Source: Nitrosopumilus sp. (GTDB lineage Archaea; Thermoproteota; Nitrososphaeria; Nitrososphaerales; Nitrosopumilaceae). From it: DNA of 64,000 nucleotides. Under the pieces are notes generated by a model. The model did no database searches. It was given only the letters and a program-made list of their open reading frames with translations, and was not told where the DNA came from. Made by a program: the position numbers and the translations under genes. This document shows, one piece after another, positions 1 through 64,000 of this stretch (the stretch's first letter is position 1; each line of letters begins with the position of its first letter). The stretch is taken from positions 1 to 64,000 of the forward strand of contig NZ_JAILWA010000006.1 of assembly GCF_025699255.1 (NCBI RefSeq), in the 5' to 3' direction.

Positions 1-2
1 AA

Positions 3-302
3 CCAACACCAGAACCAACACCAGAACCAACACCAGAACCAACACCAGAACCAACTTCCGATGATCCTTTCGAAGGAATCAACGATGATGATATTGCAAC
101 TTATTCAGATTTGTTTGATGTTCCTCCACCTGAAAATGATAAACAGGCAACTGATTTGGCTAACAAAATTCGTCAGTGGATTAAAAATGGCAGACTACAA
201 TCTGGAGAGTCTGTAGATGATGTTAAAGACGAAGAGATACAAAAGCATGATAAAGAAGAACCCAAAAAGAAAAAAGGCAGGTTCGGGTTCTTTAAACGAT
301 GA
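3..302 (+). CDS. C-terminal part of an unrecognised protein with a PTPE repeat (5' end outside the window)
   Basis: The reading frame is open from the window edge and begins with about four copies of the tetrapeptide Pro-Thr-Pro-Glu, encoded by a near-perfect 12-nt repeat. An acidic segment follows, then a region resembling a short structured segment, and the protein ends in a lysine-rich tail (KKKKGRFGFFKR). The proline/glutamate repeat looks like a linker between a domain to the left and the short C-terminal part. The stop overlaps the argF start (ATGA), so the two are probably co-transcribed. I do not recognise the family, and its main domain is not visible here. Confidence 0.7.
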   Translation, partial: PTPEPTPEPTPEPTPEPTSDDPFEGINDDDIATYSDLFDVPPPENDKQATDLANKIRQWIKNGRLQSGESVDDVKDEEIQKHDKEEPKKKKGRFGFFKR

Positions 303-1213
303 AACTTAAAACAAAAAACTTACTTACTTTGGGAGAACTATCCCCAAAGGAATTTGCAGGACTAATTGATGATTCCATCAAACTAAAAAAACAACTCAAA
401 AAAGGCCAGAACAAACCTCTTCTAAAAAACAAAACACTGACAATGATATTTCAAAAGCCGTCTACTCGAACACGTGTAAGTTTTGAAGTTGGCATGTATC
501 AGCTGGGAGGACATGCAGTCAATCTATCATCAAATGATATGCAGCTGTCTCGAGGCGAATCAGTTGAAGACACTGCAAAAACTCTTTCACGATACTCTGA
601 TTGTATAATGGCACGTGTTTATGATCATGAATTGCTTGAGACGTTATCTGAACATGCCAGCATTCCCGTAATCAACGGTCTTTCTGATACTTTTCATCCT
701 TGCCAAATACTCGCAGACTTTATGACAATCAAAGAAAAAAAGAAAAAGATAAAGGGATTAAAAATTGCCTGGATTGGTGATGGGAACAATGTTTGCAACT
801 CTATGATTTACGGCGCAGCATTAGCTGGTGTCACTATGGCTGTTGCAACACCCAAAGGATTTGAACCAGACAAGGACGTAGTGAAAAAATCCCAAAAATC
901 TACAAAGATTGAACTGACAACTGATCCCTTTGCTGCTGCAAAAGATGCAGATGTTATAGTTGCAGATACTTTTGCATCTATCCATAATCTTGATAAGAAA
1001 AGATTACAAAAATTCTTGCCAAAATACCAAGTCAATGACAAACTAATGAAGGCTGCAAAAAAAGATGCGATCTTTTTGCATTGTCTTCCTGCAAAGAGAG
1101 AACAAGAGGTTACCTCATCAGTAATTGATGGACCTCAGTCTGTTGTTTGGGATGAGGCAGAAAACCGATTACATACTCAGAAAGCTTTGTTAGCTGCTCT
1201 GATTCGCGCTTAA
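299..1213 (+). CDS. argF: Ornithine carbamoyltransferase
   Basis: Predicted to make citrulline from ornithine and carbamoyl phosphate in arginine biosynthesis, in the cytoplasm. The 304 residues match the family length. The carbamoyl-phosphate motif STRTR lies near residue 56, HPCQ follows in mid-protein, and HCLPA lies near residue 262. The loop normally reading SMG, which contacts the ornithine side, reads DTFASIHN at about 964-987 nt, so the usual Met-Gly is missing. I believe related thaumarchaeal enzymes look the same, so the assignment stands. The gene overlaps the preceding one by 4 nt and is followed by the spc ribosomal cluster after 36 nt. Confidence 0.93.
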   Translation: MKLKTKNLLTLGELSPKEFAGLIDDSIKLKKQLKKGQNKPLLKNKTLTMIFQKPSTRTRVSFEVGMYQLGGHAVNLSSNDMQLSRGESVEDTAKTLSRYSDCIMARVYDHELLETLSEHASIPVINGLSDTFHPCQILADFMTIKEKKKKIKGLKIAWIGDGNNVCNSMIYGAALAGVTMAVATPKGFEPDKDVVKKSQKSTKIELTTDPFAAAKDADVIVADTFASIHNLDKKRLQKFLPKYQVNDKLMKAAKKDAIFLHCLPAKREQEVTSSVIDGPQSVVWDEAENRLHTQKALLAALIRA

Positions 1214-1249
1214 CGTATATAAGAGCAGATTCAAACTCGGTTTCTATAG

Positions 1250-1732
1250 ATGGCCTATTCGAAAATATTGAGAAGATTAAGGGAAGAGAAGACCAATTAT
1301 AAAAAACGTGGAACCATGTTGATGGGAAAACGCGATTTTATCACTGTAAATATTACTAATGAAAATACCCAAGTCCAAATTCTAAAGCCTGGCATGACTG
1401 GAGACAAGGTTGTCGCATCAGCTCACTCTAGATATTTGCTAAAGCAAGGCTGGAAGGGCTCTAGAAAAAGTGTACCTGCTGCATATCTGACTGGCTATTT
1501 GGCTGGAAAGAAAGCATTGGGACAAGGTGCAAAAGATGCAATCTTGTATACTGGAACTAAAAGATACACACAACGAATGGCAGCTGCTCTGAAGGGAGTA
1601 ATTGATGCTGGAGTTGAAGTACCAGCTGATGAGGAAACATTTCCTGCAGAAGAAAGAATCAACGGTGAACACCTGACAGTTAAAAATGAAATTTCTAAAA
1701 TAAAATCTTCAATTGATAGTGAGGTCAAATAG
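1250..1732 (+). CDS. rpl18: Ribosomal protein uL18 (L18)
   Basis: Large-subunit protein that binds 5S rRNA. The 160 residues show the archaeal/eukaryotic L5/uL18 pattern: an N-terminal basic segment (ILRRLREEKTNYKKR), a central strand with DKVVASAHS, and AAYLTGYLAGKKA followed by a C-terminal helical tail. It is the first gene in the window of the spc-type ribosomal operon and is followed by S5 after only 2 nt. The ATG is preceded by an AT-rich stretch with ATATAA about 30 nt upstream, so a promoter after argF is possible. Confidence 0.95.
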   Translation: MAYSKILRRLREEKTNYKKRGTMLMGKRDFITVNITNENTQVQILKPGMTGDKVVASAHSRYLLKQGWKGSRKSVPAAYLTGYLAGKKALGQGAKDAILYTGTKRYTQRMAAALKGVIDAGVEVPADEETFPAEERINGEHLTVKNEISKIKSSIDSEVK

Positions 1733-1734
1733 AA

Positions 1735-2445
1735 ATGAGTCAAGCAGCACAATCCAAAGGTCCACGCGGAAAAGCTGCACCAGTATATGGTAGAGGTCCT
1801 CCTGGAGGAGCAAAAAATGGAGACCGTCCAAAAAGACCAAGAAGAGAACCTGAAGAAGAAGTTTGGGTACCAAAAACAATCTTGGGACAAAAAGTAGCAT
1901 CTGGAGAAATTTCATCTCTGGAAGAAATTATCGAATTAGGATTAAGAATTCAAGAAGCAGGAATTATCAAGAAACTATTGCCTGACTTGAAAAGTGAAGT
2001 TGTAGATGTTGGAATCATTCAGAAAATGACTTCAAATGGTCAATCAACTAGATTCAAAGCAATTGTTGCTGCAGGTAATGAGAATGGTTACTTGGGAATC
2101 GGTCAAGGAAAATCTAAACAAATGAGAATTGCAATCGAAAAAGCAACCAGCCAAGCTTATCTTAATGTCAACCCAATCAAAATGGGCTGTGGCAGTTGGG
2201 AATGCAGATGTGATCAAAAACATTCTGTTCCATTCAAAGTAAGAGGCAAAGGTGGAAGTGTAACAATTGAAATTATTCCTGCACCACGTGGATTAGGTCT
2301 TGTAGCAGGAGGTAAAATTAAACGATTATTGGAATTGGCAGGTCTTAAGGACGCATGGACCACTGCAAAAGGTTCAACACCTACAATGAATTCCACTTCT
2401 AAAGCAATACTGGATTGTCTAAGACAGACATTTAGTCAAGGTTGA
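1735..2445 (+). CDS. rps5: Ribosomal protein uS5 (S5)
   Basis: Small-subunit decoding-centre protein of the archaeal/eukaryotic S2e type. The first ~45 residues are a basic, glycine/proline-rich extension; such an extension is likely disordered. The conserved S5 double-stranded-RNA-binding segment follows (VVDVGIIQKMTSNGQSTRFKA, then GYLGIGQGKSKQ), and the C-terminal domain contains PAPRGLGLVAGG. It sits 2 nt after L18 and 6 nt before L30, so it is translated from the same polycistronic message. Confidence 0.96.
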   Translation: MSQAAQSKGPRGKAAPVYGRGPPGGAKNGDRPKRPRREPEEEVWVPKTILGQKVASGEISSLEEIIELGLRIQEAGIIKKLLPDLKSEVVDVGIIQKMTSNGQSTRFKAIVAAGNENGYLGIGQGKSKQMRIAIEKATSQAYLNVNPIKMGCGSWECRCDQKHSVPFKVRGKGGSVTIEIIPAPRGLGLVAGGKIKRLLELAGLKDAWTTAKGSTPTMNSTSKAILDCLRQTFSQG

Positions 2446-2451
2446 TGAAAA

Positions 2452-2919
2452 ATGGCAAATGCATATCTTGTTGTTAGAATCAAAGGCCAAGCTGATTGTC
2501 CTTACTGGGCAACTCATGCAATGATGCTCTTAAAATTAGATAAAAAATATCGTGCAACAATTCTTCCAGCCAAAGAGAATACTTTGGGAATGCTAAGAAA
2601 GGTACAACACTATGTATCTTGGATTGAACTTGATTCATCATTAGCAAAAGAATTGATTGACAAAAAAGCAAGAAAATCTGGCTATCAAAAAATTACTCCT
2701 GAGGATCTAAAGACTTTGGGATTTGCAAGTACTGATGAATTGGCAACAGCATTGGCTGAAGGCAAAGCAACACTATCAAAACTAAAACCAATAAAACCAT
2801 GGTTTGCTTTGGCACCACCAGTTCACGGATTCAAAAGAAGTACCAAGAAACTTTATGGACAGAAAGGAGTTCTTGGACAAAACAAAGAACTTGACACTAT
2901 TGTAAGGAGAATGATTTAA
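2452..2919 (+). CDS. rpl30: Ribosomal protein uL30 (L30)
   Basis: Large-subunit protein of the archaeal long-form L30/L7 type (155 residues). The N-terminal ferredoxin-like fold is recognisable (YLVVRIKGQADCPYW, then TLGMLRKVQHYVSW). The C-terminal half carries PWFALAPPVHGFKR, typical of the archaeal/eukaryotic extension. Position between S5 and L15 is the canonical archaeal order, and L15 begins 1 nt after its stop. Confidence 0.94.
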   Translation: MANAYLVVRIKGQADCPYWATHAMMLLKLDKKYRATILPAKENTLGMLRKVQHYVSWIELDSSLAKELIDKKARKSGYQKITPEDLKTLGFASTDELATALAEGKATLSKLKPIKPWFALAPPVHGFKRSTKKLYGQKGVLGQNKELDTIVRRMI

Positions 2920-2920
2920 C

Positions 2921-3346
2921 ATGGCATCTAGATTAAGAAAAACAAGACGACTTAGAGGCGGACGACACATGGGATGGGGACAAGTAGGTCAACACCGTGC
3001 AAGTGGTCACAAGGGTGGTCTTGGAATTACTGGTATGAAAAAACATCATAGAAGTACTATGTTGAAAGAAGATCCAGATCATTATGGTCATGATATTCCT
3101 AAAACACCTCACCCAAATATTATAAAAAAATGGACTAGCCTTAGAGATCTAGATGACTTGTTCACTAAGTTCGGTAAAGAAGAGGGAGGCAAAAAAGTCG
3201 TAGACCTTGAAAGTGCAGGATACGACAAACTCCTTGGCGGCGGAAAAATTACAAATGCATATTCCGTCAAAGTTCCACAATTTACTGCATCTGCAGAAGA
3301 GAAACTCAAAGCTGTTGGGGGAGAAGTGTTAACTAACAATGGCTGA
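2921..3346 (+). CDS. rpl15: Ribosomal protein uL15 (L15)
   Basis: Large-subunit protein of 141 residues. The glycine-rich N-terminus with GRHMGWGQVGQHRASGHKG and the globular C-terminal domain (KITNAYSVKVPQFTASAEE) match archaeal L15/L27a. Its stop overlaps the secY start by 8 nt, which suggests translational coupling of L15 and the translocon gene. Confidence 0.95.
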   Translation: MASRLRKTRRLRGGRHMGWGQVGQHRASGHKGGLGITGMKKHHRSTMLKEDPDHYGHDIPKTPHPNIIKKWTSLRDLDDLFTKFGKEEGGKKVVDLESAGYDKLLGGGKITNAYSVKVPQFTASAEEKLKAVGGEVLTNNG

Positions 3347-4772
3347 AGGTAGCGTCACTACTATTATTCGAAAAGTCGTCTTCAAAGCAGAACCATACTT
3401 ACCTCAAGTTCCTAAACCTAAAAAGAAAATTCCACTCCCTACCAGACTACTTTGGTGTGGAATTGCATTACTCATCTACATGATAATGGGACAAACTCCA
3501 CTATTTGGAGCAACAGCACCACAATTTGATTTCCTAGCCTTTGCTAGAGTTATTTTCGCATCACAACAAGGTACTCTTGTTGAATTAGGGATTGGGCCGA
3601 TTGTAACAGCTGGACTCTTGATGCAATTGCTGAGAGGCTCAGACATTCTCAAATTTGATTTCAAAAAACCTGAAGAAAGAGGAATTTTTCAGACTGCCAC
3701 TAAACTAGTAACCTATGTTGTAATCATAGCCGAATCTATTGTGTATGCAGCTGCAGTTTATGGTCCTGGTGTTACAGAGCCATATGTACTGTATGTGATG
3801 ATAGGGCAGCTGATGGCGGCGTCTATTATTATCATGTTCTTAGACGAATTAATCCAGAAGGGCTGGGGACTGGGTAGTGGAATAAGTCTTTTCATTATGG
3901 CAGGTGTTGCTCAACAAATTCTTTGGAGCATGTTCAGTCCGTTGCCTGCTGGAGATGGAGGAATGATTGGTATTATTCCGTATATTGCTCAATCTTTGAC
4001 TGGCAGTGGTGATATTACAAATATCTTCTTCCGTTCTAACCAGCTTCCAAGTATCTTTGGACTATGTCTTACTGCGGGAATTTTGCTAATTCTCGTATTC
4101 ACACAAGGAATGAAAATTGAAATCCCAATCGTTTCAACAAAGTACAGAGGTTTCTCAGCAGTTTATCCAATCAAACTGATGTATGTCTCAAACATTCCAG
4201 TCATTTTAGCTTCTGCACTTACTGCAAATGCTGTTTTCATTTTCCAAATGCTGTGGGCCAACATGAATCCACGTAACAATAATTTCTTCATGAACTTTAT
4301 AGCGCAATTTGATCCTACCAGTCCTAACACCCCGATAGGTGGTATCATTTACTATATTACTCCTCCAAGAGGCTTGGATGTTGCAGCACTAGATCCAATG
4401 CGTGCAGTAGGTTATGTTCTGTTTATGATAGGAATTGTAGTTGTATTTGGTAGGTTATGGGTAGAGCTTGGTGGTTTATCTCCAAAGAGTGCTGCTCAGA
4501 ATTTGCTTGATGCAGATGTACAAATCCCTGGATTTAGAAGATCAAACAAACCAGTTGAAGCTTTACTCAACAAGTACATTCCCTCTGTCACCATCATTGG
4601 CTCAATGATTTTGGGTCTGTTGGCAGGTGTATCTGATGTCCTTGGTGTGTTTGGTTCTGGAATCGGAATTTTACTTATGGTAGATATTCTCATCAACTAT
4701 TACACACAGTTAGTTAGAGAACAAGTAGAAGTTACAATGCCGCGTTTGGGTGCTTTGCTTGGTAGAAAATAA
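3339..4772 (+). CDS. secY: Preprotein translocase channel subunit SecY
   Basis: Forms the protein-conducting channel of the cell membrane (Sec61-alpha family). The 477 residues carry about ten hydrophobic segments. A plug/TM2 region near residue 50-75 (IMGQTPLFGA), the GLGSGISLFIMAG segment of TM5, and the cytoplasmic loop IPIVSTKYRG are all recognisable. It lies at the end of the ribosomal part of the spc operon, as usual in archaea, and shares a few nucleotides with adenylate kinase. The secreted proteins in this window presumably use this channel. Confidence 0.97.
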   Translation: MAEGSVTTIIRKVVFKAEPYLPQVPKPKKKIPLPTRLLWCGIALLIYMIMGQTPLFGATAPQFDFLAFARVIFASQQGTLVELGIGPIVTAGLLMQLLRGSDILKFDFKKPEERGIFQTATKLVTYVVIIAESIVYAAAVYGPGVTEPYVLYVMIGQLMAASIIIMFLDELIQKGWGLGSGISLFIMAGVAQQILWSMFSPLPAGDGGMIGIIPYIAQSLTGSGDITNIFFRSNQLPSIFGLCLTAGILLILVFTQGMKIEIPIVSTKYRGFSAVYPIKLMYVSNIPVILASALTANAVFIFQMLWANMNPRNNNFFMNFIAQFDPTSPNTPIGGIIYYITPPRGLDVAALDPMRAVGYVLFMIGIVVVFGRLWVELGGLSPKSAAQNLLDADVQIPGFRRSNKPVEALLNKYIPSVTIIGSMILGLLAGVSDVLGVFGSGIGILLMVDILINYYTQLVREQVEVTMPRLGALLGRK

Positions 4773-5337
4773 AAAAGTTGTAATGGTAGGAATACCAGGG
4801 GTTGGAAAAACTACGCTACTTTCCAAAATGGCAACTATCATTAAAGATCATAAAAAAAGTGTCAGTGTTGTAAGCTTTGGAACTTTGATGTTTGAAGTTG
4901 CAAAAGAAAATGGACTAAATGACCGTGATGAATTAAGAAAGTTGCCTGTGGCAGAACAGCAACGCATCCAAAAACTTGCTGCAGAAAAAATTGCATTACA
5001 CCAAGAAGATGTTGTAATCATTGACACTCATGCATTCATCAGTTCTCCAGAAGGATACTATCCTGGTCTTCCAGAACATGTTCTCAAAATTATCAAACCT
5101 ACCAACTTTGTTTCTGTATCTGCAAAACCTGAAGAAATCTACAACCGACGAATGACTGATACAACTCGAAACCGAGATAAGATTACCCTTGCAAATATTA
5201 AAAAAGAATTAGATGCTCAATCTGGTATGATTTCTGCATGCTCTGTAATTTCAGGCTCTCCTGTTAAACACGTTTTAAATCGTGAGGGAAAGGTTGATGA
5301 AGCAGCTGATAAAATAATTAATGCAATAGGACTGTAA
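4759..5337 (+). CDS. adkA: Archaeal-type adenylate kinase
   Basis: Converts ATP + AMP to two ADP. The P-loop GIPGVGKTT lies at the very N-terminus and the protein is about 192 residues, the archaeal AdkA size without the bacterial lid. ARTRDK-like substrate-loop features appear as TTRNRDKITL. I chose the TTG at 4759 because it leaves a short lead (MVENKKVVMVG) before the first strand; the GTG at 4750 adds three residues, and the internal ATG at 4783 would cut into the strand before the P-loop. Either start overlaps the end of secY, the usual archaeal neighbour. Confidence 0.92.
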   Translation: MVENKKVVMVGIPGVGKTTLLSKMATIIKDHKKSVSVVSFGTLMFEVAKENGLNDRDELRKLPVAEQQRIQKLAAEKIALHQEDVVIIDTHAFISSPEGYYPGLPEHVLKIIKPTNFVSVSAKPEEIYNRRMTDTTRNRDKITLANIKKELDAQSGMISACSVISGSPVKHVLNREGKVDEAADKIINAIGL

Positions 5338-5340
5338 AAA

Positions 5341-5964
5341 ATGGACTTTAACTTTATTCTACTATTCATTGAATCTATCCCTCTGCAATTTGATATCTTT
5401 GGTGGAGAAAGAATGGCATTGGGCAGTGATGATCCAATTGTTAAAGGATTGATTGCATCGATGTTTGCAGTTTCTGGATTTGGAATTTTACTGAACATCT
5501 TCAACTCTGGAGTTAGAAAAAAGATGGTTGATCAAGTAAAGCTAAAACGAATCATGAAAGAAACACGTGCTTGGCAAAAAGAAAGAATGGCTGCAATGAG
5601 AGCAAAAGACCAAGCAAAGGTTGCAGAACTAGGAAAAAAATCATCATACATGAACAAAATGTCAATGGAGATGATGCAGATGAACATGAGACCAATGATG
5701 ATTACCTTTGTTCCGCTAATTTTGATATTTTATCTTGTCTTGCCACAATTGTTCTCTTACACTGTTGCACTATCTCCAATTCCACTAAATGTAATTCCTG
5801 GAGATATGTTCCAATTAACATGCACTGCTGAACAAGCAGCAGATGTAGACCATGTTTGTACTGAAGAAAATGCACTATATCTGTGGGCTTGGTATTTCCT
5901 TTCATCCATTGCATTTAGTGGCATTATCATGAGACTCACAAAAACATCGATGGATCTCAGTTGA
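5341..5964 (+). CDS. EMC3/TMCO1-type membrane insertase (DUF106)
   Basis: Archaeal member of the Oxa1/YidC/EMC3 superfamily, predicted to help insert membrane proteins beside SecY. The 207 residues show an N-terminal membrane segment (residues ~34-58), a basic cytoplasmic coiled coil (KRIMKETRAWQKERMAAMRAK), a methionine-rich stretch (MNKMSMEMMQMNM) as in other Oxa1-superfamily proteins, and two further membrane segments. Position between adkA and cmk after secY is the conserved location for DUF106 genes. The stop overlaps the TTG start of cmk by 3 nt. Confidence 0.88.
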   Translation: MDFNFILLFIESIPLQFDIFGGERMALGSDDPIVKGLIASMFAVSGFGILLNIFNSGVRKKMVDQVKLKRIMKETRAWQKERMAAMRAKDQAKVAELGKKSSYMNKMSMEMMQMNMRPMMITFVPLILIFYLVLPQLFSYTVALSPIPLNVIPGDMFQLTCTAEQAADVDHVCTEENALYLWAWYFLSSIAFSGIIMRLTKTSMDLS

Positions 5965-6521
5965 CCAAATCTATTGTTATTTCTGGTCCTCCTGCAGTAG
6001 GAAAAACAACTGTCGCTAAAGGATTAGCTGAAGAATTTCAATTGCAGTATCTCAGCGGTGGCGATGTTCTAAAAGAGATGGCACTTGAACAAGGATTTGA
6101 TTCTCAAGGAGATGATTGGTGGGATACTGAAGAAGGAATGAAATTTCTTAACCAGCGTGAACAAAATTCTGAATTTGATAAAAAACTAGATGAAAAATTA
6201 ATTGGTTTGTTTGATCAGGGTGGAATGGTTATCACCAGCTATACCTTGCCCTGGCTAATTAAAGACGGAATCCGAATCTGGCTTGAAGGCTCTCATGAAA
6301 GCAGCACAAAAAGAATGCAATCAAGAGATAGCATGAGTCCTGAAGAAGCATATGAAATCACTAAAAAAAGATTTGACCGAAATAAAGCATTGTACAAAAA
6401 ACTATATGATTTTGACTTTGGAGAAGACAAATCTGTTTTTGATTTGATAATTAATACAGACAACCTAACAGCACAACAAGTAATTGATGTTACAAAAGAA
6501 ACAGTGAGGAAATTATTATGA
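5961..6521 (+). CDS. cmk: Cytidylate kinase (archaeal type)
   Basis: Phosphorylates CMP/dCMP with ATP. The N-terminus begins SIVISGPPAVGKTTVAKGLAE, a P-loop typical of archaeal CMP kinase, followed by LSGGDVLKEMA in the nucleotide-monophosphate-binding region, and MSPEEAYEITKKRFDRNK near residue 130, matching the archaeal lid/R-rich segment. The TTG start overlaps the previous stop (TTGA), and the ATG of cbf5 overlaps its own stop, so the three genes are translationally linked. Confidence 0.9.
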   Translation: MTKSIVISGPPAVGKTTVAKGLAEEFQLQYLSGGDVLKEMALEQGFDSQGDDWWDTEEGMKFLNQREQNSEFDKKLDEKLIGLFDQGGMVITSYTLPWLIKDGIRIWLEGSHESSTKRMQSRDSMSPEEAYEITKKRFDRNKALYKKLYDFDFGEDKSVFDLIINTDNLTAQQVIDVTKETVRKLL

Positions 6522-7519
6522 CTCTAAAACAACTTGAAAATCTCATAGAAATTGATCAGGACATCACTGATGATGCTTTTGGAACATATTATGACAAAAG
6601 GACTATTGAGCAGTTGCTAAATTATGGAATTATTCTTTTAGACAAACCGCCAGGACCTACAAGTCATGAAACAGTAGCGTGGACTAAACGTTTACTGAAA
6701 CTACCTAAAATCGGACATAGTGGCACTTTAGATCCTCAGGTCTCTGGAGTTCTACCTCTGGGTTTGGGCGAAGCAACAAAGGCATTGGGTGTTTTGTTGT
6801 ATGGCCCTAAAGAATATCATGCACTTGGGAGAGTTCACTCTTTGCCCTCTAAGGAGAAGCTAAAAGAAGTTGTAGAAATGTTTCAGGGTGAGATTTTCCA
6901 AAAACCTCCACAGCGTTCTGCAGTTCTTAGACAAACTAGGACAAGGACAATTTATGAATTTGAAATAATAGAACAAAAAGAGAGATTGCTTTTGACAAGA
7001 ATTCTTTGTGAAGCAGGAACTTACATTCGTAAACTTTACTATGATATTGGAGAAATTTTGGGACCTGGTGCAACTATGGTTGAACTAAGGAGAAGCAGAG
7101 TTGATCAATTCCATGAAAAAGACGGATTGGTAACGTTGCATGAACTTGCTGATGCATTTGCATTGTGGGAGGAGAAAAAAGATGATAGTAAACTAATGAA
7201 AATGATAAAACCCGTTGAGTTGGCATTAAGTGAATTAAAATCTGTAGTTATTCGAGATTCTGCAGTAGATGCATTGTGCCATGGAGCACAACTGGCAATT
7301 CCTGGAATCTTGAAAATTTCACCAAATTTGAAAAAAGGCGATATTGTTGGAATTTATACACAAAAAGGAGAGGCAGTTGCTTTGGCTGAATCAACAATGA
7401 ACGAAGAAGAAATTCGTGATGCAACTAAAGGCTATGCATTTGAAACTAAGAGAATCATTATGGCTCCAAACACATATCCAAAAAAATGGAGAACAAAACC
7501 AACACCTCCAAAGGATTAA
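6518..7519 (+). CDS. cbf5: H/ACA RNP pseudouridine synthase Cbf5 (dyskerin)
   Basis: Catalytic subunit of H/ACA guide RNPs, isomerising uridine in rRNA. It could also make tRNA Psi55. The TruB-family core is clear: LDKPPGPTSHE, then KIGHSGTLDPQVSGVLPL with the catalytic Asp in GTLDP near residue 71, and AGTYIRKLYYDIG. A C-terminal PUA domain follows from about residue 245 (VVIRDSAVDALCHGAQLAIPGI). 333 residues is a normal archaeal length. It closes the spc-linked run. Confidence 0.95.
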   Translation: MTLKQLENLIEIDQDITDDAFGTYYDKRTIEQLLNYGIILLDKPPGPTSHETVAWTKRLLKLPKIGHSGTLDPQVSGVLPLGLGEATKALGVLLYGPKEYHALGRVHSLPSKEKLKEVVEMFQGEIFQKPPQRSAVLRQTRTRTIYEFEIIEQKERLLLTRILCEAGTYIRKLYYDIGEILGPGATMVELRRSRVDQFHEKDGLVTLHELADAFALWEEKKDDSKLMKMIKPVELALSELKSVVIRDSAVDALCHGAQLAIPGILKISPNLKKGDIVGIYTQKGEAVALAESTMNEEEIRDATKGYAFETKRIIMAPNTYPKKWRTKPTPPKD

Positions 7520-7546
7520 AAAATAAAGAATATTTTTTAAAAAGAA

Positions 7547-7993
7547 TTGCTATCAAAAAGCCTTGTAATCTTTATTGGAATTGGTGTTATTGCAGGACTT
7601 GCATTTGGTGTATATTTGATTGATTTTAAAAATACCAGTCATTTGGTATTTGTTGAAGGGCCTTCTGTTTCAGTTGTCACTGAAAAATCTGATTTTAAAA
7701 AAGGTGAAGAAATCAAAATTAGGATTGTAAATTCTGGAACTGTTCCTCTGGTTTTTCCTGATTCTTCTTTTGGGCTTAGGATTACTGGATTGTCTGGAAT
7801 ACTGATGTATACTCCAGTATCTGCACAAGTAATTTCTAATTTGGAACCCGGAGATGAAGTTGAATTTTCATGGGATCAAATCAAAAACGATGGTGACACT
7901 GCATTAGAAGGCCTGTACAAAATATCTACTAAAGGAGTGTATGAACAGGATAACACTGTTGAAAAATCAATTACCATAACAATCTGGAAGTAG
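7547..7993 (+). CDS. Membrane-anchored protein with an extracellular beta domain
   Basis: Function unknown. An N-terminal hydrophobic segment of ~20 residues (SLVIFIGIGVIAGLAFGVYL) acts as signal or anchor, followed by a single beta-rich domain (SVVTEKSDFKKGEEIKIRIVNSGTVPL...) that resembles the immunoglobulin-like pattern 'growing-demand then relative strength', like BsuPI-type or intracellular proteinase-inhibitor-like folds. Predicted to face outside the cell. The start is TTG, 27 nt after cbf5; the first in-frame ATG is well inside the beta domain, so TTG is required to keep the membrane segment. Confidence 0.6.
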   Translation: MLSKSLVIFIGIGVIAGLAFGVYLIDFKNTSHLVFVEGPSVSVVTEKSDFKKGEEIKIRIVNSGTVPLVFPDSSFGLRITGLSGILMYTPVSAQVISNLEPGDEVEFSWDQIKNDGDTALEGLYKISTKGVYEQDNTVEKSITITIWK

Positions 7994-8016
7994 TTTGCAG
8001 ATTACAAAATAACACA

Positions 8017-8024
8017 ATATATAA
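8017..8024 (+). promoter_or_regulatory. Box A (TATA) for tRNA-Ser
   Basis: ATATATAA centred about 40 nt before the mature 5' end of the tRNA, which allows a short 5' leader. Confidence 0.5.
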
Positions 8025-8060
8025 TCACATTTTACCGAATACATTTGTCGCAAGACTTGT

Positions 8061-8161
8061 GCCGGGGTCGCCTAGCCTGGTAGGGCGCGCGCCTGGAAAT
8101 AATTAACCATAAAGCGCGTTCTCGCAAGGGAACGGGAGTTCAAATCTCCCTCCCGGCGCCA
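8061..8161 (+). tRNA. tRNA-Ser(GGA) with a 14-nt intron; CCA encoded
   Basis: The acceptor GCCGGGG (8061-8067) pairs with TCCCGGC (8151-8157), followed by discriminator G, the serine identity base, and an encoded CCA (8159-8161). The anticodon stem is CGCGC (8088-8092) with GCGCG (8114-8118), and the anticodon GGA is at 8095-8097. The long variable arm (8119-8133) forms a 5-bp stem with a GCAA loop, as expected for class II tRNA-Ser. The T arm is GGGAG/CTCCC. The extra 14 nt (8099-8112) sit at the canonical 37/38 position: TGG (8094-8096) pairs with CCA (8107-8109) between two AAA bulges, giving a slightly relaxed bulge-helix-bulge. Confidence 0.95.
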
Positions 8162-8340
8162 TCAAATTACTCTACATCTCTGCCATCCGTACTGTTCTTG
8201 GTTACATACGGCAAACTAAATCCCGTGTTTCTTTGTAACTAGAATCATTTCCCTCAGAATGTTTTTTTGCATTAGTTGATTTCTGATATCGGTTGTGTTT
8301 GTAACGAATCCGCAAATAATTTTTAATAATCAAATTTGTA

Positions 8341-8370
8341 AATCATGTTCTAAAAACTTAGAATATGATT
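8341..8370. promoter_or_regulatory. 30-nt imperfect palindrome
   Basis: Arms AATCATGTTCTAA (8341-8353) and TTAGAATATGATT (8358-8370) are inverted repeats matching at 12 of 13 positions, with the 4-nt spacer AAAC. The element lies about 85 nt upstream of the box A of the giant gene. It could be a protein-binding operator or a hairpin; neither is shown. Confidence 0.5.
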
Positions 8371-8453
8371 GGTTTTGATCGTGTTTAGGTTTGTTTAATT
8401 ATTTTTCCTTCCTAATGTCATACTGTAATAATGATCGCTGACATCTGATCACC

Positions 8454-8461
8454 TTTAATTA
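8454..8461 (+). promoter_or_regulatory. Box A of the PKD-protein gene
   Basis: TTTAATTA ends 26 nt before the ATG at 8487, the spacing expected for a leaderless archaeal transcript. Confidence 0.6.
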
Positions 8462-8486
8462 ACATAGACAACTCGATCTTTCCAGT

Positions 8487-11400
8487 ATGTTTGGTCGGGG
8501 GTTAGTGTTAGGTTTACTGTTTACTGTTTTGTTAATTGGATTTTCATTTTCACAAGAATCATTTGCAGCCGCTGGTGATCCAATAGTTGATGCTGGACCC
8601 GGTGCAATTATTGATGAAGGTGATACTTTCTCTCATGTAGGTTCTTTTACACTGCCAGATGCAGAAAACAATTGGACTGCAACGGTAGATTATGGAAGTG
8701 GTGTAGGAGAAGAACCTCTATCTTTAAACTTTGGAGCTGGAACATTTTCACTTGATCATCTGTATAACATGCATGCACCATTTCAGCTTACAGTAGAAAT
8801 TACTAATGGTACACATACTGGTACTGATGTAATCACCATAGATGTTCAAAATGTTTCACCTGTTATTGATAATCCCATTCCAGACGTAACCCTTGATGAA
8901 GGTGATACTTTCTTTTATAGCGGAACTTTTACTGATCCTGGATTTGATGCATTCACTGGAACTGTTACTTATGGTAACTTTGGTATTGGTAATCTAACAT
9001 TGGCAATGGGTGCAAGTACATTTGATCTTGAACGTACCTTTGTTACTGATGGAATTTTTGATTCTATAGTAGTAATTTCTGATGATGCAGAAAATTCTAA
9101 TTCTACTGCAACATTTACAATTACAGTAAACAATGTTTCCCCGACTCTTAGTTTAGGTTCTGGTGGAACAATCAACCAAGGAGATACGTTTCTTTCATCT
9201 GGTTCATTTATAGATCCTGGTGAAGATCCTTGGATTATTACTGCTGACTTTGGTGATGGCACTGCCCCTGTAGATGTTTCATTTTCTGATACCAAAACTT
9301 TTGATTTATCTCACACTTTTAAAAAATCAGGAATATTTACTGTAACAGTATCTGTTGATGATGGTACTGATATTGTTACTGATACTCTATCTGTAACAGT
9401 AAACAATGTTGCACCAATAGTTGATGCAGGTCCTGATGATATCATTGATGAAGGCGAAGAATTTACTTCAATGGGCTCCTTTTCAGATCCTGGTGATGAA
9501 TCATTAACAATTACAATAGATTATGGTGACGGCGAATCTGAAATTATTCCAGAATCAATTGACGGTAATTTTGATATTAATCATGTTTATGACAATGATG
9601 GAAGTTTTACTGTAGAAGTAACCGTTGATGATGGCACTACTACTGTCATAGATTCTGCAATTGTTACAGTAAACAATGTTCTTCCAGAAATTACCCTTGA
9701 TAGCAAATCTGTTGATGAAAATAGACTATTCACTGGGTCTGGTTCCTTTGTTGACCCTGGTGATGATATGTGGACAGCAACAATAGATTATGGTGACGGT
9801 TCTAGTTCAGAGCCTCTTTTACTTTCTGGAATGACTTTTTCACTTTCAAACACTTATTCCACGAATGGAGTTTATGATGCATCTATCACAATTTCTGATG
9901 ATGACGGTTCTACAGTTTCTACTTTTATGATTGGCGTATTTGTTAGTGATACCACATTACCTAGTGATCTAAATTCACCCATGTTTACATCTCAAATATC
10001 TACTGACAGTGCAACATTTAGCACCTCTAATCAGGATATTTGGGGACCTGTAACTGGCGGCTCTGGAACTTCTAGCTGGAACCTTTTCAATCCTCAAAGA
10101 TGGAATGAATCTGACGGTGATAGCTCCTATGTTACTCTAGCTGGCAAAAGATTAGGTGGCGGTATTAGTGCAGGAACATCTGGACATCTGGAATTAATAG
10201 GCTCTGCATCTGATTTATCAGGAAAAATTGGCGTAAACTACCCTGGAAGTATCAAAGTAACTCATCCTGATGCTGATTCTTTCTTGGCAGGTCAGAGTGT
10301 ACCTGTAAGTAGTGATTGGACACTTGCTTCTAGTGCAAAGATTCTTGCAGGAAAAACAATGGGTGATTTGAGAATGGACTTTGATATTGGATTAGCAGAA
10401 TTTGTTGATACAGATGTATGTTTGTTAGTTGGATGTGTAGATCTATTTGTAATTCCTGATATTGATATTGACACTGGAAAAACTAAACTCTTTAGCATTT
10501 CAGATGCAGGTGACTTGGATATGCCATCAGCATTAACTGGATTTGTAGGACTAACTGGAAACTTTAATCCTATTTCAGTTCAACCTGCAACTACTTCTGT
10601 AAATCCTTCTACTGGAAGAATTATTGCAGAACATACTAACAAATTTTCTGACATTAATATAGATCTTGATAAAGTTGCAACTCGTCTTGGTGTTGCACCT
10701 CCATTAGGAATAGATAAAGAAATTAGTTCAGTTAAGCTAGTTGCAAATCTATTTGATGTAGATGCAGATATTGACTTTAAGGCACATCAAAAACTGACTT
10801 TTGATTCTGATGTCTTGATAAAGTTAGACTTTAGTCGCCCTGTAACTGGCGTTGTAGGTTCAATACTTGATCTTACTACTTCTGGAGACAAAGTTTCTTC
10901 AGTAACATATCGCCAAGGAGAAGAAATCAAAATAATATTCCCAATTGGCGAAACAGACCCAATCACTGTAACTCCGACTGCTTTGTTGGATTCATCAAAG
11001 ACCAAATTACATCAATTCACTGAAGTCATAACTGAAAGTGATGTAAACATGTTCTCACTTGATGCAGGTATCGCTCTTCCTAGTTTTACTGTAGTTCCTG
11101 CCATTCCAATATACAATCCAGTCCCTCACTTTTCTAATTGGCAGTGCCATGAGCGTGTACTGGGAGTATGTGTTTGGGCAGGATATACTCATGGTCCTCA
11201 CTGGCACAAAATTGGTGAAACTCCTGCGGTAAAATTCAATGGAGTTGATGTTGGAGTAGGTCCAGTATGGAATAGTGGTCCACAAGGTCAAGAAATCAAG
11301 AAAGATATTCTTGCAAACAAAGCATTTGCACTTGGTGGATTTAACACTGTTGCCCTTTCACCATTTGAACTAAATCCTGAAGTTCCGCCAACTGCAGAAG

Positions 11401-13064
11401 CCGGTGGCCCATACGAAGTTCTTGAAGGTTCTGTTGTCCAGCTGTTAGGAACTGGTGAAGACCTTGATGGTGATCCAATAACATTTGCATGGGACTTTGA
11501 TGGTGATATGACGTATGAAACTAGTGGGGCAATAGTAGATTATCCATTAGGCATTGATGGTCCTGATACACTTTCAGCAGAATTACAAGTCTGTGATGAT
11601 TTGAATTGTGATGAAGACTTTGCAACAATTACTGTCATCAATGTAGCACCAACATTAGAGGCTGGTGATGATGAAACAATTGATGAAGGAAGTTTGTTTA
11701 CAAGAACAATTAACTTTGAGGATCCTGGTGCAGATACATGGGATATTGAAATTGATTATGGTAACGGATTTACAGAATCACTTTCTGCATTAACTGAAAG
11801 AACATTTGATTTGAATCATACGTATGCAGATAATGGAGATTATACAATTTCAATTATGGTGACAGACGATGATGCTGGAACCGATTCTGATTCCTTTGTA
11901 GTTACAGTAAACAATGTGAATCCGACAACTGAAGCTGGTGATCCTGATTCGGTAGATGAAGGAACTCTGTATTCATATGTTGCAACATTTACTGATCCTG
12001 GATTTGATTGTGATACTTGTGGAACATTAGAGGACTTTACTGCAACAGTTGATTGGGGAGATAATACTGGAGTGGAGTCACTTGCAGTTGATGAAACACC
12101 AGGAAGTCCAGGCGTTTTGACTCAAGGTACAGCATCAGGCTCACATACTTTTGCAGATAATGGAATTTACACTGTTACTGTAACTGTAACTGATGATGAT
12201 ACAGGAGTAGGCATTGATATATTTGATATCACAGTAAACAATGTTAATCCAACTGTTGAAGCTGGTATAGACCAAGAAGCTGTAATTCATGATTTAGTTA
12301 GTCTTGATCCTTCAACATTTACTGATCCTGGATTTGATTGTGCATTATGTAACACACTTGAAGACTTTACATCTATTGTAAACTGGGGTGAAGGAAGTGA
12401 TGAACCATTAATAGTTGATGAAACTCCTGGAAGTCCTGGAGTTCTAACACAAGGAACTGCATCAGGTGATCATATTTACAGACTACCAGGAGATTACACT
12501 GTAACTGTTACTGTAGATGATGATGATGCTGGAACTCATAGTGACTCATTGATAACAACAGTTCTTGGTGCACAAGATTTGAAGAACAGAGCAATCTCAT
12601 TTTTGTCTCCATATAATTCAGAAAAAGATGTGAAAAAAGCAATTGAATCTATTAATGACAGCTTGGATTCTAAATTTTGGTTAAGTGATGTATATCTTGA
12701 TGAAAAATATGGAAAGAAAGTCTTTGATGAAGAGAAAAAAGCAGTAAAGGATCTTCAGAAAATACTAAAAGATGGAGCAAAGAAAGGAATTGACCCAACA
12801 TTTGCCGAAATAACACAAGACTCTATTGATTTGTTGGTAAATGCAGATAGAGTTTTGACAATTACCATAATGCTTGATGCAACATCAACTCCAGCTGATG
12901 ATCCTAAGAAACAAGACAAGGTAGACAAAGAGAATGAAAAATCTGCCGAAGAGTTTGCAAAGGCAGATGAATATAGAGATGAAGGTGATTATGATAAAGC
13001 AATTGATCATTACAAGAAAGCATGGGAACATTCACTTGCTGCTCTAAAACATGCAAACAAGTAA
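8487..13064 (+). CDS. Giant secreted PKD-repeat surface protein with a helical C-terminal domain
   Basis: 1525 residues. A signal peptide (~1-28, ending near ESFAAAG) is followed by about five PKD/Ig-like beta repeats (to ~residue 486); each has a D-E-G-x-x-F start, a DPG motif and a VTVNNV linker. Residues ~487-960 form a different beta-rich region containing the cluster C887, H888, C895, H902, H905, H907. A canonical PKD domain (EAGGPYEVLEG) starts near 970 and three more repeats follow. The last ~165 residues are charged and helical (AKADEYRDEGDYDKAIDHYKKA), resembling one TPR-like hairpin. No C-terminal membrane anchor is visible. Predicted cell-surface or S-layer-associated protein; the role is unknown. 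A box A lies 26 nt before the ATG. Confidence 0.8.
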   Translation: MFGRGLVLGLLFTVLLIGFSFSQESFAAAGDPIVDAGPGAIIDEGDTFSHVGSFTLPDAENNWTATVDYGSGVGEEPLSLNFGAGTFSLDHLYNMHAPFQLTVEITNGTHTGTDVITIDVQNVSPVIDNPIPDVTLDEGDTFFYSGTFTDPGFDAFTGTVTYGNFGIGNLTLAMGASTFDLERTFVTDGIFDSIVVISDDAENSNSTATFTITVNNVSPTLSLGSGGTINQGDTFLSSGSFIDPGEDPWIITADFGDGTAPVDVSFSDTKTFDLSHTFKKSGIFTVTVSVDDGTDIVTDTLSVTVNNVAPIVDAGPDDIIDEGEEFTSMGSFSDPGDESLTITIDYGDGESEIIPESIDGNFDINHVYDNDGSFTVEVTVDDGTTTVIDSAIVTVNNVLPEITLDSKSVDENRLFTGSGSFVDPGDDMWTATIDYGDGSSSEPLLLSGMTFSLSNTYSTNGVYDASITISDDDGSTVSTFMIGVFVSDTTLPSDLNSPMFTSQISTDSATFSTSNQDIWGPVTGGSGTSSWNLFNPQRWNESDGDSSYVTLAGKRLGGGISAGTSGHLELIGSASDLSGKIGVNYPGSIKVTHPDADSFLAGQSVPVSSDWTLASSAKILAGKTMGDLRMDFDIGLAEFVDTDVCLLVGCVDLFVIPDIDIDTGKTKLFSISDAGDLDMPSALTGFVGLTGNFNPISVQPATTSVNPSTGRIIAEHTNKFSDINIDLDKVATRLGVAPPLGIDKEISSVKLVANLFDVDADIDFKAHQKLTFDSDVLIKLDFSRPVTGVVGSILDLTTSGDKVSSVTYRQGEEIKIIFPIGETDPITVTPTALLDSSKTKLHQFTEVITESDVNMFSLDAGIALPSFTVVPAIPIYNPVPHFSNWQCHERVLGVCVWAGYTHGPHWHKIGETPAVKFNGVDVGVGPVWNSGPQGQEIKKDILANKAFALGGFNTVALSPFELNPEVPPTAEAGGPYEVLEGSVVQLLGTGEDLDGDPITFAWDFDGDMTYETSGAIVDYPLGIDGPDTLSAELQVCDDLNCDEDFATITVINVAPTLEAGDDETIDEGSLFTRTINFEDPGADTWDIEIDYGNGFTESLSALTERTFDLNHTYADNGDYTISIMVTDDDAGTDSDSFVVTVNNVNPTTEAGDPDSVDEGTLYSYVATFTDPGFDCDTCGTLEDFTATVDWGDNTGVESLAVDETPGSPGVLTQGTASGSHTFADNGIYTVTVTVTDDDTGVGIDIFDITVNNVNPTVEAGIDQEAVIHDLVSLDPSTFTDPGFDCALCNTLEDFTSIVNWGEGSDEPLIVDETPGSPGVLTQGTASGDHIYRLPGDYTVTVTVDDDDAGTHSDSLITTVLGAQDLKNRAISFLSPYNSEKDVKKAIESINDSLDSKFWLSDVYLDEKYGKKVFDEEKKAVKDLQKILKDGAKKGIDPTFAEITQDSIDLLVNADRVLTITIMLDATSTPADDPKKQDKVDKENEKSAEEFAKADEYRDEGDYDKAIDHYKKAWEHSLAALKHANK

Positions 13065-13123
13065 CCTGTCAGTTTTATGTTTAATGTGACTCTTTTTATC
13101 TAGTATAAAATCCATCAATCCTC

Positions 13124-13540
13124 ATGGAATATGTTTTGATGATAGGAGTTGCCTTAAGTGGAAAAACAACTTATGTGAAAGCCAATTTTAAGCATGAAAG
13201 AATTGCATTGTCTCGTTTTGACAATGACAGAAAAGATGAATTAGAATATATTGAAAAATGTCTAAAAAAAGGAATTAGCATAGTTGTAGATGATACAAAT
13301 CTTACAGAATCAATACGAAAATCACACATTGACTTGGGTAAAAAATACAATGCAAAAATTCGAGGAATTTTTATGAATACCTCTCAAGGAATCCTTGAGA
13401 AAAGACAAAAAAGTAGACGTGACCCTTTTCCTTTGTCTGCAATTTACAAACAACTTCGACAATTAGAGACACCTGTAGTTGCAGAAGGGTTTGATGAATT
13501 AGTTGTGAAAAAAAATTACGAACAGCCTAGAAGTACATGA
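13124..13540 (+). CDS. P-loop kinase of the polynucleotide-kinase/AAA_33 type
   Basis: 138 residues with an N-terminal Walker A (GVALSGKTTY), a Walker-B-like strand SIVVDDTNLTESIRKSHI and a basic segment KRQKSRRDPFP that could be the lid. This arrangement (P-loop, DDTN, R-x3-lid) is typical of small PNK-like kinases that phosphorylate nucleic acid 5' ends or small molecules. The substrate cannot be told from sequence. It has its own TATA-like box (TTTTTAT near 13092) and stands alone between secreted-protein genes. Confidence 0.75.
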   Translation: MEYVLMIGVALSGKTTYVKANFKHERIALSRFDNDRKDELEYIEKCLKKGISIVVDDTNLTESIRKSHIDLGKKYNAKIRGIFMNTSQGILEKRQKSRRDPFPLSAIYKQLRQLETPVVAEGFDELVVKKNYEQPRST

Positions 13541-13648
13541 TCTAAAAATTCTGTGAATAGGCCTATACTAATTTTCATGAGTTATGGCATTTGTAGACGA
13601 TATGTAATTTCCAAGATTACTTGTAATTTTGGAGAAGAGCATTTAGTA

Positions 13649-14821
13649 TCAAAAATAATCTGCCCAACCTCTTTTCATCAATACTTCTGCAGTAGATTTG
13701 CTCAAACAAACTGCATTTCCATTACTGGTTTTCATTAGTAATTCTAATCCACCATTACATACAATATCTGCAGGATCTAGTGTTTTCATTTGCTTGCTAG
13801 GGGAAGGGTATTTTGGTTCTGATTCATATTTGAAAAAAATAACTGGACTATGAAGGGATTCTCCTTTGATGTCAATCGTATATTTTCCAAATTCTCGTAA
13901 TTTCTCTGAATTTACATCAACTGTAAATCTAGAATTCATCAACAAAGTATATTCTGAATATAGTACGATACCACTAGGAGAAGTTATTTCAGGCGTGATT
14001 CTGTATAATTGACTAGGATTTCTAACTTCGCCTGAAATTGTAATTGTGTCTCCCGGATAGTATGTCTGTTTATCAGTGATTGCTAAAACTTGATTTATCA
14101 AAACAAATGGTTCTTCAGTGAATTCACCAATTACATCACTTCCTACAACCTTAACTTGTGTTGTATGCCCTTCCAGAGGAATGGTCAATGTAGTGCCACT
14201 GTTTGTGGATTCTGAATCATAATTTGTAATTTGGTTCTTTCCTACCCATACTGATTGAGGATTTTCTATTAATTCTTGAGGCAAATAAACTACAAACACA
14301 TCATTATCAATTTTCCCGACAAAATCAAAAATCAACATATTTCTTGAATTATCAATTTTGATGTCAGAAAGATTTCTTTGTACTTTAAAGGGGATATCAA
14401 ATGTAACATCTGAAACATCAGAGCCAACATTGTGCATTATCTGAAAATCTTCGGGAAGATCAACTACGTTAACTATTCCTGTCATCCACGGATGAATTGT
14501 ACAAAAGTATTTGAATTCTCCAAGATCATTGAAGGTAAACAATTTGATGAATTTTTCCCCTCCCTCTAAATAACCACTATCAAATGCTCCATCAAATCCA
14601 GATTCTAAAGAACCTGAAGTAATCGTATGTACTTCACCGTCCGTGTTTCCCCATTCAACAAAATCTCCAGGTCTTACAGAAATTTCTTGAGGTATGAAAT
14701 GAGATGATAATGTAATTTTTGAAGAGCCCGGCGGAATTTGAATATTCCATGTATCAGCTAATACATAATGGCTGGCAGGAATTATTAGAACCAAAAATAA
14801 TAAACAAACAATATTTTTCAT
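13649..14821 (-). CDS. Secreted blue-copper (plastocyanin-like) protein
   Basis: 390 residues: signal peptide (cleavage near VLADTW), then a cupredoxin domain with all four type-1 copper ligands visible (His in GEVHTI; Cys, His and Met in FCTIHPWM). A second beta domain follows (ITDKQTYYPGDTITISGEVRNPS), similar to macroglobulin-like modules. The C-terminus (DIVCNGGLELLMKTSNGN, then AVCLSKSTAEVLMKRGW) carries two cysteines and a motif I associate with thaumarchaeal secreted proteins. Multicopper/plastocyanin-like proteins are thought to carry electrons in ammonia oxidation in this group, so an extracellular electron-transfer role is plausible but inferred. Confidence 0.88.
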   Translation of the reverse strand: MKNIVCLLFLVLIIPASHYVLADTWNIQIPPGSSKITLSSHFIPQEISVRPGDFVEWGNTDGEVHTITSGSLESGFDGAFDSGYLEGGEKFIKLFTFNDLGEFKYFCTIHPWMTGIVNVVDLPEDFQIMHNVGSDVSDVTFDIPFKVQRNLSDIKIDNSRNMLIFDFVGKIDNDVFVVYLPQELIENPQSVWVGKNQITNYDSESTNSGTTLTIPLEGHTTQVKVVGSDVIGEFTEEPFVLINQVLAITDKQTYYPGDTITISGEVRNPSQLYRITPEITSPSGIVLYSEYTLLMNSRFTVDVNSEKLREFGKYTIDIKGESLHSPVIFFKYESEPKYPSPSKQMKTLDPADIVCNGGLELLMKTSNGNAVCLSKSTAEVLMKRGWADYF

Positions 14822-14921
14822 AGACTTGGTTGTTTTATCGCTATTTCATAATTGCATATGATTTTCATTTTTGAAAATAACACGTAGTTTAAATTCAGAT
14901 AATTCATGAATATGGTCAATT

Positions 14922-15359
14922 ATGAGTGATGATTTTAATTTCAAATCTATCTTGGTGCCATACAATGCCAGTTCAGGTGCAAAACGAGGATTAAATGCAG
15001 CCATAGAACTTGCAAAGAAGGTTGATGCAGAAATCACTCTGATTACATGTATTGAATCTTCATCTCTTGCATCGTTTTTTAGAAAAAAAGATGATAAATA
15101 CGAAGAAGAGAAACAGGTTATTCAAAAAGAATTGGAAAAAGTAGAATATGACACAAAAAAACTCAATTCCCCCTTAAAACACGTGATTCTAAAATCATCT
15201 TTTTCCCCAAACACAATAGCAGAATATGCTGAGGAAAACAAAATTGATTTGGTAGTGATTGGACAGTCGAAAATACTGCCTACTGAATCAAAATATCATG
15301 AAAGAATGGCCCATTATCTCATACGAGGTCTGACTTGTCCAATTTTGATTGTTAAATAA
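14922..15359 (+). CDS. Universal stress protein family (UspA-like)
   Basis: 145 residues with the Usp fold: FKSILVPYNASSGAKRGLNAAIELAKK at the N-terminus and IDLVVIGQSKI ... LTCPILIVK at the C-terminus. The usual ATP-binding signature GxxGx9G(S/T) is not intact (GQSKILPTESKYHERMA), so this copy may not bind ATP. A second Usp-like gene lies at 17.3-17.7 kb. It is divergent from the blue-copper gene, sharing a 100-nt promoter region. Confidence 0.85.
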   Translation: MSDDFNFKSILVPYNASSGAKRGLNAAIELAKKVDAEITLITCIESSSLASFFRKKDDKYEEEKQVIQKELEKVEYDTKKLNSPLKHVILKSSFSPNTIAEYAEENKIDLVVIGQSKILPTESKYHERMAHYLIRGLTCPILIVK

Positions 15360-15382
15360 TCGAGAATATTTTAAAAATTATC

Positions 15383-15556
15383 TTATTTCTTGAGATCTTT
15401 TTTCATTACTAAATATTCATCAATCGCTTTCAAACAATTTTGCATATTTTGGACATATTGTTGAGATTCAGAATGACGATTATTTTCTAATGCAGTAATA
15501 AGACCCGCTGAATAGAGTTTCACATCATTTACTAATGATTCAATCGTATCTTTCAT
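15383..15556 (-). CDS. Small conserved-looking helical protein, 57 residues
   Basis: A 57-codon frame (MKDTIESLVNDVKL ... AIDEYLVMKKDLKK) fills the space between the Usp gene and the DUF389 gene. Composition is ordinary for a helical cytoplasmic protein: amphipathic, one cysteine, ends in lysines. It starts with ATG, has AT-rich sequence ~20-30 nt upstream, and overlaps no other gene. I do not recognise it. Confidence 0.55.
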   Translation of the reverse strand: MKDTIESLVNDVKLYSAGLITALENNRHSESQQYVQNMQNCLKAIDEYLVMKKDLKK

Positions 15557-15657
15557 GACACAAATTATATTATTTTACTGATAAAGAGGGTGGTAAATTT
15601 CAAATTTGATAATCTTTAACACTCAATTAAAATATCTAGTGGATTAATAGTAAGAAA

Positions 15658-16662
15658 TTGAGAAAAATAGAAGTTCTTTGCTATGATCAGCAAAGTCAAA
15701 GTATAGAATTTACTTTTAAAAAATACAAAATTCCTTTTCATTCTGAATTAACAATGTCTGAAGATGATAGATTGTTAAGATATACAGGAATATGTCCTGA
15801 CTCTTTAGCAAATGGATTAACTAACGAACTAAATAAAATCATAGACACTAGAAAAAAAGATTTGTATGTCACTAGTTTTGCAATCGAAGCTACTTTATCT
15901 GATTATCTCTCAAATTATGTCAAAGAACTTGAAACAAAAAATATTAAAATAAAAAAGAAAAAACTGATTGAAGAATATGAGTCATTAATTGAACCTAATG
16001 TAAAATTTAACAAAAATCTCCTTTTCATGATTGTGATAGCTGCAGGGGTTGCAGTAGTTGGTCTATTTGCAAACAATGCCTCTTTGGTAATTGGAGCAAT
16101 GTTGATATCGCCATTACTTGGACCGATTTCTGCATTTTCATTCAATACTGCAGTTGGTCAGACAAACAAAATGTTCAAATCTGTGATTTCAGGATTATTG
16201 TTACTATTAGCAGTTATAGGAACAGGTGCACTTTTAACAATAATTGCAATTCAGTTTACTGAGTTACCTCTAACAAACGAAATTATATCTAGAACTGAAA
16301 TATCTCCTGTATTTTTAGCAGCTGCAATAGCTATTGGATTTGCAGGAGGGATTGCTATGACTACTAATATCCCAGGCATTTTAGTAGGCGTGGCAATTGC
16401 AGCTGCATTAGTTCCACCTGCAGCTGTTGCAGGAATTGGAATTGCGTTATGGGATTGGGATATTTTTTCAAATGCATTGACACTTACTGCAGCAAACATC
16501 ATAGGGTTGGTTCTTGGGATGATGGTTGTCTTTTTCATAGGAGGAGTCTCTCCAAGGAAATTCTATGAAAAAGAAAAGGCTCAACAACACATGATTATCA
16601 CAATATCTGTTTTTACGGGATTGAGTATTCTTTTGGGATTCTTGTTATTCAAACCATCCTGA
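15658..16662 (+). CDS. DUF389 (TIGR00341-like) membrane protein
   Basis: 334 residues: a soluble N-terminal domain (~1-115), then several hydrophobic segments with GLFANNASLVIGAMLISPLLGPISAFSFN-type sequence (glycine/proline patterned ISPLLGP) and PGILVGVAIAAALVPPAAVAGIG. These are hallmarks of the DUF389 family, whose function is not established. The TTG start follows a box A (TTAAAATATC, ~28 nt upstream); an ATG in frame occurs only at residue 33, so the soluble domain requires TTG or another upstream start. Confidence 0.85.
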   Translation: MRKIEVLCYDQQSQSIEFTFKKYKIPFHSELTMSEDDRLLRYTGICPDSLANGLTNELNKIIDTRKKDLYVTSFAIEATLSDYLSNYVKELETKNIKIKKKKLIEEYESLIEPNVKFNKNLLFMIVIAAGVAVVGLFANNASLVIGAMLISPLLGPISAFSFNTAVGQTNKMFKSVISGLLLLLAVIGTGALLTIIAIQFTELPLTNEIISRTEISPVFLAAAIAIGFAGGIAMTTNIPGILVGVAIAAALVPPAAVAGIGIALWDWDIFSNALTLTAANIIGLVLGMMVVFFIGGVSPRKFYEKEKAQQHMIITISVFTGLSILLGFLLFKPS

Positions 16663-16739
16663 ATTCATTAAAAACTTGTTTTTGCATCTTATCAAAATCA
16701 ATAGAATATTTTATTTCGGACTGTTTTCTACCAAAATGT

Positions 16740-17120
16740 ATGAGACGTAAGTTTTCAGCAAATGATAAAGAATGGCATCAAACATTACTCAATACATTTG
16801 AAAACATATTGAAAATAAAAATTCAACCTGTTTTAGTCTATGACAGAAAACATTTTTCAAATTATGTCTACAAAAATAATATTAAACCCAATACCGTTTG
16901 GGCTGAATGTATTAAAGAATGTGGCACCATTTGGTTAAATCCTGACTTGGCAACAGAGCCAAAAGTTGAAACCGTGAATACCCTTTATCACGAATGTCTA
17001 CATATCAAATATCCAAAAAAAACAGAACGAGAAATAAGAAAACTTGCAGACAAAATAATTCCTGTAACAAAATCAATTTCTTCTAGTAAAAAGAAATTTG
17101 ACATCACCCATATGCATTAA
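16740..17120 (+). CDS. Predicted zinc metallopeptidase-like protein (HECLH)
   Basis: 126 residues with the HExxH motif HECLH near residue 87 in the context NTLYHECLHIKYPKKTEREIRKLADKII. The later glutamate of EREIRKLAD may be the third ligand, as in IrrE/SprT-like small gluzincins. Two cysteines precede it (AECIKECGTIWLNP). No signal peptide, so probably cytoplasmic. Substrate unknown. ATG start with a TATA-like box (ATATTTTATTT) about 28 nt upstream. Confidence 0.65.
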   Translation: MRRKFSANDKEWHQTLLNTFENILKIKIQPVLVYDRKHFSNYVYKNNIKPNTVWAECIKECGTIWLNPDLATEPKVETVNTLYHECLHIKYPKKTEREIRKLADKIIPVTKSISSSKKKFDITHMH

Positions 17121-17255
17121 ATTTCTATATGACTAATTTTATGACATCTAATGCATTCAAACAATTTGTTTGAATCAGGTATTGATTCTTAACAATTTCA
17201 AGATCATTTTCAAGATTCATGATCAACAAATCAAACGTACTTGCCAAAAATTAAC

Positions 17256-17696
17256 CTATGTGGGTTTCATTGTTAGAAGATGACAATGAGATTTGTGATG
17301 AATCATGTTTATAATGTCATCATAAAGAGTTATTTCCTCCATTGACAGCTTTGGATAGTCTACAATTAACAAATCTGTTTTGTGCTCTTTGACATAATCA
17401 ATAACCCAATGAGAAATGTTGTCAGTTAGGCCAAATTTTGTCTTAACGGAAACACCTTCTTTTTGAGCAATTTTCTTCCATTTTTCTAATTCTGCTTTAA
17501 GTTTCGAAGTCTGATTCTGTGTTGTTTTTTTATCGGATTTGGTCTCAAAAAAATAAAACTTTGGCGGAATTTTATACATGCACTCAATAACCGTTAATTC
17601 TGAATCAAATTTTTTGGCCATCTCCAGACCAAGTTCAAATGATTTCTTTGTATGTGTAGGAGTGATTATTGCAACAACTATTTTACTAAATGTCAT
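17256..17696 (-). CDS. Universal stress protein-like protein
   Basis: 146 residues with Usp-like ends: FSKIVVAIITPTHTKKSFELGLEMAKKFDSELTVIEC and TDLLIVDYPKL. The C-terminal nucleotide-binding glycines are absent (YPKLSMEEITLYDDIINMIHHKSHCHLL), so it is a divergent copy. It is transcribed away from the release-factor-like gene at 17744, with a shared 47-nt spacer. Confidence 0.75.
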   Translation of the reverse strand: MTFSKIVVAIITPTHTKKSFELGLEMAKKFDSELTVIECMYKIPPKFYFFETKSDKKTTQNQTSKLKAELEKWKKIAQKEGVSVKTKFGLTDNISHWVIDYVKEHKTDLLIVDYPKLSMEEITLYDDIINMIHHKSHCHLLTMKPT

Positions 17697-17743
17697 ACTA
17701 TAACTCTCATCTTTACAGCATTATTATTTTATTCTGATTTAGT

Positions 17744-18877
17744 ATGTCAAAAACCATTCATCCTCTTGACACTGTTCTCAATTTTCGTATGGGATTTTAT
17801 AGTAACCAATCATTACCTTCATTGGGTATGCTGGAATCTTCTGAAATTTCTCCATCTGAATGGCTTGCAATCAATCAATTTCTTAATGATTTGAAACAAA
17901 TCAGAGCAACATGCATCTCTGTATACTATCCGTATGGTAAAGGTACAGAAACTATTTCATTGTTACAAGAAAACAAACGAAGTGACGTTGTTGAAAAAAT
18001 TGAATCCAAAATAGAAAAAAGGATTGCATATCTCAAAGAAAATCCTACATCTGCAGGAAAATTTACAAAAACCTTGTGTATTTTTGGCTGGATACATAAT
18101 GGAAAAATTGTCATTAAAGAGATTGGAACTTCAAAAGAACTTCCATACATCTACATGCAAAGTAAAAAGCCATATCTGAAACCATTTGGGGATGTTCTAA
18201 AAATCAATCATGATGTTTTGTTGGTAACCATTGATCAAAAATCTGCAAGAATTCAAAAATTCCATGGCAGTCAAATTTTACAAGAGTCTAGAATCAAAAT
18301 TGATTTACAAGGAAGGCATAGGAAAGGTGGTCAAAGTCAAGGTCGATTTTTAAGAGCAAGGCAAACAAAAATCCATGTTTTCTTTAAGAAAGTCGCTAAT
18401 AAAGTAAGAACAATGGATGCCAATTCTGAACTAGTTTTATTGGGAGGAGCAGGTCCTGCAAAAACAGAATTTTATGATGAACTAAATTCTGATTTGGTAA
18501 ACAAATGCCGATTTGTTGAAAATTTATCTTTTTCAACTCCTATGAATGAAATTCACAAGAAAATCATTCACCATTTGTATCAACACCGAAAAAAGTATGT
18601 CTCAGAACTACTTGAAAAATATGAAAAACTAGTCAAAGATGGATTGACTGCTAAAAGAAATAATGTTATTTACAAAGCGTTGGAAATTGGGGCAGTTGAC
18701 ACCCTAATTGTATCTGCAAACTATCATACAAACTCTCAATTCAAAAATATAATGAAAATGTTAGAGCTTGCAAAAAATACCTCGTCTAAAATAGAATTTG
18801 CAGTATCTCCAAAAATAATTAAAAAATTGGAATTAAATAATTCCGTTCTTGCCATATTGAGGTATAAAATCAAATAA
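17744..18877 (+). CDS. eRF1-family peptidyl-tRNA hydrolase paralogue (VLRF1-like) with GGQ but no NIKS
   Basis: 377 residues in the domain order of aRF1/eRF1. The N-terminal domain (~50-147) keeps the fold pattern (ISVYYPYGKGTETISLL ... KTLCIFGWIHNGKIVIKEI), but the stop-codon motifs are lost: where TASNIKS and YxCxxxF should be, it reads RSDVVEKIESK and YIYMQSKKPY. The middle domain keeps the catalytic motif HRKGGQSQGRF (GGQ at 195-197). The C-terminal domain has the eRF1-like end (ALEIGAVDTLIVSAN). This fits release of nascent chains independent of stop codons, as in Vms1/VLRF1 ribosome rescue; that role is inferred. Confidence 0.8.
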   Translation: MSKTIHPLDTVLNFRMGFYSNQSLPSLGMLESSEISPSEWLAINQFLNDLKQIRATCISVYYPYGKGTETISLLQENKRSDVVEKIESKIEKRIAYLKENPTSAGKFTKTLCIFGWIHNGKIVIKEIGTSKELPYIYMQSKKPYLKPFGDVLKINHDVLLVTIDQKSARIQKFHGSQILQESRIKIDLQGRHRKGGQSQGRFLRARQTKIHVFFKKVANKVRTMDANSELVLLGGAGPAKTEFYDELNSDLVNKCRFVENLSFSTPMNEIHKKIIHHLYQHRKKYVSELLEKYEKLVKDGLTAKRNNVIYKALEIGAVDTLIVSANYHTNSQFKNIMKMLELAKNTSSKIEFAVSPKIIKKLELNNSVLAILRYKIK

Positions 18878-18899
18878 TTCTGTTTAATCTGAATTGTGA

Positions 18900-20207
18900 T
18901 TATTGTAACTTTTCAATAATTTCTGAAAATTTCCAAGGGCCGCATTCAGAATCTTCTTGCTCACTTTTGAATAGTCCTGTTTTGTTTAGATGATTTACAA
19001 TATGTGCTGAAAACGGTAATGCTCCCGTAGCCCCTGGAGAATTATAGTTCAAAATATGAAATGATGTTTCATCATCTACCAGTATGACATCTGGAACAAA
19101 TTTTCCATCCTCATTAATTATTGATGATCTAATACCTGCAGTTCCTTTTTCAGTAATTTTGTTTGCATCAATTATTGGCAAGAATCTTTTTACTCTGTCT
19201 ACCATTGCCGTTTTTGACATTGATGATTGTATTTCGTTCATTGCCAGTTCTTGAAATTGTTTATCAAAAATTGCCTTTCTAGCGCCAGACCCTAGCATTT
19301 CCAACATTTTTGGAATAAACTCTTTGATGTTTTCTGATGTATTGTATCCGTATGGGCTGAAAACTGGAACTGCGTTTGGACCTATTTCACAACTACCATC
19401 AACCCTGATAATCCAATGTGGATCTAAAAATGGATACTCTGGAAATTCAGGAACTGAATATACGCTTGATTTGGTTAAATTGTTATACTCTTTTGGAACT
19501 TTCCAATATTCTCCTCTGAAATGAACATCAGTAAATTTTTCTGCAACACCAACATTGTGTGCAATATCTACAGCTTCTCCTCCTGCTGCATTAATTAGAA
19601 ATTTTGCAAAAATTTCATGTTCGTCATTTAGTGTAATCTTCCATTTGTCATTTTCTTTTTTTATTTCTGTAACTTTGGTATCTAATAGGAAGTTTGTTCC
19701 CTTTTCTTTGCTGTCTTTCATCACTGCATTTGTAAATGTAGAATAATCAGTTGATGCATCTTTGTATACATACAATGCTGATTCACATTTAATTTCTGGT
19801 TCGATTTTTTTCAATTCTTCTTGATTCATCAGCTCGATATCTTTGTCCTCAAGTCCGTTTTGTTTTCCCCACTTGAGATATTTTTCTAAAACCTTGATTC
19901 CTTTTTGATCTACTGCAACTTCTATCACACCATCTTTTTTAAATGGCAATTTTTTCAATTCTGCATACTTTTCCCACATCTCATAACCCAGAAAAGCTGA
20001 TTTTGCAAACAGTTTTTTCTTTTCAGGATTGTAAAGATACGGTGCATGAACTTTTCCTGTATTTCTTCCACTAGTGTGAAATGCAACGCTATGGGCCTGT
20101 TCGATAACTGCAATTTTTTTTGATTTGTTAAGAGAGGATAAAAAATATGAAATCGAGGTACCTAGAATTCCTCCGCCGATTATTACAATGTCAAAATTAT
20201 GAGCCAT
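18900..20207 (-). CDS. FAD-dependent oxidoreductase, L-2-hydroxyglutarate oxidase-like
   Basis: 435 residues of the D-amino-acid-oxidase superfamily. The N-terminal FAD motif is FDIVIIGGGILGTSISYFLS, followed by FHTSGRNTGKVHAPYLYNP, close to the HxTGRNSGVIHAGIYY segment of L-2-hydroxyglutarate dehydrogenases, and a C-terminal FAD loop LNYNSPGATGALPFSAHIV. The likely reaction is oxidation of a small 2-hydroxy acid, but glycerol-3-phosphate or amino-acid oxidases of the same fold cannot be excluded. Single gene. Confidence 0.8.
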   Translation of the reverse strand: MAHNFDIVIIGGGILGTSISYFLSSLNKSKKIAVIEQAHSVAFHTSGRNTGKVHAPYLYNPEKKKLFAKSAFLGYEMWEKYAELKKLPFKKDGVIEVAVDQKGIKVLEKYLKWGKQNGLEDKDIELMNQEELKKIEPEIKCESALYVYKDASTDYSTFTNAVMKDSKEKGTNFLLDTKVTEIKKENDKWKITLNDEHEIFAKFLINAAGGEAVDIAHNVGVAEKFTDVHFRGEYWKVPKEYNNLTKSSVYSVPEFPEYPFLDPHWIIRVDGSCEIGPNAVPVFSPYGYNTSENIKEFIPKMLEMLGSGARKAIFDKQFQELAMNEIQSSMSKTAMVDRVKRFLPIIDANKITEKGTAGIRSSIINEDGKFVPDVILVDDETSFHILNYNSPGATGALPFSAHIVNHLNKTGLFKSEQEDSECGPWKFSEIIEKLQ

Positions 20208-20294
20208 TTGCTTTCACTCTTAATTTGTTTTAGTTGATAATAAATTGAGTCTGTAGCAATCAAGATTAATATCCAATAAAAATAACTTCAAGTC

Positions 20295-20576
20295 ATGTTA
20301 CCTGACAAGTGTTCAGTAAAGGAAGAAGGCAAAGAATGTGTTAATCCTCCTGAATTTATTGTATCTATCATTTCAGGAAAAGATGAGTATATGGTTGGTT
20401 TAACTTGTCAAAAACATAAGCAAATAGTTTCTGGTAAAATAGGAATTTTGCAAAATGAGGGTAAAATGCATGATGGAAAAGTTAGTTTTTCGCCCGTAAA
20501 AGCAGTTGGAACTGATTGTGTTCATGGTGATTCTGATGATTTTGTTCAGATTGACATGAATCGCTCAAAAAATTGA
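20295..20576 (+). CDS. Small cysteine-containing hypothetical protein
   Basis: 93 residues. Cysteines fall as CSVKEEGKEC near the N-terminus and LTCQKHK in the middle, a C-x7-C ... C-x2-H spacing that would suit one structural zinc site, plus DCVHGD near the end. No membrane segment. I do not recognise the family. It is divergent from the flavoprotein gene and close to the next plus-strand gene. Confidence 0.6.
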   Translation: MLPDKCSVKEEGKECVNPPEFIVSIISGKDEYMVGLTCQKHKQIVSGKIGILQNEGKMHDGKVSFSPVKAVGTDCVHGDSDDFVQIDMNRSKN

Positions 20577-20599
20577 AATAATTTCTTTTTTAATACTCA

Positions 20600-20977
20600 T
20601 TGTTGCTTTTAGAACTGTTATCTGATTTAGTTAAAATTGATGATGTCTTATTGATCATAAAAAACAGCGGTACTGTCAGTGAGATTAAAAGTAATTCTCT
20701 TAGCATTCGCCAAAAAGAAAAATGGATTACCATTGGTGATAATGATGGTCCTGCACACATGCACATAAACTCTGAACTGATAAAGTCTGCAGAATTTATT
20801 CAAGAAGAAAAACCTGACCGAGTCAGTTACAGTGTTCGATTCTTTGATGAGAATGGAGATCGTATACTGGCAGCATTTTTTACAAAAATGTATGATGACT
20901 CAAAACATCTAATTCCTGAGAGAAAACAACTCTATGACAAATTGCTTGCAAAGTTTTCCTCTAAAATTCAATTTTAA
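20600..20977 (+). CDS. Conserved-looking hypothetical protein
   Basis: 125 residues, soluble, alpha/beta. The most structured-looking part is WITIGDNDGPAHMHINSELIKSAEFI followed by SYSVRFFDENGDRILAAFFTKMYDD. This vaguely recalls the heme-utilisation (ChuX/HutX-HemS) fold, but I would not assign it. The TTG start has a second in-frame TTG directly after it. A hairpin follows the stop by 6 nt. Confidence 0.6.
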   Translation: MLLLELLSDLVKIDDVLLIIKNSGTVSEIKSNSLSIRQKEKWITIGDNDGPAHMHINSELIKSAEFIQEEKPDRVSYSVRFFDENGDRILAAFFTKMYDDSKHLIPERKQLYDKLLAKFSSKIQF

Positions 20978-20983
20978 AAAAAA

Positions 20984-21004
20984 CCTTGTCTGAAAAAGAC
21001 AAGG
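20984..21004 (-). terminator. Hairpin with T-run, terminator for the minus-strand micro-gene
   Basis: CCTTGTCT and AGACAAGG form a perfect 8-bp stem with a 5-nt loop. Read on the minus strand it is followed by eight T, the layout of an intrinsic terminator; on the plus strand it is followed by AGAAAAAA, so the minus direction fits better. It lies 10 nt past the stop of the micro-ORF at 21015-21104. Confidence 0.6.
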
Positions 21005-21014
21005 AGAAAAAATA

Positions 21015-21104
21015 TTACTCTTCTAATTCTTTCTTCTTCTTCTCTTTTTCAGATTGTAGTTTAGCTAATTCTAATTCTTCATTGGTATGTTTGAATTTTT
21101 TCAA
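21015..21104 (-). CDS. Possible 29-residue charged micro-protein
   Basis: TTG-initiated frame encoding a lysine/glutamate-rich peptide (KKFKHTNEELELAKLQ ... KKKKELEE), which would be one charged helix. A box A (TTTATATC on the minus strand) lies about 27 nt upstream of the TTG and a hairpin terminator follows, so it has the outline of a complete leaderless gene. Low-complexity sequence makes the coding call uncertain; the alternative is a small non-coding RNA. Confidence 0.35.
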   Translation of the reverse strand: MKKFKHTNEELELAKLQSEKEKKKKELEE

Positions 21105-21173
21105 TCTGATTTTAGATTACGATTTAGATATAAAAACTGCACATTTTTCTCAATCATAACTCATGCGTAAAAA

Positions 21174-22145
21174 TCAATATCCTACAGAATAGATTGGCTT
21201 TTTCCCATTCATTCCTAAAATCAAGTTTTTGACAGTAATTTCTGCCATCTTCTTTCTAGTTTCTTTAGTTGAACTCCCTATATGAGGTGCAAGAACAATG
21301 TTTTCTAATTTACATAGAGGATTGTTCTTTTTGATAGGCTCCATTTCAAAAACATCTAGGCCTGCACCTGAAATAGTTTTTTTCTTTAATGCTGATTCTA
21401 GATCTCGCTGATTGACTACTTTGCCCCTTGAAGTGTTAATCAAAAATGCTGTTTTTTTCATTTTTCTAAATATTTTCAAATTAAATAAATGATCTGTTTC
21501 CTTTGTGTGGGGCACATGTACTGAAAGAAAATCGCTATCTGAAATTAATTTTTCAAATGAGACATATTTTGCACCAAGTGCTTTTTCTTTAGATTTTGAA
21601 ACATGTTTTCTGTTATGATAAATAATTTTCATATCAAATGCCTTTGCTCTTTTTGCAAGAGTGCTTCCAATTCTCCCTAAACCGAAAATTCCCAGTGTTT
21701 TTCCTTGAAGATCTGTGCCAACATAATCGTATGCTCCATAGATTTCATTCCACTTTCCATTACGAATGATTCTATCTCCTTCAGAAACCCTTCTTGCAAT
21801 ATCTAACATTAATGAGAATGCTAAATCTGCTGTTGCGTCAGTTAGAACTTCTGGGGTATATCCTACTCGTATTTTCTTTTCTTTTGCATACTCTGTATCT
21901 ATATGATCAAAACCTACACTGTAAGTGCTAATCACTTTGAGGTTTCTTGCATGTTTGATCATCTCTTTGTCTATCTTATCATATGGAAAACAAATGAGAC
22001 CCTCAATCTCTTTGATTCTAGATCGCAATTTAGTTTGCGGGATTGGTATCTTTCCAGAATGGATTTCGATTTGATATTTTTTTCTTAGTTCTTTGAGTGC
22101 AAAGTCATGCAAAGTACGTGTAAGCAAGACTTTTTTTTTCATCAT
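21174..22145 (-). CDS. D-isomer-specific 2-hydroxyacid dehydrogenase (glyoxylate/hydroxypyruvate reductase-like)
   Basis: 323 residues. NAD(P)-binding motif GIFGLGRIGSTLAKRAKAF near residue 150, catalytic Arg in NTSRGKVV, Glu in GLDVFEMEP and His in APHIGSS. These are the standard residues of the glyoxylate reductase/phosphoglycerate dehydrogenase family; the length without an ACT domain favours a glyoxylate/hydroxypyruvate reductase over SerA. Two adjacent ATG codons open the frame. It lies two bases from the plus-strand frame that leads to the zinc-ribbon gene. Confidence 0.88.
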   Translation of the reverse strand: MMKKKVLLTRTLHDFALKELRKKYQIEIHSGKIPIPQTKLRSRIKEIEGLICFPYDKIDKEMIKHARNLKVISTYSVGFDHIDTEYAKEKKIRVGYTPEVLTDATADLAFSLMLDIARRVSEGDRIIRNGKWNEIYGAYDYVGTDLQGKTLGIFGLGRIGSTLAKRAKAFDMKIIYHNRKHVSKSKEKALGAKYVSFEKLISDSDFLSVHVPHTKETDHLFNLKIFRKMKKTAFLINTSRGKVVNQRDLESALKKKTISGAGLDVFEMEPIKKNNPLCKLENIVLAPHIGSSTKETRKKMAEITVKNLILGMNGKKPIYSVGY

Positions 22146-22167
22146 TCATGATATTCATCTCAAACCA

Positions 22168-22175
22168 TTTATACG
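22168..22175 (+). promoter_or_regulatory. Box A for the zinc-ribbon micro-protein
   Basis: TTTATACG lies 20-28 nt before the ATG at 22196 and decides that start over the upstream in-frame ATG at 22148. Confidence 0.5.
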
Positions 22176-22195
22176 ATTTCTTTGTACTTTCCTTG

Positions 22196-22342
22196 ATGTC
22201 TTCTAAGGTTGAAGAAGAGGAAGAATTTGCTATTTGTGTTGAATGTGGTAATTCTATTGAAAAATGTGTATGTGTATGTCCCTATTGCGGTGAACGAGAT
22301 AAATGTGAATGTGCATTGTTTGATGCAGCTACTGGGGGTTAG
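22196..22342 (+). CDS. 48-residue cysteine-rich zinc-ribbon-like protein
   Basis: An acidic N-terminus (EEEEE) followed by CVECGNSIEKCVCVCPYCGERDKCEC: eight cysteines in 30 residues, with CxxC pairs suited to one or two zinc sites. No catalytic domain. I start at 22196 because a box A sits ~25 nt before it; the longer frame from 22148 would add a hydrophobic leader that is probably untranslated. It precedes korA by 49 nt, so co-expression is possible. Confidence 0.65.
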   Translation: MSSKVEEEEEFAICVECGNSIEKCVCVCPYCGERDKCECALFDAATGG

Positions 22343-22391
22343 AAGTAATGAACCCTCATACTATTAAAATTCAGAAAAAGAGTGAAAATCA

Positions 22392-24302
22392 GTGAATAAT
22401 CTAGATTTTACTTGGTTAATTGGAGGCCCTCAAGGAAGTGGTGTTGAATCTGGAGCTAATATCTTCTCAAAAGTTTGTGCTGAAATGGGATATCAGGTAT
22501 TTGGCAAACGGGAATTTTACTCAAACATCAAAGGTGAACATAGTTATTTTACAGTAAGAATATCTGACAAGAAAATCAACTCAAATGTTAATGATGTAAA
22601 TCTCATGGCCTCTTTTGATGCTGAAACAATTTTTCGTCATTATGATGAATTAGTATCTGGTGGAGGAATAATTTATGACTCTGATTTAGAAGAAACAAAA
22701 ACTGATGCTGTACACACTCTTGACGCACCATTCAAAGAAAGATTACACAAAGAGCTAGAATTAAAAAATAAACCATTTACTGTTGCAGGCGTTTTGGAAA
22801 TTGCAAAAGAAAACGGGGTGCAATTATTCCCAGTGTCTTTCAAGTCTATACTTGAAACACTTTCTGAAGAAACTGAAAATCCTCGTTTGAAAGGATTGGT
22901 AAGAATGTATAATGTAATTGGTGTGTCATTGTCATTGGGATTGGTAAAGATGCCTCCTGATTCATTACAAAAAACAATTGAATCTATTTTTTCAAAAAAA
23001 CCTGAAATAGCAAAAATAAATCAACAGACTGCAAACTATTCATATAATTTTGCTACTGCAAAATTTGAAAATTTTAAACATACTTTGCCTGGAACAGAAA
23101 AAGAACCCAATACCATCTTGGTTCAAGGTTTTCAAGGTACTGCTCTAGGAAAAATGGCGTGTGGTTGCAGATTCCAACCTTACTATCCAATTACTCCTGC
23201 ATCTGATGAATCTGTTTTCCTGGAGTCAAATGAAATTCTTGAAATAATTGATGACAGGCCTGGCTCTATTGCTGTTGTTCAAACAGAAGATGAAATTTGT
23301 GCAATGGGGATGACTATTGGTGGCGCATTAACTGGAACGCGTTCTGCAACATGTACGTCTGGTCCTGGATTCGCTTTAATGACTGAGATGTTGGGTTGGG
23401 CCGGCATGAATGAAGTTCCTGTAGTGATAACAAACTATCAGAGAAGTGGGCCCTCTACAGGATTGCCTACACGACATGGTCAAGATGATTTATTGTTCTC
23501 TGTATATGCAGGACATGGAGATTTTCCCAAAATCGTTTATGCATCTGGAGACATTGAAGAAAGTTTCTATGATACTGGAAACTGCTTTAATTATGCAGAA
23601 ATTTTTCAAGTTCCTCTAATTCATCTGATGGACAAGTTTCATGCCAGTTCTGTAATAACCTGTAAAAGATTTGATCCTCAAAAAATGTCTATCAATAGAG
23701 GTAAACTATTAGAAAAAGTAGATGATGATTACAGACGATTTGAATTTACAGAAGATGGAATCTCCCCTCGCTCTAGATTGGGAATTGACAATGGTATATT
23801 TTGGAATACTGGGGATGAATCAGATGAATCTGGTCATATTACAGAAGATCCAGTATTGCGTGTAAAAATGATGGATAAGAGAATGTCTAGGCTAGACTTT
23901 ATTTTAAAAGAAATTCCTGAAAGTGAACAAGCAAAATCATTTGGTGTCAAAGAGCATACAATAATTTCATGGGGTTCTGCAAAAGGTCCTATTTTAGATG
24001 CCATAGAAATGCTGGAAAATGAGGGGATTTCGATTGGTTTTGTTCAATTAAAGCTGTTACACCCATTTCCAGCTGATTACATCAAAAACATGCTAAAAGA
24101 TGCCAAAACGATTATTGATGTTGAAGCAAATCATTCGGGACAATTAGGAAAACTATTCAAACAAAATACTGGTAGAGATGTTGATTACTTTATCTTAAAA
24201 TACTCTGGAAGAGCAATGACAAGTACAGAAGTTTATGATTCTCTTAAAAAAATTATTCAAAACAAAGCAAACAAACGTGAGGTTCTAATGCATGGCGCTT
24301 AA
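22392..24302 (+). CDS. korA: 2-oxoacid:ferredoxin oxidoreductase, fused gamma-alpha subunit
   Basis: 636 residues. The N-terminal ~190 residues are the gamma domain ([31 protein letters not shown]); the alpha domain from ~235 carries [11 protein letters not shown] and [10 protein letters not shown]-type sequence. This is the two-subunit archaeal type, oxidising 2-oxoglutarate and/or pyruvate with CoA and ferredoxin. The 2-oxoacid is not determined by what I can see. GTG start; the beta-subunit gene overlaps its 3' end by 11 nt. In Thaumarchaeota such enzymes feed the TCA segment linked to the hydroxypropionate/hydroxybutyrate cycle. Confidence 0.92.
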
Positions 24303-25254
24303 ACTTGCTGACTACAAAACAGATGTGCACAATGATTGGTGTCCTGGATGTGGAGATTTTGGTATAGTAAATGCAATTCAAATGGCATTAGCTGAAATGG
24401 GAATTGAGCGTGATAAGGCTGCAATGTTTTCAGGAATTGGTTGTTCTGGTAAAACATCTCATTACATCAATACGTATGGTGTTCATACATTACACGGAAG
24501 AGTTTTGACTTTTGCACAAGGTGCAAAAATTGCAAATCCTGAGATGACTGTTGTTGCAGTAGGTGGTGACGGTGATGGATTAGGAATTGGTGCCGGTCAT
24601 TTTGTTGCAGCAGGAAGAAGAAATGTCGATATGACATACATTATTTTTGATAATGGCGTATATGGTTTAACGAAAGGTCAGGCATCTCCTACCTTGAAAC
24701 TAGGCGAGAAGACAAAATCATTGCCAACTCCAAATACTAATTCAAATGTGAATCCAATTGGATTAGCAGTTGCATCTGGATTTACATTTGTAGCTCGTGG
24801 ATATTCATATGATATCAAACATCTCAAAAATTTGATAATTCAAGCTGTTAATCATAAGGGTCTTTCTTTTCTTGATGTTTTACAACCTTGTCCAACTTAC
24901 AATGATCTTAACACAAGGGATTGGTATGCAGGAGTAGATTTAGTTGACGAAGCTCAAAAAAGGCATTCTAGAATATACAAACTAGAAGAGCAAGGATTTG
25001 AACCAACAGTACATTATGACTCTGAAGCTGAAGTAAACGAAAAACTATCTCAGGCTTTGATTAAATCCCTAGAGTGGGGAAACAAGATCCCAATTGGAAT
25101 CTTTTACAAAAATGAATTAATTTCCCCTTACACTCAAAGAATTAAAGACAAGATTCCAAACTATTTGGAAAACTCTCCTGCAAAACAAAATATCTCTAAA
25201 GATGGTCATCCTAATACTGATATTTCACAGATATTAGATTCTCTTGAAGTATAG
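24292..25254 (+). CDS. korB: 2-oxoacid:ferredoxin oxidoreductase, beta subunit
   Basis: 320 residues. The thiamine-diphosphate domain is marked by [14 protein letters not shown] and [16 protein letters not shown]. The [4Fe-4S] ligands include WCPGCGDFG at residues ~16-19, GCSGKT near 55 and the cysteine of QPCPTYN near 200. Works with KorA; electrons go to ferredoxin. Its start lies inside the end of korA, implying coupled translation. Confidence 0.93.
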
Positions 25255-25304
25255 TTTTTCTACTTAACCTAAGAAGTTATAGGCAAGTTTCGTAGAATAT
25301 TATT

Positions 25305-25745
25305 TTGCATTTGAACATTAATGAGGCAAATAAAATATTTAGAAAATCTATTATCAAAGGTTTCTTTGAACCAGAACTTCTAAATCTAGATTTTAAAAAA
25401 TCTCCCGTAAAACATCCTTCCATCACTGATGACGGTCTTATGCAATCTGATTTACTACATGTATTTTTTGATGTTGAAACTGGTTCTGATTATCCTGATG
25501 GCGATGAATGGTTTATTGTAGAATTACTGTTTCCTCATGATGTTAAACTTCCTGATTCTTTGAAAGGAACTGATTATTTTACAACCTTGTCTATTGAGGA
25601 TGGAAAGACTTACTGGCATCATCGTGAATTGATTCGTTACAAGTATGGAAAATCTAAAAAATTACTTGATGCCTTGGACTTTTTAGAATCAAAATACAAA
25701 GAACTTCACGAATTACTTGAACCATTACAAAAAGATCTCAAGTAA
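25305..25745 (+). CDS. Hypothetical protein
   Basis: 146 residues, soluble and acidic, alpha/beta composition (LHVFFDVETGSDYPDGDEWFIVELL ... TTLSIEDGKTYWHHRELIRYKYG). No motif that I recognise. The start is TTG at 25305 or the second TTG at 25311. Its 3' end overlaps the convergent gene by 8 nt. Confidence 0.6.
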   Translation: MHLNINEANKIFRKSIIKGFFEPELLNLDFKKSPVKHPSITDDGLMQSDLLHVFFDVETGSDYPDGDEWFIVELLFPHDVKLPDSLKGTDYFTTLSIEDGKTYWHHRELIRYKYGKSKKLLDALDFLESKYKELHELLEPLQKDLK

Positions 25746-26271
25746 TTTCATTCCAAGAATCTCCTCTGAACGTATATTTTTTATTTTCAGATAGAGCTGT
25801 ATCTAAACGCCATCTGATTGATTGAGAATCAAATTTATACATAATTACTGAAATGTCTGATGGAATTTTTTCTGGATTTAGATGATATGGTAATAATTCT
25901 AAAACAAAATCAATTTTTTCTAGTGCATTATCAAACCATTGTTTATCTTCAATGTCGATGGTGAAAATAATTTTTGGGTTTCCTGAAAAATTAATGATAA
26001 TTTTTAATGCATTTCCACTACCTCGTCTTCGTTTCATCTCTTTGAAAACAGCTTTGACTTTTTCCCATCGTTTAAAATCAAACCACTGGAAAAACTCTTC
26101 ATTGAATTGAAGTGGAATGTCAATATCCAAGAAACTAACAAAATTTTCATCATCTGCCTCTATTTCATCTTGGATTATCGTAAAATGTGAATTCAAAAAC
26201 CCATAGAGAACTTCAATCTCCCAAGGTGAAATTCCATAGTAGCGTAATGTTGTTTTCACATTCTCTGTCAA
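25738..26271 (-). CDS. Hypothetical protein
   Basis: 177 residues, soluble, rich in aromatic residues (QFNEEFFQWFDFKRWEKVK), with an isolated basic patch (KEMKRRRGSGN). No signal peptide or membrane segment. Not recognised. Convergent with the preceding plus-strand gene. Confidence 0.6.
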   Translation of the reverse strand: MTENVKTTLRYYGISPWEIEVLYGFLNSHFTIIQDEIEADDENFVSFLDIDIPLQFNEEFFQWFDFKRWEKVKAVFKEMKRRRGSGNALKIIINFSGNPKIIFTIDIEDKQWFDNALEKIDFVLELLPYHLNPEKIPSDISVIMYKFDSQSIRWRLDTALSENKKYTFRGDSWNEIT

Positions 26272-26366
26272 TGATATAAAATCTCGAAAATTGTAATTAA
26301 AGCTTCAAAACTGGTGCAAATCCACCTTAAAATTAAAATTATATGGAATGATACTCAATTTTAGAT

Positions 26367-26693
26367 ATGAAGAAAGAATATGTAGTAAAAAGCATTGATT
26401 CTGCACCTGATGGAGCACCATATGTCGTAGTTTCATTATCTTCTCTTAAAGATCTAAAAGAAGGAAATACTGCTCAACAACCTCCCTTTGGAACTCCCAA
26501 AGTAATGGGATTTTCAAACATGAATGATATGATGAAGGATCTAAACAAGATGATGTCTGGATTAGGTGGAGCCGGAATGCAATCTGGAATTACTCAACTA
26601 AAACTTGAGATGCATGAATACAAAGAGATGAATCTTTCAGTTGGAGACAAGGTCTTTTTAGAACTAAGTAAAGCCGAATCTTTAGGCGTCTAG
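26367..26693 (+). CDS. Hypothetical protein with a methionine/glycine-rich middle
   Basis: 108 residues. Beta-strand-rich ends (EYVVKSIDSAPDGAPYVVVSL and VGDKVFLELSKAES) flank a flexible methionine/asparagine/glycine-rich stretch (MNDMMKDLNKMMSGLGGAGMQ). The layout resembles a small beta barrel with a long loop. Not recognised; its stop is 2 nt from the convergent gene. Confidence 0.6.
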   Translation: MKKEYVVKSIDSAPDGAPYVVVSLSSLKDLKEGNTAQQPPFGTPKVMGFSNMNDMMKDLNKMMSGLGGAGMQSGITQLKLEMHEYKEMNLSVGDKVFLELSKAESLGV

Positions 26694-26695
26694 TT

Positions 26696-27265
26696 TTACC
26701 AGATTGTATTGAAATATTTCCAACCATAGAATGCAGCAATTGTTCCAATGACAAATAGCATTGGTTTCCATGCAAATACTGGGATGCTTGGTGTTGCAAG
26801 CTTTACTTTGTAATTATCAACTATTGCATTGACATTTTTCTTAATTTTATCATGCCAAATATTGTAATCTACTTGATATTTTTTTAAAATTTCTTCTACT
26901 TCATAAATTACTGGTGTTCTTTGTGAAAACAAATGTTGAAGATAATCTCTTGAAACCTCTACTTCTGCATGAATGCCGATTAAACCTTTTTTCAAATCAA
27001 CCATTCTCACATGCATTTCCCATGGTTTTTTTAATTTGAGATTTAGTCCATTTCCAATTTGATCAGGTTGTTTGTGTTCAAATTTTACTTTGGTAAATCC
27101 TTCATCTTTGAAAATTTTCATTAGCTCATCAAAGCTTTTCTTAACTACAATGTGGAGCTGTTCTACTCCTTCTTTACTATCTACATCAATTCTGTGTTTG
27201 ATTCCGTCAAAAAATGACACTGTTTTGGGATATGTAGTCAGATATTCCATTATTTTTTCCATCAA
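26696..27265 (-). CDS. Tail-anchored hypothetical protein
   Basis: 189 residues: a cytoplasmic alpha/beta region of ~165 residues and one hydrophobic C-terminal segment (FAWKPMLFVIGTIAAFYGWKYF) followed by five residues, i.e. a tail-anchor topology. No catalytic motif seen. It is 33 nt downstream of cofE on the same strand, so it may share its transcript. Confidence 0.6.
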   Translation of the reverse strand: MMEKIMEYLTTYPKTVSFFDGIKHRIDVDSKEGVEQLHIVVKKSFDELMKIFKDEGFTKVKFEHKQPDQIGNGLNLKLKKPWEMHVRMVDLKKGLIGIHAEVEVSRDYLQHLFSQRTPVIYEVEEILKKYQVDYNIWHDKIKKNVNAIVDNYKVKLATPSIPVFAWKPMLFVIGTIAAFYGWKYFNTIW

Positions 27266-27298
27266 ATGCCTCTATTTAAAGCAGAACCAAAATTTAGG

Positions 27299-28075
27299 TT
27301 AGGGTTTTGGTGGATTTGACAAGCCTCTGACATACACACATTGATCCGGAGATATTGCCATTTCTGATGAGTTGATTTTTCTGTCTGTAAGCTTTGCACC
27401 AGAGTTTCTAATAATTGCAAATGGTTTTGATTCTGCACCTTCGCCCATCTTGTGATTTCCTATTGTTGCAAGATTGTCTACCACTGCTTGAAATGTTACT
27501 TTAAGTGGATTTCCATCAAGATCTTTTTTTGCTCTCATGTCTAGTACTGGTTCTATTCCAGCACAAGATATTGCAACACCTGAAGTTCCAATTCTTGCTG
27601 GCATTAGTCTGCTGTCTACCAAAATTATTCCAACATGGATGAAGAATTTCAAGAAAATTTTTCTGCGAATCTCTTCTGCAATTTGGTAAGGGTTGTTTGG
27701 ATACAGAATTGCTCTTCCCTTTCTTGCATTTGATTTATCAATTCCTGCATTGGGTGCCATGATGTTATCTGCCGATGTGATAACAAATCCTCCGATACCT
27801 CCAAAAATTTTGTCTGATTCTCTAATGATTATTTCTGCAATTTCTGATTTTAATTGGAATGATTTTGCAATCTTTAATCCTTCTTCTGATGTATGAATAT
27901 TATCTAAATCTACAATTCGTCCTTGTGAATTTGAGATATATTTTGTAGAAATTACTATTACGTCTCCATCTTCTAAGGCTGCATTGTTTTTTTCTAATGC
28001 TTCTAGTAATGCCTCAAAAACATCAAATTTTTCTTCTTTTCTTTCAGCTAAAAGTGGTAAAACTGTCAGTTCCAC
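27299..28075 (-). CDS. cofE: Coenzyme F420-0:L-glutamate ligase
   Basis: Adds glutamate to F420-0 with GTP in coenzyme F420 biosynthesis. 258 residues, typical of archaeal CofE. Diagnostic segments: DGDVIVISTKYISNSQGR at residue ~37, VITSADNIMAPNAGIDKSN near 98 and VGIILVDSRLMPARIGTSGVAISCAG near 150. Thaumarchaeota are known to carry F420 biosynthesis genes. No other cof genes lie in the window. Confidence 0.93.
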   Translation of the reverse strand: MELTVLPLLAERKEEKFDVFEALLEALEKNNAALEDGDVIVISTKYISNSQGRIVDLDNIHTSEEGLKIAKSFQLKSEIAEIIIRESDKIFGGIGGFVITSADNIMAPNAGIDKSNARKGRAILYPNNPYQIAEEIRRKIFLKFFIHVGIILVDSRLMPARIGTSGVAISCAGIEPVLDMRAKKDLDGNPLKVTFQAVVDNLATIGNHKMGEGAESKPFAIIRNSGAKLTDRKINSSEMAISPDQCVYVRGLSNPPKP

Positions 28076-28242
28076 AGTTTCTTGATAATTCTTTTTCTTT
28101 TTTATTGTTCTGAAATTGATCTTTTTTCATAATTACTGAATCTGACAAAAAATGTCTGAGAGTATCAGAATTACAAAAAGTCTACATTCATTACCCTGTG
28201 GTTTGTCGCACCTACGCGTTTCTGTTTGTTATGCCTAACAGA

Positions 28243-28812
28243 CTATGGTGTCTCTTCAGAAATATCGTTTACCGTGACATAGACCCGAAAGTCATTTTCA
28301 TCTATCTTGACTGAAATATCATCAATTGTGGAATAGTATTTCTTGTTGTCATCAGAGTCCTTTAGGTCCCGTGTAGTGAGCAATCCGTGAGATATCAGGT
28401 ATGATATGTTCTCAGACAGTGACAGGCTGCCATATCTGGTTCTTGATGCAATCTCCCATAGTGTAAGTGGATAGTCAAATGCAATATCTAAGATGTGCTT
28501 TTTTAGAGGATCATCATATGCATTTAAAATTGCATTTTTCAGTGACTCGTCTTTGATTTCTATTTTGTGTTTTGACTGTGACTCTAGGTGACATATCTTC
28601 TCTAGGGTCTTTTTTATTTTAGATGAGCCATCATCTCCCAGAACTTTTTCTGTAATGCATTCAAACTTTTCAAAGTCTTTTAGCGATGATGCAAGTGTAA
28701 TTTGATACTGTTCAAACAAGTCGTCCTTGATTTTTGCAATATCGTCATCGTCTACAAAATTTGTAAATGTCTTCTCAAAAGGTGTGGCAAGGAGAGTTTC
28801 CATTGCAGTCAT
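28243..28812 (-). CDS. Winged-helix transcriptional regulator, second of a pair
   Basis: 189 residues. An N-terminal helical region (~1-75, FTNFVDDDDIAKIKDDLFEQYQITLASSLKDFEKF) resembles the NitrOD5-type domain described in thaumarchaeal regulators. It is followed by an ArsR-like winged helix (HILDIAFDYPLTLWEIASRTRYGSLSLSENISYLISHGLL). The protein ends in an acidic beta segment. It overlaps the upstream regulator gene by 4 nt. Likely DNA-binding; the signal is unknown. Confidence 0.7.
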   Translation of the reverse strand: MTAMETLLATPFEKTFTNFVDDDDIAKIKDDLFEQYQITLASSLKDFEKFECITEKVLGDDGSSKIKKTLEKICHLESQSKHKIEIKDESLKNAILNAYDDPLKKHILDIAFDYPLTLWEIASRTRYGSLSLSENISYLISHGLLTTRDLKDSDDNKKYYSTIDDISVKIDENDFRVYVTVNDISEETP

Positions 28813-29318
28813 GGATAAACTGGCTCTCCTAATCTTGGTTTGGGTAAACGTGACAGGTTTACCTGCAGTCTTATCTGGCTGATTTTAGTTGATACACTAA
28901 ACTCTGCCTTTGAAATTATTTTGTCAAACACTCTTACCCTTTTTTCCGTTTTTGTAAATCCTACTGGCAAGATGAATCCGTCTTGTAGCAGCTCATTGAA
29001 CTTGCGGTATGCTGATGACAGTGATGCTTCACACTTTTGCAACAGCTCGTCTTTTGCAATTGGCTTGTCAATGTGCAACAGAATTTTTCGCTTTACAGGA
29101 TCACTGTAAATGTCGATAATTTTTTCTGCAAGATTGTGCTCGTACAGCTCAATCCATAAAGTATAGTCATGATCCTTGCTTATTGCCAGTGCCGATTTTA
29201 TTGTTAGTCTTGGAAATTTGTTCTCACATGCAAGCATTGTTCTTTGACCTGGTTCTAGATGATCATTTGCATTTCGAATTGTATCCATGCATAACAGTTG
29301 GGAAAATTGGTTTGGCAT
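28809..29318 (-). CDS. Winged-helix transcriptional regulator, first of a pair
   Basis: 169 residues. The winged helix is DPVKRKILLHIDKPIAKDELLQKCEASLSSAYRKFNELLQDGFILPVG near residues 72-120, followed by a basic wing (TKTEKRVRVFDKII). The N-terminus contains CENKFPRLTIKSALAI. It is followed by the second regulator with a 4-nt overlap, so both may act as partners. A TATA-like CCTATAAT lies upstream on the minus strand (around 29330). Confidence 0.7.
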   Translation of the reverse strand: MPNQFSQLLCMDTIRNANDHLEPGQRTMLACENKFPRLTIKSALAISKDHDYTLWIELYEHNLAEKIIDIYSDPVKRKILLHIDKPIAKDELLQKCEASLSSAYRKFNELLQDGFILPVGFTKTEKRVRVFDKIISKAEFSVSTKISQIRLQVNLSRLPKPRLGEPVYP

Positions 29319-29421
29319 TGTACCATATTATAGGTCAAAATCTTACTTAAGAAATTCTACTTTTTGTTATTTTTGAAAAAATTTTTTTTGTTTATATACA
29401 AGCAAAAATTTAGGCACAAAA

Positions 29422-29440
29422 AAGGGGGTTTTAGCCCCTT
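29422..29440 (-). terminator. Terminator hairpin that includes a stop codon
   Basis: AAGGGG and CCCCTT arms with a 7-nt loop, followed on the minus strand by a run of T. The TAA of the secreted protein (29431-29433) sits inside the hairpin loop, so termination occurs directly at the end of the coding sequence. Confidence 0.7.
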
Positions 29441-29730
29441 CCAATTGCGGCATATTTGCCGTTTCTGCCACGAAGAAAGAACATTGCAGCAATTCCGCCA
29501 AAGACTCCTGCAGACAAGACAGATGCTCCAACTATCCCGTCAGCTGCAAATACTGGAGTGCCAGAACCCATGGCGTCTTCCTGTGTTGCAATCTCTACTT
29601 TGATCTTTGAATCTCTCATTCCTTCGTACAGCCCTTTCTCAGAAATATCGTATTGCGCAAATGCTGGCTGTATCATTACTGCCATCAGTGCAAGTGATAT
29701 TCCTGCAAACAAAACAGATTGTTTTTGCAT
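29431..29730 (-). CDS. Small secreted protein with a C-terminal membrane segment
   Basis: 99 residues from the ATG at 29730 (the longer frame from 29766 only adds residues before the signal peptide). Signal peptide SVLFAGISLALMAVMIQPAFAQ, an exposed region of ~40 residues, then a glycine-rich hydrophobic segment (GIVGASVLSAGVFGGIAAMFF) and a short basic tail RGRNGKYAAIGRG. This is a type-I-like single-pass surface protein. Function unknown. It is divergent from the 366-residue secreted protein (99-nt shared promoter region), and a strong terminator follows, as for a highly expressed monocistronic gene. Confidence 0.7.
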   Translation of the reverse strand: MQKQSVLFAGISLALMAVMIQPAFAQYDISEKGLYEGMRDSKIKVEIATQEDAMGSGTPVFAADGIVGASVLSAGVFGGIAAMFFLRGRNGKYAAIGRG

Positions 29731-29829
29731 GACAGCACATATGTATCCGTATGATAAAAAACACAAATCATTTTCTCAATAAAAATAATTTCTTGTCTTT
29801 GTTTTATGTAATTGTGAGAAATGTAATAC

Positions 29830-30930
29830 ATGTACAAAATGTTTGTTATGATTTTAGTGTTGGTTATGGTGTCATCGTCTGTGAATCATGTATATGCTGC
29901 ACAACTCGATGCTGCAATCGCAAAAGATTCCCAAGAGTTTACTCCAACATACCAGTTTACAAGAATCATTACCATTAACCATGATGGTGATTCCGAACTG
30001 GAACAATTGATTGAAAATGACAAAATATTTTTTGATATTAACAAAGATAATACTGCAATAGTCTCTCAGATAAATTCAGAGATTAGGCAAAAATCTTTTG
30101 CAAAGGTTACTGATGTAACTGGAACATATTCTGCAATCATATCTGTTCAGGAAAAATCAATCGGAATTGAATACAGAATAATTCTAAAACCCACAATCCA
30201 AAATCACTTTGTTGGTGATTTTGATACTTTGGATTCACAGTGGAGGGGCTTTTCCATAGATGATGCCATTCCTGTAGATACAATTCACGGTGTATATGAT
30301 ATCAATTCTCCTGCCAGCGCACTTGCATTATCTAATGTAAAAGCACTAGAGTATCTATCTGGTACTGGCGCCATGGAGGTTCTCCAGACTCCTCTAATTG
30401 ATGCTGCAGGAATTTCTCAATTTCCTCTACATCGATGGGAATCTATGTTTGATCCTACTGCCAAGATGAGCGAGACTGCTGATTTTGGTTTCTCAGGCAC
30501 GGTAATTACCAATTATTCCATGGGGATTTGTACTGTCTACCTTGGATTGTGCGAAGACAAGGAGATGTATCTGGAATTTACGATAGATGGGGAAGATTAT
30601 TCAATTCGCTCAATAGAATCCCAAGACGATGCCACAATTGTCATTGAAGGATATGTCAGCGAATCAAAACTAGGTCAAGTCGAGATATTTGCAATTCAGG
30701 ATGCTCCTATGATTGATCCGGAAAATGACATGCAGGCAGTTACACTGTATGGTATGGCAGGGCTGGGAGTTGCAGCAACTGTTGCATTCTTTGTGGTTAG
30801 TGACAGAAAGGCAAAACGAACCAGCTCAGAGCAGACTGGGATTGATCCTGCCAATTTACAATCTGTTCCAATATCAAGCTCCGCTGGAGGATACAGGACA
30901 AACAGAGGAACATCGCAACTAAAGAATTAA
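29830..30930 (+). CDS. Secreted, C-terminally anchored surface protein
   Basis: 366 residues: signal peptide (MFVMILVLVMVSSSVNHVYAAQ), a ~290-residue extracellular part with alternating beta strands, and a hydrophobic segment VTLYGMAGLGVAATVAFFVVSD near residue 300 followed by a basic, serine/threonine-rich ~45-residue cytoplasmic tail. No catalytic motif seen. Two cysteines (ICTVYLGLCED) are close together and could form a disulphide. First of a run of membrane-associated genes. Confidence 0.65.
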   Translation: MYKMFVMILVLVMVSSSVNHVYAAQLDAAIAKDSQEFTPTYQFTRIITINHDGDSELEQLIENDKIFFDINKDNTAIVSQINSEIRQKSFAKVTDVTGTYSAIISVQEKSIGIEYRIILKPTIQNHFVGDFDTLDSQWRGFSIDDAIPVDTIHGVYDINSPASALALSNVKALEYLSGTGAMEVLQTPLIDAAGISQFPLHRWESMFDPTAKMSETADFGFSGTVITNYSMGICTVYLGLCEDKEMYLEFTIDGEDYSIRSIESQDDATIVIEGYVSESKLGQVEIFAIQDAPMIDPENDMQAVTLYGMAGLGVAATVAFFVVSDRKAKRTSSEQTGIDPANLQSVPISSSAGGYRTNRGTSQLKN

Positions 30931-30978
30931 GTTGAGAATCCTTTATCTGTCTCTTCTCAAGGATGAAAAACAATTCAA

Positions 30979-31494
30979 ATGAAAACTAGACTTTTGCTAA
31001 TTATTGTTGCACTTGTACTTGTTCCGTTGACATCTGAAGTTTTTGCAGATCAAGTCAAAGTAAAGTTTGGAGAAACTGTTTCATATGAAAATCTGAAATT
31101 TTATTTCTATGATATAGAAGATTCTCGTTGTCCGCTAGATGTTACCTGCATTTGGGAAGGTAGAGTTTTGACAATGATACGCATTAGCAATGAGACTATT
31201 TCAGTTGGAGGAGGATCTGAAATGGATGTGCCTATGACTTTTTTTGAGCCATACAAAATTACTCTGGTTGGTGTAGAGCCACATCCAATCAGCACTGAAA
31301 AGCCTGACTATGTGGCAACACTAGAGATAGAAAAGCAAAAACCAAAACCCTCTGACTTTCGTGACTTGCAGACAGATGAGACAATATCTAATCCCGAGGT
31401 CATGATCATTATTCAAAGCCTTGGCGCAATTCTGATTGCATTGTTTATCATAATTTATGCAGTAAAGAAGAGAATGAAGAAAAATGAAAAATAG
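30979..31494 (+). CDS. Membrane-anchored protein with a DSRCP...C motif
   Basis: 171 residues: signal peptide (LLLIIVALVLVPLTSEVFADQ), an extracellular beta domain with DSRCPLDVTCIWEGR, and a C-terminal membrane helix with a basic tail (KKRMKKNEK). The DSRCP-x3-C-x-W-x-G motif is shared with many bacterial envelope proteins of unknown function. The gene overlaps the next by 11 nt, opening a tight four-gene operon. Confidence 0.65.
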   Translation: MKTRLLLIIVALVLVPLTSEVFADQVKVKFGETVSYENLKFYFYDIEDSRCPLDVTCIWEGRVLTMIRISNETISVGGGSEMDVPMTFFEPYKITLVGVEPHPISTEKPDYVATLEIEKQKPKPSDFRDLQTDETISNPEVMIIIQSLGAILIALFIIIYAVKKRMKKNEK

Positions 31495-32737
31495 CATTCT
31501 GATAATTATTGCAATTGTTTCTGTTTGTATTATTGCTGCAGCAACTGTTGGTGCTCTAGAATACCAATCAGCATACAGTGAAAACTGCACTTCTGATGGT
31601 GGCCATGTTACTGGATTCTTGCGTTGCACATATGTCAATGAGGATTTTTCTGATCCTAGAATTACAGGAAAGATGGCACAAGAGATTTGTTCTATAACAG
31701 GAGGAGAGTGTCCATCAAACTATCCTGCAAACGTTATGGAGGATGGTTCTAAGATGGTAGGGGTTACAATTTGGAATGCCAAAACAAACTCTGAGAAATC
31801 ATACGTCTTTACAATTGCAAACAATACCATAAGCTACAAACTAACTGAGAATATTTTTGATTCATCCCAAATCAGCTTAATGCAACCAAACTCTATGGAA
31901 TTTTTTTACTATCCAAATCCTGAGGATACTGAGAACCGAGATGTATTTCAGAAATTTATCTTGATTCGACTTCCTGAAGAACTAGGTGGCAGTGCAAATG
32001 ATGTTTCGGCATTTAGGGCATACAGTGCAGTGTCTCTTAGTGATCATTGTCTTGTAAAGTACTGGCCTGATGCTGGACGGAAAAGAATGGAGAATCCTTG
32101 CTGGGGAGATCTGTATCGTGCAGTCGATGGCGTACAGATGGCAGCAATTGATTCAGGCCGTGTTGCATTTTCTCCAAATGCTTTGCCCTATCTTGAACTG
32201 TCTGCTGATCATAGTGGCTCTTTGTTTGTAGAACCGCCAACATGGACTTTGGATGAGAATGGTGTAATCGGCGTTGGCAGACATGTATCTATGGAGCAAG
32301 TACGTGATGGCTCACAAATGTTAGTTGACTCTGCAATGGAATCTCATCCCAACTATCCAGAAATTCCTGTAACTATAGGTGCCTACACTTTAACCCAAAT
32401 TCATTTCTCTCATGGCATGGAGGCAATGTATCTTGATTTCTCACCTGTTTCCGACTATCTGTATCTTGAAGTTGCTAGAGGAACAGCAAAAGATCAACAA
32501 AGTTTTGAGGTATGGCAGATTGATGATATTCTTATTCAGTTTAGAGGTTCAGGTTTTGACAAAAATAAAGCCACTCCGTATTTCAAGCAGTACAAGGCGG
32601 TTTTCTCCCTTGATGGATTTAGATTTACACTTGAAGGCAAGGACCTGGAACTGATGAAACGCGGGATTGTTGCAACCTTTTTCCCAGAACATTCCTATGA
32701 TGATTTGGTTTTGATATCTGGCATGGTGGAAAAATAA
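31484..32737 (+). CDS. Membrane-anchored protein with a degenerate Rieske-like segment
   Basis: 417 residues. An N-terminal membrane anchor (residues ~5-24) is followed by a region with five cysteines and a beta-rich body. Residues ~172-251 follow the Rieske pattern (VSAFRAYSAV, SDHC at 186-189, NPCWGDLYRAVDG at 204-216, NALPYLEL near 232, GSLFVEPP), but the second cluster-binding pair lacks its histidine: W207-G208 follow C206. I therefore read it as a Rieske fold without, or with a different, cofactor. It would lie outside the membrane. It overlaps the previous gene by 11 nt and the next starts 2 nt after its stop. Confidence 0.55.
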   Translation: MKNSILIIIAIVSVCIIAAATVGALEYQSAYSENCTSDGGHVTGFLRCTYVNEDFSDPRITGKMAQEICSITGGECPSNYPANVMEDGSKMVGVTIWNAKTNSEKSYVFTIANNTISYKLTENIFDSSQISLMQPNSMEFFYYPNPEDTENRDVFQKFILIRLPEELGGSANDVSAFRAYSAVSLSDHCLVKYWPDAGRKRMENPCWGDLYRAVDGVQMAAIDSGRVAFSPNALPYLELSADHSGSLFVEPPTWTLDENGVIGVGRHVSMEQVRDGSQMLVDSAMESHPNYPEIPVTIGAYTLTQIHFSHGMEAMYLDFSPVSDYLYLEVARGTAKDQQSFEVWQIDDILIQFRGSGFDKNKATPYFKQYKAVFSLDGFRFTLEGKDLELMKRGIVATFFPEHSYDDLVLISGMVEK

Positions 32738-32738
32738 C

Positions 32739-33122
32739 ATGAATACTTTCAAGCTGCAACAATTGACAATCAAAAAAATCAATATGCTAATTGAACAAAA
32801 AATTGGAGATAAAGACCGCCTTGAGCAAATCCAAATGAAGATTGCCCGTGACCTTCCAATGTTTTCAGAAAACCAAGCATATGTTGATTCACTAGTTTTG
32901 GATAATCTCTCTGATGGTGACATAGAGTCCATAAAAAAAGATGTAGAGTCTGCAATACTTGAAAAGTCAGAACTTGATGAGCAGCAAATGTTTCACTGTA
33001 TTTGTTGTGGAAATGCAAACAAATCTCTTGATAATGGAGGCATGTGTGGTACTTGCTATCTTGATTACAATGTCAAAATTTCAAGATTCATCACAAAGCC
33101 TACTGGTAGGATGATGTTTTAG
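32739..33122 (+). CDS. Cytoplasmic protein with a C-terminal zinc ribbon
   Basis: 127 residues. The first ~85 are helical and charged; the last ~45 hold CICCGN ... CGTCYLDY, four to five cysteines in the spacing of a single zinc-binding knuckle pair. No membrane segment, unlike its operon partners. It may be the regulatory or assembly component of the cluster, but that is only a guess from position. Function not recognised. Confidence 0.55.
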   Translation: MNTFKLQQLTIKKINMLIEQKIGDKDRLEQIQMKIARDLPMFSENQAYVDSLVLDNLSDGDIESIKKDVESAILEKSELDEQQMFHCICCGNANKSLDNGGMCGTCYLDYNVKISRFITKPTGRMMF

Positions 33123-33125
33123 TAT

Positions 33126-33458
33126 ATGAAAACCAGATACAAGATAATTCTTGTAATAGGAATTTTTGCCTTGTTTTATGTTACAGTTCCGTTGTTTTCC
33201 AAACACTGTACTGAAGTATCTGAAGACTGTACTGTATTTTGGCAATTGATGCATCAAACACGAGCCGGAATAGTTACCAATTCGCTAGGGGAGGGAATTG
33301 GAGAATGGAGTGGGACTGCTCAAGGGATGGAAACTCCAACTGTTGCTGACCAACTGCGTGTGAATATTCCATTTATTCAGACAATGATAATTCCACCTCT
33401 TGTAATTATCAGTGTGATAGTTTTTTGGGATAGACGAAAATCAAAACTCTTGGAATAA
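33126..33458 (+). CDS. Small two-span membrane protein
   Basis: 110 residues with an N-terminal hydrophobic segment (IILVIGIFALFYVTVPLF) and a C-terminal one (MIIPPLVIISVIVFWD), linked by a ~55-residue loop containing two cysteines (KHCTEVSEDCTVF). Both ends carry basic residues, so the loop is probably outside. Not recognised. It starts 3 nt after the zinc-ribbon gene and closes the operon. Confidence 0.55.
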   Translation: MKTRYKIILVIGIFALFYVTVPLFSKHCTEVSEDCTVFWQLMHQTRAGIVTNSLGEGIGEWSGTAQGMETPTVADQLRVNIPFIQTMIIPPLVIISVIVFWDRRKSKLLE

Positions 33459-33514
33459 ACATACTATAATTAATTAGAATTCCTTATCAACTTTGTAGAA
33501 ACCAAGAATTTGTA

Positions 33515-34186
33515 ATGAACCCAGTTAACTCTCTCTTTATAATTAGCACAGTACTTGTTCCTCTGTTACTGATATCTCTAAACTATTCTGTAATCGATGA
33601 TTTCTATTCATATTCAGTTCCATTGAACAGTATGAAAATTGACACTCACACATTCACTGATGATCCTGATATTTTTCACAAGACTCTGAACAAAAAAGAT
33701 TCTACTTGCTTTACTACTCTAAATGGAAATTTCTTCTGCTATGAGTATCCTCGAATCTATGAAGATTCTGCCATTTCATACGTTCGAGGAATTTCGGGAA
33801 TTGATGGCGAATTACATTTTGATCCTATCGAGCGAGGTGTAGGATATTTTACAATGAAAAACATGACTGTGATTTTCGGAGATACTGCACTTGTAACATT
33901 TGCAGACAAGAATTATCGTGTTGGAAACAAAGACAGGACAACTTATGAGATAACAGACAACTTTGAATTTTCAGCAGTAATTGAAAAATATGATACATTT
34001 ATCGCCAAATGCAATTCTTATGATGGAACAAGTGTAACGGTCGTGCAATATCTTGGTATAGTTACAATAAATGGCATAGAATATTTTGCAACATGGCATA
34101 CTCCTGCATCTTCTGATGTTGGAGTAAAATGCAAATACCCTGAGATTATCCAGCATAGCTTGAATTATAATTTTGGAGATTTGTAA
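33515..34186 (+). CDS. Signal-anchored extracellular hypothetical protein
   Basis: 223 residues with an N-terminal hydrophobic anchor (SLFIISTVLVPLLLISLNY) and a beta-rich outside domain with four cysteines (CFTTLNGNFFC, AKC, VKC). No C-terminal membrane segment. Not recognised. It belongs by topology with the preceding block, but it has its own upstream spacer of 56 nt. Confidence 0.55.
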   Translation: MNPVNSLFIISTVLVPLLLISLNYSVIDDFYSYSVPLNSMKIDTHTFTDDPDIFHKTLNKKDSTCFTTLNGNFFCYEYPRIYEDSAISYVRGISGIDGELHFDPIERGVGYFTMKNMTVIFGDTALVTFADKNYRVGNKDRTTYEITDNFEFSAVIEKYDTFIAKCNSYDGTSVTVVQYLGIVTINGIEYFATWHTPASSDVGVKCKYPEIIQHSLNYNFGDL

Positions 34187-34188
34187 AA

Positions 34189-34248
34189 ATGAAAACTAGG
34201 CTTTTGATAATCCCTTTACTGCCTGTATATGTGAACCATCTGGATTAA
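34189..34248 (+). pseudogene. Truncated signal-peptide fragment
   Basis: The first codons (MKTRLLIIPLLPVY) match the start of the 171-residue protein at 30979 (MKTRLLLIIVALVL), but the frame stops after 19 residues. It starts 2 nt after the previous stop. Most likely the remnant 5' end of a lost paralogue; a real 19-residue peptide is possible but less likely. Confidence 0.35.
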
Positions 34249-34339
34249 TCAAGAAATTGACAGAATAACTAAATAATGAATCATTGATCTGAACAAATCA
34301 TTCATGAATTTTATAAGCAGAAATTGATTATGCTATAGT
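34249..34339. other. Short spacer in the 323-nt gap before the hydro-lyase operon
   Basis: Within the gap 34187-34509 only the truncated fragment, a box A at 34310-34317 and a 21-codon frame are notable. The rest is AT-rich with a box A (GCTTTTAATC near 34478) for the 34510 gene. Confidence 0.5.
34310..34317 (+). promoter_or_regulatory. Box A for the 21-residue micro-ORF
   Basis: TTTATAAG lies 22-30 nt before the ATG at 34340, the spacing of a leaderless promoter. Confidence 0.5.
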
Positions 34340-34405
34340 ATGTCAAATGATGAATCATGGGAAGAATTGCTGGGATTGTCTTGGACTATAATTGATGACG
34401 AGTAA
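34340..34405 (+). CDS. Possible 21-residue acidic micro-protein
   Basis: Short ATG frame encoding MSNDESWEELLGLSWTIIDDE with a well-placed box A upstream. The peptide is acidic with two tryptophans and ends cleanly in a stop. The coding call rests on the promoter position and non-random amino-acid content only. Confidence 0.35.
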   Translation: MSNDESWEELLGLSWTIIDDE

Positions 34406-34509
34406 TTTTTAATTTATTTCTATTTTATTTTCATCTAACTTTTGATTTCTAATCTCTGACACTTGGATATCTGAAAAGCTTTTAATCTGTAGAGCAGGCT
34501 TTTTTTATC

Positions 34510-35781
34510 ATGAATATTACTGAGAAGATTCTTGCAAAGGGTGCGGGAAAGTCTTCTGTTTCTCCAGATGATGTGGTTTTTGCCAAAGTAGACAAGGTAA
34601 TGGTACATGATGTCTCAGGACCAGGCGTGATTAAGGTATTTGATAAACTAAAGAAGCAAGGAATTTCAGTTGATAAATTATGGGATCCAACAAAGGTTTG
34701 GGTAGCAGAAGATCACTTTGTCCCATCTGCCGAAAAAGCATCAGCTGAAAACATCGTAAAACTATCAAACTTTACAAAAAATTATGGAATTGCAAAGCAT
34801 TTCAAATATGGAATGGGCCAATATGGAATTTGTCATACTATATCTCATGAAGAAGCTATGGTTATGCCAGGTGATGTCTATGTGGGAGGAGATTCTCACA
34901 CAAACACCACGGGAGCATTAGGTGCATTTGCATGTGGTCTAGGACATACTGATGTTGCTTATGTTTTATTGAATGGAAAAATTTGGTTCAAGGTTCCAGA
35001 AACTTTCTACTTTAAACTAAATGGAAAACTGCCTGACCATGTAATGGCAAAGGATCTAATCTTAAAAATTATTGGAGAGATTGGAACTGACGGAGGTGCA
35101 TATCAGACAATGCAGTTTGGAGGATCAGGTGTAGACGCAATGTCTGTAGAAAGTAGATTGACTTTGTGTAATATGACTACAGAAGCTGGCGCAAAGAATG
35201 GAATTGTTGAACCTGACCAAAAGGTAGTTGATTATCTTACTCAAAGAGGTGCATCTAATTTCAATTTGATCAAAGGCGATGATGATGCAGAATATTCCAA
35301 GGTCTTTGAATTTGAAAGTTCTGAAATGGAACCAACTATCGCAAAACCATTTTCTCCAGAAAACACATGCGTTGTAAGAGAAGCTCCTTCAGTTGAATTG
35401 GACAAGTCTTACATCGGCTCATGCACTGGAGCAAAGTATGAAGATTTGGAAGCTGCCGCGAGAATACTCAAAGGAAGAAAAGTAAAGATCAGAACCGAAA
35501 TTTTACCTGCAGCAATTTCAATTTATCAGAGAGCTATGGAGAATGGCTTGTTGAAAATTTTCTTAGATGCAGGCGTAACTGTAGGACCTCCAACTTGTGG
35601 GGCCTGCTGCGGAGCCCATATGGGAGTATTGGCAAAGGATGAAATCTGTATCAGTACAACAAACAGAAATTTCCCAGGAAGAATGGGCCACGTAGAATCT
35701 CAGACATATCTATCATCTCCTTTAGTTGCAGCAGCTTCTGCAGTAACTGGAAAAATTACTGATCCGAGGGATTTGAAATGA
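34510..35781 (+). CDS. Aconitase-family hydro-lyase, large subunit (archaeal LeuC/HacA type)
   Basis: 423 residues, the archaeal-type large subunit that binds the [4Fe-4S] cluster. Features: GGDSHTNTTGALGAFACGLGHTDVA near residue 137, SCTGAKYEDLEAA near 302, CGACCGAHMG near 362 and TTNRNFPGRMGH near 380. Candidates are 3-isopropylmalate dehydratase, homoaconitase of the lysine alpha-aminoadipate pathway, or a related methylated-malate dehydratase. Since a second bacterial-type LeuCD pair follows directly, this pair probably serves a different substrate. It overlaps its small subunit by 4 nt. A box A (CTTTTAATC) lies ~25 nt upstream. Confidence 0.85.
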   Translation: MNITEKILAKGAGKSSVSPDDVVFAKVDKVMVHDVSGPGVIKVFDKLKKQGISVDKLWDPTKVWVAEDHFVPSAEKASAENIVKLSNFTKNYGIAKHFKYGMGQYGICHTISHEEAMVMPGDVYVGGDSHTNTTGALGAFACGLGHTDVAYVLLNGKIWFKVPETFYFKLNGKLPDHVMAKDLILKIIGEIGTDGGAYQTMQFGGSGVDAMSVESRLTLCNMTTEAGAKNGIVEPDQKVVDYLTQRGASNFNLIKGDDDAEYSKVFEFESSEMEPTIAKPFSPENTCVVREAPSVELDKSYIGSCTGAKYEDLEAAARILKGRKVKIRTEILPAAISIYQRAMENGLLKIFLDAGVTVGPPTCGACCGAHMGVLAKDEICISTTNRNFPGRMGHVESQTYLSSPLVAAASAVTGKITDPRDLK

Positions 35782-36269
35782 AAGGTAATGTCATAAAATA
35801 TTCTCAAGATAACGTCGACACTGACGTAATCATTCCGGGTCAGTACCTCAAAGTTCACGATTATGCAGAACTTGCAACACATGCAATGGAGGGATTAGAC
35901 CCTGATTTTCATTCCAAAGTAAAAGAAGGTGATTTTATTTTATCTGGTAAAAATTTTGGTTGTGGTTCATCTCGTGAACACGCTCCAATTGCATTGTCTC
36001 ATTCTGGAATCAAGGCAGTTCTTGCGTTGTCTTTTGCAAGAATTTTTTATCGCAATTCAGTTGATGGTGCATTTTTGTTACCTATTGAGATTGAACAAGA
36101 TGCATATGATGGAATTTCAGAAGGAGATGAAATAGACATTGATGTTGAATCAAATCAAATTAAAAACATTACAAAAAATCAAACATACAAAATGAAACCC
36201 TTTTCAGAAATTATCGGAAAGATAATTGCTGCTGGTGGATTATTCAAGTATAACCCTGATCAGGATTAA
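35778..36269 (+). CDS. Aconitase-family hydro-lyase, small subunit (archaeal LeuD/HacB type)
   Basis: 163 residues. [24 protein letters not shown] contains the specificity loop; [14 protein letters not shown] and [20 protein letters not shown] are the family signatures. From memory, methanogen isopropylmalate dehydratase small subunits read YLVY and homoaconitase ones YLRT at this loop. Here it is YLKV, with a positive residue in the position of the homoaconitase Arg, so homoaconitase or a mixed activity is plausible. It pairs with the preceding gene. Confidence 0.8.
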
Positions 36270-36270
36270 A

Positions 36271-37686
36271 ATGGGAAAAACTCTTTTCGAAAAGATTTGG
36301 GAATCACATGTTGTTGTAGAAAAACAAAACGATCCTTCTCTAATTTACATAGACAGGCATCTTGTTCATGAGGTAACTTCCCCACAAGCTTTTGAAGGAT
36401 TGCGAATTAACAAAAGAAAGGTTCGTAGACCTGACCTTACCATTGCTACAATGGATCACAATGTTCCAACCACTGACCGTACGTTGCCTATTTTAGATCA
36501 AACCTCTTCTGTTCAAATCCAAACTTTGGAAAAAAACTGCAAAGATTTTGGAATAAAATTATTTGATATTACTAGTCCTAATCAGGGAATTGTTCATGTA
36601 ATTGGGCCTCAATTGGGCATTACCTTACCTGGAACAACCATTGTTTGTGGCGATAGTCATACATCAACTCATGGTGCCTTTGGAGCTTTAGCGTTGGGGA
36701 TTGGAACAAGTGATGTTGAACATGTTTTGGCTTCTCAGACCATGTGGCTTGAAAAGCCTATTCCGTTTGAAATTAGAGTTGAAGGCAAACGAAAAAACCC
36801 TCACGCTGTAACTGCTAAAGATATTGTGTTGTCTATTATCAAACACATTGGAACTGGTGGTGGAACTGGAACTGTAATTGAATATCGCGGTGAGGGAATT
36901 ACTGATCTTTCAATGGAGCAAAGAATGACTATTTGTAATATGTCCATTGAAGCTGGGGCTCGTGCAGGTCTTATCGCTCCAGACGAAAAAACATTTGATT
37001 ATCTTAGAGGAAGAGAATACACTCCAAAAAATTATGAGTCCTTAGTTGATGATTGGAGAGAACATCTAAAGACAGACAGTGATGCAAAATTTGAAAAACA
37101 ATTTACATTGCACATAGATGATATTGCACCCCAAGTTAGCTGGGGAACCAATCCTGGAATGACTTGTGATGTGACAGAATCTGTTCCATCTCCTGATGAT
37201 TTTTCAAAGGGTGATCCTAATCAAAAGAAAGGTGCAGAAAAAGCACTTGATTACATGGATTTAAAACCTGGAACTCCTATGGAAGAAATCAAAATAGATA
37301 GAGTGTTTATTGGTTCTTGTACTAATGCAAGATTAGAAGATCTTATTGAAGCATCCAAAGTTATCAAAGGGCAAAAAGTATCTTCTCATGTAAAGGCCAT
37401 GGTTGTTCCTGGTTCTCAGATGGTAAAAAAACAAGCTGAAGAAATGGGCTTGGATAAAATTTTCATAAATGCAAATTTTGAATGGAGAGAAGCTGGTTGT
37501 AGCATGTGTCTTGGAATGAATCCTGATATTTTATCTCCAGGTGAACGTTGTGCAAGTACTTCTAATAGAAATTTTGAAGGCAGGCAAGGAACTGGTGGTA
37601 GAACACATTTGGTTAGTCCTGTAATGGCAGCAGCAGCAGCTATCAAAGGCCATTTTGTAGATGTTAGGAAGATGGATTTGAATTAA
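36271..37686 (+). CDS. leuC: 3-Isopropylmalate dehydratase, large subunit (bacterial type)
   Basis: 471 residues, starting at the ATG 1 nt after the previous stop (the longer frame from 36226 overlaps that gene). [75 protein letters not shown] and [31 protein letters not shown] are those of bacterial LeuC and include the three cluster cysteines. Converts 2- to 3-isopropylmalate in leucine synthesis. Tandem with its small subunit; acquisition from bacteria is likely. Confidence 0.94.
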
Positions 37687-37687
37687 C

Positions 37688-38272
37688 ATGGAACCTTTCA
37701 AAAAAGTAACTAGTATTGTAACCCCTCTTGACAAGGTAAATGTAGATACAGATCAAATTGTTCCAAAACAATTTTTAAAATTAGTTCAAAAATCTGGGTT
37801 TGGCAAGTTTTTGTTTTATAATTGGAGATACGATGAGAATGAAAATAAAAAATCTGATTTTATCTTAAATGATTCTAAATTTGAGAATTCCAAAATTTTG
37901 GTAGCTGGAGATAATTTTGGATGTGGTTCTAGTCGTGAGCATGCAGTATGGGCTTTGCTTGACTATGGGTTTTCAGTAATAATTGCCCCTTCTTTTGCAG
38001 ATATCTTCTATAGTAATTGCTTCAAGAATGGAATTTTGCCCATTACTTTGGATGAAAATACTGTAGAAAAACTACAAAACGAATCTGGAGAAATTGAAGT
38101 GGATCTAGAAAATCAATCTATCGCCACTTCTTCCAAGAAGATATCTTTTGAGATTGATTCTTACAAGAAAAAAATTCTCTTAGAGGGACTAGATGATATT
38201 GCACAAACTCTTCAATACGAAGATAAAATATCTGCTTTTGAGAAAGAATCTAAAATCCCATCTGTTTTATAA
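37688..38272 (+). CDS. leuD: 3-Isopropylmalate dehydratase, small subunit (bacterial type)
   Basis: 194 residues with [54 protein letters not shown] and SFADIFYSNCFKNGILP, as in bacterial LeuD. The lengths and the QFLK loop differ clearly from the archaeal-type small subunit two genes upstream. Starts 1 nt after leuC. The gene ends by overlapping the convergent nucleotidyltransferase gene by 23 nt. Confidence 0.93.
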   Translation: MEPFKKVTSIVTPLDKVNVDTDQIVPKQFLKLVQKSGFGKFLFYNWRYDENENKKSDFILNDSKFENSKILVAGDNFGCGSSREHAVWALLDYGFSVIIAPSFADIFYSNCFKNGILPITLDENTVEKLQNESGEIEVDLENQSIATSSKKISFEIDSYKKKILLEGLDDIAQTLQYEDKISAFEKESKIPSVL

Positions 38273-38969
38273 TCTTCTTTACTGTCTTTTCATTTCTTTC
38301 TAAATATGTTGGTGACTCTGCATCAATCCATTCATTGTTTTCAATGTCTAAAGCACTGATTTTTCCTTCCTTTGATAATGGCTGTAAAATATCATATGAT
38401 AAATTGATCTCTTTTTGTTTTTGTTTTGATTTTATTTTTTTGATGATATCTTTTCCTAGCATATAGATTCCTAAGCATTCTGATAATTGTAATTTCATAA
38501 CTGGTTTTTCTTTGAACTCTGTAATGATTCCGTTTTCTACTGCTGCAAATCCTGTTTCTTCTTTTCTTTTAGTCCTAGTTGCAATACATGCTGAGCTTTT
38601 CTTCTCTTTGAACAATTCTCGCATTTTTTTCAAGTCTATGGCACATAGATTATCTACAAACCATAACACAAATTCAGATTCTTTTCCTAGTTTATTTTCA
38701 ATATGTAGAAGATCTCCGCCAGTTCCGCTTTGGGAATCTTGAACAAATGTGATGTTTTTCTGATTTTCAAAATAGTTCTTGATTTGACCTCCTAAGCCAT
38801 TAAAATCTGAAATAATGATCACTCCATCAATAAAACTAAATGATTTTAGATATTTTACCACATAATCTATCACTGGCTTGCCGTTGATGGGGATCATAGC
38901 TTTTGGAAAAAATTCTGTATATGGTTTGCCTCTTGTTCCCTTGCCTCCGGCAAGAATTACAGCTTTCAC
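38250..38969 (-). CDS. Nucleotide-sugar pyrophosphorylase-like nucleotidyltransferase
   Basis: 239 residues. GGKGTRGKPYTEFFPKAMIPINGKPVIDY is the NTP-binding motif of glucose-1-phosphate nucleotidylyltransferases; DNLCAIDLKKMRE supplies the DN metal-site region and EFKEKP follows. Makes an NDP-sugar for glycan or S-layer glycosylation. The short length means there is no acyltransferase domain. It lies directly downstream of S9, where RpoN/S2 genes sit in many archaea. Confidence 0.85.
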   Translation of the reverse strand: MKAVILAGGKGTRGKPYTEFFPKAMIPINGKPVIDYVVKYLKSFSFIDGVIIISDFNGLGGQIKNYFENQKNITFVQDSQSGTGGDLLHIENKLGKESEFVLWFVDNLCAIDLKKMRELFKEKKSSACIATRTKRKEETGFAAVENGIITEFKEKPVMKLQLSECLGIYMLGKDIIKKIKSKQKQKEINLSYDILQPLSKEGKISALDIENNEWIDAESPTYLERNEKTVKKIIKQMGF

Positions 38970-38972
38970 AGT

Positions 38973-39422
38973 CTAACGGTATGATTTCTGCTTTCTTCTT
39001 CTTGCACCAGGTCCGCCAAATTTCTTTGGTTCTTTTCTTCTGGCGTCTCCACTGACTAGGTATTTATCAAAATCAGTGATTCTTTTTCTAAGGTCTTCTC
39101 TAGTTGATTTAGGGAAAGGATGGTCTTTTGGATCTTTTTTGGATTTAGTCCATCCTGTTAAGGCTCTTGAAATTCCGGTAGCTGCTGCACTGGCTTGTCC
39201 CATAAATCCTCCACCTCTTACTCTTACAGAGATATCTATTTTGTCTCTCAAATCTCCTGTAATTTCTAATGGTGCTAAAATGACTTCACGTGCAGTTTCT
39301 TGTGGAATCATTTCTACTGGAATATTGTTAATTCTAATTTTTCCTTTACCTTTAGTAATGTAAACATGAGCACTAGCTGTTTTTCTTGTTGCAAAGTAGA
39401 TTTCAGTTTTTGGAGTTGTCAT
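38973..39422 (-). CDS. rps9: Ribosomal protein uS9 (S9)
   Basis: 149 residues. ATRKTASAHVYITKGKGKIRIN at the start, VRGGGFMGQASAAATGISRAL in the middle and the basic C-terminal tail GGPGARRRKQKSYR that reaches the decoding-site tRNA. It overlaps L13 by 4 nt on the same strand. Confidence 0.96.
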   Translation of the reverse strand: MTTPKTEIYFATRKTASAHVYITKGKGKIRINNIPVEMIPQETAREVILAPLEITGDLRDKIDISVRVRGGGFMGQASAAATGISRALTGWTKSKKDPKDHPFPKSTREDLRKRITDFDKYLVSGDARRKEPKKFGGPGARRRKQKSYR

Positions 39423-39916
39423 TCAGTCCACCCTATTACTCTACATAGTTCTCCAAGTGCTGTATAATTTGATGGAGTTTTTCTAATCATAGCTTTTTCA
39501 AATTGAATTTTTTCAAGTGATTTGACTTCTTTTGGAGAGCCAATGTATGTTCTTAATCTCTGATGGGCTTCCTTGCCTGATGGTTTTCTATCATATGGAA
39601 GCATTTGACGAATCATCTTTGCCATTACTGTATCTGGTCTTCTGTAGTGTACTGGTCCGTGTTTGTAATTGATGATGCTGTTAATTTCTAAAAATTCTCT
39701 ATACTCTTTAATTTGATTACTTCTTGTTCCACTCATCATGATTTTTTCACAATTTACAACTGATACTCTGTTTCCTTTGATTAACAATTTTGCAACGTTT
39801 GATGCTAATCTTCCTGCTATGTGGTTAGTTGCATCTATTACAATTGGTCTGTCAGTTCTTACAACTGTCTCTTGTTTTGATGCTCCCTTTGGTCTGTTTA
39901 ATCTTCCATTAGCCAA
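39419..39916 (-). CDS. rpl13: Ribosomal protein uL13 (L13)
   Basis: About 165 residues. RPIVIDATNHIAGRLASNVAKLL, VNCEKIMMSGTRSNQIKEYREF and RRPDTVMAKMIRQMLPYDRKPSGKEAHQRL identify archaeal L13. The open frame extends into L18e; I chose the TTG at 39916, which gives an 8-nt overlap with L18e. Later TTG codons would remove the unusual ~20-residue N-terminal lead. Confidence 0.9.
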   Translation of the reverse strand: MANGRLNRPKGASKQETVVRTDRPIVIDATNHIAGRLASNVAKLLIKGNRVSVVNCEKIMMSGTRSNQIKEYREFLEINSIINYKHGPVHYRRPDTVMAKMIRQMLPYDRKPSGKEAHQRLRTYIGSPKEVKSLEKIQFEKAMIRKTPSNYTALGELCRVIGWTE

Positions 39917-40256
39917 GTAATACAACTCCTTTCCCTGTTGGATTCTGTTCAATTAAATCTGAATGTGTGATAATTTTTCCGCCTTTTTCAATGATTTTGT
40001 TTGCAGCAGATTCTGAAATTGAGAATGAGAATAATGTGATTTTGTGAGAAATATTTCCTGTGCCGAGAATTTTGCCTGGGAATACTACGATGTCGTTTTC
40101 TTTAGTTAGCTGATCCACTCTGTTCAAGTTAAGATCTCTTCTTGCAATGGATGGTTTTAATGCATATTCTGCCAATTTAGCCCAAATTGGTGCATCGTTT
40201 TTGGATGATGCTTTCTTTAGATCTTTGGCCATATGTATAACGACTTGATTAGTCAT
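39909..40256 (-). CDS. rpl18e: Ribosomal protein eL18 (L18e)
   Basis: 115 residues, archaeal L18e: IWAKLAEYALKPSIARRDLNLNRVDQL, VVFPGKILGTGNISHKITL and NPTGKGVVLLG. Two starts are possible; the ATG at 40256 adds eight residues relative to the internal ATG at 40232. It sits between RpoD and L13 in the canonical archaeal order. Confidence 0.93.
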   Translation of the reverse strand: MTNQVVIHMAKDLKKASSKNDAPIWAKLAEYALKPSIARRDLNLNRVDQLTKENDIVVFPGKILGTGNISHKITLFSFSISESAANKIIEKGGKIITHSDLIEQNPTGKGVVLLG

Positions 40257-40301
40257 GTGAATAATGCGGTTTAAAACCCAAATATAATGTCTATGCTTAG
40301 A

Positions 40302-40967
40302 TTATTCTTCGACTTGGTCAATCATTTCCTTAAATTGACCTATTCTATTGCTGACCTCGTCAACTCCTGAAAGAATAATTTGTTCAGGATTGAGTGCTCC
40401 TGTTGATTCTACTGTAAGCACTTTGACATCTTCTTTGTCAGTATCCGTAAGTGTTGATACTGTAGCAGCATTCCATTTTGCATGTTCTGTACCGCGACCA
40501 AGTCTTGCATAACACTCTACTTTGATTCTTTGACCTGGTGCTAGTTGAACAATTGGAATTTTATCTGATGTTGGCTTGATGGAATCATCTTCAGAAGATA
40601 ATTCACTTGAAAGAACTGCACGTGTTACATCTGAATCTCCTGAATCTAAAACTAACATTACTTTACAGTTTGAGCATCCTGTTTCACTCTGACATTCACA
40701 TTTAGATGGCTCATTAAATCTAGCCAAATCTGTTGTTAATGGAATAAGTCCTAATCTGTGAGCCAAACCTTCATCTGGTAATACTGATGAATTTTCAATA
40801 ATATCTACAGTGTCTATTGCAAATGTTGGAACTCCATTTAGACAAACACGTCTTAACGCATTTGCATATTGTAATGGTATGCCTGTAAGTTTTACAGCAA
40901 TTTTTTGATTATCTTTACTAATTACATCTAAGGATGACAAATCTTGAACAAAATCTTCAAAGTCCAC
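40302..40967 (-). CDS. rpoD: RNA polymerase subunit D (Rpo3)
   Basis: 221 residues, the alpha/Rpb3-like assembly subunit. IPLQYANALRRVCLNGVPTFAIDTVDIIEN and the ends EGLAHRLGLIPLTTD mark the alpha-like core. A C-x-C-x5-C-x2-C cluster (SKCECQSETGCSNCK) lies in the small inserted domain near residue 88-100, resembling the zinc site of eukaryotic Rpb3 rather than the longer ferredoxin-like insert of some archaea. First gene of the RpoD-L18e-L13-S9 unit. Confidence 0.95.
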   Translation of the reverse strand: MDFEDFVQDLSSLDVISKDNQKIAVKLTGIPLQYANALRRVCLNGVPTFAIDTVDIIENSSVLPDEGLAHRLGLIPLTTDLARFNEPSKCECQSETGCSNCKVMLVLDSGDSDVTRAVLSSELSSEDDSIKPTSDKIPIVQLAPGQRIKVECYARLGRGTEHAKWNAATVSTLTDTDKEDVKVLTVESTGALNPEQIILSGVDEVSNRIGQFKEMIDQVEE

Positions 40968-41026
40968 ATAAAAATCTAGCTAGTTTCACGTATAGATAAA
41001 TAGCAAATAATACTACTATTATTGAA

Positions 41027-41713
41027 ATGGCAGATTATACATTAGTTAGATATTCTTTTGAAGGCGAAAAATTTGAGATTATGGTAAAACCAGATCCTGC
41101 ACTTGATTATCGATTGGGTAAGAAAAAGGACATTTCCTCAATATTGGTATCTGACGAAATATACACTGATGCCAGTAAAGGAACAAGGCCTACTGCTGAA
41201 AAATTACAACATGCTTTCAAAACTGAAGACTCTGCTGAAATTGCAGAGATTATTCTCAAGAAAGGAGATCTGAATTTAACCACTGATCAAAGGCGAAAAA
41301 TGATTGAAGAGAAAAAAAAACAGATAATTACATTTATTGCTAAAACTTATGTCGATCCTAAAACTCATCTGCCTCATCCACCACTTAGAATTGAACAAGC
41401 CATGAAAGATGGTAGAGTTTCAATAGATCCTCACAAAACAGTAGATGAACAAGTAAAGGATATTGTTGATAAATTACGTTCTATCATAGCTTTAAAATCT
41501 GAAAATCTAAAATTGGAAATTACAATCCCTGCTCAATATGCATCTCAATCATATGCAGTTTTGAAATCTGTTGGTTCTCTAAACAAAGAAGAATGGCAAA
41601 ATAATGGTTCACTAAAAGCAATACTTGAAATACCCGCTGCGGCAAGGCCAAACGTGATAGACAGATTAGGTTCTATAACTAAGGGTTCAGCCACAGTAGA
41701 GGTAATTCAATAA
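41027..41713 (+). CDS. sdo1: Ribosome-maturation protein SBDS homologue
   Basis: 228 residues with the three SBDS domains: FYSH-like N-domain (YTLVRYSFEGEKFEIMVKPDPALDYRLGKK), the helical middle domain (TDQRRKMIEEKKKQIITFIAKTYVDP, HPPLRIEQAMKDGRVSIDP) and a ferredoxin-like C-domain. Acts in large-subunit maturation. It opens the archaeal exosome superoperon. Divergent from rpoD, with a shared 59-nt promoter region. Confidence 0.95.
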   Translation: MADYTLVRYSFEGEKFEIMVKPDPALDYRLGKKKDISSILVSDEIYTDASKGTRPTAEKLQHAFKTEDSAEIAEIILKKGDLNLTTDQRRKMIEEKKKQIITFIAKTYVDPKTHLPHPPLRIEQAMKDGRVSIDPHKTVDEQVKDIVDKLRSIIALKSENLKLEITIPAQYASQSYAVLKSVGSLNKEEWQNNGSLKAILEIPAAARPNVIDRLGSITKGSATVEVIQ

Positions 41714-42396
41714 TGGATAATAAGAGAAAATACGTTATTCCAGGCGATGTGGTGACTACTGGCCCTTTTAGACCTGAACAAAATGTAATACTTGAAGGCA
41801 ATAAAATAATTTCAACTACTATTGGAATTTCTGAAATTTATGATGATTCTGTTAAAGTCATTCCGTTAACAGGAAAATACATTCCTAAAATCAACGATCT
41901 TGTAATTGGTAAAGTAATTTCTCATACTTCATTGTCATGGGAATTGGATATCAATTCTTGTTATGTAGGATTTTTACCTGCTCAAGATGTTTTTGGAAGA
42001 GATTTTTCAGCCCATGCTGATGAACTATCATCCAAATTAAAATCAGGAGACTTGGTGGCTGCAAGAATTGCTAATTTTGATAGAACAAGAGATCCTCTAG
42101 TTACAATATCTGACAGAGATTTAGGTAAAATTGATTCTGGAGACTTGGTAAAAATTTCACCAAGTAAGGTTCCACGCCTAATTGGAAAACGTGGAAGCAT
42201 GATTCAGATGATTGAAATGGCTACTAATGCTGCAGTGACTATAGGCCAAAATGGCTGGGTAGTTGTTTCTTGTGAAACTCCCGAGGGATTATTAAAGGCT
42301 AAAAAAGCAATTGAAATGATTAATGAAAAAGCACATGTTGCTAATTTGACTGATCAAGTGAAAGAAATGTTAGAAATAAAGGATGATGAATCATAA
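41713..42396 (+). CDS. rrp4: Exosome RNA-binding subunit Rrp4
   Basis: 227 residues: N-terminal domain (YVIPGDVVTTGPFRPEQN), S1 domain (NDLVIGKVISHTSLSWELDINS) and KH domain (SPSKVPRLIGKRGSMIQMIEMATNAAVTIGQNGWVVV). Caps the archaeal exosome ring formed by Rrp41 and Rrp42 and selects RNA. Shares one nucleotide with the preceding stop and one with rrp41. Confidence 0.95.
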   Translation: MDNKRKYVIPGDVVTTGPFRPEQNVILEGNKIISTTIGISEIYDDSVKVIPLTGKYIPKINDLVIGKVISHTSLSWELDINSCYVGFLPAQDVFGRDFSAHADELSSKLKSGDLVAARIANFDRTRDPLVTISDRDLGKIDSGDLVKISPSKVPRLIGKRGSMIQMIEMATNAAVTIGQNGWVVVSCETPEGLLKAKKAIEMINEKAHVANLTDQVKEMLEIKDDES

Positions 42397-43130
42397 TGGG
42401 CGGAAGAGACGCAACAATGGTCCTATTGGACGAGAATGGAATTCGTTGTGATGGTCGTAAAGTAGATGAACCACGACGAATTATGATTAGAGCCGGTGGA
42501 CTAAAGAATGCTGACGGTTCTGCTTACATTGAATTTGGTGATAACAAAATTCTAGTTGGTGTCTTTGGTCCAAGAGATGTCCATCCAAAACACATGTCTG
42601 ATACTGATACAGGAATTTTACGAGTTAGATATCATATGGAACCATTTTCTGTTGGTGAGAGAAAGAATCCTGCACCATCAAGAAGAGAAATTGAAATTTC
42701 CAAAGTAATCAAAGAGGCATTAGAGCCAGCAGTAATGTTGGAAAAATTCCCAAGAACTGCAGTTGATGTTTTCATTGAAGTATTACAAGCCGATGGTGGA
42801 ACTAGATGTGCTGCACTTACTGCAGCTTCTGTTGCATTGGCTGATGCAGGTATTCCTATGAGAGATATGGTTGCAGCAATTGCAGCAGGCAAAGTTGCTG
42901 ATACAGTTATTCTTGATGTCAACAATGAAGAAGATCAAGCTGGTCAAGCAGATATGCCAATTGGCTACATGCCAAGTCTTGAGAAAATTACATTATTACA
43001 ATTAGATGGAGTATTGACTCCTGAAGAATACAAGAAATGTGTTGATGTTGGAGTTCAAGGATGTAAACTTGTTTACGATTTACAAAAGAAAGCTCTTAAC
43101 GACAAATACTTTGGAAAGGGAAGCGATTAA
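42396..43130 (+). CDS. rrp41: Exosome catalytic subunit Rrp41
   Basis: 244 residues of the RNase PH fold: GIRCDGRKVDEPRRIMIRAGGL, GVFGPRDVHPKHMSD, RVRYHMEPFSVGERKNPAPSRREIEIS and AIAAGKVADTVILDVNNEEDQAGQADMPIGYMP, which includes the acidic catalytic residues. Phosphorolytic 3'-to-5' RNA degradation and tailing. Confidence 0.96.
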   Translation: MGGRDATMVLLDENGIRCDGRKVDEPRRIMIRAGGLKNADGSAYIEFGDNKILVGVFGPRDVHPKHMSDTDTGILRVRYHMEPFSVGERKNPAPSRREIEISKVIKEALEPAVMLEKFPRTAVDVFIEVLQADGGTRCAALTAASVALADAGIPMRDMVAAIAAGKVADTVILDVNNEEDQAGQADMPIGYMPSLEKITLLQLDGVLTPEEYKKCVDVGVQGCKLVYDLQKKALNDKYFGKGSD

Positions 43131-43132
43131 AA

Positions 43133-43951
43133 TTGACATCTACTTCTGTTATTGACGAACTAAAGAGAACTCAGATTCTTGAATTGTTAGAGCAAGGAAA
43201 GAGAGTTGATGGACGAGCATTTGATGAACCTCGTGAAATTTCAATTGAAACTAATGCAATTCCAAAAGCAAATGGTTCTGCAAGAATTCGTCTTGGAGAT
43301 ACTGAAGTAGTATGTGGTGTAAAAATTCAACCTGATAGACCTTTCCCAGACACTGGTGACAAAGGACTCTTCATTTGTACGGCTGAATTATTACCTTTAT
43401 CTCATCCTACAGTTGAGACTGGACCTCCACAACCTCCTGTAATTGAGTTAGCAAGAGTAGTGGATAGAGGAATCAGAGAGAGTCATATGATTGACGTTAC
43501 TCAATTAGTAATTGAAAAAGACAAATCTGTAATTGGTGTATTTGCAGATAATGTAGTTGTTGATTATGATGGAAATCTATTTGATGCATGCTCCTATGCT
43601 AGTACAGCAGCATTACTTTCATCTAAAACTCCAAAATGGAATTGGGTTGATGATGCTCCAGCACTTGCTGAGGGGGAAGAATCTGATTTACCAATAACAA
43701 CAATCCCTGTATCAGTCACTATGGGAAAAATTGGAAATCATATCATAGTTGATCCAAATGGTGATGAATGGGATAGCATGGATGCACGTATTACAATTAC
43801 CAGTGATTCTGATGGAAATATCTGTGCTTTACAAAAAGGTGGCAGCGATGGATTCACCCAAGATGAAATTAACAAATGCGGTGAAATATCTGTCAGAGTA
43901 GGCGCAAAAATAAGGGAAAAATTAAAAGAAGCTCAAAAAGGTGGTCAATAA
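43133..43951 (+). CDS. rrp42: Exosome subunit Rrp42
   Basis: 272 residues, inactive RNase PH-like partner of Rrp41: QGKRVDGRAFDEPREISIE, DTEVVCGVKIQPDRPFPDTGDKGLF and ELARVVDRGIRESHMIDV. TTG start 2 nt after rrp41. The downstream gene begins 1 nt past its stop. Confidence 0.95.
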   Translation: MTSTSVIDELKRTQILELLEQGKRVDGRAFDEPREISIETNAIPKANGSARIRLGDTEVVCGVKIQPDRPFPDTGDKGLFICTAELLPLSHPTVETGPPQPPVIELARVVDRGIRESHMIDVTQLVIEKDKSVIGVFADNVVVDYDGNLFDACSYASTAALLSSKTPKWNWVDDAPALAEGEESDLPITTIPVSVTMGKIGNHIIVDPNGDEWDSMDARITITSDSDGNICALQKGGSDGFTQDEINKCGEISVRVGAKIREKLKEAQKGGQ

Positions 43952-43952
43952 A

Positions 43953-44165
43953 ATGGCAAAAGGAAAAAAATCACTTAAAGGATTGGGTGCCCGTTATGGA
44001 ATTAAAATCAGAAAACAATATACAAAAATTCACTTACAATTAAAAGAAAAACGAACTTGTCCTGAATGTGGTTCTCAAACATTTAGTCGTGATGCAGTAG
44101 GTATCTGGTCTTGCAAAAAATGCAGCTATAAAGTAGCTGGAACAGCATATGACGTTAAACTTTAG
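43953..44165 (+). CDS. rpl37ae: Ribosomal protein eL43 (L37Ae)
   Basis: 70 residues starting at the ATG after rrp42 (MAKGKKSLKGLGARYGIKIRK), with zinc ribbon CPECGSQTFSRDAVGIWSCKKC. The four-cysteine ribbon near residues 35-56 is diagnostic. It overlaps pcc1 by 17 nt. Confidence 0.96.
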   Translation: MAKGKKSLKGLGARYGIKIRKQYTKIHLQLKEKRTCPECGSQTFSRDAVGIWSCKKCSYKVAGTAYDVKL

Positions 44166-44394
44166 TGCAAAAATTATTGTTGATGCAAAAGACAAAACTC
44201 AAGCAATTTATGATTCTGTAAATATTGATAACGAATTTTATCCAGAAAACCCCGTGAAAACTAAGATACACTTTGATGAAAAAATTGTCATTTTGGCAGA
44301 AGCAGAACAATTAACTCATCTTAGAGCAAATTTGAATTCTACACTTAGATTAATCCAGGCCAGTTTTGACTCGATTGAATCGGTAAAGATATAA
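44149..44394 (+). CDS. pcc1: KEOPS complex subunit Pcc1
   Basis: 81 residues with the Pcc1/CTAG fold pattern: SAKIIVDAKDKTQAIYDSVNIDNEF and LTHLRANLNSTLRLIQASFDSI. Dimerisation subunit of the complex that adds threonylcarbamoyl to tRNA A37. Located in the exosome superoperon as in other archaea. No other KEOPS gene is in this window. Confidence 0.9.
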   Translation: MTLNFSAKIIVDAKDKTQAIYDSVNIDNEFYPENPVKTKIHFDEKIVILAEAEQLTHLRANLNSTLRLIQASFDSIESVKI

Positions 44395-44417
44395 TGAAAC
44401 AAATTTTTTGTTAAAAT

Positions 44418-44819
44418 ATGTCAGCAGGACAAATGCCACCTTGGCTTCAAGAACAACTAATGAAATTACAACAATCTCAACAAAGCCTCCAATCCATTAT
44501 GACTCAAAAACAACACCTTGACATTGAGAAAGCCGAGACTGAAAAAGCTCTTGAAGAGTTAAAAAAAATTGCAGATGGTGATGCTGTTTTCAAACAAGCT
44601 GGTACTGTCTTGATTAAATCCAAAAAACAGGAATTAATTGATGAATTGGAAGAAAGAATAGAGATGAGTAAAACTCGTGCAACTGTTCTTGAAAAACAGG
44701 AAACCCGTATGAAAGAAACTCTAAAAGAACAAGAAGCAAAAATTACTGAAATGATGAAAGGTGGCTCTGCAAATGCCCCTCCAAATTCTCCTCCTTCAGA
44801 AGATAATCCTAGAAAATAA
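44418..44819 (+). CDS. pfdB: Prefoldin beta subunit
   Basis: 133 residues: two long coiled-coil helices around a beta hairpin (ADGDAVFKQAGTVLIKSKKQELIDELEERIE). Co-chaperone that hands unfolded proteins to the thermosome. The last ~20 residues are a proline/serine-rich tail. Downstream of pcc1, as is usual in archaea. Confidence 0.92.
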   Translation: MSAGQMPPWLQEQLMKLQQSQQSLQSIMTQKQHLDIEKAETEKALEELKKIADGDAVFKQAGTVLIKSKKQELIDELEERIEMSKTRATVLEKQETRMKETLKEQEAKITEMMKGGSANAPPNSPPSEDNPRK

Positions 44820-44871
44820 AATTCAATCCTATTTCATATAAGATATTAACAATTCTTTTCAGATACTTGTT

Positions 44872-45558
44872 GTGAAGTTAGAAAATCTCAGAATCATTGT
44901 GGATGAACGAGAACGAAAAAGTGGAATTCCTGAATTACTAAAATCAGTTGGACTCAATCTTGAGATGAAAACACTTCCGATTGGTGATTATATTGTGGCT
45001 CCAGAAACAATTGTTGAACGTAAAAGTATTAGAGATTTGATGGCGTCGGTCTTTGATGGCAGACTTTTTGATCAATGTACAAGACTCAAAGAACATTTTG
45101 AACATCCTGTTGTTTTGATGGAAGGAAATGTAGATGAGATTGAAGAAATAACTGAAAACCCATTGATTTTTTATGGTGCAATTTCTACTGTTGTTCTTGA
45201 TTTTAAAATTCCAGTAATTCCTACTCCTAGTGCAGCTCATACTGCAAAGTTACTTGTTTCAATGTGTTCTAGAAAGGATGTTACAAAAGGACCATATCTC
45301 AAAAAGATAAAAAAATCCTCAGATTTGGAAAAACAACAACTTTCTGTTCTTTGTAGTCTTCCAGGAATTGGAGAAAAGTTTGCAGTTAGAATGTTGGAAA
45401 AATTTGGAACTCCGTTGAAAGTTTTTAGTGCAACCACTGCTGAATTGGCAAAAGTTGAAGGATTAGGTGAGGCTCGTGCCAAAAAGATCAAAAAAACTTT
45501 GGCTACAAAAAACAAGCTTCTAAAAAAATCAAATCAAATAACTTTGGATGATTCTTAA
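44872..45558 (+). CDS. xpf: XPF/ERCC4-type structure-specific nuclease
   Basis: 228 residues: ERCC4 nuclease domain (VDERERKSGIPELLKSVG, GDYIVAPETIVERKSIRDLMASVFDGRLFDQ with the V/ERKxxxD motif) and two helix-hairpin-helix motifs (LCSLPGIGEKFAVRMLEKFGTP and VEGLGEARAKKIKK). There is no helicase domain, i.e. the short crenarchaeal-type XPF which elsewhere needs PCNA. The C-terminus NQITLDDS only partly resembles a PCNA-binding box, lacking the aromatic pair. GTG start. Confidence 0.92.
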   Translation: MKLENLRIIVDERERKSGIPELLKSVGLNLEMKTLPIGDYIVAPETIVERKSIRDLMASVFDGRLFDQCTRLKEHFEHPVVLMEGNVDEIEEITENPLIFYGAISTVVLDFKIPVIPTPSAAHTAKLLVSMCSRKDVTKGPYLKKIKKSSDLEKQQLSVLCSLPGIGEKFAVRMLEKFGTPLKVFSATTAELAKVEGLGEARAKKIKKTLATKNKLLKKSNQITLDDS

Positions 45559-45580
45559 TAGATGTTTTACATTTTTTGAA

Positions 45581-46075
45581 TTATATTGAAACTGATTTTT
45601 CTTTGAGTAGTTTTCTTTTCAACTGTGTTCCACACATAGGGCATTCTTTTCCCGTGATGTGATTAGTTCTACAGCCTGGACAATAATGAACCCATTTTCC
45701 TACATCTTCTATGCCTTTTGTCATGATTGGTAAAATCTCTAAACCTAAATTTTTGGCTACATTTGATATTGCAAAATCATCGCTAATTATCTGGCCGTTC
45801 ATTTCAATGCATAGCGCTAGTATTGAAATATCTTGTTTAGATAATTGGGGAAAATCTCCGGTGTCTTTAGCTGCCTTTATTGCATCTTCTGTTGATTTTA
45901 AATCAGGTTCTCTTATCTTTAATCTGTTAGTTTCAAGCAGTGTTCCTAATGCATCATGATTTTTCTTTATGTGTTTAATCTCATCATATACTGCAGATGT
46001 TGTATAGCAATCTTCTGATGATCTAAATGGTACTCCTGCATAAAATGCACTGGCGTCTAAAATTCTAAAATCCAA
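45581..46075 (-). CDS. nob1: PIN-domain endonuclease Nob1 homologue
   Basis: 164 residues: PIN domain with acidic residues in RILDASAFYAG and ISDDFAISNVAKNLG, followed by a zinc ribbon CPGCRTNHITGKECPMCG. Predicted to cleave pre-16S rRNA at its 3' end during small-subunit maturation. It overlaps NAD kinase by 11 nt and is convergent with xpf. Confidence 0.92.
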   Translation of the reverse strand: MDFRILDASAFYAGVPFRSSEDCYTTSAVYDEIKHIKKNHDALGTLLETNRLKIREPDLKSTEDAIKAAKDTGDFPQLSKQDISILALCIEMNGQIISDDFAISNVAKNLGLEILPIMTKGIEDVGKWVHYCPGCRTNHITGKECPMCGTQLKRKLLKEKSVSI

Positions 46076-46880
46076 GTTTGCTCATCTGTCTCAGTCCTCT
46101 TTTCTTTAATCTAAGAAAGACTGCTGGTTTTTTATATTTTTTTATTGTAATTGGTTCTTCATATCCTGCTGTTTTAACAACTTGTGCATCCATAGCTATA
46201 TTACAATCATGAGAACACGTGATTTCAATTTTTTCATCTGGAACAATTAATGATGCTAGTCTGTATACTGGTGCAACTGGCGTTATGATTAAAACATCTA
46301 AACTTTCATGTAAAATTGGGCCTCCAAGTGAAAATGAATGTCCTGTGGATCCACTTGGAGTTGCAATTATCACTCCATCCATTTTTTGTTTGACTGTGTC
46401 ATCTTGAAATTTAATTTTAATTTCTGCTGTCTTTGTTAAATTAGTTCGTGAAATGTAAATTTCATTTAGTGCGGGTGGAAATTCTTTTCCGCCACATGAT
46501 GCAACAACTCTAGTTCTTTTATCTAAAAAGAAATTATCTTTTAAAATTTGTTCAATTGCGTCATCAATTTCCTCGATAGTGATTTCTGCTAATATTCCCC
46601 TGTTTCCGCCTACATTTATTGTCAAAATTGGTGTTTCATTTTCTAAATTTCTAAATACTCTAAGAGTTGTCCCGTCTCCTCCGAGGGTAATTACCAAATC
46701 TAGTTTTTCTTTTTTCAATTCTTCTAATGTTTCAATTTGTTTTGCTCCTTCTACTTCGATTGGAGAAATTGTAAATACTTTGGATTTTTTTGCCAAAAAT
46801 TTCTTTGCGACATTTTTTGCAGCTTGTTCTGAGTCTTTAGATCCTACCTTGCTTACCACTGCCACTTTTTGTAATTTCAA
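46065..46880 (-). CDS. nadK: NAD kinase
   Basis: 271 residues. VITLGGDGTTLRVFRNLENETPILTINVG holds the GGDGT motif, then NEIYISR and ATPSGSTGHSFSLGGPILHESLDVLIITPVAP. Converts NAD to NADP. The open frame starts further upstream (46985), but a box A (TTTTTATG, minus strand, 46904-46911) sits ~27 nt before the TTG at 46880, and the longer version would overlap the divergent rhodanese gene. TTG start preferred. Confidence 0.92.
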   Translation of the reverse strand: MKLQKVAVVSKVGSKDSEQAAKNVAKKFLAKKSKVFTISPIEVEGAKQIETLEELKKEKLDLVITLGGDGTTLRVFRNLENETPILTINVGGNRGILAEITIEEIDDAIEQILKDNFFLDKRTRVVASCGGKEFPPALNEIYISRTNLTKTAEIKIKFQDDTVKQKMDGVIIATPSGSTGHSFSLGGPILHESLDVLIITPVAPVYRLASLIVPDEKIEITCSHDCNIAMDAQVVKTAGYEEPITIKKYKKPAVFLRLKKRGLRQMSKLGF

Positions 46881-46970
46881 GCAGTTCTTCTGAAGCCTAT
46901 TAACATAAAAATGATATTTTTGGTATTCTTTGGAAAAACAAATAAGTATGAAAACAAACTCGTACAAAAT

Positions 46971-47816
46971 ATGAGTTACGCACATCCTGAAGTTTTAGTT
47001 GATACAGAATGGGTATCGCAAAATCCTCCCAATGAGAATAGGAAATTAGTAGAAGTTGATTATGATCCTGTAAATGGATATGAAAAAGGACACATTAACG
47101 GTGCCACTTTAATTTGGTGGAAACGAGACATTAATGATCCTGTAACTCGAGATATTATCAGTAAAAAAGAATTTGAAGCATTAATGTCAAAGAATGGAAT
47201 TACTGCCGATACTGAAGTAATTCTTTATGGTGACTTTAACAATTGGTTTGCAGCCTTTGTTTTCTGGGTTTTCAAAATTTATGGACATGAAAATCTCAAG
47301 ATTATGAATGGCGGAAGAAAAAAATGGGAATTAGAAAATAAAGAATACACTACAGATGAACCACAAATCGCTGCAACGAATTATGTTGCACAACCTCCAG
47401 ATGAAGGATTACGTGCATATCTATTTGATGTGAGTAGAGCACTAGGAAAAGAAGATACTGTAATGGTGGATGTAAGATCTCCTGCAGAATTCTCAGGCCA
47501 AATAACTGCTCCTCCAGAATATCCAATGGAGCATGCACAAAGAGGCGGTCATATTCCTGACGCAAATAACATTCCATGGGCAACAGCAGTTAATGATGCT
47601 GATGGTACATTCAAAGCAGTTGAAGAATTAAAACAAAATTATGAACCAAAAGGTGTAACTCCGGATAAAGATGTCATTTGCTATTGTAGAATTGGAGAGC
47701 GTTCATCACACAGTTGGTTTGTACTAAAATATCTACTTGGATATCCTAAGGTCCGAAATTATGATGGTTCTTGGACTGAATGGGGAAACATGATAGGAAA
47801 TCCTGTGGAAAAATAA
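46971..47816 (+). CDS. Two-domain rhodanese (thiosulfate sulfurtransferase)
   Basis: 281 residues. The N-terminal rhodanese-like domain (HPEVLVDTEWVSQ, LVEVDYDPVNGYEKGHINGA) is inactive-type; the second (VMVDVRSPAEFSGQ ... GHIPDANNIPWATAVN) holds the active-site loop VICYCRIGERSSHSWF, with the catalytic Cys in CRIGER. Transfers sulfane sulfur to cyanide or cellular thiols. The ATG at 46971 follows a box A (AAATAAGT); the longer frame from 46911 lacks support. Likely co-transcribed with the next small gene. Confidence 0.9.
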   Translation: MSYAHPEVLVDTEWVSQNPPNENRKLVEVDYDPVNGYEKGHINGATLIWWKRDINDPVTRDIISKKEFEALMSKNGITADTEVILYGDFNNWFAAFVFWVFKIYGHENLKIMNGGRKKWELENKEYTTDEPQIAATNYVAQPPDEGLRAYLFDVSRALGKEDTVMVDVRSPAEFSGQITAPPEYPMEHAQRGGHIPDANNIPWATAVNDADGTFKAVEELKQNYEPKGVTPDKDVICYCRIGERSSHSWFVLKYLLGYPKVRNYDGSWTEWGNMIGNPVEK

Positions 47817-47817
47817 A

Positions 47818-48129
47818 TTGCTATTAGACCTTCCTATTCTAAAGAAAGGCTCTTTCTATTTTATCAAAGATGGTGAGTCTGATATCATCATGGAAGACAA
47901 AACAAAACGAGGACTTGAAATTAAAGAAACATCGATTGATGAAAAACTCCATGTTAAAGCTGATAAAGGTATGATCCATGATATGGATGGAATAGGTCAT
48001 TGGGTCCCTATTCGTTGGTATTTTTCAAAGAATTCGTATGATCTATCTCAAGTAGAAGTTCATGCTGAAGCAATGGAAAAAAAATACACAGAACTTCGAG
48101 AACTTACATGTCCTGACGATGACGACTGA
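47818..48129 (+). CDS. Small acidic hypothetical protein linked to rhodanese
   Basis: 103 residues, TTG start 1 nt after the rhodanese stop. Soluble, ends in CPDDDD. Contains GMIHDMDGIGHWVPIRWYFSKN, which looks like a structured core. I do not recognise it; the tight spacing suggests a role with the sulfurtransferase. Confidence 0.65.
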   Translation: MLLDLPILKKGSFYFIKDGESDIIMEDKTKRGLEIKETSIDEKLHVKADKGMIHDMDGIGHWVPIRWYFSKNSYDLSQVEVHAEAMEKKYTELRELTCPDDDD

Positions 48130-48165
48130 TAACCTTTTTAAATAAAATAAAATTACAGAGACCAG

Positions 48166-49113
48166 ATGTCCTTACTTCTCAAAGATCGAGTTTGGTCAAT
48201 GGAAGCACCCACTGCAAAACGTGGAGTATATCCGTTACATGGATTTAAGCTTGGGTTATACCGATTACCAATTAAGCTTGAAGAAATTCCTGAGATAAAA
48301 TCTGTCCATGATGGCCTCAAAAAGGCTTTTGAGATGGACATGTATGCAGACAGAATTTTTGCAACCTATAGATGGAAAGAACAAAACATGGATAATCCGG
48401 ATGCAAAAGGATACGAAGAAGTTGATTTATCAGTTACAGTAGAAATTGTAACTGGAGAAGTTGTAGACATTATTTATCAAATTTTCCCAATTGAAAAATT
48501 CGGTGATCCGAATTGGGTCAAAGATTACAGAAAGAAAGCAGATCATTTTGCAAAAATGGTCATTGATACTATTTTACGAAATACTATTTTGGCCGACAAA
48601 ATGATCTCTTATTTTGCTAAAACTGAAAAAATTTCTGAAGTGGCAGCAATTCAAAAACTAGAAGAATTAACCCCTCTTGCAAAAATTGTTCTTGGAGCAA
48701 AACCAAAACCTGTTGAGGCAAAAGATGATGAAGAAGAGGAAGATGATAGTTCTATCGAAATTCCAGATGGTGCAAAACCTGGACCAATTGATGTTGATTA
48801 TAAATCAAAAATGAAACCTTCTGCTGCATATGAAGCTGCAGAACACACAATCAAAACTTGGGGAAGACGTGGAACCAGTAATGGTATCATGGGTGTATGG
48901 GGAGAATTTGTTTCAGTAGATTATGATATTTGTATTGCCGATGGTGGATGCATTGAAGCATGTCCTGTAGGTGTTTACGAATGGTTTGATACTCCTGGCA
49001 ATCCTGCATCTGAGAAAAAACCCTTAATGTCAAAGGAACCTGATTGTATTTTCTGTTTGGCATGTGAAGGTGTTTGTCCTCCACAAGCAATCAAGATTTA
49101 TGAGCAAAAATAA
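48166..49113 (+). CDS. Archaeal ferredoxin-domain protein with a long N-terminal extension
   Basis: 315 residues. The first ~230 form an alpha/beta domain with an acidic linker (KDDEEEEDDSS). The last ~80 are a dicluster-type archaeal ferredoxin: CIADGGCIEACPVGVYEW and CIFCLACEGVCPPQAIK. The pattern is as in Sulfolobus zinc ferredoxin, but the N-terminal part here is much longer than the small zinc-binding extension. Electron carrier, probably a partner of KorAB-type enzymes; the N-terminal role is unknown. A box A (TTTTTAAA, ~27 nt upstream) precedes it. Confidence 0.85.
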   Translation: MSLLLKDRVWSMEAPTAKRGVYPLHGFKLGLYRLPIKLEEIPEIKSVHDGLKKAFEMDMYADRIFATYRWKEQNMDNPDAKGYEEVDLSVTVEIVTGEVVDIIYQIFPIEKFGDPNWVKDYRKKADHFAKMVIDTILRNTILADKMISYFAKTEKISEVAAIQKLEELTPLAKIVLGAKPKPVEAKDDEEEEDDSSIEIPDGAKPGPIDVDYKSKMKPSAAYEAAEHTIKTWGRRGTSNGIMGVWGEFVSVDYDICIADGGCIEACPVGVYEWFDTPGNPASEKKPLMSKEPDCIFCLACEGVCPPQAIKIYEQK

Positions 49114-49166
49114 TTTTAATTTTTGCAACTATAAATAGCGATTAGTAATTCTGTGAAATTAGGGAT

Positions 49167-51227
49167 ATGGCAATTAACCCTTTCACAACATTTGTATTTG
49201 ATCTGTTTATTTTCTCTGCAATTATTATTACAGCATACACTGTTAATTTCTATTATCTTGCAATTATTTCTAGAACTAGAAAAGAAAGACACCCGACAAT
49301 TGATTGGGGAACACCTAGCGTCACAATTCAATTGCCAATATACAATGAAAAATATGTAGCAAAAAGACTTGTAGATTCTGTTTGTAATCTGGATTATCCT
49401 AAAGAAAAAATGAGAATAATGGTATGTGATGATTCTGATGATGATACAGTTGAATTACTTGGAAATGTTGTTGATGATTACAAAAAACAAGGATTTCAGA
49501 TTGAACATGTTAGACGTGGTACTAGGAAAGGATACAAAGCTGGTGCACTAAAACATGCAATGAAAACTACTGATACTGATCTAGTTGCTATTTTTGATGC
49601 TGATTTTATTCCTCCTACATGGTTCCTTAAACGAGCTATTCCACATTTTGCAAAATCTAACATAGGATTGGTTCAATGTAGATGGGGACATGTAAATGAA
49701 AACTATTCTGCACTTACTCAAGTTCAAGCACTAAGTATTGATTTTCATTTTTTAATTGAGCAAAAAGCAAAAAGCAATTCTCATCTTTTCATGAATTTCA
49801 ATGGTACTGCAGGAATTTGGAGACGTGAATGCATTGAAGATGCAGGAGGTTGGCACACTGCTACACTAGTTGAAGATCTTGATTTAAGCTATAGAGCACA
49901 AATGAAAGGCTGGAAATGTTTATTCTTACCTGACATTGTGGTTGATGCTGAATTGCCTGCACAAATGAATGGGGCAAAAAGACAACAATTTCGTTGGGCA
50001 AAAGGCTCCATCCAATGTGCAATAAAACTACTTTCTGATATTGGTTTAAAACGAAACGTTGGATTAGAGGCAAAAATTCAGGCATTCATTCAACTGACTC
50101 GTCATATTGTTTACCCTCTAGTTTTAATTCAATTTTTGACTTTGCCTATATTACTAGCTGCTCAAGTTAATCTCTATGTAGTTAGTGTTTTGCCCGCAAT
50201 TACACTTGCTACCTATCTTGCAATGGGACCTGGTGCATACATGATTGTAATTCGTGGCATGTATCACAAATCGTGGAAATCAAAAGCCAAATTATTGCCT
50301 GCTTTACTTGTTTACAATGCTGGAATGTCAGTTAACAATACTGTTGCAGTTTTTGATGCAGTACTTGGAAAGAAAAATGAATTTCATAGAACTCCAAAAT
50401 ATGGAATAGTTACAAAAAAAGATGATTGGAGAGACAAAGCTTACAATCTTCCATTTACACAAACAACTCTTTTGGAAATATTTTTTGGCGTTTATGGAAT
50501 AATGGGAATCTTTATTTCAATATTTTCTAACAATCCTGTGTTTGTACCAATTATCGCCATTCAGGCATTAGGTTTTTTCTATATTGCTTACATGAGCTTG
50601 TCTCATACTCGCTTTAAAAGAAATAAATCCAGTGTTAATCGACCAAAAACGAAGAAAGAAAAAATGGCAAATACTATTTACAAACTTTCCATGATTGGAA
50701 TTATTGGAATAATTGTTTTTGGAGCATATATGGCAGTTGCTGGTTATAATTCAGATATTTATCCTCTTGATAGAATCCGAGGAAATCTTGATGGAATTGT
50801 TGCTTCTTCCGATCCTAATGTTATTCGGGATCACTTGACATCTATTCAGGCTGATTTGGATATTGTTATGATTAATTTGCCTGAAACAACTGATAGTGAT
50901 GGTAAACTGATTTCTAAAAACCCTGTTTGGATTTTTGGTACAGAATCTACAAATTTCATTAGAATTCAAAATGATGTAAACTCTATGTTTGATGGTCTTG
51001 ATGAAATCTCTTCTATTTCAAAAGATAATTCTGCTTATCATACTGGAATGTTGGATATTAATGATAGAGCATTATTATTAAAAGCCAATATTATGGATGC
51101 TACTCCATACATGTATGTCAGTCCTGCAAATATGATGTTAAGTGTTATTTGGATTGCAGCAATCATTGGAATTTTTGCAGCTCTGAAACGAAAGAAAGAT
51201 CAGCTTACTAAATCTGATGAAGAATAA
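49167..51227 (+). CDS. Membrane-bound family 2 glycosyltransferase (cellulose-synthase-like)
   Basis: 686 residues: N-terminal membrane segment, then a GT-A catalytic domain with VTIQLPIYNEKYVAKR, IFDADFIPP (DxD-type), TLVEDLDLSYR and QQFRWAKGS (QxxRW), typical of processive synthases. At least four membrane segments follow, then a ~120-residue domain outside or inside (YPLDRIRGNLDGIVASSDP) and a last membrane span. Makes a beta-linked polysaccharide or glycolipid for the envelope. It ends 1 nt before the convergent coiled-coil gene. Confidence 0.88.
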   Translation: MAINPFTTFVFDLFIFSAIIITAYTVNFYYLAIISRTRKERHPTIDWGTPSVTIQLPIYNEKYVAKRLVDSVCNLDYPKEKMRIMVCDDSDDDTVELLGNVVDDYKKQGFQIEHVRRGTRKGYKAGALKHAMKTTDTDLVAIFDADFIPPTWFLKRAIPHFAKSNIGLVQCRWGHVNENYSALTQVQALSIDFHFLIEQKAKSNSHLFMNFNGTAGIWRRECIEDAGGWHTATLVEDLDLSYRAQMKGWKCLFLPDIVVDAELPAQMNGAKRQQFRWAKGSIQCAIKLLSDIGLKRNVGLEAKIQAFIQLTRHIVYPLVLIQFLTLPILLAAQVNLYVVSVLPAITLATYLAMGPGAYMIVIRGMYHKSWKSKAKLLPALLVYNAGMSVNNTVAVFDAVLGKKNEFHRTPKYGIVTKKDDWRDKAYNLPFTQTTLLEIFFGVYGIMGIFISIFSNNPVFVPIIAIQALGFFYIAYMSLSHTRFKRNKSSVNRPKTKKEKMANTIYKLSMIGIIGIIVFGAYMAVAGYNSDIYPLDRIRGNLDGIVASSDPNVIRDHLTSIQADLDIVMINLPETTDSDGKLISKNPVWIFGTESTNFIRIQNDVNSMFDGLDEISSISKDNSAYHTGMLDINDRALLLKANIMDATPYMYVSPANMMLSVIWIAAIIGIFAALKRKKDQLTKSDEE

Positions 51228-52733
51228 TTAAGAAATATTCAGATCTTTTCTAAGCTCATCTACAGCTCTAATACCGTAAATGTCTCTAACTTGTTGAATT
51301 CTAATTGACTCTTTTAGCATGTCTCTTCCTATTGCATTTGTCAAAATTGAGTAAACATCACTAAATCTAATTTCCCACCTATCTGCGCAATCTAGAATTT
51401 TACTTACTGCCCACTGTCTAACTTCATGTGGTAATGGGATTTTTTCTCCTGATTCAATGGAAATTCTATCAAACAGATTTACAATGTCTGCAGTTTGTGA
51501 TGCCATATTTTCTATATCTTTAGAAACACCGTATTTTGATTCTGCATTCATTCTGATGTTTGATTGATATTCTGATAGTTTTAACAACGCCATCATTTCT
51601 TTTGAGGAATCACTAGATGCTTTGTTTGTGACATTCTTGACTGATTGTAATTCTTCATAGAGTTTTTCAGATTTCTTATGAAACTCTATTGTGGATTCAT
51701 CTTGTCTTTTTAGAGTGTCTGAGACTGATGATATTTTTTGTTCAATCTTGTTAGTTTTATCAAACACATTTTCTTTGAAATTTGAAAGTTCTTCCTGAAC
51801 TGATTTTAATCCTTCTCCAACAAATGCTGTTGAATCTGCTCTTTGAGATAGGGCGCCAATTTCAGTCTCAATTTTGTCTATTTTCCCTCCTAATTCTTTG
51901 ATTGATTCTAGACTCAAGTTATCTACAGAATTAGCTTTGGAGGATATTGTCTCAAACTGTTGTTTAAGGCCGTCAATTACTCCTCCTAACGAATCAATTT
52001 TTGATGCTTTAGATGAGATCGAATCAATTGTTATCTTGATGGCTTCTAATTCTGCATTGAGATTTGAATTAGATGTAATTCCTTCAGATATTCTACCCAA
52101 TTCTAGTTTTAGACTCTCAATGATTTGGGAATCTGTATCGAGTTTTTCAGTTTTTCCTGAAATTTCTTCTATTGTATTTTTTAGACTATTCATTTCAGAA
52201 CCAATCTCTAAAAATGAGTCTGTTTTCCCTGAAACTTTTCTTAGATCATCTCTAACTTCATCAATTCTCTGAGCAATTTTTATGATCATTTGAGAATTAT
52301 TTTTAATTGAATTCATACTGTCTTCTACTTGCTGAGATAATTCTTGGGGTTTTGTTGATTTTTGTAATTCAGATATTCTGCTAATCTCTTTTTCTAATTT
52401 TGATGTTTGATCATTGATTTTATTTACTAGATTTGATTGTGATCTAACTTGATTTAATCCTGCATACAGCTTTTGAGTATCATCTTCAATAATGTTGATT
52501 TGTTTTGATTGCTTTTGAATGTGCTCTAATGTTGATGTTAATGTATCAATCATACCTTTCATGGATAGTAGAACTTTTTGATTTTCTCCAAATATTTTTG
52601 ACATGACTTTGATCTCTTTTTGTAAAGCCTTGTTGGAATCTGAAACAGATGCTACTTTTTTTAACACTGCTGCTGGACTAGGCTCTTTTTTTGTTTTAGT
52701 TGCGGTTTTCTTCTTTGTCGTTTTAGTAGCCAT
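51228..52733 (-). CDS. Long coiled-coil protein
   Basis: 501 residues: a lysine/threonine-rich N-terminus (TKTTKKKTATKTKKEPSPAAV), ~360 residues of heptad-patterned, serine/isoleucine-rich coiled coil, and a conserved-looking globular C-terminus (SGEKIPLPHEVRQWAVSKILDCADRWEIRFSDVYSILTNAIG). No signal peptide. The basic tail suggests nucleic-acid contact and the coil suggests a filament or spacer, so a nucleoid or cytoskeletal role is possible. I cannot name it. Confidence 0.75.
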   Translation of the reverse strand: MATKTTKKKTATKTKKEPSPAAVLKKVASVSDSNKALQKEIKVMSKIFGENQKVLLSMKGMIDTLTSTLEHIQKQSKQINIIEDDTQKLYAGLNQVRSQSNLVNKINDQTSKLEKEISRISELQKSTKPQELSQQVEDSMNSIKNNSQMIIKIAQRIDEVRDDLRKVSGKTDSFLEIGSEMNSLKNTIEEISGKTEKLDTDSQIIESLKLELGRISEGITSNSNLNAELEAIKITIDSISSKASKIDSLGGVIDGLKQQFETISSKANSVDNLSLESIKELGGKIDKIETEIGALSQRADSTAFVGEGLKSVQEELSNFKENVFDKTNKIEQKISSVSDTLKRQDESTIEFHKKSEKLYEELQSVKNVTNKASSDSSKEMMALLKLSEYQSNIRMNAESKYGVSKDIENMASQTADIVNLFDRISIESGEKIPLPHEVRQWAVSKILDCADRWEIRFSDVYSILTNAIGRDMLKESIRIQQVRDIYGIRAVDELRKDLNIS

Positions 52734-52794
52734 GTAAATTCAATTAAAAATTTGGAGTTAAAAAAGTTGGGTGTAAAATAAAAAATGTAAAGAG

Positions 52795-52902
52795 TTACTT
52801 GTTTACAACTTCTGGTTCATGAAGTAATTCATGAAATGTCTTTTCAGCCAACCCATTTGCTGTTTCAATAAACCCTCTTGGACAATATTCACATTGAATC
52901 AT
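52795..52902 (-). CDS. 35-residue CxxC micro-protein
   Basis: MIQCEYCPRGFIETANGLAE then KTFHELLHEPEVVNK: one CxxC and two histidines (H-x3-H spacing in FHELLH), enough for a single mononuclear metal site. The ATG lies 2 nt from a 21-bp palindrome and about 26 nt from a TATTAATA box. Too short for routine annotation. The strict promoter architecture makes it a likely real leaderless gene. Confidence 0.55.
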   Translation of the reverse strand: MIQCEYCPRGFIETANGLAEKTFHELLHEPEVVNK

Positions 52903-52904
52903 AT

Positions 52905-52925
52905 AGTACGGTATGGTACCGTACT
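52905..52925. promoter_or_regulatory. 21-bp perfect palindrome, likely operator
   Basis: Arms AGTACGGTA and TACCGTACT are exact inverted repeats separated by TGG. The site lies between box A (TATTAATA, 52924-52931) and the ATG (52902) of the micro-gene, a position where bound repressor would block transcription. The cognate regulator is not known. Confidence 0.6.
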
Positions 52926-53128
52926 ATTAATAGCAAGGTGATTACAAAGTAACCAATTATGCAGTCAGATACCCCAGGTCATATCTCCTCATGAAATCAG
53001 ATGACCTACTCATCACTCTGCATTTAGAATATGATGTTTGAGAATAAAGAGGTTAAAGATTTTGAAATCTCTTGAGCCTCCAATTTTGAATCCATAATCA
53101 TTTTTAAACAAATTTGTTAACTGAAAAC

Positions 53129-54457
53129 ATGCAAAGCCTTCCACTACAATTAGATTCAAGTGGAATTCATAGCTCTTTGAACAATACTGTTTCTAGTTTA
53201 ATTGAACAGATTACTCCCGAACTTCCTCATACTAGTTTTGTTACTGATTTAGCTTTTATCATGATAATTGGTGCAGTTGTAACTCTGGCATTTTTTAAAA
53301 TCAAACAACCCCTGATCATTGGTTATCTTTTTGCAGGTATGTTGATTGGACCGCTATCTCCTTTTTGGTCTTGGGTTTTACCTGAAGGTGGGCCCCCTAC
53401 TGATGTTTTAGAGGGTGTTGGAATATTGTCTGATATTTCTGCATTGAATCTTTTTGCAGAAATTGGTGTAATTTTACTTCTTTTTGTAATTGGAATTGAA
53501 TTTCCTTATGCCAAAATCAAAAGCATAGGTCGTGTTGCAATTGGAGTTGGAACCATTGGATTGTTTTCCACTTTGGGTGTGTTGTTCTATACTGCGACTG
53601 CTCTTGGGCTGGCATTTATGGATGCATTGTTTATTGCAGCTGCATTATCTATATCCAGTACTGCAATTATTGTCAAACTTTTAGAAGAGATGGGAAAGAT
53701 CAAAAAAGAATCATCTATTCTGGTTTTGGGTATCTTGATTGTAGAAGACGTCATAGCAGTAATTTTAATTTCTTCATTACAATCTATTGCTTTAGTAGGA
53801 ACTGTTTCTATAGAATCAATACTTGTTGTTGTACTAGTTGCAACTGGTTTAATTGTGGGAACATTCACTATTGGAACTCGTGTAATTCCCCCTCTGATTG
53901 ATAAGGTTGCAGCTGCAGAGCATCGTGAAATTTTACTTCTTAGTGTTCTTGGGGTATGTTTTGGGTATGCTTTATTGGCAAATATCGTAGGACTCTCAGT
54001 AGCAATTGGGGCATTTTTGGCTGGTGTTTTAGTTGCTGAATCAAAATCTGCTGAAGTTGCAAAACTGCTTTCTAGTCCTATCAAAGATATGTTTGTAGCA
54101 ATCTTCTTTATTTCGGTCGGTGCTTTGATGGATGTTTCACAGCTTGAAAATTATATTTTTGTAGCCATAGCTTTGATTGCTGTAGCTACTGGAATGAAGT
54201 TTGGAGGAAACATGATTGGAAATATGATTTTCAGACAAAAACGTGGAAAGGCTATGCGTTCTGCGTTTACTTTAGCAGCTCCTAGAGGAGAATTTTCAAT
54301 TGTAATTGTGAAAGTTGGTGTTGATATTGGTGCAGTTAGTGCTTTCTTGTTTCCGTTAATTGGTATAATCTCTATAATCACTGCCTTTATTTCTCCATTT
54401 TTAGTAAAAGCTGGTGATAAAATAATACCTGCACTAGAAGAGCAAAATAATGTCTGA
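53129..54457 (+). CDS. CPA2-family cation:proton antiporter (KefB/NapA-like)
   Basis: About 442 residues with ~12 membrane segments. ALNLFAEIGVILLLFVIGIEF and AALSISSTAIIVKLLEEMGKIKKE match the CPA2 core (E/D-rich transport site). There is no C-terminal RCK/TrkA domain, so it is the short form. Exchanges Na+ or K+ for protons at the cell membrane. I start at the ATG 53129 because a box A (53101-53108) lies ~25 nt upstream; the TTG at 53114 would add five residues. Confidence 0.88.
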   Translation: MQSLPLQLDSSGIHSSLNNTVSSLIEQITPELPHTSFVTDLAFIMIIGAVVTLAFFKIKQPLIIGYLFAGMLIGPLSPFWSWVLPEGGPPTDVLEGVGILSDISALNLFAEIGVILLLFVIGIEFPYAKIKSIGRVAIGVGTIGLFSTLGVLFYTATALGLAFMDALFIAAALSISSTAIIVKLLEEMGKIKKESSILVLGILIVEDVIAVILISSLQSIALVGTVSIESILVVVLVATGLIVGTFTIGTRVIPPLIDKVAAAEHREILLLSVLGVCFGYALLANIVGLSVAIGAFLAGVLVAESKSAEVAKLLSSPIKDMFVAIFFISVGALMDVSQLENYIFVAIALIAVATGMKFGGNMIGNMIFRQKRGKAMRSAFTLAAPRGEFSIVIVKVGVDIGAVSAFLFPLIGIISIITAFISPFLVKAGDKIIPALEEQNNV

Positions 54458-54875
54458 TGAATTAAAAGAATTTCTCAAGAAAGTTCATCCTGGAATTACA
54501 ACTTTTGATTTTGATGGAAAACAAACACCTTGTATTGAATTGGATGAAAAAAAATATGATGAGATGATATCTAAAGTTGCTGGACAATCTTTGTCTATAA
54601 ATACAGATTTGAATATTTTACAAGATGGTTTAGGAAATGTTTTCGTGGAAATTACTTTGACATTTTCAAAAGGAAACATTGTTGAAAAATTTCTTGTCAA
54701 TGCTAATACTGATCTTGAATTTTTTGAATCATTAGCAAAAACATCCATGCTTGCACTTTCTTCTCCTAAATCTAATTATGGTAAAGATAATGTGTTTATG
54801 ATTCAATTGCCTCGTCCTGAAAAAGCTCAAGATGCTCTTGATATCATTAAGGATGCTCTAATTCCAAAGAATTAA
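54450..54875 (+). CDS. Hypothetical protein, co-transcribed with the antiporter
   Basis: 141 residues, soluble, alpha/beta, one cysteine (FDGKQTPCIELDE). The start overlaps the antiporter stop by 8 nt, so it is translated with it, perhaps as a regulator of the transporter, but no known regulatory domain is visible. Not recognised. Confidence 0.6.
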   Translation: MSDELKEFLKKVHPGITTFDFDGKQTPCIELDEKKYDEMISKVAGQSLSINTDLNILQDGLGNVFVEITLTFSKGNIVEKFLVNANTDLEFFESLAKTSMLALSSPKSNYGKDNVFMIQLPRPEKAQDALDIIKDALIPKN

Positions 54876-54882
54876 TCAAAAG

Positions 54883-54959
54883 TGGTGCAGTTACCGGGAT
54901 TTGAACCCGGGTCACGTACTTGGCAAGCACGAGTACTAACCAGACTGTACTATAACTGC
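54883..54959 (-). tRNA. tRNA-Gly(GCC), CCA encoded
   Basis: On the minus strand the acceptor GCAGTTA (54959-54953) pairs with TAACTGC (54893-54887), followed by discriminator A and an encoded CCA (54885-54883). The D stem is GTAC/GTAC, the anticodon loop TTGCCAA carries GCC (Gly) on a 5-bp stem CGTGC/GTACG with one G-U pair, and the T arm is CCGGG/CCCGG around TTCAAAT. 77 nt without intron. Confidence 0.95.
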
Positions 54960-55022
54960 AACAACCCTCAAGGTTGAATTTGGATATTAAACTGTTTTTA
55001 ACTATTTCAATCAAGATACATC

Positions 55023-55289
55023 ATGGATGAAATTCTGTTGAAGAAAATTGAACAAAAAATTCAAGACTCTGTTTCTAACAAAGATGAAATTATTCAATTG
55101 ATTGAATCATTTTCAAATATTGATGATTCTCAATCATTTGGATTGGGAATAATTGTGGGACGTATCTATAATACATTTTATTATCAATCTAAACGAATTC
55201 TAAATCGAGAACCTACAAAAGAAGAGTTTTTAGAATTTGTAGAATTTGTAAGAAATAAGAGATCTAATTTAACCAAACTATGGGGATAG
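55023..55289 (+). CDS. Small helical hypothetical protein
   Basis: 88 residues, soluble and helical, charged (MDEILLKKIEQKIQD ... REPTKEEFLEFVEFVRNKR). The middle contains SFGLGIIVGRIYNTFYYQSKR. No motif recognised. It ends by overlapping the convergent L10e gene by 12 nt. Confidence 0.6.
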   Translation: MDEILLKKIEQKIQDSVSNKDEIIQLIESFSNIDDSQSFGLGIIVGRIYNTFYYQSKRILNREPTKEEFLEFVEFVRNKRSNLTKLWG

Positions 55290-55787
55290 TTTATTCCATT
55301 CAATGACCTTTATTTGTGGTGTTCCTGGTAATTTTACACATGCTCCGTGAAGTGCTTTCTTTGCAGCTTCAACATGTGCATCACCATTAACATACAATTC
55401 CATAATGCATTGACCTTGTTTTACTCTTGCACCTAAACTAACTGCTTTACCCCATGATCTTCGCATTCCTTCAGAAACTCTATCTGCACCTGCAGTTGCA
55501 ATCTGTTTGTTTTCTCTAAGAAGATTGTGTGGATAAATTCTTAATCTTGAATAATAACCTGATTCACCTGTGGTTTTTTCAAGTGTTTTGTTTGCTGCTA
55601 ATCTTGTAGACTCGATAGCCATATGTCTAATCTGAATTTTTTCATTGATTAATAATTGAACACAATATTGATATGTTCCTCTTTTTCCACCTTGAAATTT
55701 TGCAATTTTAATTTGTGGCTTACCTTTGATGTACTCTTTTCTGGTAAAGACTTGTCCAGTTCCATCTCGATAGTTTGCACCATGCAT
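55278..55787 (-). CDS. rpl10e: Ribosomal protein uL16 (archaeal L10e)
   Basis: 169 residues from the ATG at 55787 (ANYRDGTGQVFTRKEYIKG), matching the usual archaeal start; the frame extends a further 21 codons but the extra part is not L10e-like. Core motifs KFQGGKRGTYQYCVQLL, RLRIYPHNLLRENKQ, ATAGADRVSEGMRRSWGKAVSLGARVKQGQ. A box A (GTTAAAATAT, minus strand at 55811-55820) sits ~28 nt upstream and supports this start. Confidence 0.93.
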   Translation of the reverse strand: MHGANYRDGTGQVFTRKEYIKGKPQIKIAKFQGGKRGTYQYCVQLLINEKIQIRHMAIESTRLAANKTLEKTTGESGYYSRLRIYPHNLLRENKQIATAGADRVSEGMRRSWGKAVSLGARVKQGQCIMELYVNGDAHVEAAKKALHGACVKLPGTPQIKVIEWNKLSP

Positions 55788-55885
55788 GATATTCTCAAGC
55801 CAAAACGCCCATATTTTAACGGTTAGCAGGCTATTCTTCGTATTATCCAATGCTTATATGGAAATCCAACAATTTCCACTTCATC

Positions 55886-56449
55886 ATGGAAGATGCCCCT
55901 GTTGTTAATGGAGATCTGGTTTCAGATCAAGTATGTATTTCTAATAAAAATATGATTCATGAACTTGATTTGAAGGGTTTTGGAGAAATTGAAAGCGAGA
56001 AATTGTTTTTGAAATCTTTTGAAACTCTTTATCTGTTATACACAAAAAAACTCATTTTAAAAAAAGGAAAAAAATCGATTGATTTTGATTTCTTTATGAA
56101 TATGTGTCAAAAAATTGATTTCGAAATTCTAACAAAGTTTTTGATATATCGTGATTTGCGAAACAGAGGTTATGTTGTAAAAGATGGTTTTGGTTTTGGA
56201 TTTGATTTTCGAGTTTATGAGAGAGGACATTATGGTGAAAAAGGTGCCAAATTTCTTGTCTTTGGCCTTAATGAAGGTCAGCAAGAAAAAATGGGAACTT
56301 TGCAAAAAAAGGTTGAAGAAATAACTCAAATGGGTAAAGAACCTATAATTGCAGTAATTGATCGTCGTGGAGAGGTAATCTATTACAAAATTAACAGAAT
56401 GAACTTTTATGAAAACAAAGCCCGCTTGGAAGAATCTTTCAATCTTTAA
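55886..56449 (+). CDS. endA: tRNA-intron endonuclease EndA
   Basis: 187 residues from the ATG at 55886, whose box A (CTTATATG) lies ~30 nt upstream. FGFDFRVYERG with the catalytic Tyr at 111 and VIYYKINRMNFYENKARL with Lys168 identify the family. The His usually found in an H-x-x-[FY]-L-V context is replaced: it reads GAKFLVF at 120-126, and the nearest His is H115 in RGHYGEKG. It may use H115 or a partner subunit. It should process the tRNA-Ser intron of this genome. Confidence 0.8.
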   Translation: MEDAPVVNGDLVSDQVCISNKNMIHELDLKGFGEIESEKLFLKSFETLYLLYTKKLILKKGKKSIDFDFFMNMCQKIDFEILTKFLIYRDLRNRGYVVKDGFGFGFDFRVYERGHYGEKGAKFLVFGLNEGQQEKMGTLQKKVEEITQMGKEPIIAVIDRRGEVIYYKINRMNFYENKARLEESFNL

Positions 56450-57105
56450 TCTTGTAAAATCCACTCCGAAGAATATTTTAAAAGACTATTCCCTTCGGCT
56501 TTCATAAAATCATACACTTCGACATATTTGGTTTTATTGTCCCATAATTCTTCAAAATCCTTCATCTTTCTTTCTACTCTGGATTTGTCATTCCATGATG
56601 TAAACACATCTACAGATTCAAAATCTCGTGTTTGGGTTGAAAATGATTCTCTAGAAGTTCCAGTAAATGCTACTGTTTGATCATGTTCGTCTCTAAAAAT
56701 CCCAATTCTTTCTGAGAATGAATCTGCAATTTGTTCAGAATTTGGAATTGCAACCTTTAATTCAATCTGGCCTTTATTGACAATATCTTGAAGTTTTTGA
56801 ATCTTTGAATCTTTGATTAATTTTCCTTCAAACGACTTTGAATATTTTTCAGAAAATAATTTAGTGAAAAGATTCAGATCTGTAGTTCTAAATCTGTGCC
56901 CTGTAATCATTCTTAATTTTGCTTTTCCTATGGAAAAATTCTCAAAAGCCATGGCAATGGTTGCTAGCGTTTCTATTGATAGAAAATCAACACATCTATC
57001 ATATTCAATACAATTACTGAGACAAGGAAAAAAAAATTCTGCTACAATATCATTTCTATCTGAACGATATTCTTCCTTTAATTCAATTTCTCTAAGGCTC
57101 AACAA
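56446..57105 (-). CDS. PLD-like domain protein with degenerate active site
   Basis: 219 residues, matching the PLD-like nuclease domain found at the N-terminus of some DEAD/SNF2-type helicases: IVAEFFFPCLSNCIEYDRCVDFLSIETL and IGIFRDEHDQTVAFTGTSRES. In that family the segment before GIF reads HxK (as in HEKxGIF) and the later part GSxNES. Here they are SER (131-133) and TGTSRES, so the catalytic His, Lys and Asn appear lost. No helicase follows; the frame ends after ~50 more residues. Either a stand-alone binding protein or a remnant. Confidence 0.6.
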   Translation of the reverse strand: MLSLREIELKEEYRSDRNDIVAEFFFPCLSNCIEYDRCVDFLSIETLATIAMAFENFSIGKAKLRMITGHRFRTTDLNLFTKLFSEKYSKSFEGKLIKDSKIQKLQDIVNKGQIELKVAIPNSEQIADSFSERIGIFRDEHDQTVAFTGTSRESFSTQTRDFESVDVFTSWNDKSRVERKMKDFEELWDNKTKYVEVYDFMKAEGNSLLKYSSEWILQD

Positions 57106-57241
57106 TTATTCTTCTTAATTTTGTTATTTAAAGAAACAATTTTGAAACAAAAGTGAAATGTTTCCATCATGTTTTGTGACTAGTCCAATCTCTAAGATAA
57201 AAAAATTATAACTAATTATGATGATTTTACATTAGATTATC

Positions 57242-57643
57242 ATGAATAATTTCAATTATTTTTTTACACCTGTTGGCCCAGAATATAAGAAAAAATTTGC
57301 AAGAAATGTTGGCATTGGCTTTTTGCTGCTTTTTGCATTTTATGGTGCTTGGAATTTATTCAGCGATATTTCTGAACCTGAAATCATTTCAAATGATTCA
57401 AATCTTGAAGAATTAATTGATACATTCAAAGAAAAGTATTCTGACCGTGAGATCACTGAATTTCCTGATTCCAAAGGTGTTCCATACAAATATTCTACAA
57501 AAAAGGGTGACAACTATGTTGATTTGATTTTGGAAAAGGATCGTATTGTGTTGAAGACATGGAGTGGTGATGGTGATACGCTTTGCATAGTTTCAAATCC
57601 GTTTCCAAGAGATATTTTGGATAATTGTCCTCTAAAGTGGTAA
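57242..57643 (+). CDS. Membrane-anchored hypothetical protein
   Basis: 133 residues with a short cytoplasmic N-terminus, one hydrophobic segment (VGIGFLLLFAFYGAWNLF) and an outside domain of ~85 residues with two cysteines (DTLCIV, DNCPLKW) that could form a disulphide. Not recognised. Confidence 0.6.
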   Translation: MNNFNYFFTPVGPEYKKKFARNVGIGFLLLFAFYGAWNLFSDISEPEIISNDSNLEELIDTFKEKYSDREITEFPDSKGVPYKYSTKKGDNYVDLILEKDRIVLKTWSGDGDTLCIVSNPFPRDILDNCPLKW

Positions 57644-57653
57644 TGTGATAGAA

Positions 57654-57740
57654 ATGGATAGAAATCTTCTTTTGTTGATTTTAGGTTCAATTGGGGCTGT
57701 ATCCTTGGACATTTTTCTTTTAGTTTTATGCTGCGTGTAG
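57654..57740 (+). CDS. Possible 28-residue single-span membrane peptide
   Basis: ATG frame encoding MDRNLLLLILGSIGAVSLDI then FLLVLCCV: one strongly hydrophobic segment after a basic-polar start. It begins 11 nt after the stop of the membrane protein at 57242, so it could be its operon partner, like other small membrane regulators. Only composition supports it. Confidence 0.3.
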   Translation: MDRNLLLLILGSIGAVSLDIFLLVLCCV

Positions 57741-57922
57741 ATATCTAACAGTATTTGACGTGCAAACCAATTGTTTTCTAAACCAATGTGGTATGGTAGA
57801 GAATCCTGATTAGAGTACTATTGCAGTGTTGAAGTTTTAGTTTGACACTCTCATTTTCTTAAGGAAAATTGTTATTTTGATTCAAATCTCTAATTGTAAT
57901 TTGTAACATTTGAAATTTTTAA

Positions 57923-57937
57923 GATCATCTTTAAGTA
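57923..57937 (+). promoter_or_regulatory. 15-nt promoter element, copy 1
   Basis: GATCATCTTTAAGTA, which includes a TTTAAGTA box A about 25-32 nt before the TTG at 57962. The identical 15 nt recur at 59096-59110. Confidence 0.5.
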
Positions 57938-57961
57938 GAATATTAGAAATATTATTCTGTA

Positions 57962-59089
57962 TTGTGGCAAAAACTACTCTTTACTATTTTATTATTTTCT
58001 ATAGGAGGATTGTTTCTACCAACTACTGTTTATTCTGCATCTTCTGCTGAATTACAAACAGCCTATTCTCAAGGACAATCAGATGCATCTAAAAAATACG
58101 GTGAATGCTCTGGTGCTGCAGACAAGGATAAGAATTTGGGAAAATCCCCTGATCCTTCTGCAGCTTCATATGAAATCGTGGGAACTATTATCAATCCATA
58201 CGGTGCATCCAATCGTGATTTACAAGATGAATGGGCCAATGGATTTGTTTCCAAGTGTTCAGAATCTTATATGAGTCAATTTACTTATGACTCTGAATAT
58301 TCTGGAGAAACTCAATCTTTTCAATCTTCTGGTGTGTGTTGGAATAAAGGATTTAGTGATGGTATGAATGGTGGTAGACCTGAACCACAAAAAGCTTCTG
58401 ACCAACTTGCTCGTTCAAGTGTACCTTTTCAAAAATTGAGTAATGCTGGAGCCTCAACTGAAGAAAAGAATGAATTTATTCAAAGTTTTTCTGTAGGGTG
58501 TAAATGGCATTATACTCTAGGATATGAAGAGTTTCAAAAGAAATCTCAAGAAGAATCTGCCAAAGATATAATTGGATCAGTACAAGAAGATTTTGATAAC
58601 CTACTGGGCGAAACTGAAAAAAAAGTTACAGAGTCCATTCAAGGTAATACAGATCAAATGGCAGATGAATTAGGAAAAAGTATAGGCGAATCTATAGTTC
58701 CTGATGTTGATCTAAAGTCGGGAGGATGTTTAATTGCAACTGCAACATATGGAACAGAGCTTGCACCACAAGTACAATTCATGCGAGAAATTAGAGATAA
58801 CACTGTACTAAGTACAACTTCGGGTGCAGTATTTATGACTGGATTTAACCAATTGTATTATTCATTCTCACCAACAATTGCTGATTGGGAAAGAGAAAAC
58901 CCAATGTTCCAAGAAGCAGTTAGAGCCTTTATCACTCCTATGATTTCAACACTATCCATTATGACCTTGGCTGAAGATGGTTCAGAAGTTCAAGTTTTAG
59001 GACTAGGAATTTCTGTAATTGTATTAAACTTGGGAATGTACATAGCAATACCAGCTGTTATTGTTTGGCAAGTTAAGGAACACATCTAA
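57962..59089 (+). CDS. Secreted CFI-box-type surface protein
   Basis: 375 residues, TTG start. Signal peptide (FTILLFSIGGLFLPTTVYSAS). The exposed part has five cysteines and a serine-rich stretch, then a helical region (~205-245). The C-terminal ~125 residues carry GGCLIATATYGTELAPQVQF, then MREIRDNTVL ... QLYYSFSPTIADWERENP, the CFI-box domain that occurs at the C-terminus of many thaumarchaeal secreted proteins, followed by one or two hydrophobic segments. Its function (anchor or sorting) is not established. Confidence 0.8.
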   Translation: MWQKLLFTILLFSIGGLFLPTTVYSASSAELQTAYSQGQSDASKKYGECSGAADKDKNLGKSPDPSAASYEIVGTIINPYGASNRDLQDEWANGFVSKCSESYMSQFTYDSEYSGETQSFQSSGVCWNKGFSDGMNGGRPEPQKASDQLARSSVPFQKLSNAGASTEEKNEFIQSFSVGCKWHYTLGYEEFQKKSQEESAKDIIGSVQEDFDNLLGETEKKVTESIQGNTDQMADELGKSIGESIVPDVDLKSGGCLIATATYGTELAPQVQFMREIRDNTVLSTTSGAVFMTGFNQLYYSFSPTIADWERENPMFQEAVRAFITPMISTLSIMTLAEDGSEVQVLGLGISVIVLNLGMYIAIPAVIVWQVKEHI

Positions 59090-59095
59090 TACTTG

Positions 59096-59110
59096 GATCA
59101 TCTTTAAGTA
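59096..59110 (+). promoter_or_regulatory. 15-nt promoter element, copy 2
   Basis: Exact copy of GATCATCTTTAAGTA at 57923-57937; here it lies about 25 nt before the GTG of the 30-codon lipoprotein-like frame. Confidence 0.5.
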
Positions 59111-59130
59111 AAATTCCCTCATTGTGTGTA

Positions 59131-59223
59131 GTGTATGCTCGATTTATTCTATCTGCATTTTTAGGAATTGTCTTACTGGCTCATTCTTGCAGTCAAGAAT
59201 ATGATTTCCTACAATTCACCTGA
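59131..59223 (+). CDS. Possible 30-residue lipoprotein-like micro-protein
   Basis: GTG frame with a hydrophobic leader and a lipobox-like end: FILSAFLGIVLLAHSC then SQEYDFLQFT. If lipidated at the cysteine, the mature peptide has only 11 residues, like bacterial lysis/entericidin-type peptides. A box A (TTTAAGTA) lies 20-28 nt upstream. The TTG at 59122 is an alternative start. Not recognised. Confidence 0.35.
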   Translation: MYARFILSAFLGIVLLAHSCSQEYDFLQFT

Positions 59224-59235
59224 TCAAACTTAGTG

Positions 59236-59265
59236 CAAAAATTGGGGGCGTGTATATATCCCCAA
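59236..59265 (-). terminator. Terminator after tRNA-Glu
   Basis: On the minus strand TTGGGG (59265-59260) and CCCCAA (59247-59242) form a 6-bp stem followed by TTTTT. It lies 9 nt after the tRNA-Glu 3' end. Confidence 0.6.
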
Positions 59266-59273
59266 AAGTGTAA

Positions 59274-59348
59274 TGCTCCCATCGGGATTTGAACCCGAGT
59301 CTTTGGCTTGAGAAGCCAAAATGCTTAACCGGACTACACTATAGGAGC
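59274..59348 (-). tRNA. tRNA-Glu(CTC), CCA not encoded
   Basis: On the minus strand the acceptor GCTCCTA (59348-59342) pairs with TGGGAGC (59281-59275), with a U-G pair, followed by discriminator A. The next bases are TTA, so CCA must be added. The anticodon stem is TTGGC/GCCAA with loop TTCTCAA, anticodon CTC (reads GAG). D-loop and T-arm (TCGGG/CCCGA) are complete. No intron. Confidence 0.93.
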
Positions 59349-59460
59349 TTGATAAAAAACAAATTAAATCTTAATTTAAAGGAAATGTTTTGACTTTGCA
59401 TGAATTGGTAAATTTTTGTGAGTTAATTCCTTTATAGAAAAATCCTATCAAGCAAATTAG

Positions 59461-60345
59461 TTGAACCTTAAGAAATTTGTTGAAGACAATGGTTTCTCTG
59501 ATTTTCCTGTTGGATTAGGAGGATGTAGGACTTCTAACCTGTCTTTTGATTCTTGTGATTATGATCTATTTGTTTTTGATGAAAAATCTGAACCTTCTAG
59601 TATTATGAAATTTGATGACGAATTTGTTGTAATACATCATGCATCTTTATCAGAAACTAATTCAGAAAAACTTCTTCAATATCATCAATTGGATATCATT
59701 CATGATGAATCTTGGAATTTACGAATGTTTATTTCACAAATTGATAAAAAACACGTTTCTCTGTTTTCTGACTTTGCAAAAAATTGTTTGATAGAGTCCC
59801 AATTCTGTTGTCAAAAAACTAAAGAATCTATTCAATCCTCTGATGCATTTGCACCTTGTTGGCAAAAATGTGCCAGTGTTTATTTGGCAAATGCGATTTC
59901 TTCAATTAACCATCTTCGTCCTAGTCCTTCTCATATGCTTGATGTGTTTAGAAAATTAGAAAAAAATCCCATCAATGAACATATTTCAATCCTCAATCAA
60001 ACTGTAGGTATCGAGAGAGCCACTCCAATTTTGTTAGAACGTATGCTCAAATCAACTATTGGTTTTTCTGACTTGGTTGAGAACAACAACCACTCTGAAA
60101 TTATTCAACAAAAACATGATTTTTTTGTAAAAAACTCGATGCTATCTGATTGCTATTTCTATTTCGTATTTGTAAACAAAGAAAACTATGTTAAAATTAA
60201 AAATACATTAAATCGAAATCAGGATCTTATACACATTCTAAAAATAGCCTTTGATGTTGAGGCTGACTCAAACCTTCTTGAACAACAATCAGAAATTATT
60301 CAAAAATCTTGTAATGAAATCCTTGAGACCCTAACAAGTGCGTAG
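59461..60345 (+). CDS. Pol-beta-superfamily nucleotidyltransferase-like protein
   Basis: 294 residues. The N-terminus VGLGGCRTSNLSFDSCDYDLFVF has the GG(S)x...DxD signature (G20-G21, D33-x-D35) of MNT/CCA-like nucleotidyltransferases; the third acidic residue is not obvious. The remaining ~200 residues are helical. A box A (TTTATAGA at 59431) precedes the TTG start. Could modify RNA or small molecules, or be an MNT-type antitoxin; no HEPN partner is visible beside it. Confidence 0.6.
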   Translation: MNLKKFVEDNGFSDFPVGLGGCRTSNLSFDSCDYDLFVFDEKSEPSSIMKFDDEFVVIHHASLSETNSEKLLQYHQLDIIHDESWNLRMFISQIDKKHVSLFSDFAKNCLIESQFCCQKTKESIQSSDAFAPCWQKCASVYLANAISSINHLRPSPSHMLDVFRKLEKNPINEHISILNQTVGIERATPILLERMLKSTIGFSDLVENNNHSEIIQQKHDFFVKNSMLSDCYFYFVFVNKENYVKIKNTLNRNQDLIHILKIAFDVEADSNLLEQQSEIIQKSCNEILETLTSA

Positions 60346-60398
60346 AGTTCTATCTTAATGTACTAACCTTTTAAAATAAGTAAAATCCCTAGTTTACC

Positions 60399-60542
60399 AT
60401 GGTAGATCAAGCATGTGGATGCGAAGCAGATAGCGGCGATCCAGATTACTCATGTGATTGTGCAATGCAAGGTCATTGTATATGCAGTGCTGATTGCAAA
60501 TGTAGTACAGACGTTTGTAAAGAAGCAACTAAAGATATGTGA
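60399..60542 (+). CDS. Metallothionein-like cysteine-rich protein, 47 residues
   Basis: ATG frame with nine cysteines and one histidine: ACGC, SCDC, HCIC, DCKC and VCK. Four C-x-C pairs in 35 residues and almost no hydrophobics are the pattern of a metallothionein that wraps metal-thiolate clusters. A box A (TTTTAAAATA, 60369-60378) lies ~26 nt upstream, so it is a leaderless gene. It would bind Cu(I) or Zn(II) in the cytoplasm. It is not obviously homologous to bacterial SmtA. It is too short for standard ORF cut-offs; the longer frame across the same DNA (60415-60675) is in another register and lacks sense. Confidence 0.75.
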   Translation: MVDQACGCEADSGDPDYSCDCAMQGHCICSADCKCSTDVCKEATKDM

Positions 60543-60578
60543 TTGGATTAGTTCCAATACTAATTTTTTATTTTTTGA

Positions 60579-60746
60579 TTATTCTTCCTCTTCCTCAAAG
60601 CCCCATGATTTAACTAATTCCTTTTGGAACTTGTCTGCTTGTTTTTCATCTAATGCAAATCCACAATTTTTGTGAGTAGGAACAACAGTCATTCCATCTA
60701 ATTTGAATTCTACTTCAAACAAGTGAACTTTTGGGCATTCGCACAT
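60579..60746 (-). CDS. Small CxC-containing protein, 55 residues
   Basis: ATG frame MCECPKVHLFEVEFKLDG then MTVVPTHKNCGFALDEKQ ... ELVKSWGFEEEEE. Three cysteines and two histidines could bind one metal. The protein is otherwise soluble and ends acidic. It is convergent with the metallothionein-like gene, 36 nt between stops. Not recognised. Confidence 0.55.
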   Translation of the reverse strand: MCECPKVHLFEVEFKLDGMTVVPTHKNCGFALDEKQADKFQKELVKSWGFEEEEE

Positions 60747-60861
60747 TTCTGGAATTTCTGTACTTATTCCTCTATATTTGCTTATTTGAATTAGAATTCA
60801 CTACTCTTTTTTCTCATTTTTTACATATTTGAAAAACGTTTAACTATCCGTTTTGTGAATT

Positions 60862-62361
60862 TTGATCAGTTTGAAAGGCTCATTATTACTTATTTCAGCT
60901 ATCACTGCACTTCTTTTAGGTTCACTATCAATTCCATCTGCTTTTGCACAATTCCAATCTGGAGGTGTTTCTTCTGATACTGTTCCTGATGGCAGTTCTT
61001 GGTATGCTGGTGAGGGTCTCAAACAAGGTGATTTCTTTTCTTATTCAATGTGTCATGTTGATTACAAAGAATGCTCCAAATTTGAAATGGATATGTGGAT
61101 AAAAGGTGACAAACAAGTTGGCAGTGAAACAAAATGGTTGGCTGAAGTTGCAGTTTTTGATGGCAAAAAAGTAATTGTTGGTGAAATGGAGCTTGGAAAA
61201 ATTGCTCCTGAACCAACTGGCGGTAGTACTGAATTAGGCGTTTATAGAGGAGCTTTCAAATCTTCTATAGTTTGGTTATCTGCTTTTGCAACTTCTGATG
61301 ATAGCTCTGGTGGAAAGGGACCAAAAAAATTTAGTGATAAATCTTGGGGTAAGATTGGAAACATTGGTGGGGAACAAGTAGTGCCAATGAAAATTGAAAA
61401 TATTGTTGTTCCTGCAGGTTCATGGGAAACAGTTCAAGTAGGATGGAAAACTGGCGGTGTTACAAGTAAGGTTTGGATCGTAGATGATTTTCCATTTCCA
61501 ATAAAAGCTAAAACATTCACTCATGTTTCTGAAGGAATTCCTCCAACAGAATACGAGTTTACTCTGTTAGATTACAAAGAAAACGTTTCCAAATCTCCAA
61601 TTGCACAATATCACTCATCTGCAGACGAGTTTCAAGCTGCTGGATGTGAAACTGATTTTGAAAAAGAAGTTAGTGTAAAGAAACCTACAAAGAATTTTGA
61701 TTATCAAATTCATGCATTTTATGGCCCTGAAGATCCTGTCAAAGGATGTGAAATGCAATGGCTAATCAAATTTATCAGCAAATATGATGACACTGAATTT
61801 TTGAATCAAGTTCAATTTGATTTCCTAGTGGTTGATGATAATTTGAAGCCTTTAAGATCTATTGCACAAGAAGAAGGCAGGGATTATCTTTATTCTCCAT
61901 CTGGACAATACATACTTGATATGATTGTAAAAGAAGATCCTGGCACTGTTAATTATGTTGTTTGGGTTTATGGATTAGCTCGTGAAGGCATAGTTCCAAA
62001 TGTTGCATCTGATTTTCTTAAAATCCCTGTAACAATTTATGCAGGTGATGGCACAATTCCTTCTATTCCTGATCCTGTTCCAACTCAAGAAATCCCCTCA
62101 TGGATTAAGAATAATGCAGGATGGTGGGCTGATGGGGCAATAGATGATGATTCTTTTGTCCAAGGAATTCAATTTTTGATCAAAGAAGGAATTATGAAGA
62201 TTCCTCCAACTTCTCAGGGTGCTGCTGGTGGAAGTAATGAAATCCCCTCATGGATTAAGAATAATGCAGGATGGTGGGCTGATGGGGCAATAGATGATGA
62301 TTCTTTTGTTGGTGGTATTCAATTCCTTATTGAAGAAGGAATTATGAGCGTATCTTCCTAG
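60862..62361 (+). CDS. Secreted protein with C-terminal IPSWIKNN repeats
   Basis: 499 residues, TTG start, signal peptide (LLLISAITALLLGSLSIPSAFAQ). The body is a ~370-residue beta-rich region (HVSEGIPPTEYEFTLLDYKENV, then QVQFDFLVVDDNLKPL), resembling a sandwich of two domains. The C-terminus has two copies of the IPSWIKNNAGWWADG unit (starting near residues 410 and 460), a repeat I associate with thaumarchaeal secreted proteins. Both units are encoded by an exact 71-nt repeat. Probably cell-surface attached; function unknown. Confidence 0.8.
   Translation: MISLKGSLLLISAITALLLGSLSIPSAFAQFQSGGVSSDTVPDGSSWYAGEGLKQGDFFSYSMCHVDYKECSKFEMDMWIKGDKQVGSETKWLAEVAVFDGKKVIVGEMELGKIAPEPTGGSTELGVYRGAFKSSIVWLSAFATSDDSSGGKGPKKFSDKSWGKIGNIGGEQVVPMKIENIVVPAGSWETVQVGWKTGGVTSKVWIVDDFPFPIKAKTFTHVSEGIPPTEYEFTLLDYKENVSKSPIAQYHSSADEFQAAGCETDFEKEVSVKKPTKNFDYQIHAFYGPEDPVKGCEMQWLIKFISKYDDTEFLNQVQFDFLVVDDNLKPLRSIAQEEGRDYLYSPSGQYILDMIVKEDPGTVNYVVWVYGLAREGIVPNVASDFLKIPVTIYAGDGTIPSIPDPVPTQEIPSWIKNNAGWWADGAIDDDSFVQGIQFLIKEGIMKIPPTSQGAAGGSNEIPSWIKNNAGWWADGAIDDDSFVGGIQFLIEEGIMSVSS
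62089..62159 (+). repeat. 71-nt exact repeat, copy 1
   Basis: Codes for the first IPSWIKNN unit. Identical to 62239-62309, 150 nt downstream and in the same frame. Confidence 0.9.
62239..62309 (+). repeat. 71-nt exact repeat, copy 2
   Basis: Codes for the second IPSWIKNN unit. Identity at synonymous positions shows recent duplication or gene conversion. Confidence 0.9.
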
Positions 62362-62405
62362 TCTACATTCAAATTGTGAATACTATCTAAAAATTTCTAG
62401 TAATC

Positions 62406-62765
62406 ATGGTTGGTCTTTTCAAACATCCTAAACGTAAAATCAAAAAATTACTCAAAGACGGTGAATATGATGAAGCAATAAAATTTGGTCAAGGTTTAGA
62501 ATCTGAATATTCTGATGATCATGATTTTATGTTTATCATGGGCAGTGCTTTTTTTATTGTTGATGATGCAAAAAGAGCATTACCTTATTTCCAAAAAGCA
62601 TTTGAATTAGATAATGATGATGTTGAGACTCTTACTTTGAAAACAAATGTACATTTGGCCTTGGAGCAGAAAAATGAAGCAATTGAATGTTGTCAACGTA
62701 TTCTTAAACTTGAACCAAAAAACACTGAAGCTCAACAACTACTTGATGAACTTGAATCAGTGTAA
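62406..62765 (+). CDS. Small TPR-repeat protein
   Basis: 119 residues comprising about three tetratricopeptide repeats (EYDEAIKFGQGLESEYSDD, AKRALPYFQKAFELDNDDVE, KNEAIECCQRILKLEPKN). Protein-interaction scaffold, cytoplasmic. Partner unknown; it follows the IPSWIKNN gene by 44 nt. Confidence 0.75.
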   Translation: MVGLFKHPKRKIKKLLKDGEYDEAIKFGQGLESEYSDDHDFMFIMGSAFFIVDDAKRALPYFQKAFELDNDDVETLTLKTNVHLALEQKNEAIECCQRILKLEPKNTEAQQLLDELESV

Positions 62766-62777
62766 TTTTTGAAATTA

Positions 62778-63254
62778 TTATTTCTTTTTCATTTCATATG
62801 CATTTTTCATTAACCAATTACAAAATGCTGTGACATTCTCATCAAAATCAGTCCATATGTGCACTGAATGAGGTAGAATGTCTATTTTCCATTCATCTGT
62901 AAACACCCTTACTCCTTCTTTATTTTCATACATGTATGCATCTTCTGTTTTTACTTCTCCTAACATTTCAACTGCTTTTTGTTTGATAATTTCTCTATCT
63001 ATTGGAAATCTTTTTCTGTCATAATCTATAATTAAACTCAAATCTCTTTTTCCATATTTTTCAAATTCTTCTATCTTTCCTTGTTTTGGAAAATTTACAA
63101 TCAATTTGATGCTGTATTTTTTACCAACTTCTTTTCCTATTTCTACAATTCTGGTATATGCCATTGCAGGGTTTTTGTTCAAAAGAAATCTAATTTGAGC
63201 AAGATCTTTTTTTAATTGTGCCTGCAAATCTTCTACTAATTCAGAAAATATCAT
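62778..63254 (-). CDS. Hypothetical protein
   Basis: 158 residues, soluble, alpha/beta (FSELVEDLQAQLKKDLAQIRFLL ... SHVWTDF-like end SVHIWTDFDENVTAFCNWLMKNAY). No family recognised. Convergent with the TPR gene and divergent from the last gene of the window. Confidence 0.6.
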   Translation of the reverse strand: MIFSELVEDLQAQLKKDLAQIRFLLNKNPAMAYTRIVEIGKEVGKKYSIKLIVNFPKQGKIEEFEKYGKRDLSLIIDYDRKRFPIDREIIKQKAVEMLGEVKTEDAYMYENKEGVRVFTDEWKIDILPHSVHIWTDFDENVTAFCNWLMKNAYEMKKK

Positions 63255-63302
63255 AATTCATTATTGAGAAATTCCTATTATAACCATTAATTTCTCTCAA
63301 GA

Positions 63303-63980
63303 TTGGTTTTTTTAGAACTTGTACTAGTTGCTAGTATGGCCATGCCTATGGATTTTGATGGAATGAGAACCGATGATGCTTCATTAAGAACTGATAATGT
63401 GGATGATTACAAAAGAACCTGCATTGATTTTATCGAAGACATATCTCATGATTATGAGGCATGGGTTGACTATTACAAATTGCCTGAAGACGAAGATAAA
63501 CGACGCCGTGCAGGAATTCGTGCTACCATTACTAGAACAAATGAATGGATTGCAAAAGTCGCTCAATCCATTAAGGCAGTTGATGTTGTCATGAATGATG
63601 GTATTCAAAAGATGGCAGAATCTACTGCTGGAAAACCTCTTGAAATTGGCGTTTTTGTAAATCACAAATCTGGATACACTGAAACAAATCCTGGCATAAT
63701 TGATGTCAATGTCAAGGGTGCTGGAAGAGAAGGAAGAAAAATGAAACTTGGATTTCATTTTAAAGATGACCGATTTAGAATAGAATCTACATGTGATGCA
63801 TATTTGGATGAGGTGGATCTCCCTACTCAAGAATCTGACATGTTAGATGTTCACTTGAAACTTCATGCAGAAAATGGAAAGCCTCGTGATGTCATTTCCT
63901 TTACTGTAACTCTAAGTGAGATTGAAAATGATGTGGAGTTTGATAGACGCGGCGTTTCAACTATTGTACATTTGGTATAG
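63303..63980 (+). CDS. Hypothetical protein with a short hydrophobic N-terminus
   Basis: 225 residues, TTG start; an ATG in frame lies at 63336. The N-terminus (VFLELVLVASMAMPMDFDG) is only weakly hydrophobic. A helical middle (DYKRTCIDFIEDISHDYEAWVDYYK) and a beta-rich C-terminal half (LHAENGKPRDVISFTVTLSEIE) follow. Two cysteines. Not recognised. The remaining 20 nt of the window hold nothing that I can assign. Confidence 0.6.
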   Translation: MVFLELVLVASMAMPMDFDGMRTDDASLRTDNVDDYKRTCIDFIEDISHDYEAWVDYYKLPEDEDKRRRAGIRATITRTNEWIAKVAQSIKAVDVVMNDGIQKMAESTAGKPLEIGVFVNHKSGYTETNPGIIDVNVKGAGREGRKMKLGFHFKDDRFRIESTCDAYLDEVDLPTQESDMLDVHLKLHAENGKPRDVISFTVTLSEIENDVEFDRRGVSTIVHLV

Positions 63981-64000
63981 CTTCACGTACAACTTCTTCA

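Follow-up and report, generated by a model that had tools for sequence, protein, structure and literature searches.

A nine-cysteine, metallothionein-like protein conserved across Nitrosopumilaceae, with a second copy of its domain on a membrane protein

The window analysed in this study is a stretch of 64,000 nucleotides from a Nitrosopumilus contig. Towards its end lies a small gene whose translation is MVDQACGCEADSGDPDYSCDCAMQGHCICSADCKCSTDVCKEATKDM followed by a stop codon. The features around this gene are as follows.

59461..60345, + strand: syntenic upstream reading frame of 294 aa, with a nucleotidyltransferase-like motif (GLGGCR...CDYDLFVFD) recognised by eye
60363..60368, + strand: BRE-like CTAACC directly 5' of box A (position -33 is A in 96% and -31 is C in 83%, n=144)
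60369..60376, + strand: box A (TATA element) TTTTAAAA, at -30 to -23 from the ATG
60399..60542, + strand: coding sequence, stop codon included, of the 47-aa metallothionein-like protein with nine cysteines
60414..60518, + strand: putative metal-thiolate domain, Cys6 to Cys40, with the spacing CxC-x10-CxC-x5-CxC-x3-CxC-x4-C
60564..60576, no strand: T-rich stretch between convergent genes, a possible terminator judged from sequence only
60579..60746, - strand: convergent, conserved 55-aa protein (MCEC...H...THKNCG), possibly a second small metal-binding protein
60862..62361, + strand: syntenic downstream reading frame of 499 aa, probably secreted in view of its signal-peptide-like N-terminus

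The preliminary description of this DNA had presented the frame as a 47-codon, leaderless gene with nine cysteines, and translation bears out both its coordinates and its counts: the cysteines form four CxC pairs (CGC, CDC, CIC and CKC) and one further residue, Cys40. The promoter is as described too. Box A is conserved in the 144 relatives aligned, with positions -29, -28, -25 and -24 kept in 97-100% of them, and because its spacing to the ATG is constant, transcription would be expected to start at or beside this codon; a leaderless transcript is thus the natural reading that the promoter supports. The claim that the gene goes unannotated is weak, since common prokaryotic gene finders can pick up open reading frames of 144 nt.

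The neighbours on both sides are constant in about 95% of the 139 loci compared. The 294-aa frame is found upstream in 132/139 at a near-constant distance, the 499-aa frame downstream in 132/139, and the 55-aa protein in 129/139 (by tblastn); none of the three has a Pfam match, and the immediate neighbours of the nine-cysteine gene are not copper genes. In the 55-aa neighbour, Cys2, Cys4 and Cys28 are invariant in 128/128 sequences and His8 and His25 nearly so, making it a candidate for an unrecognised metal-binding protein; its link to the nine-cysteine protein is one of synteny. This neighbour is present in families f1, f2, f3 and f8 and weakly beyond, whereas the nine-cysteine gene is absent from f2, f3 and f8, so that the latter probably arose inside an older neighbourhood.

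The distribution of the gene is sharply bounded. A profile search found it in 129 of the 132 genomes of its own family and in 0/168 in the rest of the order, and a phylum-wide sample gave 63/63 within the family against 0/335 outside; a search with the single protein among 61 relatives recovered the free gene or a membrane-tethered copy in almost every genome of the genus. Three family genomes gave no match; their completeness is 90-91% and they are split into 130-350 contigs, so assembly gaps may be the cause. Since the named carriers belong to Nitrosopumilus, Nitrosarchaeum, Nitrosotenuis and Nitrosopelagicus, we infer that the family is Nitrosopumilaceae. A genome as small as 0.8 Mb (G265) retains the gene. 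No viral contig encodes the protein, so nothing points to a viral accessory gene.

Within this range the sequence is strongly constrained. Loss of the cysteines in close relatives had been set beforehand as the observation that should refute the reading, and all 139 free copies keep nine, with codons that alternate between TGT and TGC. The median dN/dS, over 94 distinct coding sequences, is 0.095, compared with 1.96 and 0.89 in the other two frames; the 47-aa protein is under strong purifying selection, and its conservation goes far beyond chance. Shortness is the one property in keeping with a chance frame or a non-coding artefact. Against it stand the coding and cysteine conservation, the conserved promoter and the synteny, and also the composition of the window, in which one open reading frame has at least nine cysteines and at least four CxC within 36 residues while 40 base-shuffled windows hold none. 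We consider a chance origin refuted for practical purposes by the promoter and the coding conservation among relatives.

What kind of cysteine protein this could be is narrowed by the motifs that it lacks. CxxC is absent from the whole 47-aa sequence, which argues against the ligand set of a zinc ribbon or a [4Fe-4S] protein, and both of these were ruled out on that ground. Also absent from the protein are the CPxCG motif of haloarchaeal small zinc-finger proteins, the MxCxxC site of CopZ/HMA copper chaperones (PF00403, with no Pfam match either), any match to the copper-storage profile of Csp (PF03860/DUF326) and a secretion signal. Neither Pfam nor NCBIfam holds a family for the window protein or for any other member type, and none of them matches the animal (PF00131) or bacterial (PF02069) metallothionein profiles. 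Of the earlier reading as an archaeal metallothionein, then, the real gene, the cysteine pattern (its core spacing equals that of the beta domain) and the unlikeness to bacterial SmtA stand, whereas a match to known metallothionein profiles was not found. The protein is small, cysteine-rich and CxC-bearing, which agrees with the metallothionein class in size and cysteine content.

Comparison with structures points the same way, faintly. The family profile, searched against all PDB sequences, matched three chains, all of them metallothioneins, at E values of 2.5-7.3, which are not significant. The reversed window protein matched no metallothionein; it matched small disulfide-rich proteins, which the forward sequence does not. 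The likeness to metallothioneins is therefore a hint and not proof of homology, with convergence likely. Weak UBR-box matches of the single sequence in the PDB were not repeated by the family profile and were judged to be chance. AlphaFold2, run without metal, gave a mean pLDDT of 61 and no confident core, low values being weak evidence for a protein of 47 aa. Another possible role is that of a redox or iron-sulfur protein, in which the cysteines would form disulfides or hold a cluster. The richness in cysteine and the size are compatible with either, but the CxxCxxC of [4Fe-4S] proteins and any ferredoxin spacing are missing, the number of thiols is odd, there is neither secretion signal nor Pfam match, and it is only on reversal of the sequence that small disulfide-rich proteins are matched. 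We regard such a role as very unlikely.

The same domain occurs a second time in the genome, a point missing from the preliminary description, as are the restriction to one family and the conservation between the cysteines. On contig C11, a copy with 53% identity and all nine cysteines forms the last ~45 residues of a 455-aa membrane protein, which runs from a signal-peptide-like N-terminus through an ectodomain, one transmembrane helix, basic residues and a Gln/Pro-rich linker to the cysteine domain (AlphaFold2 pLDDT of the membrane protein, 40). The basic residues that follow the helix indicate that the tail probably lies on the cytosolic side. Every genuine tethered copy keeps the nine cysteines (57/57). 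The window itself holds a paralogue of this protein.

29839..30930, + strand: paralogue of the membrane protein without the cysteine tail, the main copy being on contig C11

A disulfide-rich secreted peptide was also considered and rejected: the 47-aa protein has no signal peptide and an odd number of cysteines, and the tether is probably cytosolic.

The ectodomain and transmembrane part is more widespread than its cysteine tail. It is found in f1, f2, f3 and f8, only marginally in f10 and in none of the other listed families of the order; f2 and f8 presumably correspond to Nitrosocaldaceae and Nitrososphaeraceae, and f1, f2, f3 and f8 together to the ammonia oxidisers. Open frames from f2, f3 and f8 mostly stop close to the helix, at ~350-370 aa, and carry no long tail. 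Nitrosopumilaceae show three endings of the tail: the nine-cysteine domain, an RGSxPKGW-type motif and, in two genomes (loci L222 and L227, genomes G033 and G021), an unrelated domain of ~80 aa that replaces the cysteine tail and has no Pfam match over the cut-off. Some genera lack the tethered copy yet retain the free protein.

Two versions of the domain can be told apart, T1 (DQACGCEAxSGDPxYxCDC...) and T2 (AACGCAAxxxxxxECDC...). In the genus, the majority of genomes combine a free T1 with a tethered T2, but several lineages carry T1 on the tether. On the tree of the ectodomain, tethered T1 needs at least three changes, three being perhaps one gain and two losses. The tethered domain thus appears to have been replaced by the version of the free gene about three times, and to have been lost or swapped elsewhere. 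Two genomes have tethered and free copies that share 97-98% DNA identity, and no orthologue in the set of eight genomes compared comes as close to either copy. The simplest reading of these sequences is ectopic gene conversion between the free gene and the tail, and selection for a shared partner could favour such conversion.

Conservation extends to the residues between the cysteines. In T1 these are ~80-98% identical across genera (DQACGCEA, GDP.Y and CDCAMQG being nearly invariant), and residue 17 is Tyr in 109 and Phe in 5 of 114 sequences; classical metallothioneins are without aromatics, and in plain metallothioneins the residues between cysteines are usually not so conserved. The conserved residues make it unlikely that passive storage is the whole story, and a protein contact besides metal binding seems likely from the pattern. 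A dedicated Cu(I) metallochaperone, which would deliver to copper enzymes through a defined partner (the tethered domain or an importer such as CopD) rather than buffer the metal, would account for this conservation and for the repeated replacement that keeps the two domains alike, and the need for a further chaperone besides CopC has been voiced for N. maritimus (PMC7785015). However, nine thiols exceed the need of a two-thiol transfer site, the protein has no known partner, and the free form persists in some genera that lack the tethered one. We therefore see a metallochaperone as possible but somewhat unlikely.

The choice of metal is informed by a related short family of 35-38 aa, found in a minority of Nitrosopumilaceae (loci L060/L242, L246 and L250, in genomes G033 and G112), whose best PDB match is the beta domain of a crab metallothionein (E 0.12). 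In two genomes the short gene is convergent to a heavy-metal P-type ATPase, probably CopA, at ~30 nt and adjoins a CcdA/DsbD-like gene on its other side, and an HMA-domain protein lies near another locus (apart from the ATPase, these names were given by eye from translation). The short family is likely a copper-linked metallothionein of some Nitrosopumilaceae, to judge by these neighbours. Near short metallothionein-like genes (L198:396-731, - strand; L245:2330-2674, + strand) we also observed a protein of 111-115 aa with a cysteine-rich N-terminus (SGTCN.EEATCSCTSE..C.DCGCG), a probably helical remainder and no Pfam match over the cut-off.

A zinc protein without a copper role, either a Zn buffer or a Zn-stabilised interaction domain, must be weighed here. 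Mammalian beta domains bind Zn(II) with the same thiolate pattern, the conserved residues between cysteines fit an interaction domain, and the 47-aa protein is acidic, with His26 in most T1 copies. On the other side, it has no CxxC zinc-knuckle pairs and its short relative sits in putative copper clusters. The metal inventory of the family also speaks against zinc, though the heavy-metal ATPase model covers Zn and Cd pumps as well: DUF326 (Csp) was found in 0/30 Nitrosopumilaceae genomes against 7/14 in f8, and a heavy-metal P1B ATPase above the curated cut-off in 9/30 against 20/20 in f2, f3 and f8, with no heavy-metal P-type ATPase in the window's own genome. We judge a pure zinc protein unlikely. 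The absence of Csp and the scarcity of heavy-metal ATPases lend circumstantial support to a metal-buffer role. In the literature, N. maritimus tolerates more copper than known genes explain, and a comparison of marine ammonia-oxidising archaea found no copper efflux genes (PMC9723733).

Based on these results, we consider it probable that the protein belongs to a new, metallothionein-like family of Nitrosopumilaceae and serves in the cytosol as a thiolate buffer or shuttle, with Cu(I) a likelier metal than Zn(II); the metal binding, the copper and the cytosolic tail are predictions within this reading. The nine cysteines would enclose a soft metal as a thiolate cluster, for which the mammalian beta domain, also with nine cysteines, suggests a capacity of ~3 Zn(II) or four to six Cu(I), and the protein would buffer this metal in the cytoplasm. 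As a membrane protein carries the same domain on its tail, which is probably cytosolic, the free protein may also give metal to the tethered copy or take metal from it. In the 47-aa protein, Nitrosopumilaceae may have the cytoplasmic buffer for copper (or zinc) that had been missing. A bolder extension, which we put forward as doubtful, is a two-part thiolate relay in which the soluble protein and the module tethered at the inner face, whose likeness gene conversion maintains in some lineages, would replace the missing copper exporters and stores and feed or protect the copper-based energy metabolism.

The energy metabolism of marine ammonia-oxidising archaea runs on copper. For the handling of an excess of this metal, a thiolate protein that is near-universal in precisely the Nitrosopumilaceae and falls in no known class is a concrete candidate. 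It would give archaea a lineage-specific metallothionein-like family. Its membrane-tethered twin is an unusual architecture: a metallothionein domain carried by a membrane protein in such fashion is not otherwise known to us. Searches of titles and abstracts found no report of a metallothionein in Nitrosopumilus or other ammonia-oxidising archaea, and no paper with the phrase "archaeal metallothionein".

Among known systems, the animal metallothionein beta domain (PF00131; PDB 2mrt, 1dft, 1m0j and 9q7p) shares with the archaeal protein the nine cysteines and a gapless CxC-x5-CxC-x3-CxC core. The archaeal protein differs in an extra CxC 10 residues upstream of this core and a single Cys 4 residues downstream, in its conserved residues between cysteines, its Tyr and its tethered form, and the match has an E value of 2.5 or worse. 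The Neurospora crassa type of fungal copper metallothionein has the same core spacing, with seven cysteines, a shorter chain and no acidic N-terminal part. Bacterial SmtA/BmtA (PF02069) are small, cysteine-rich and probably cytosolic, as here, and SmtA has a His-bearing zinc-finger part that the archaeal protein is without. Csp proteins are four-helix bundles of ~120 aa, unlike the 47-aa protein. Csp has been reported in Nitrososphaera viennensis (PMC7785015), and in that case, likewise here, a thiolate copper store is proposed for an ammonia-oxidising archaeon.
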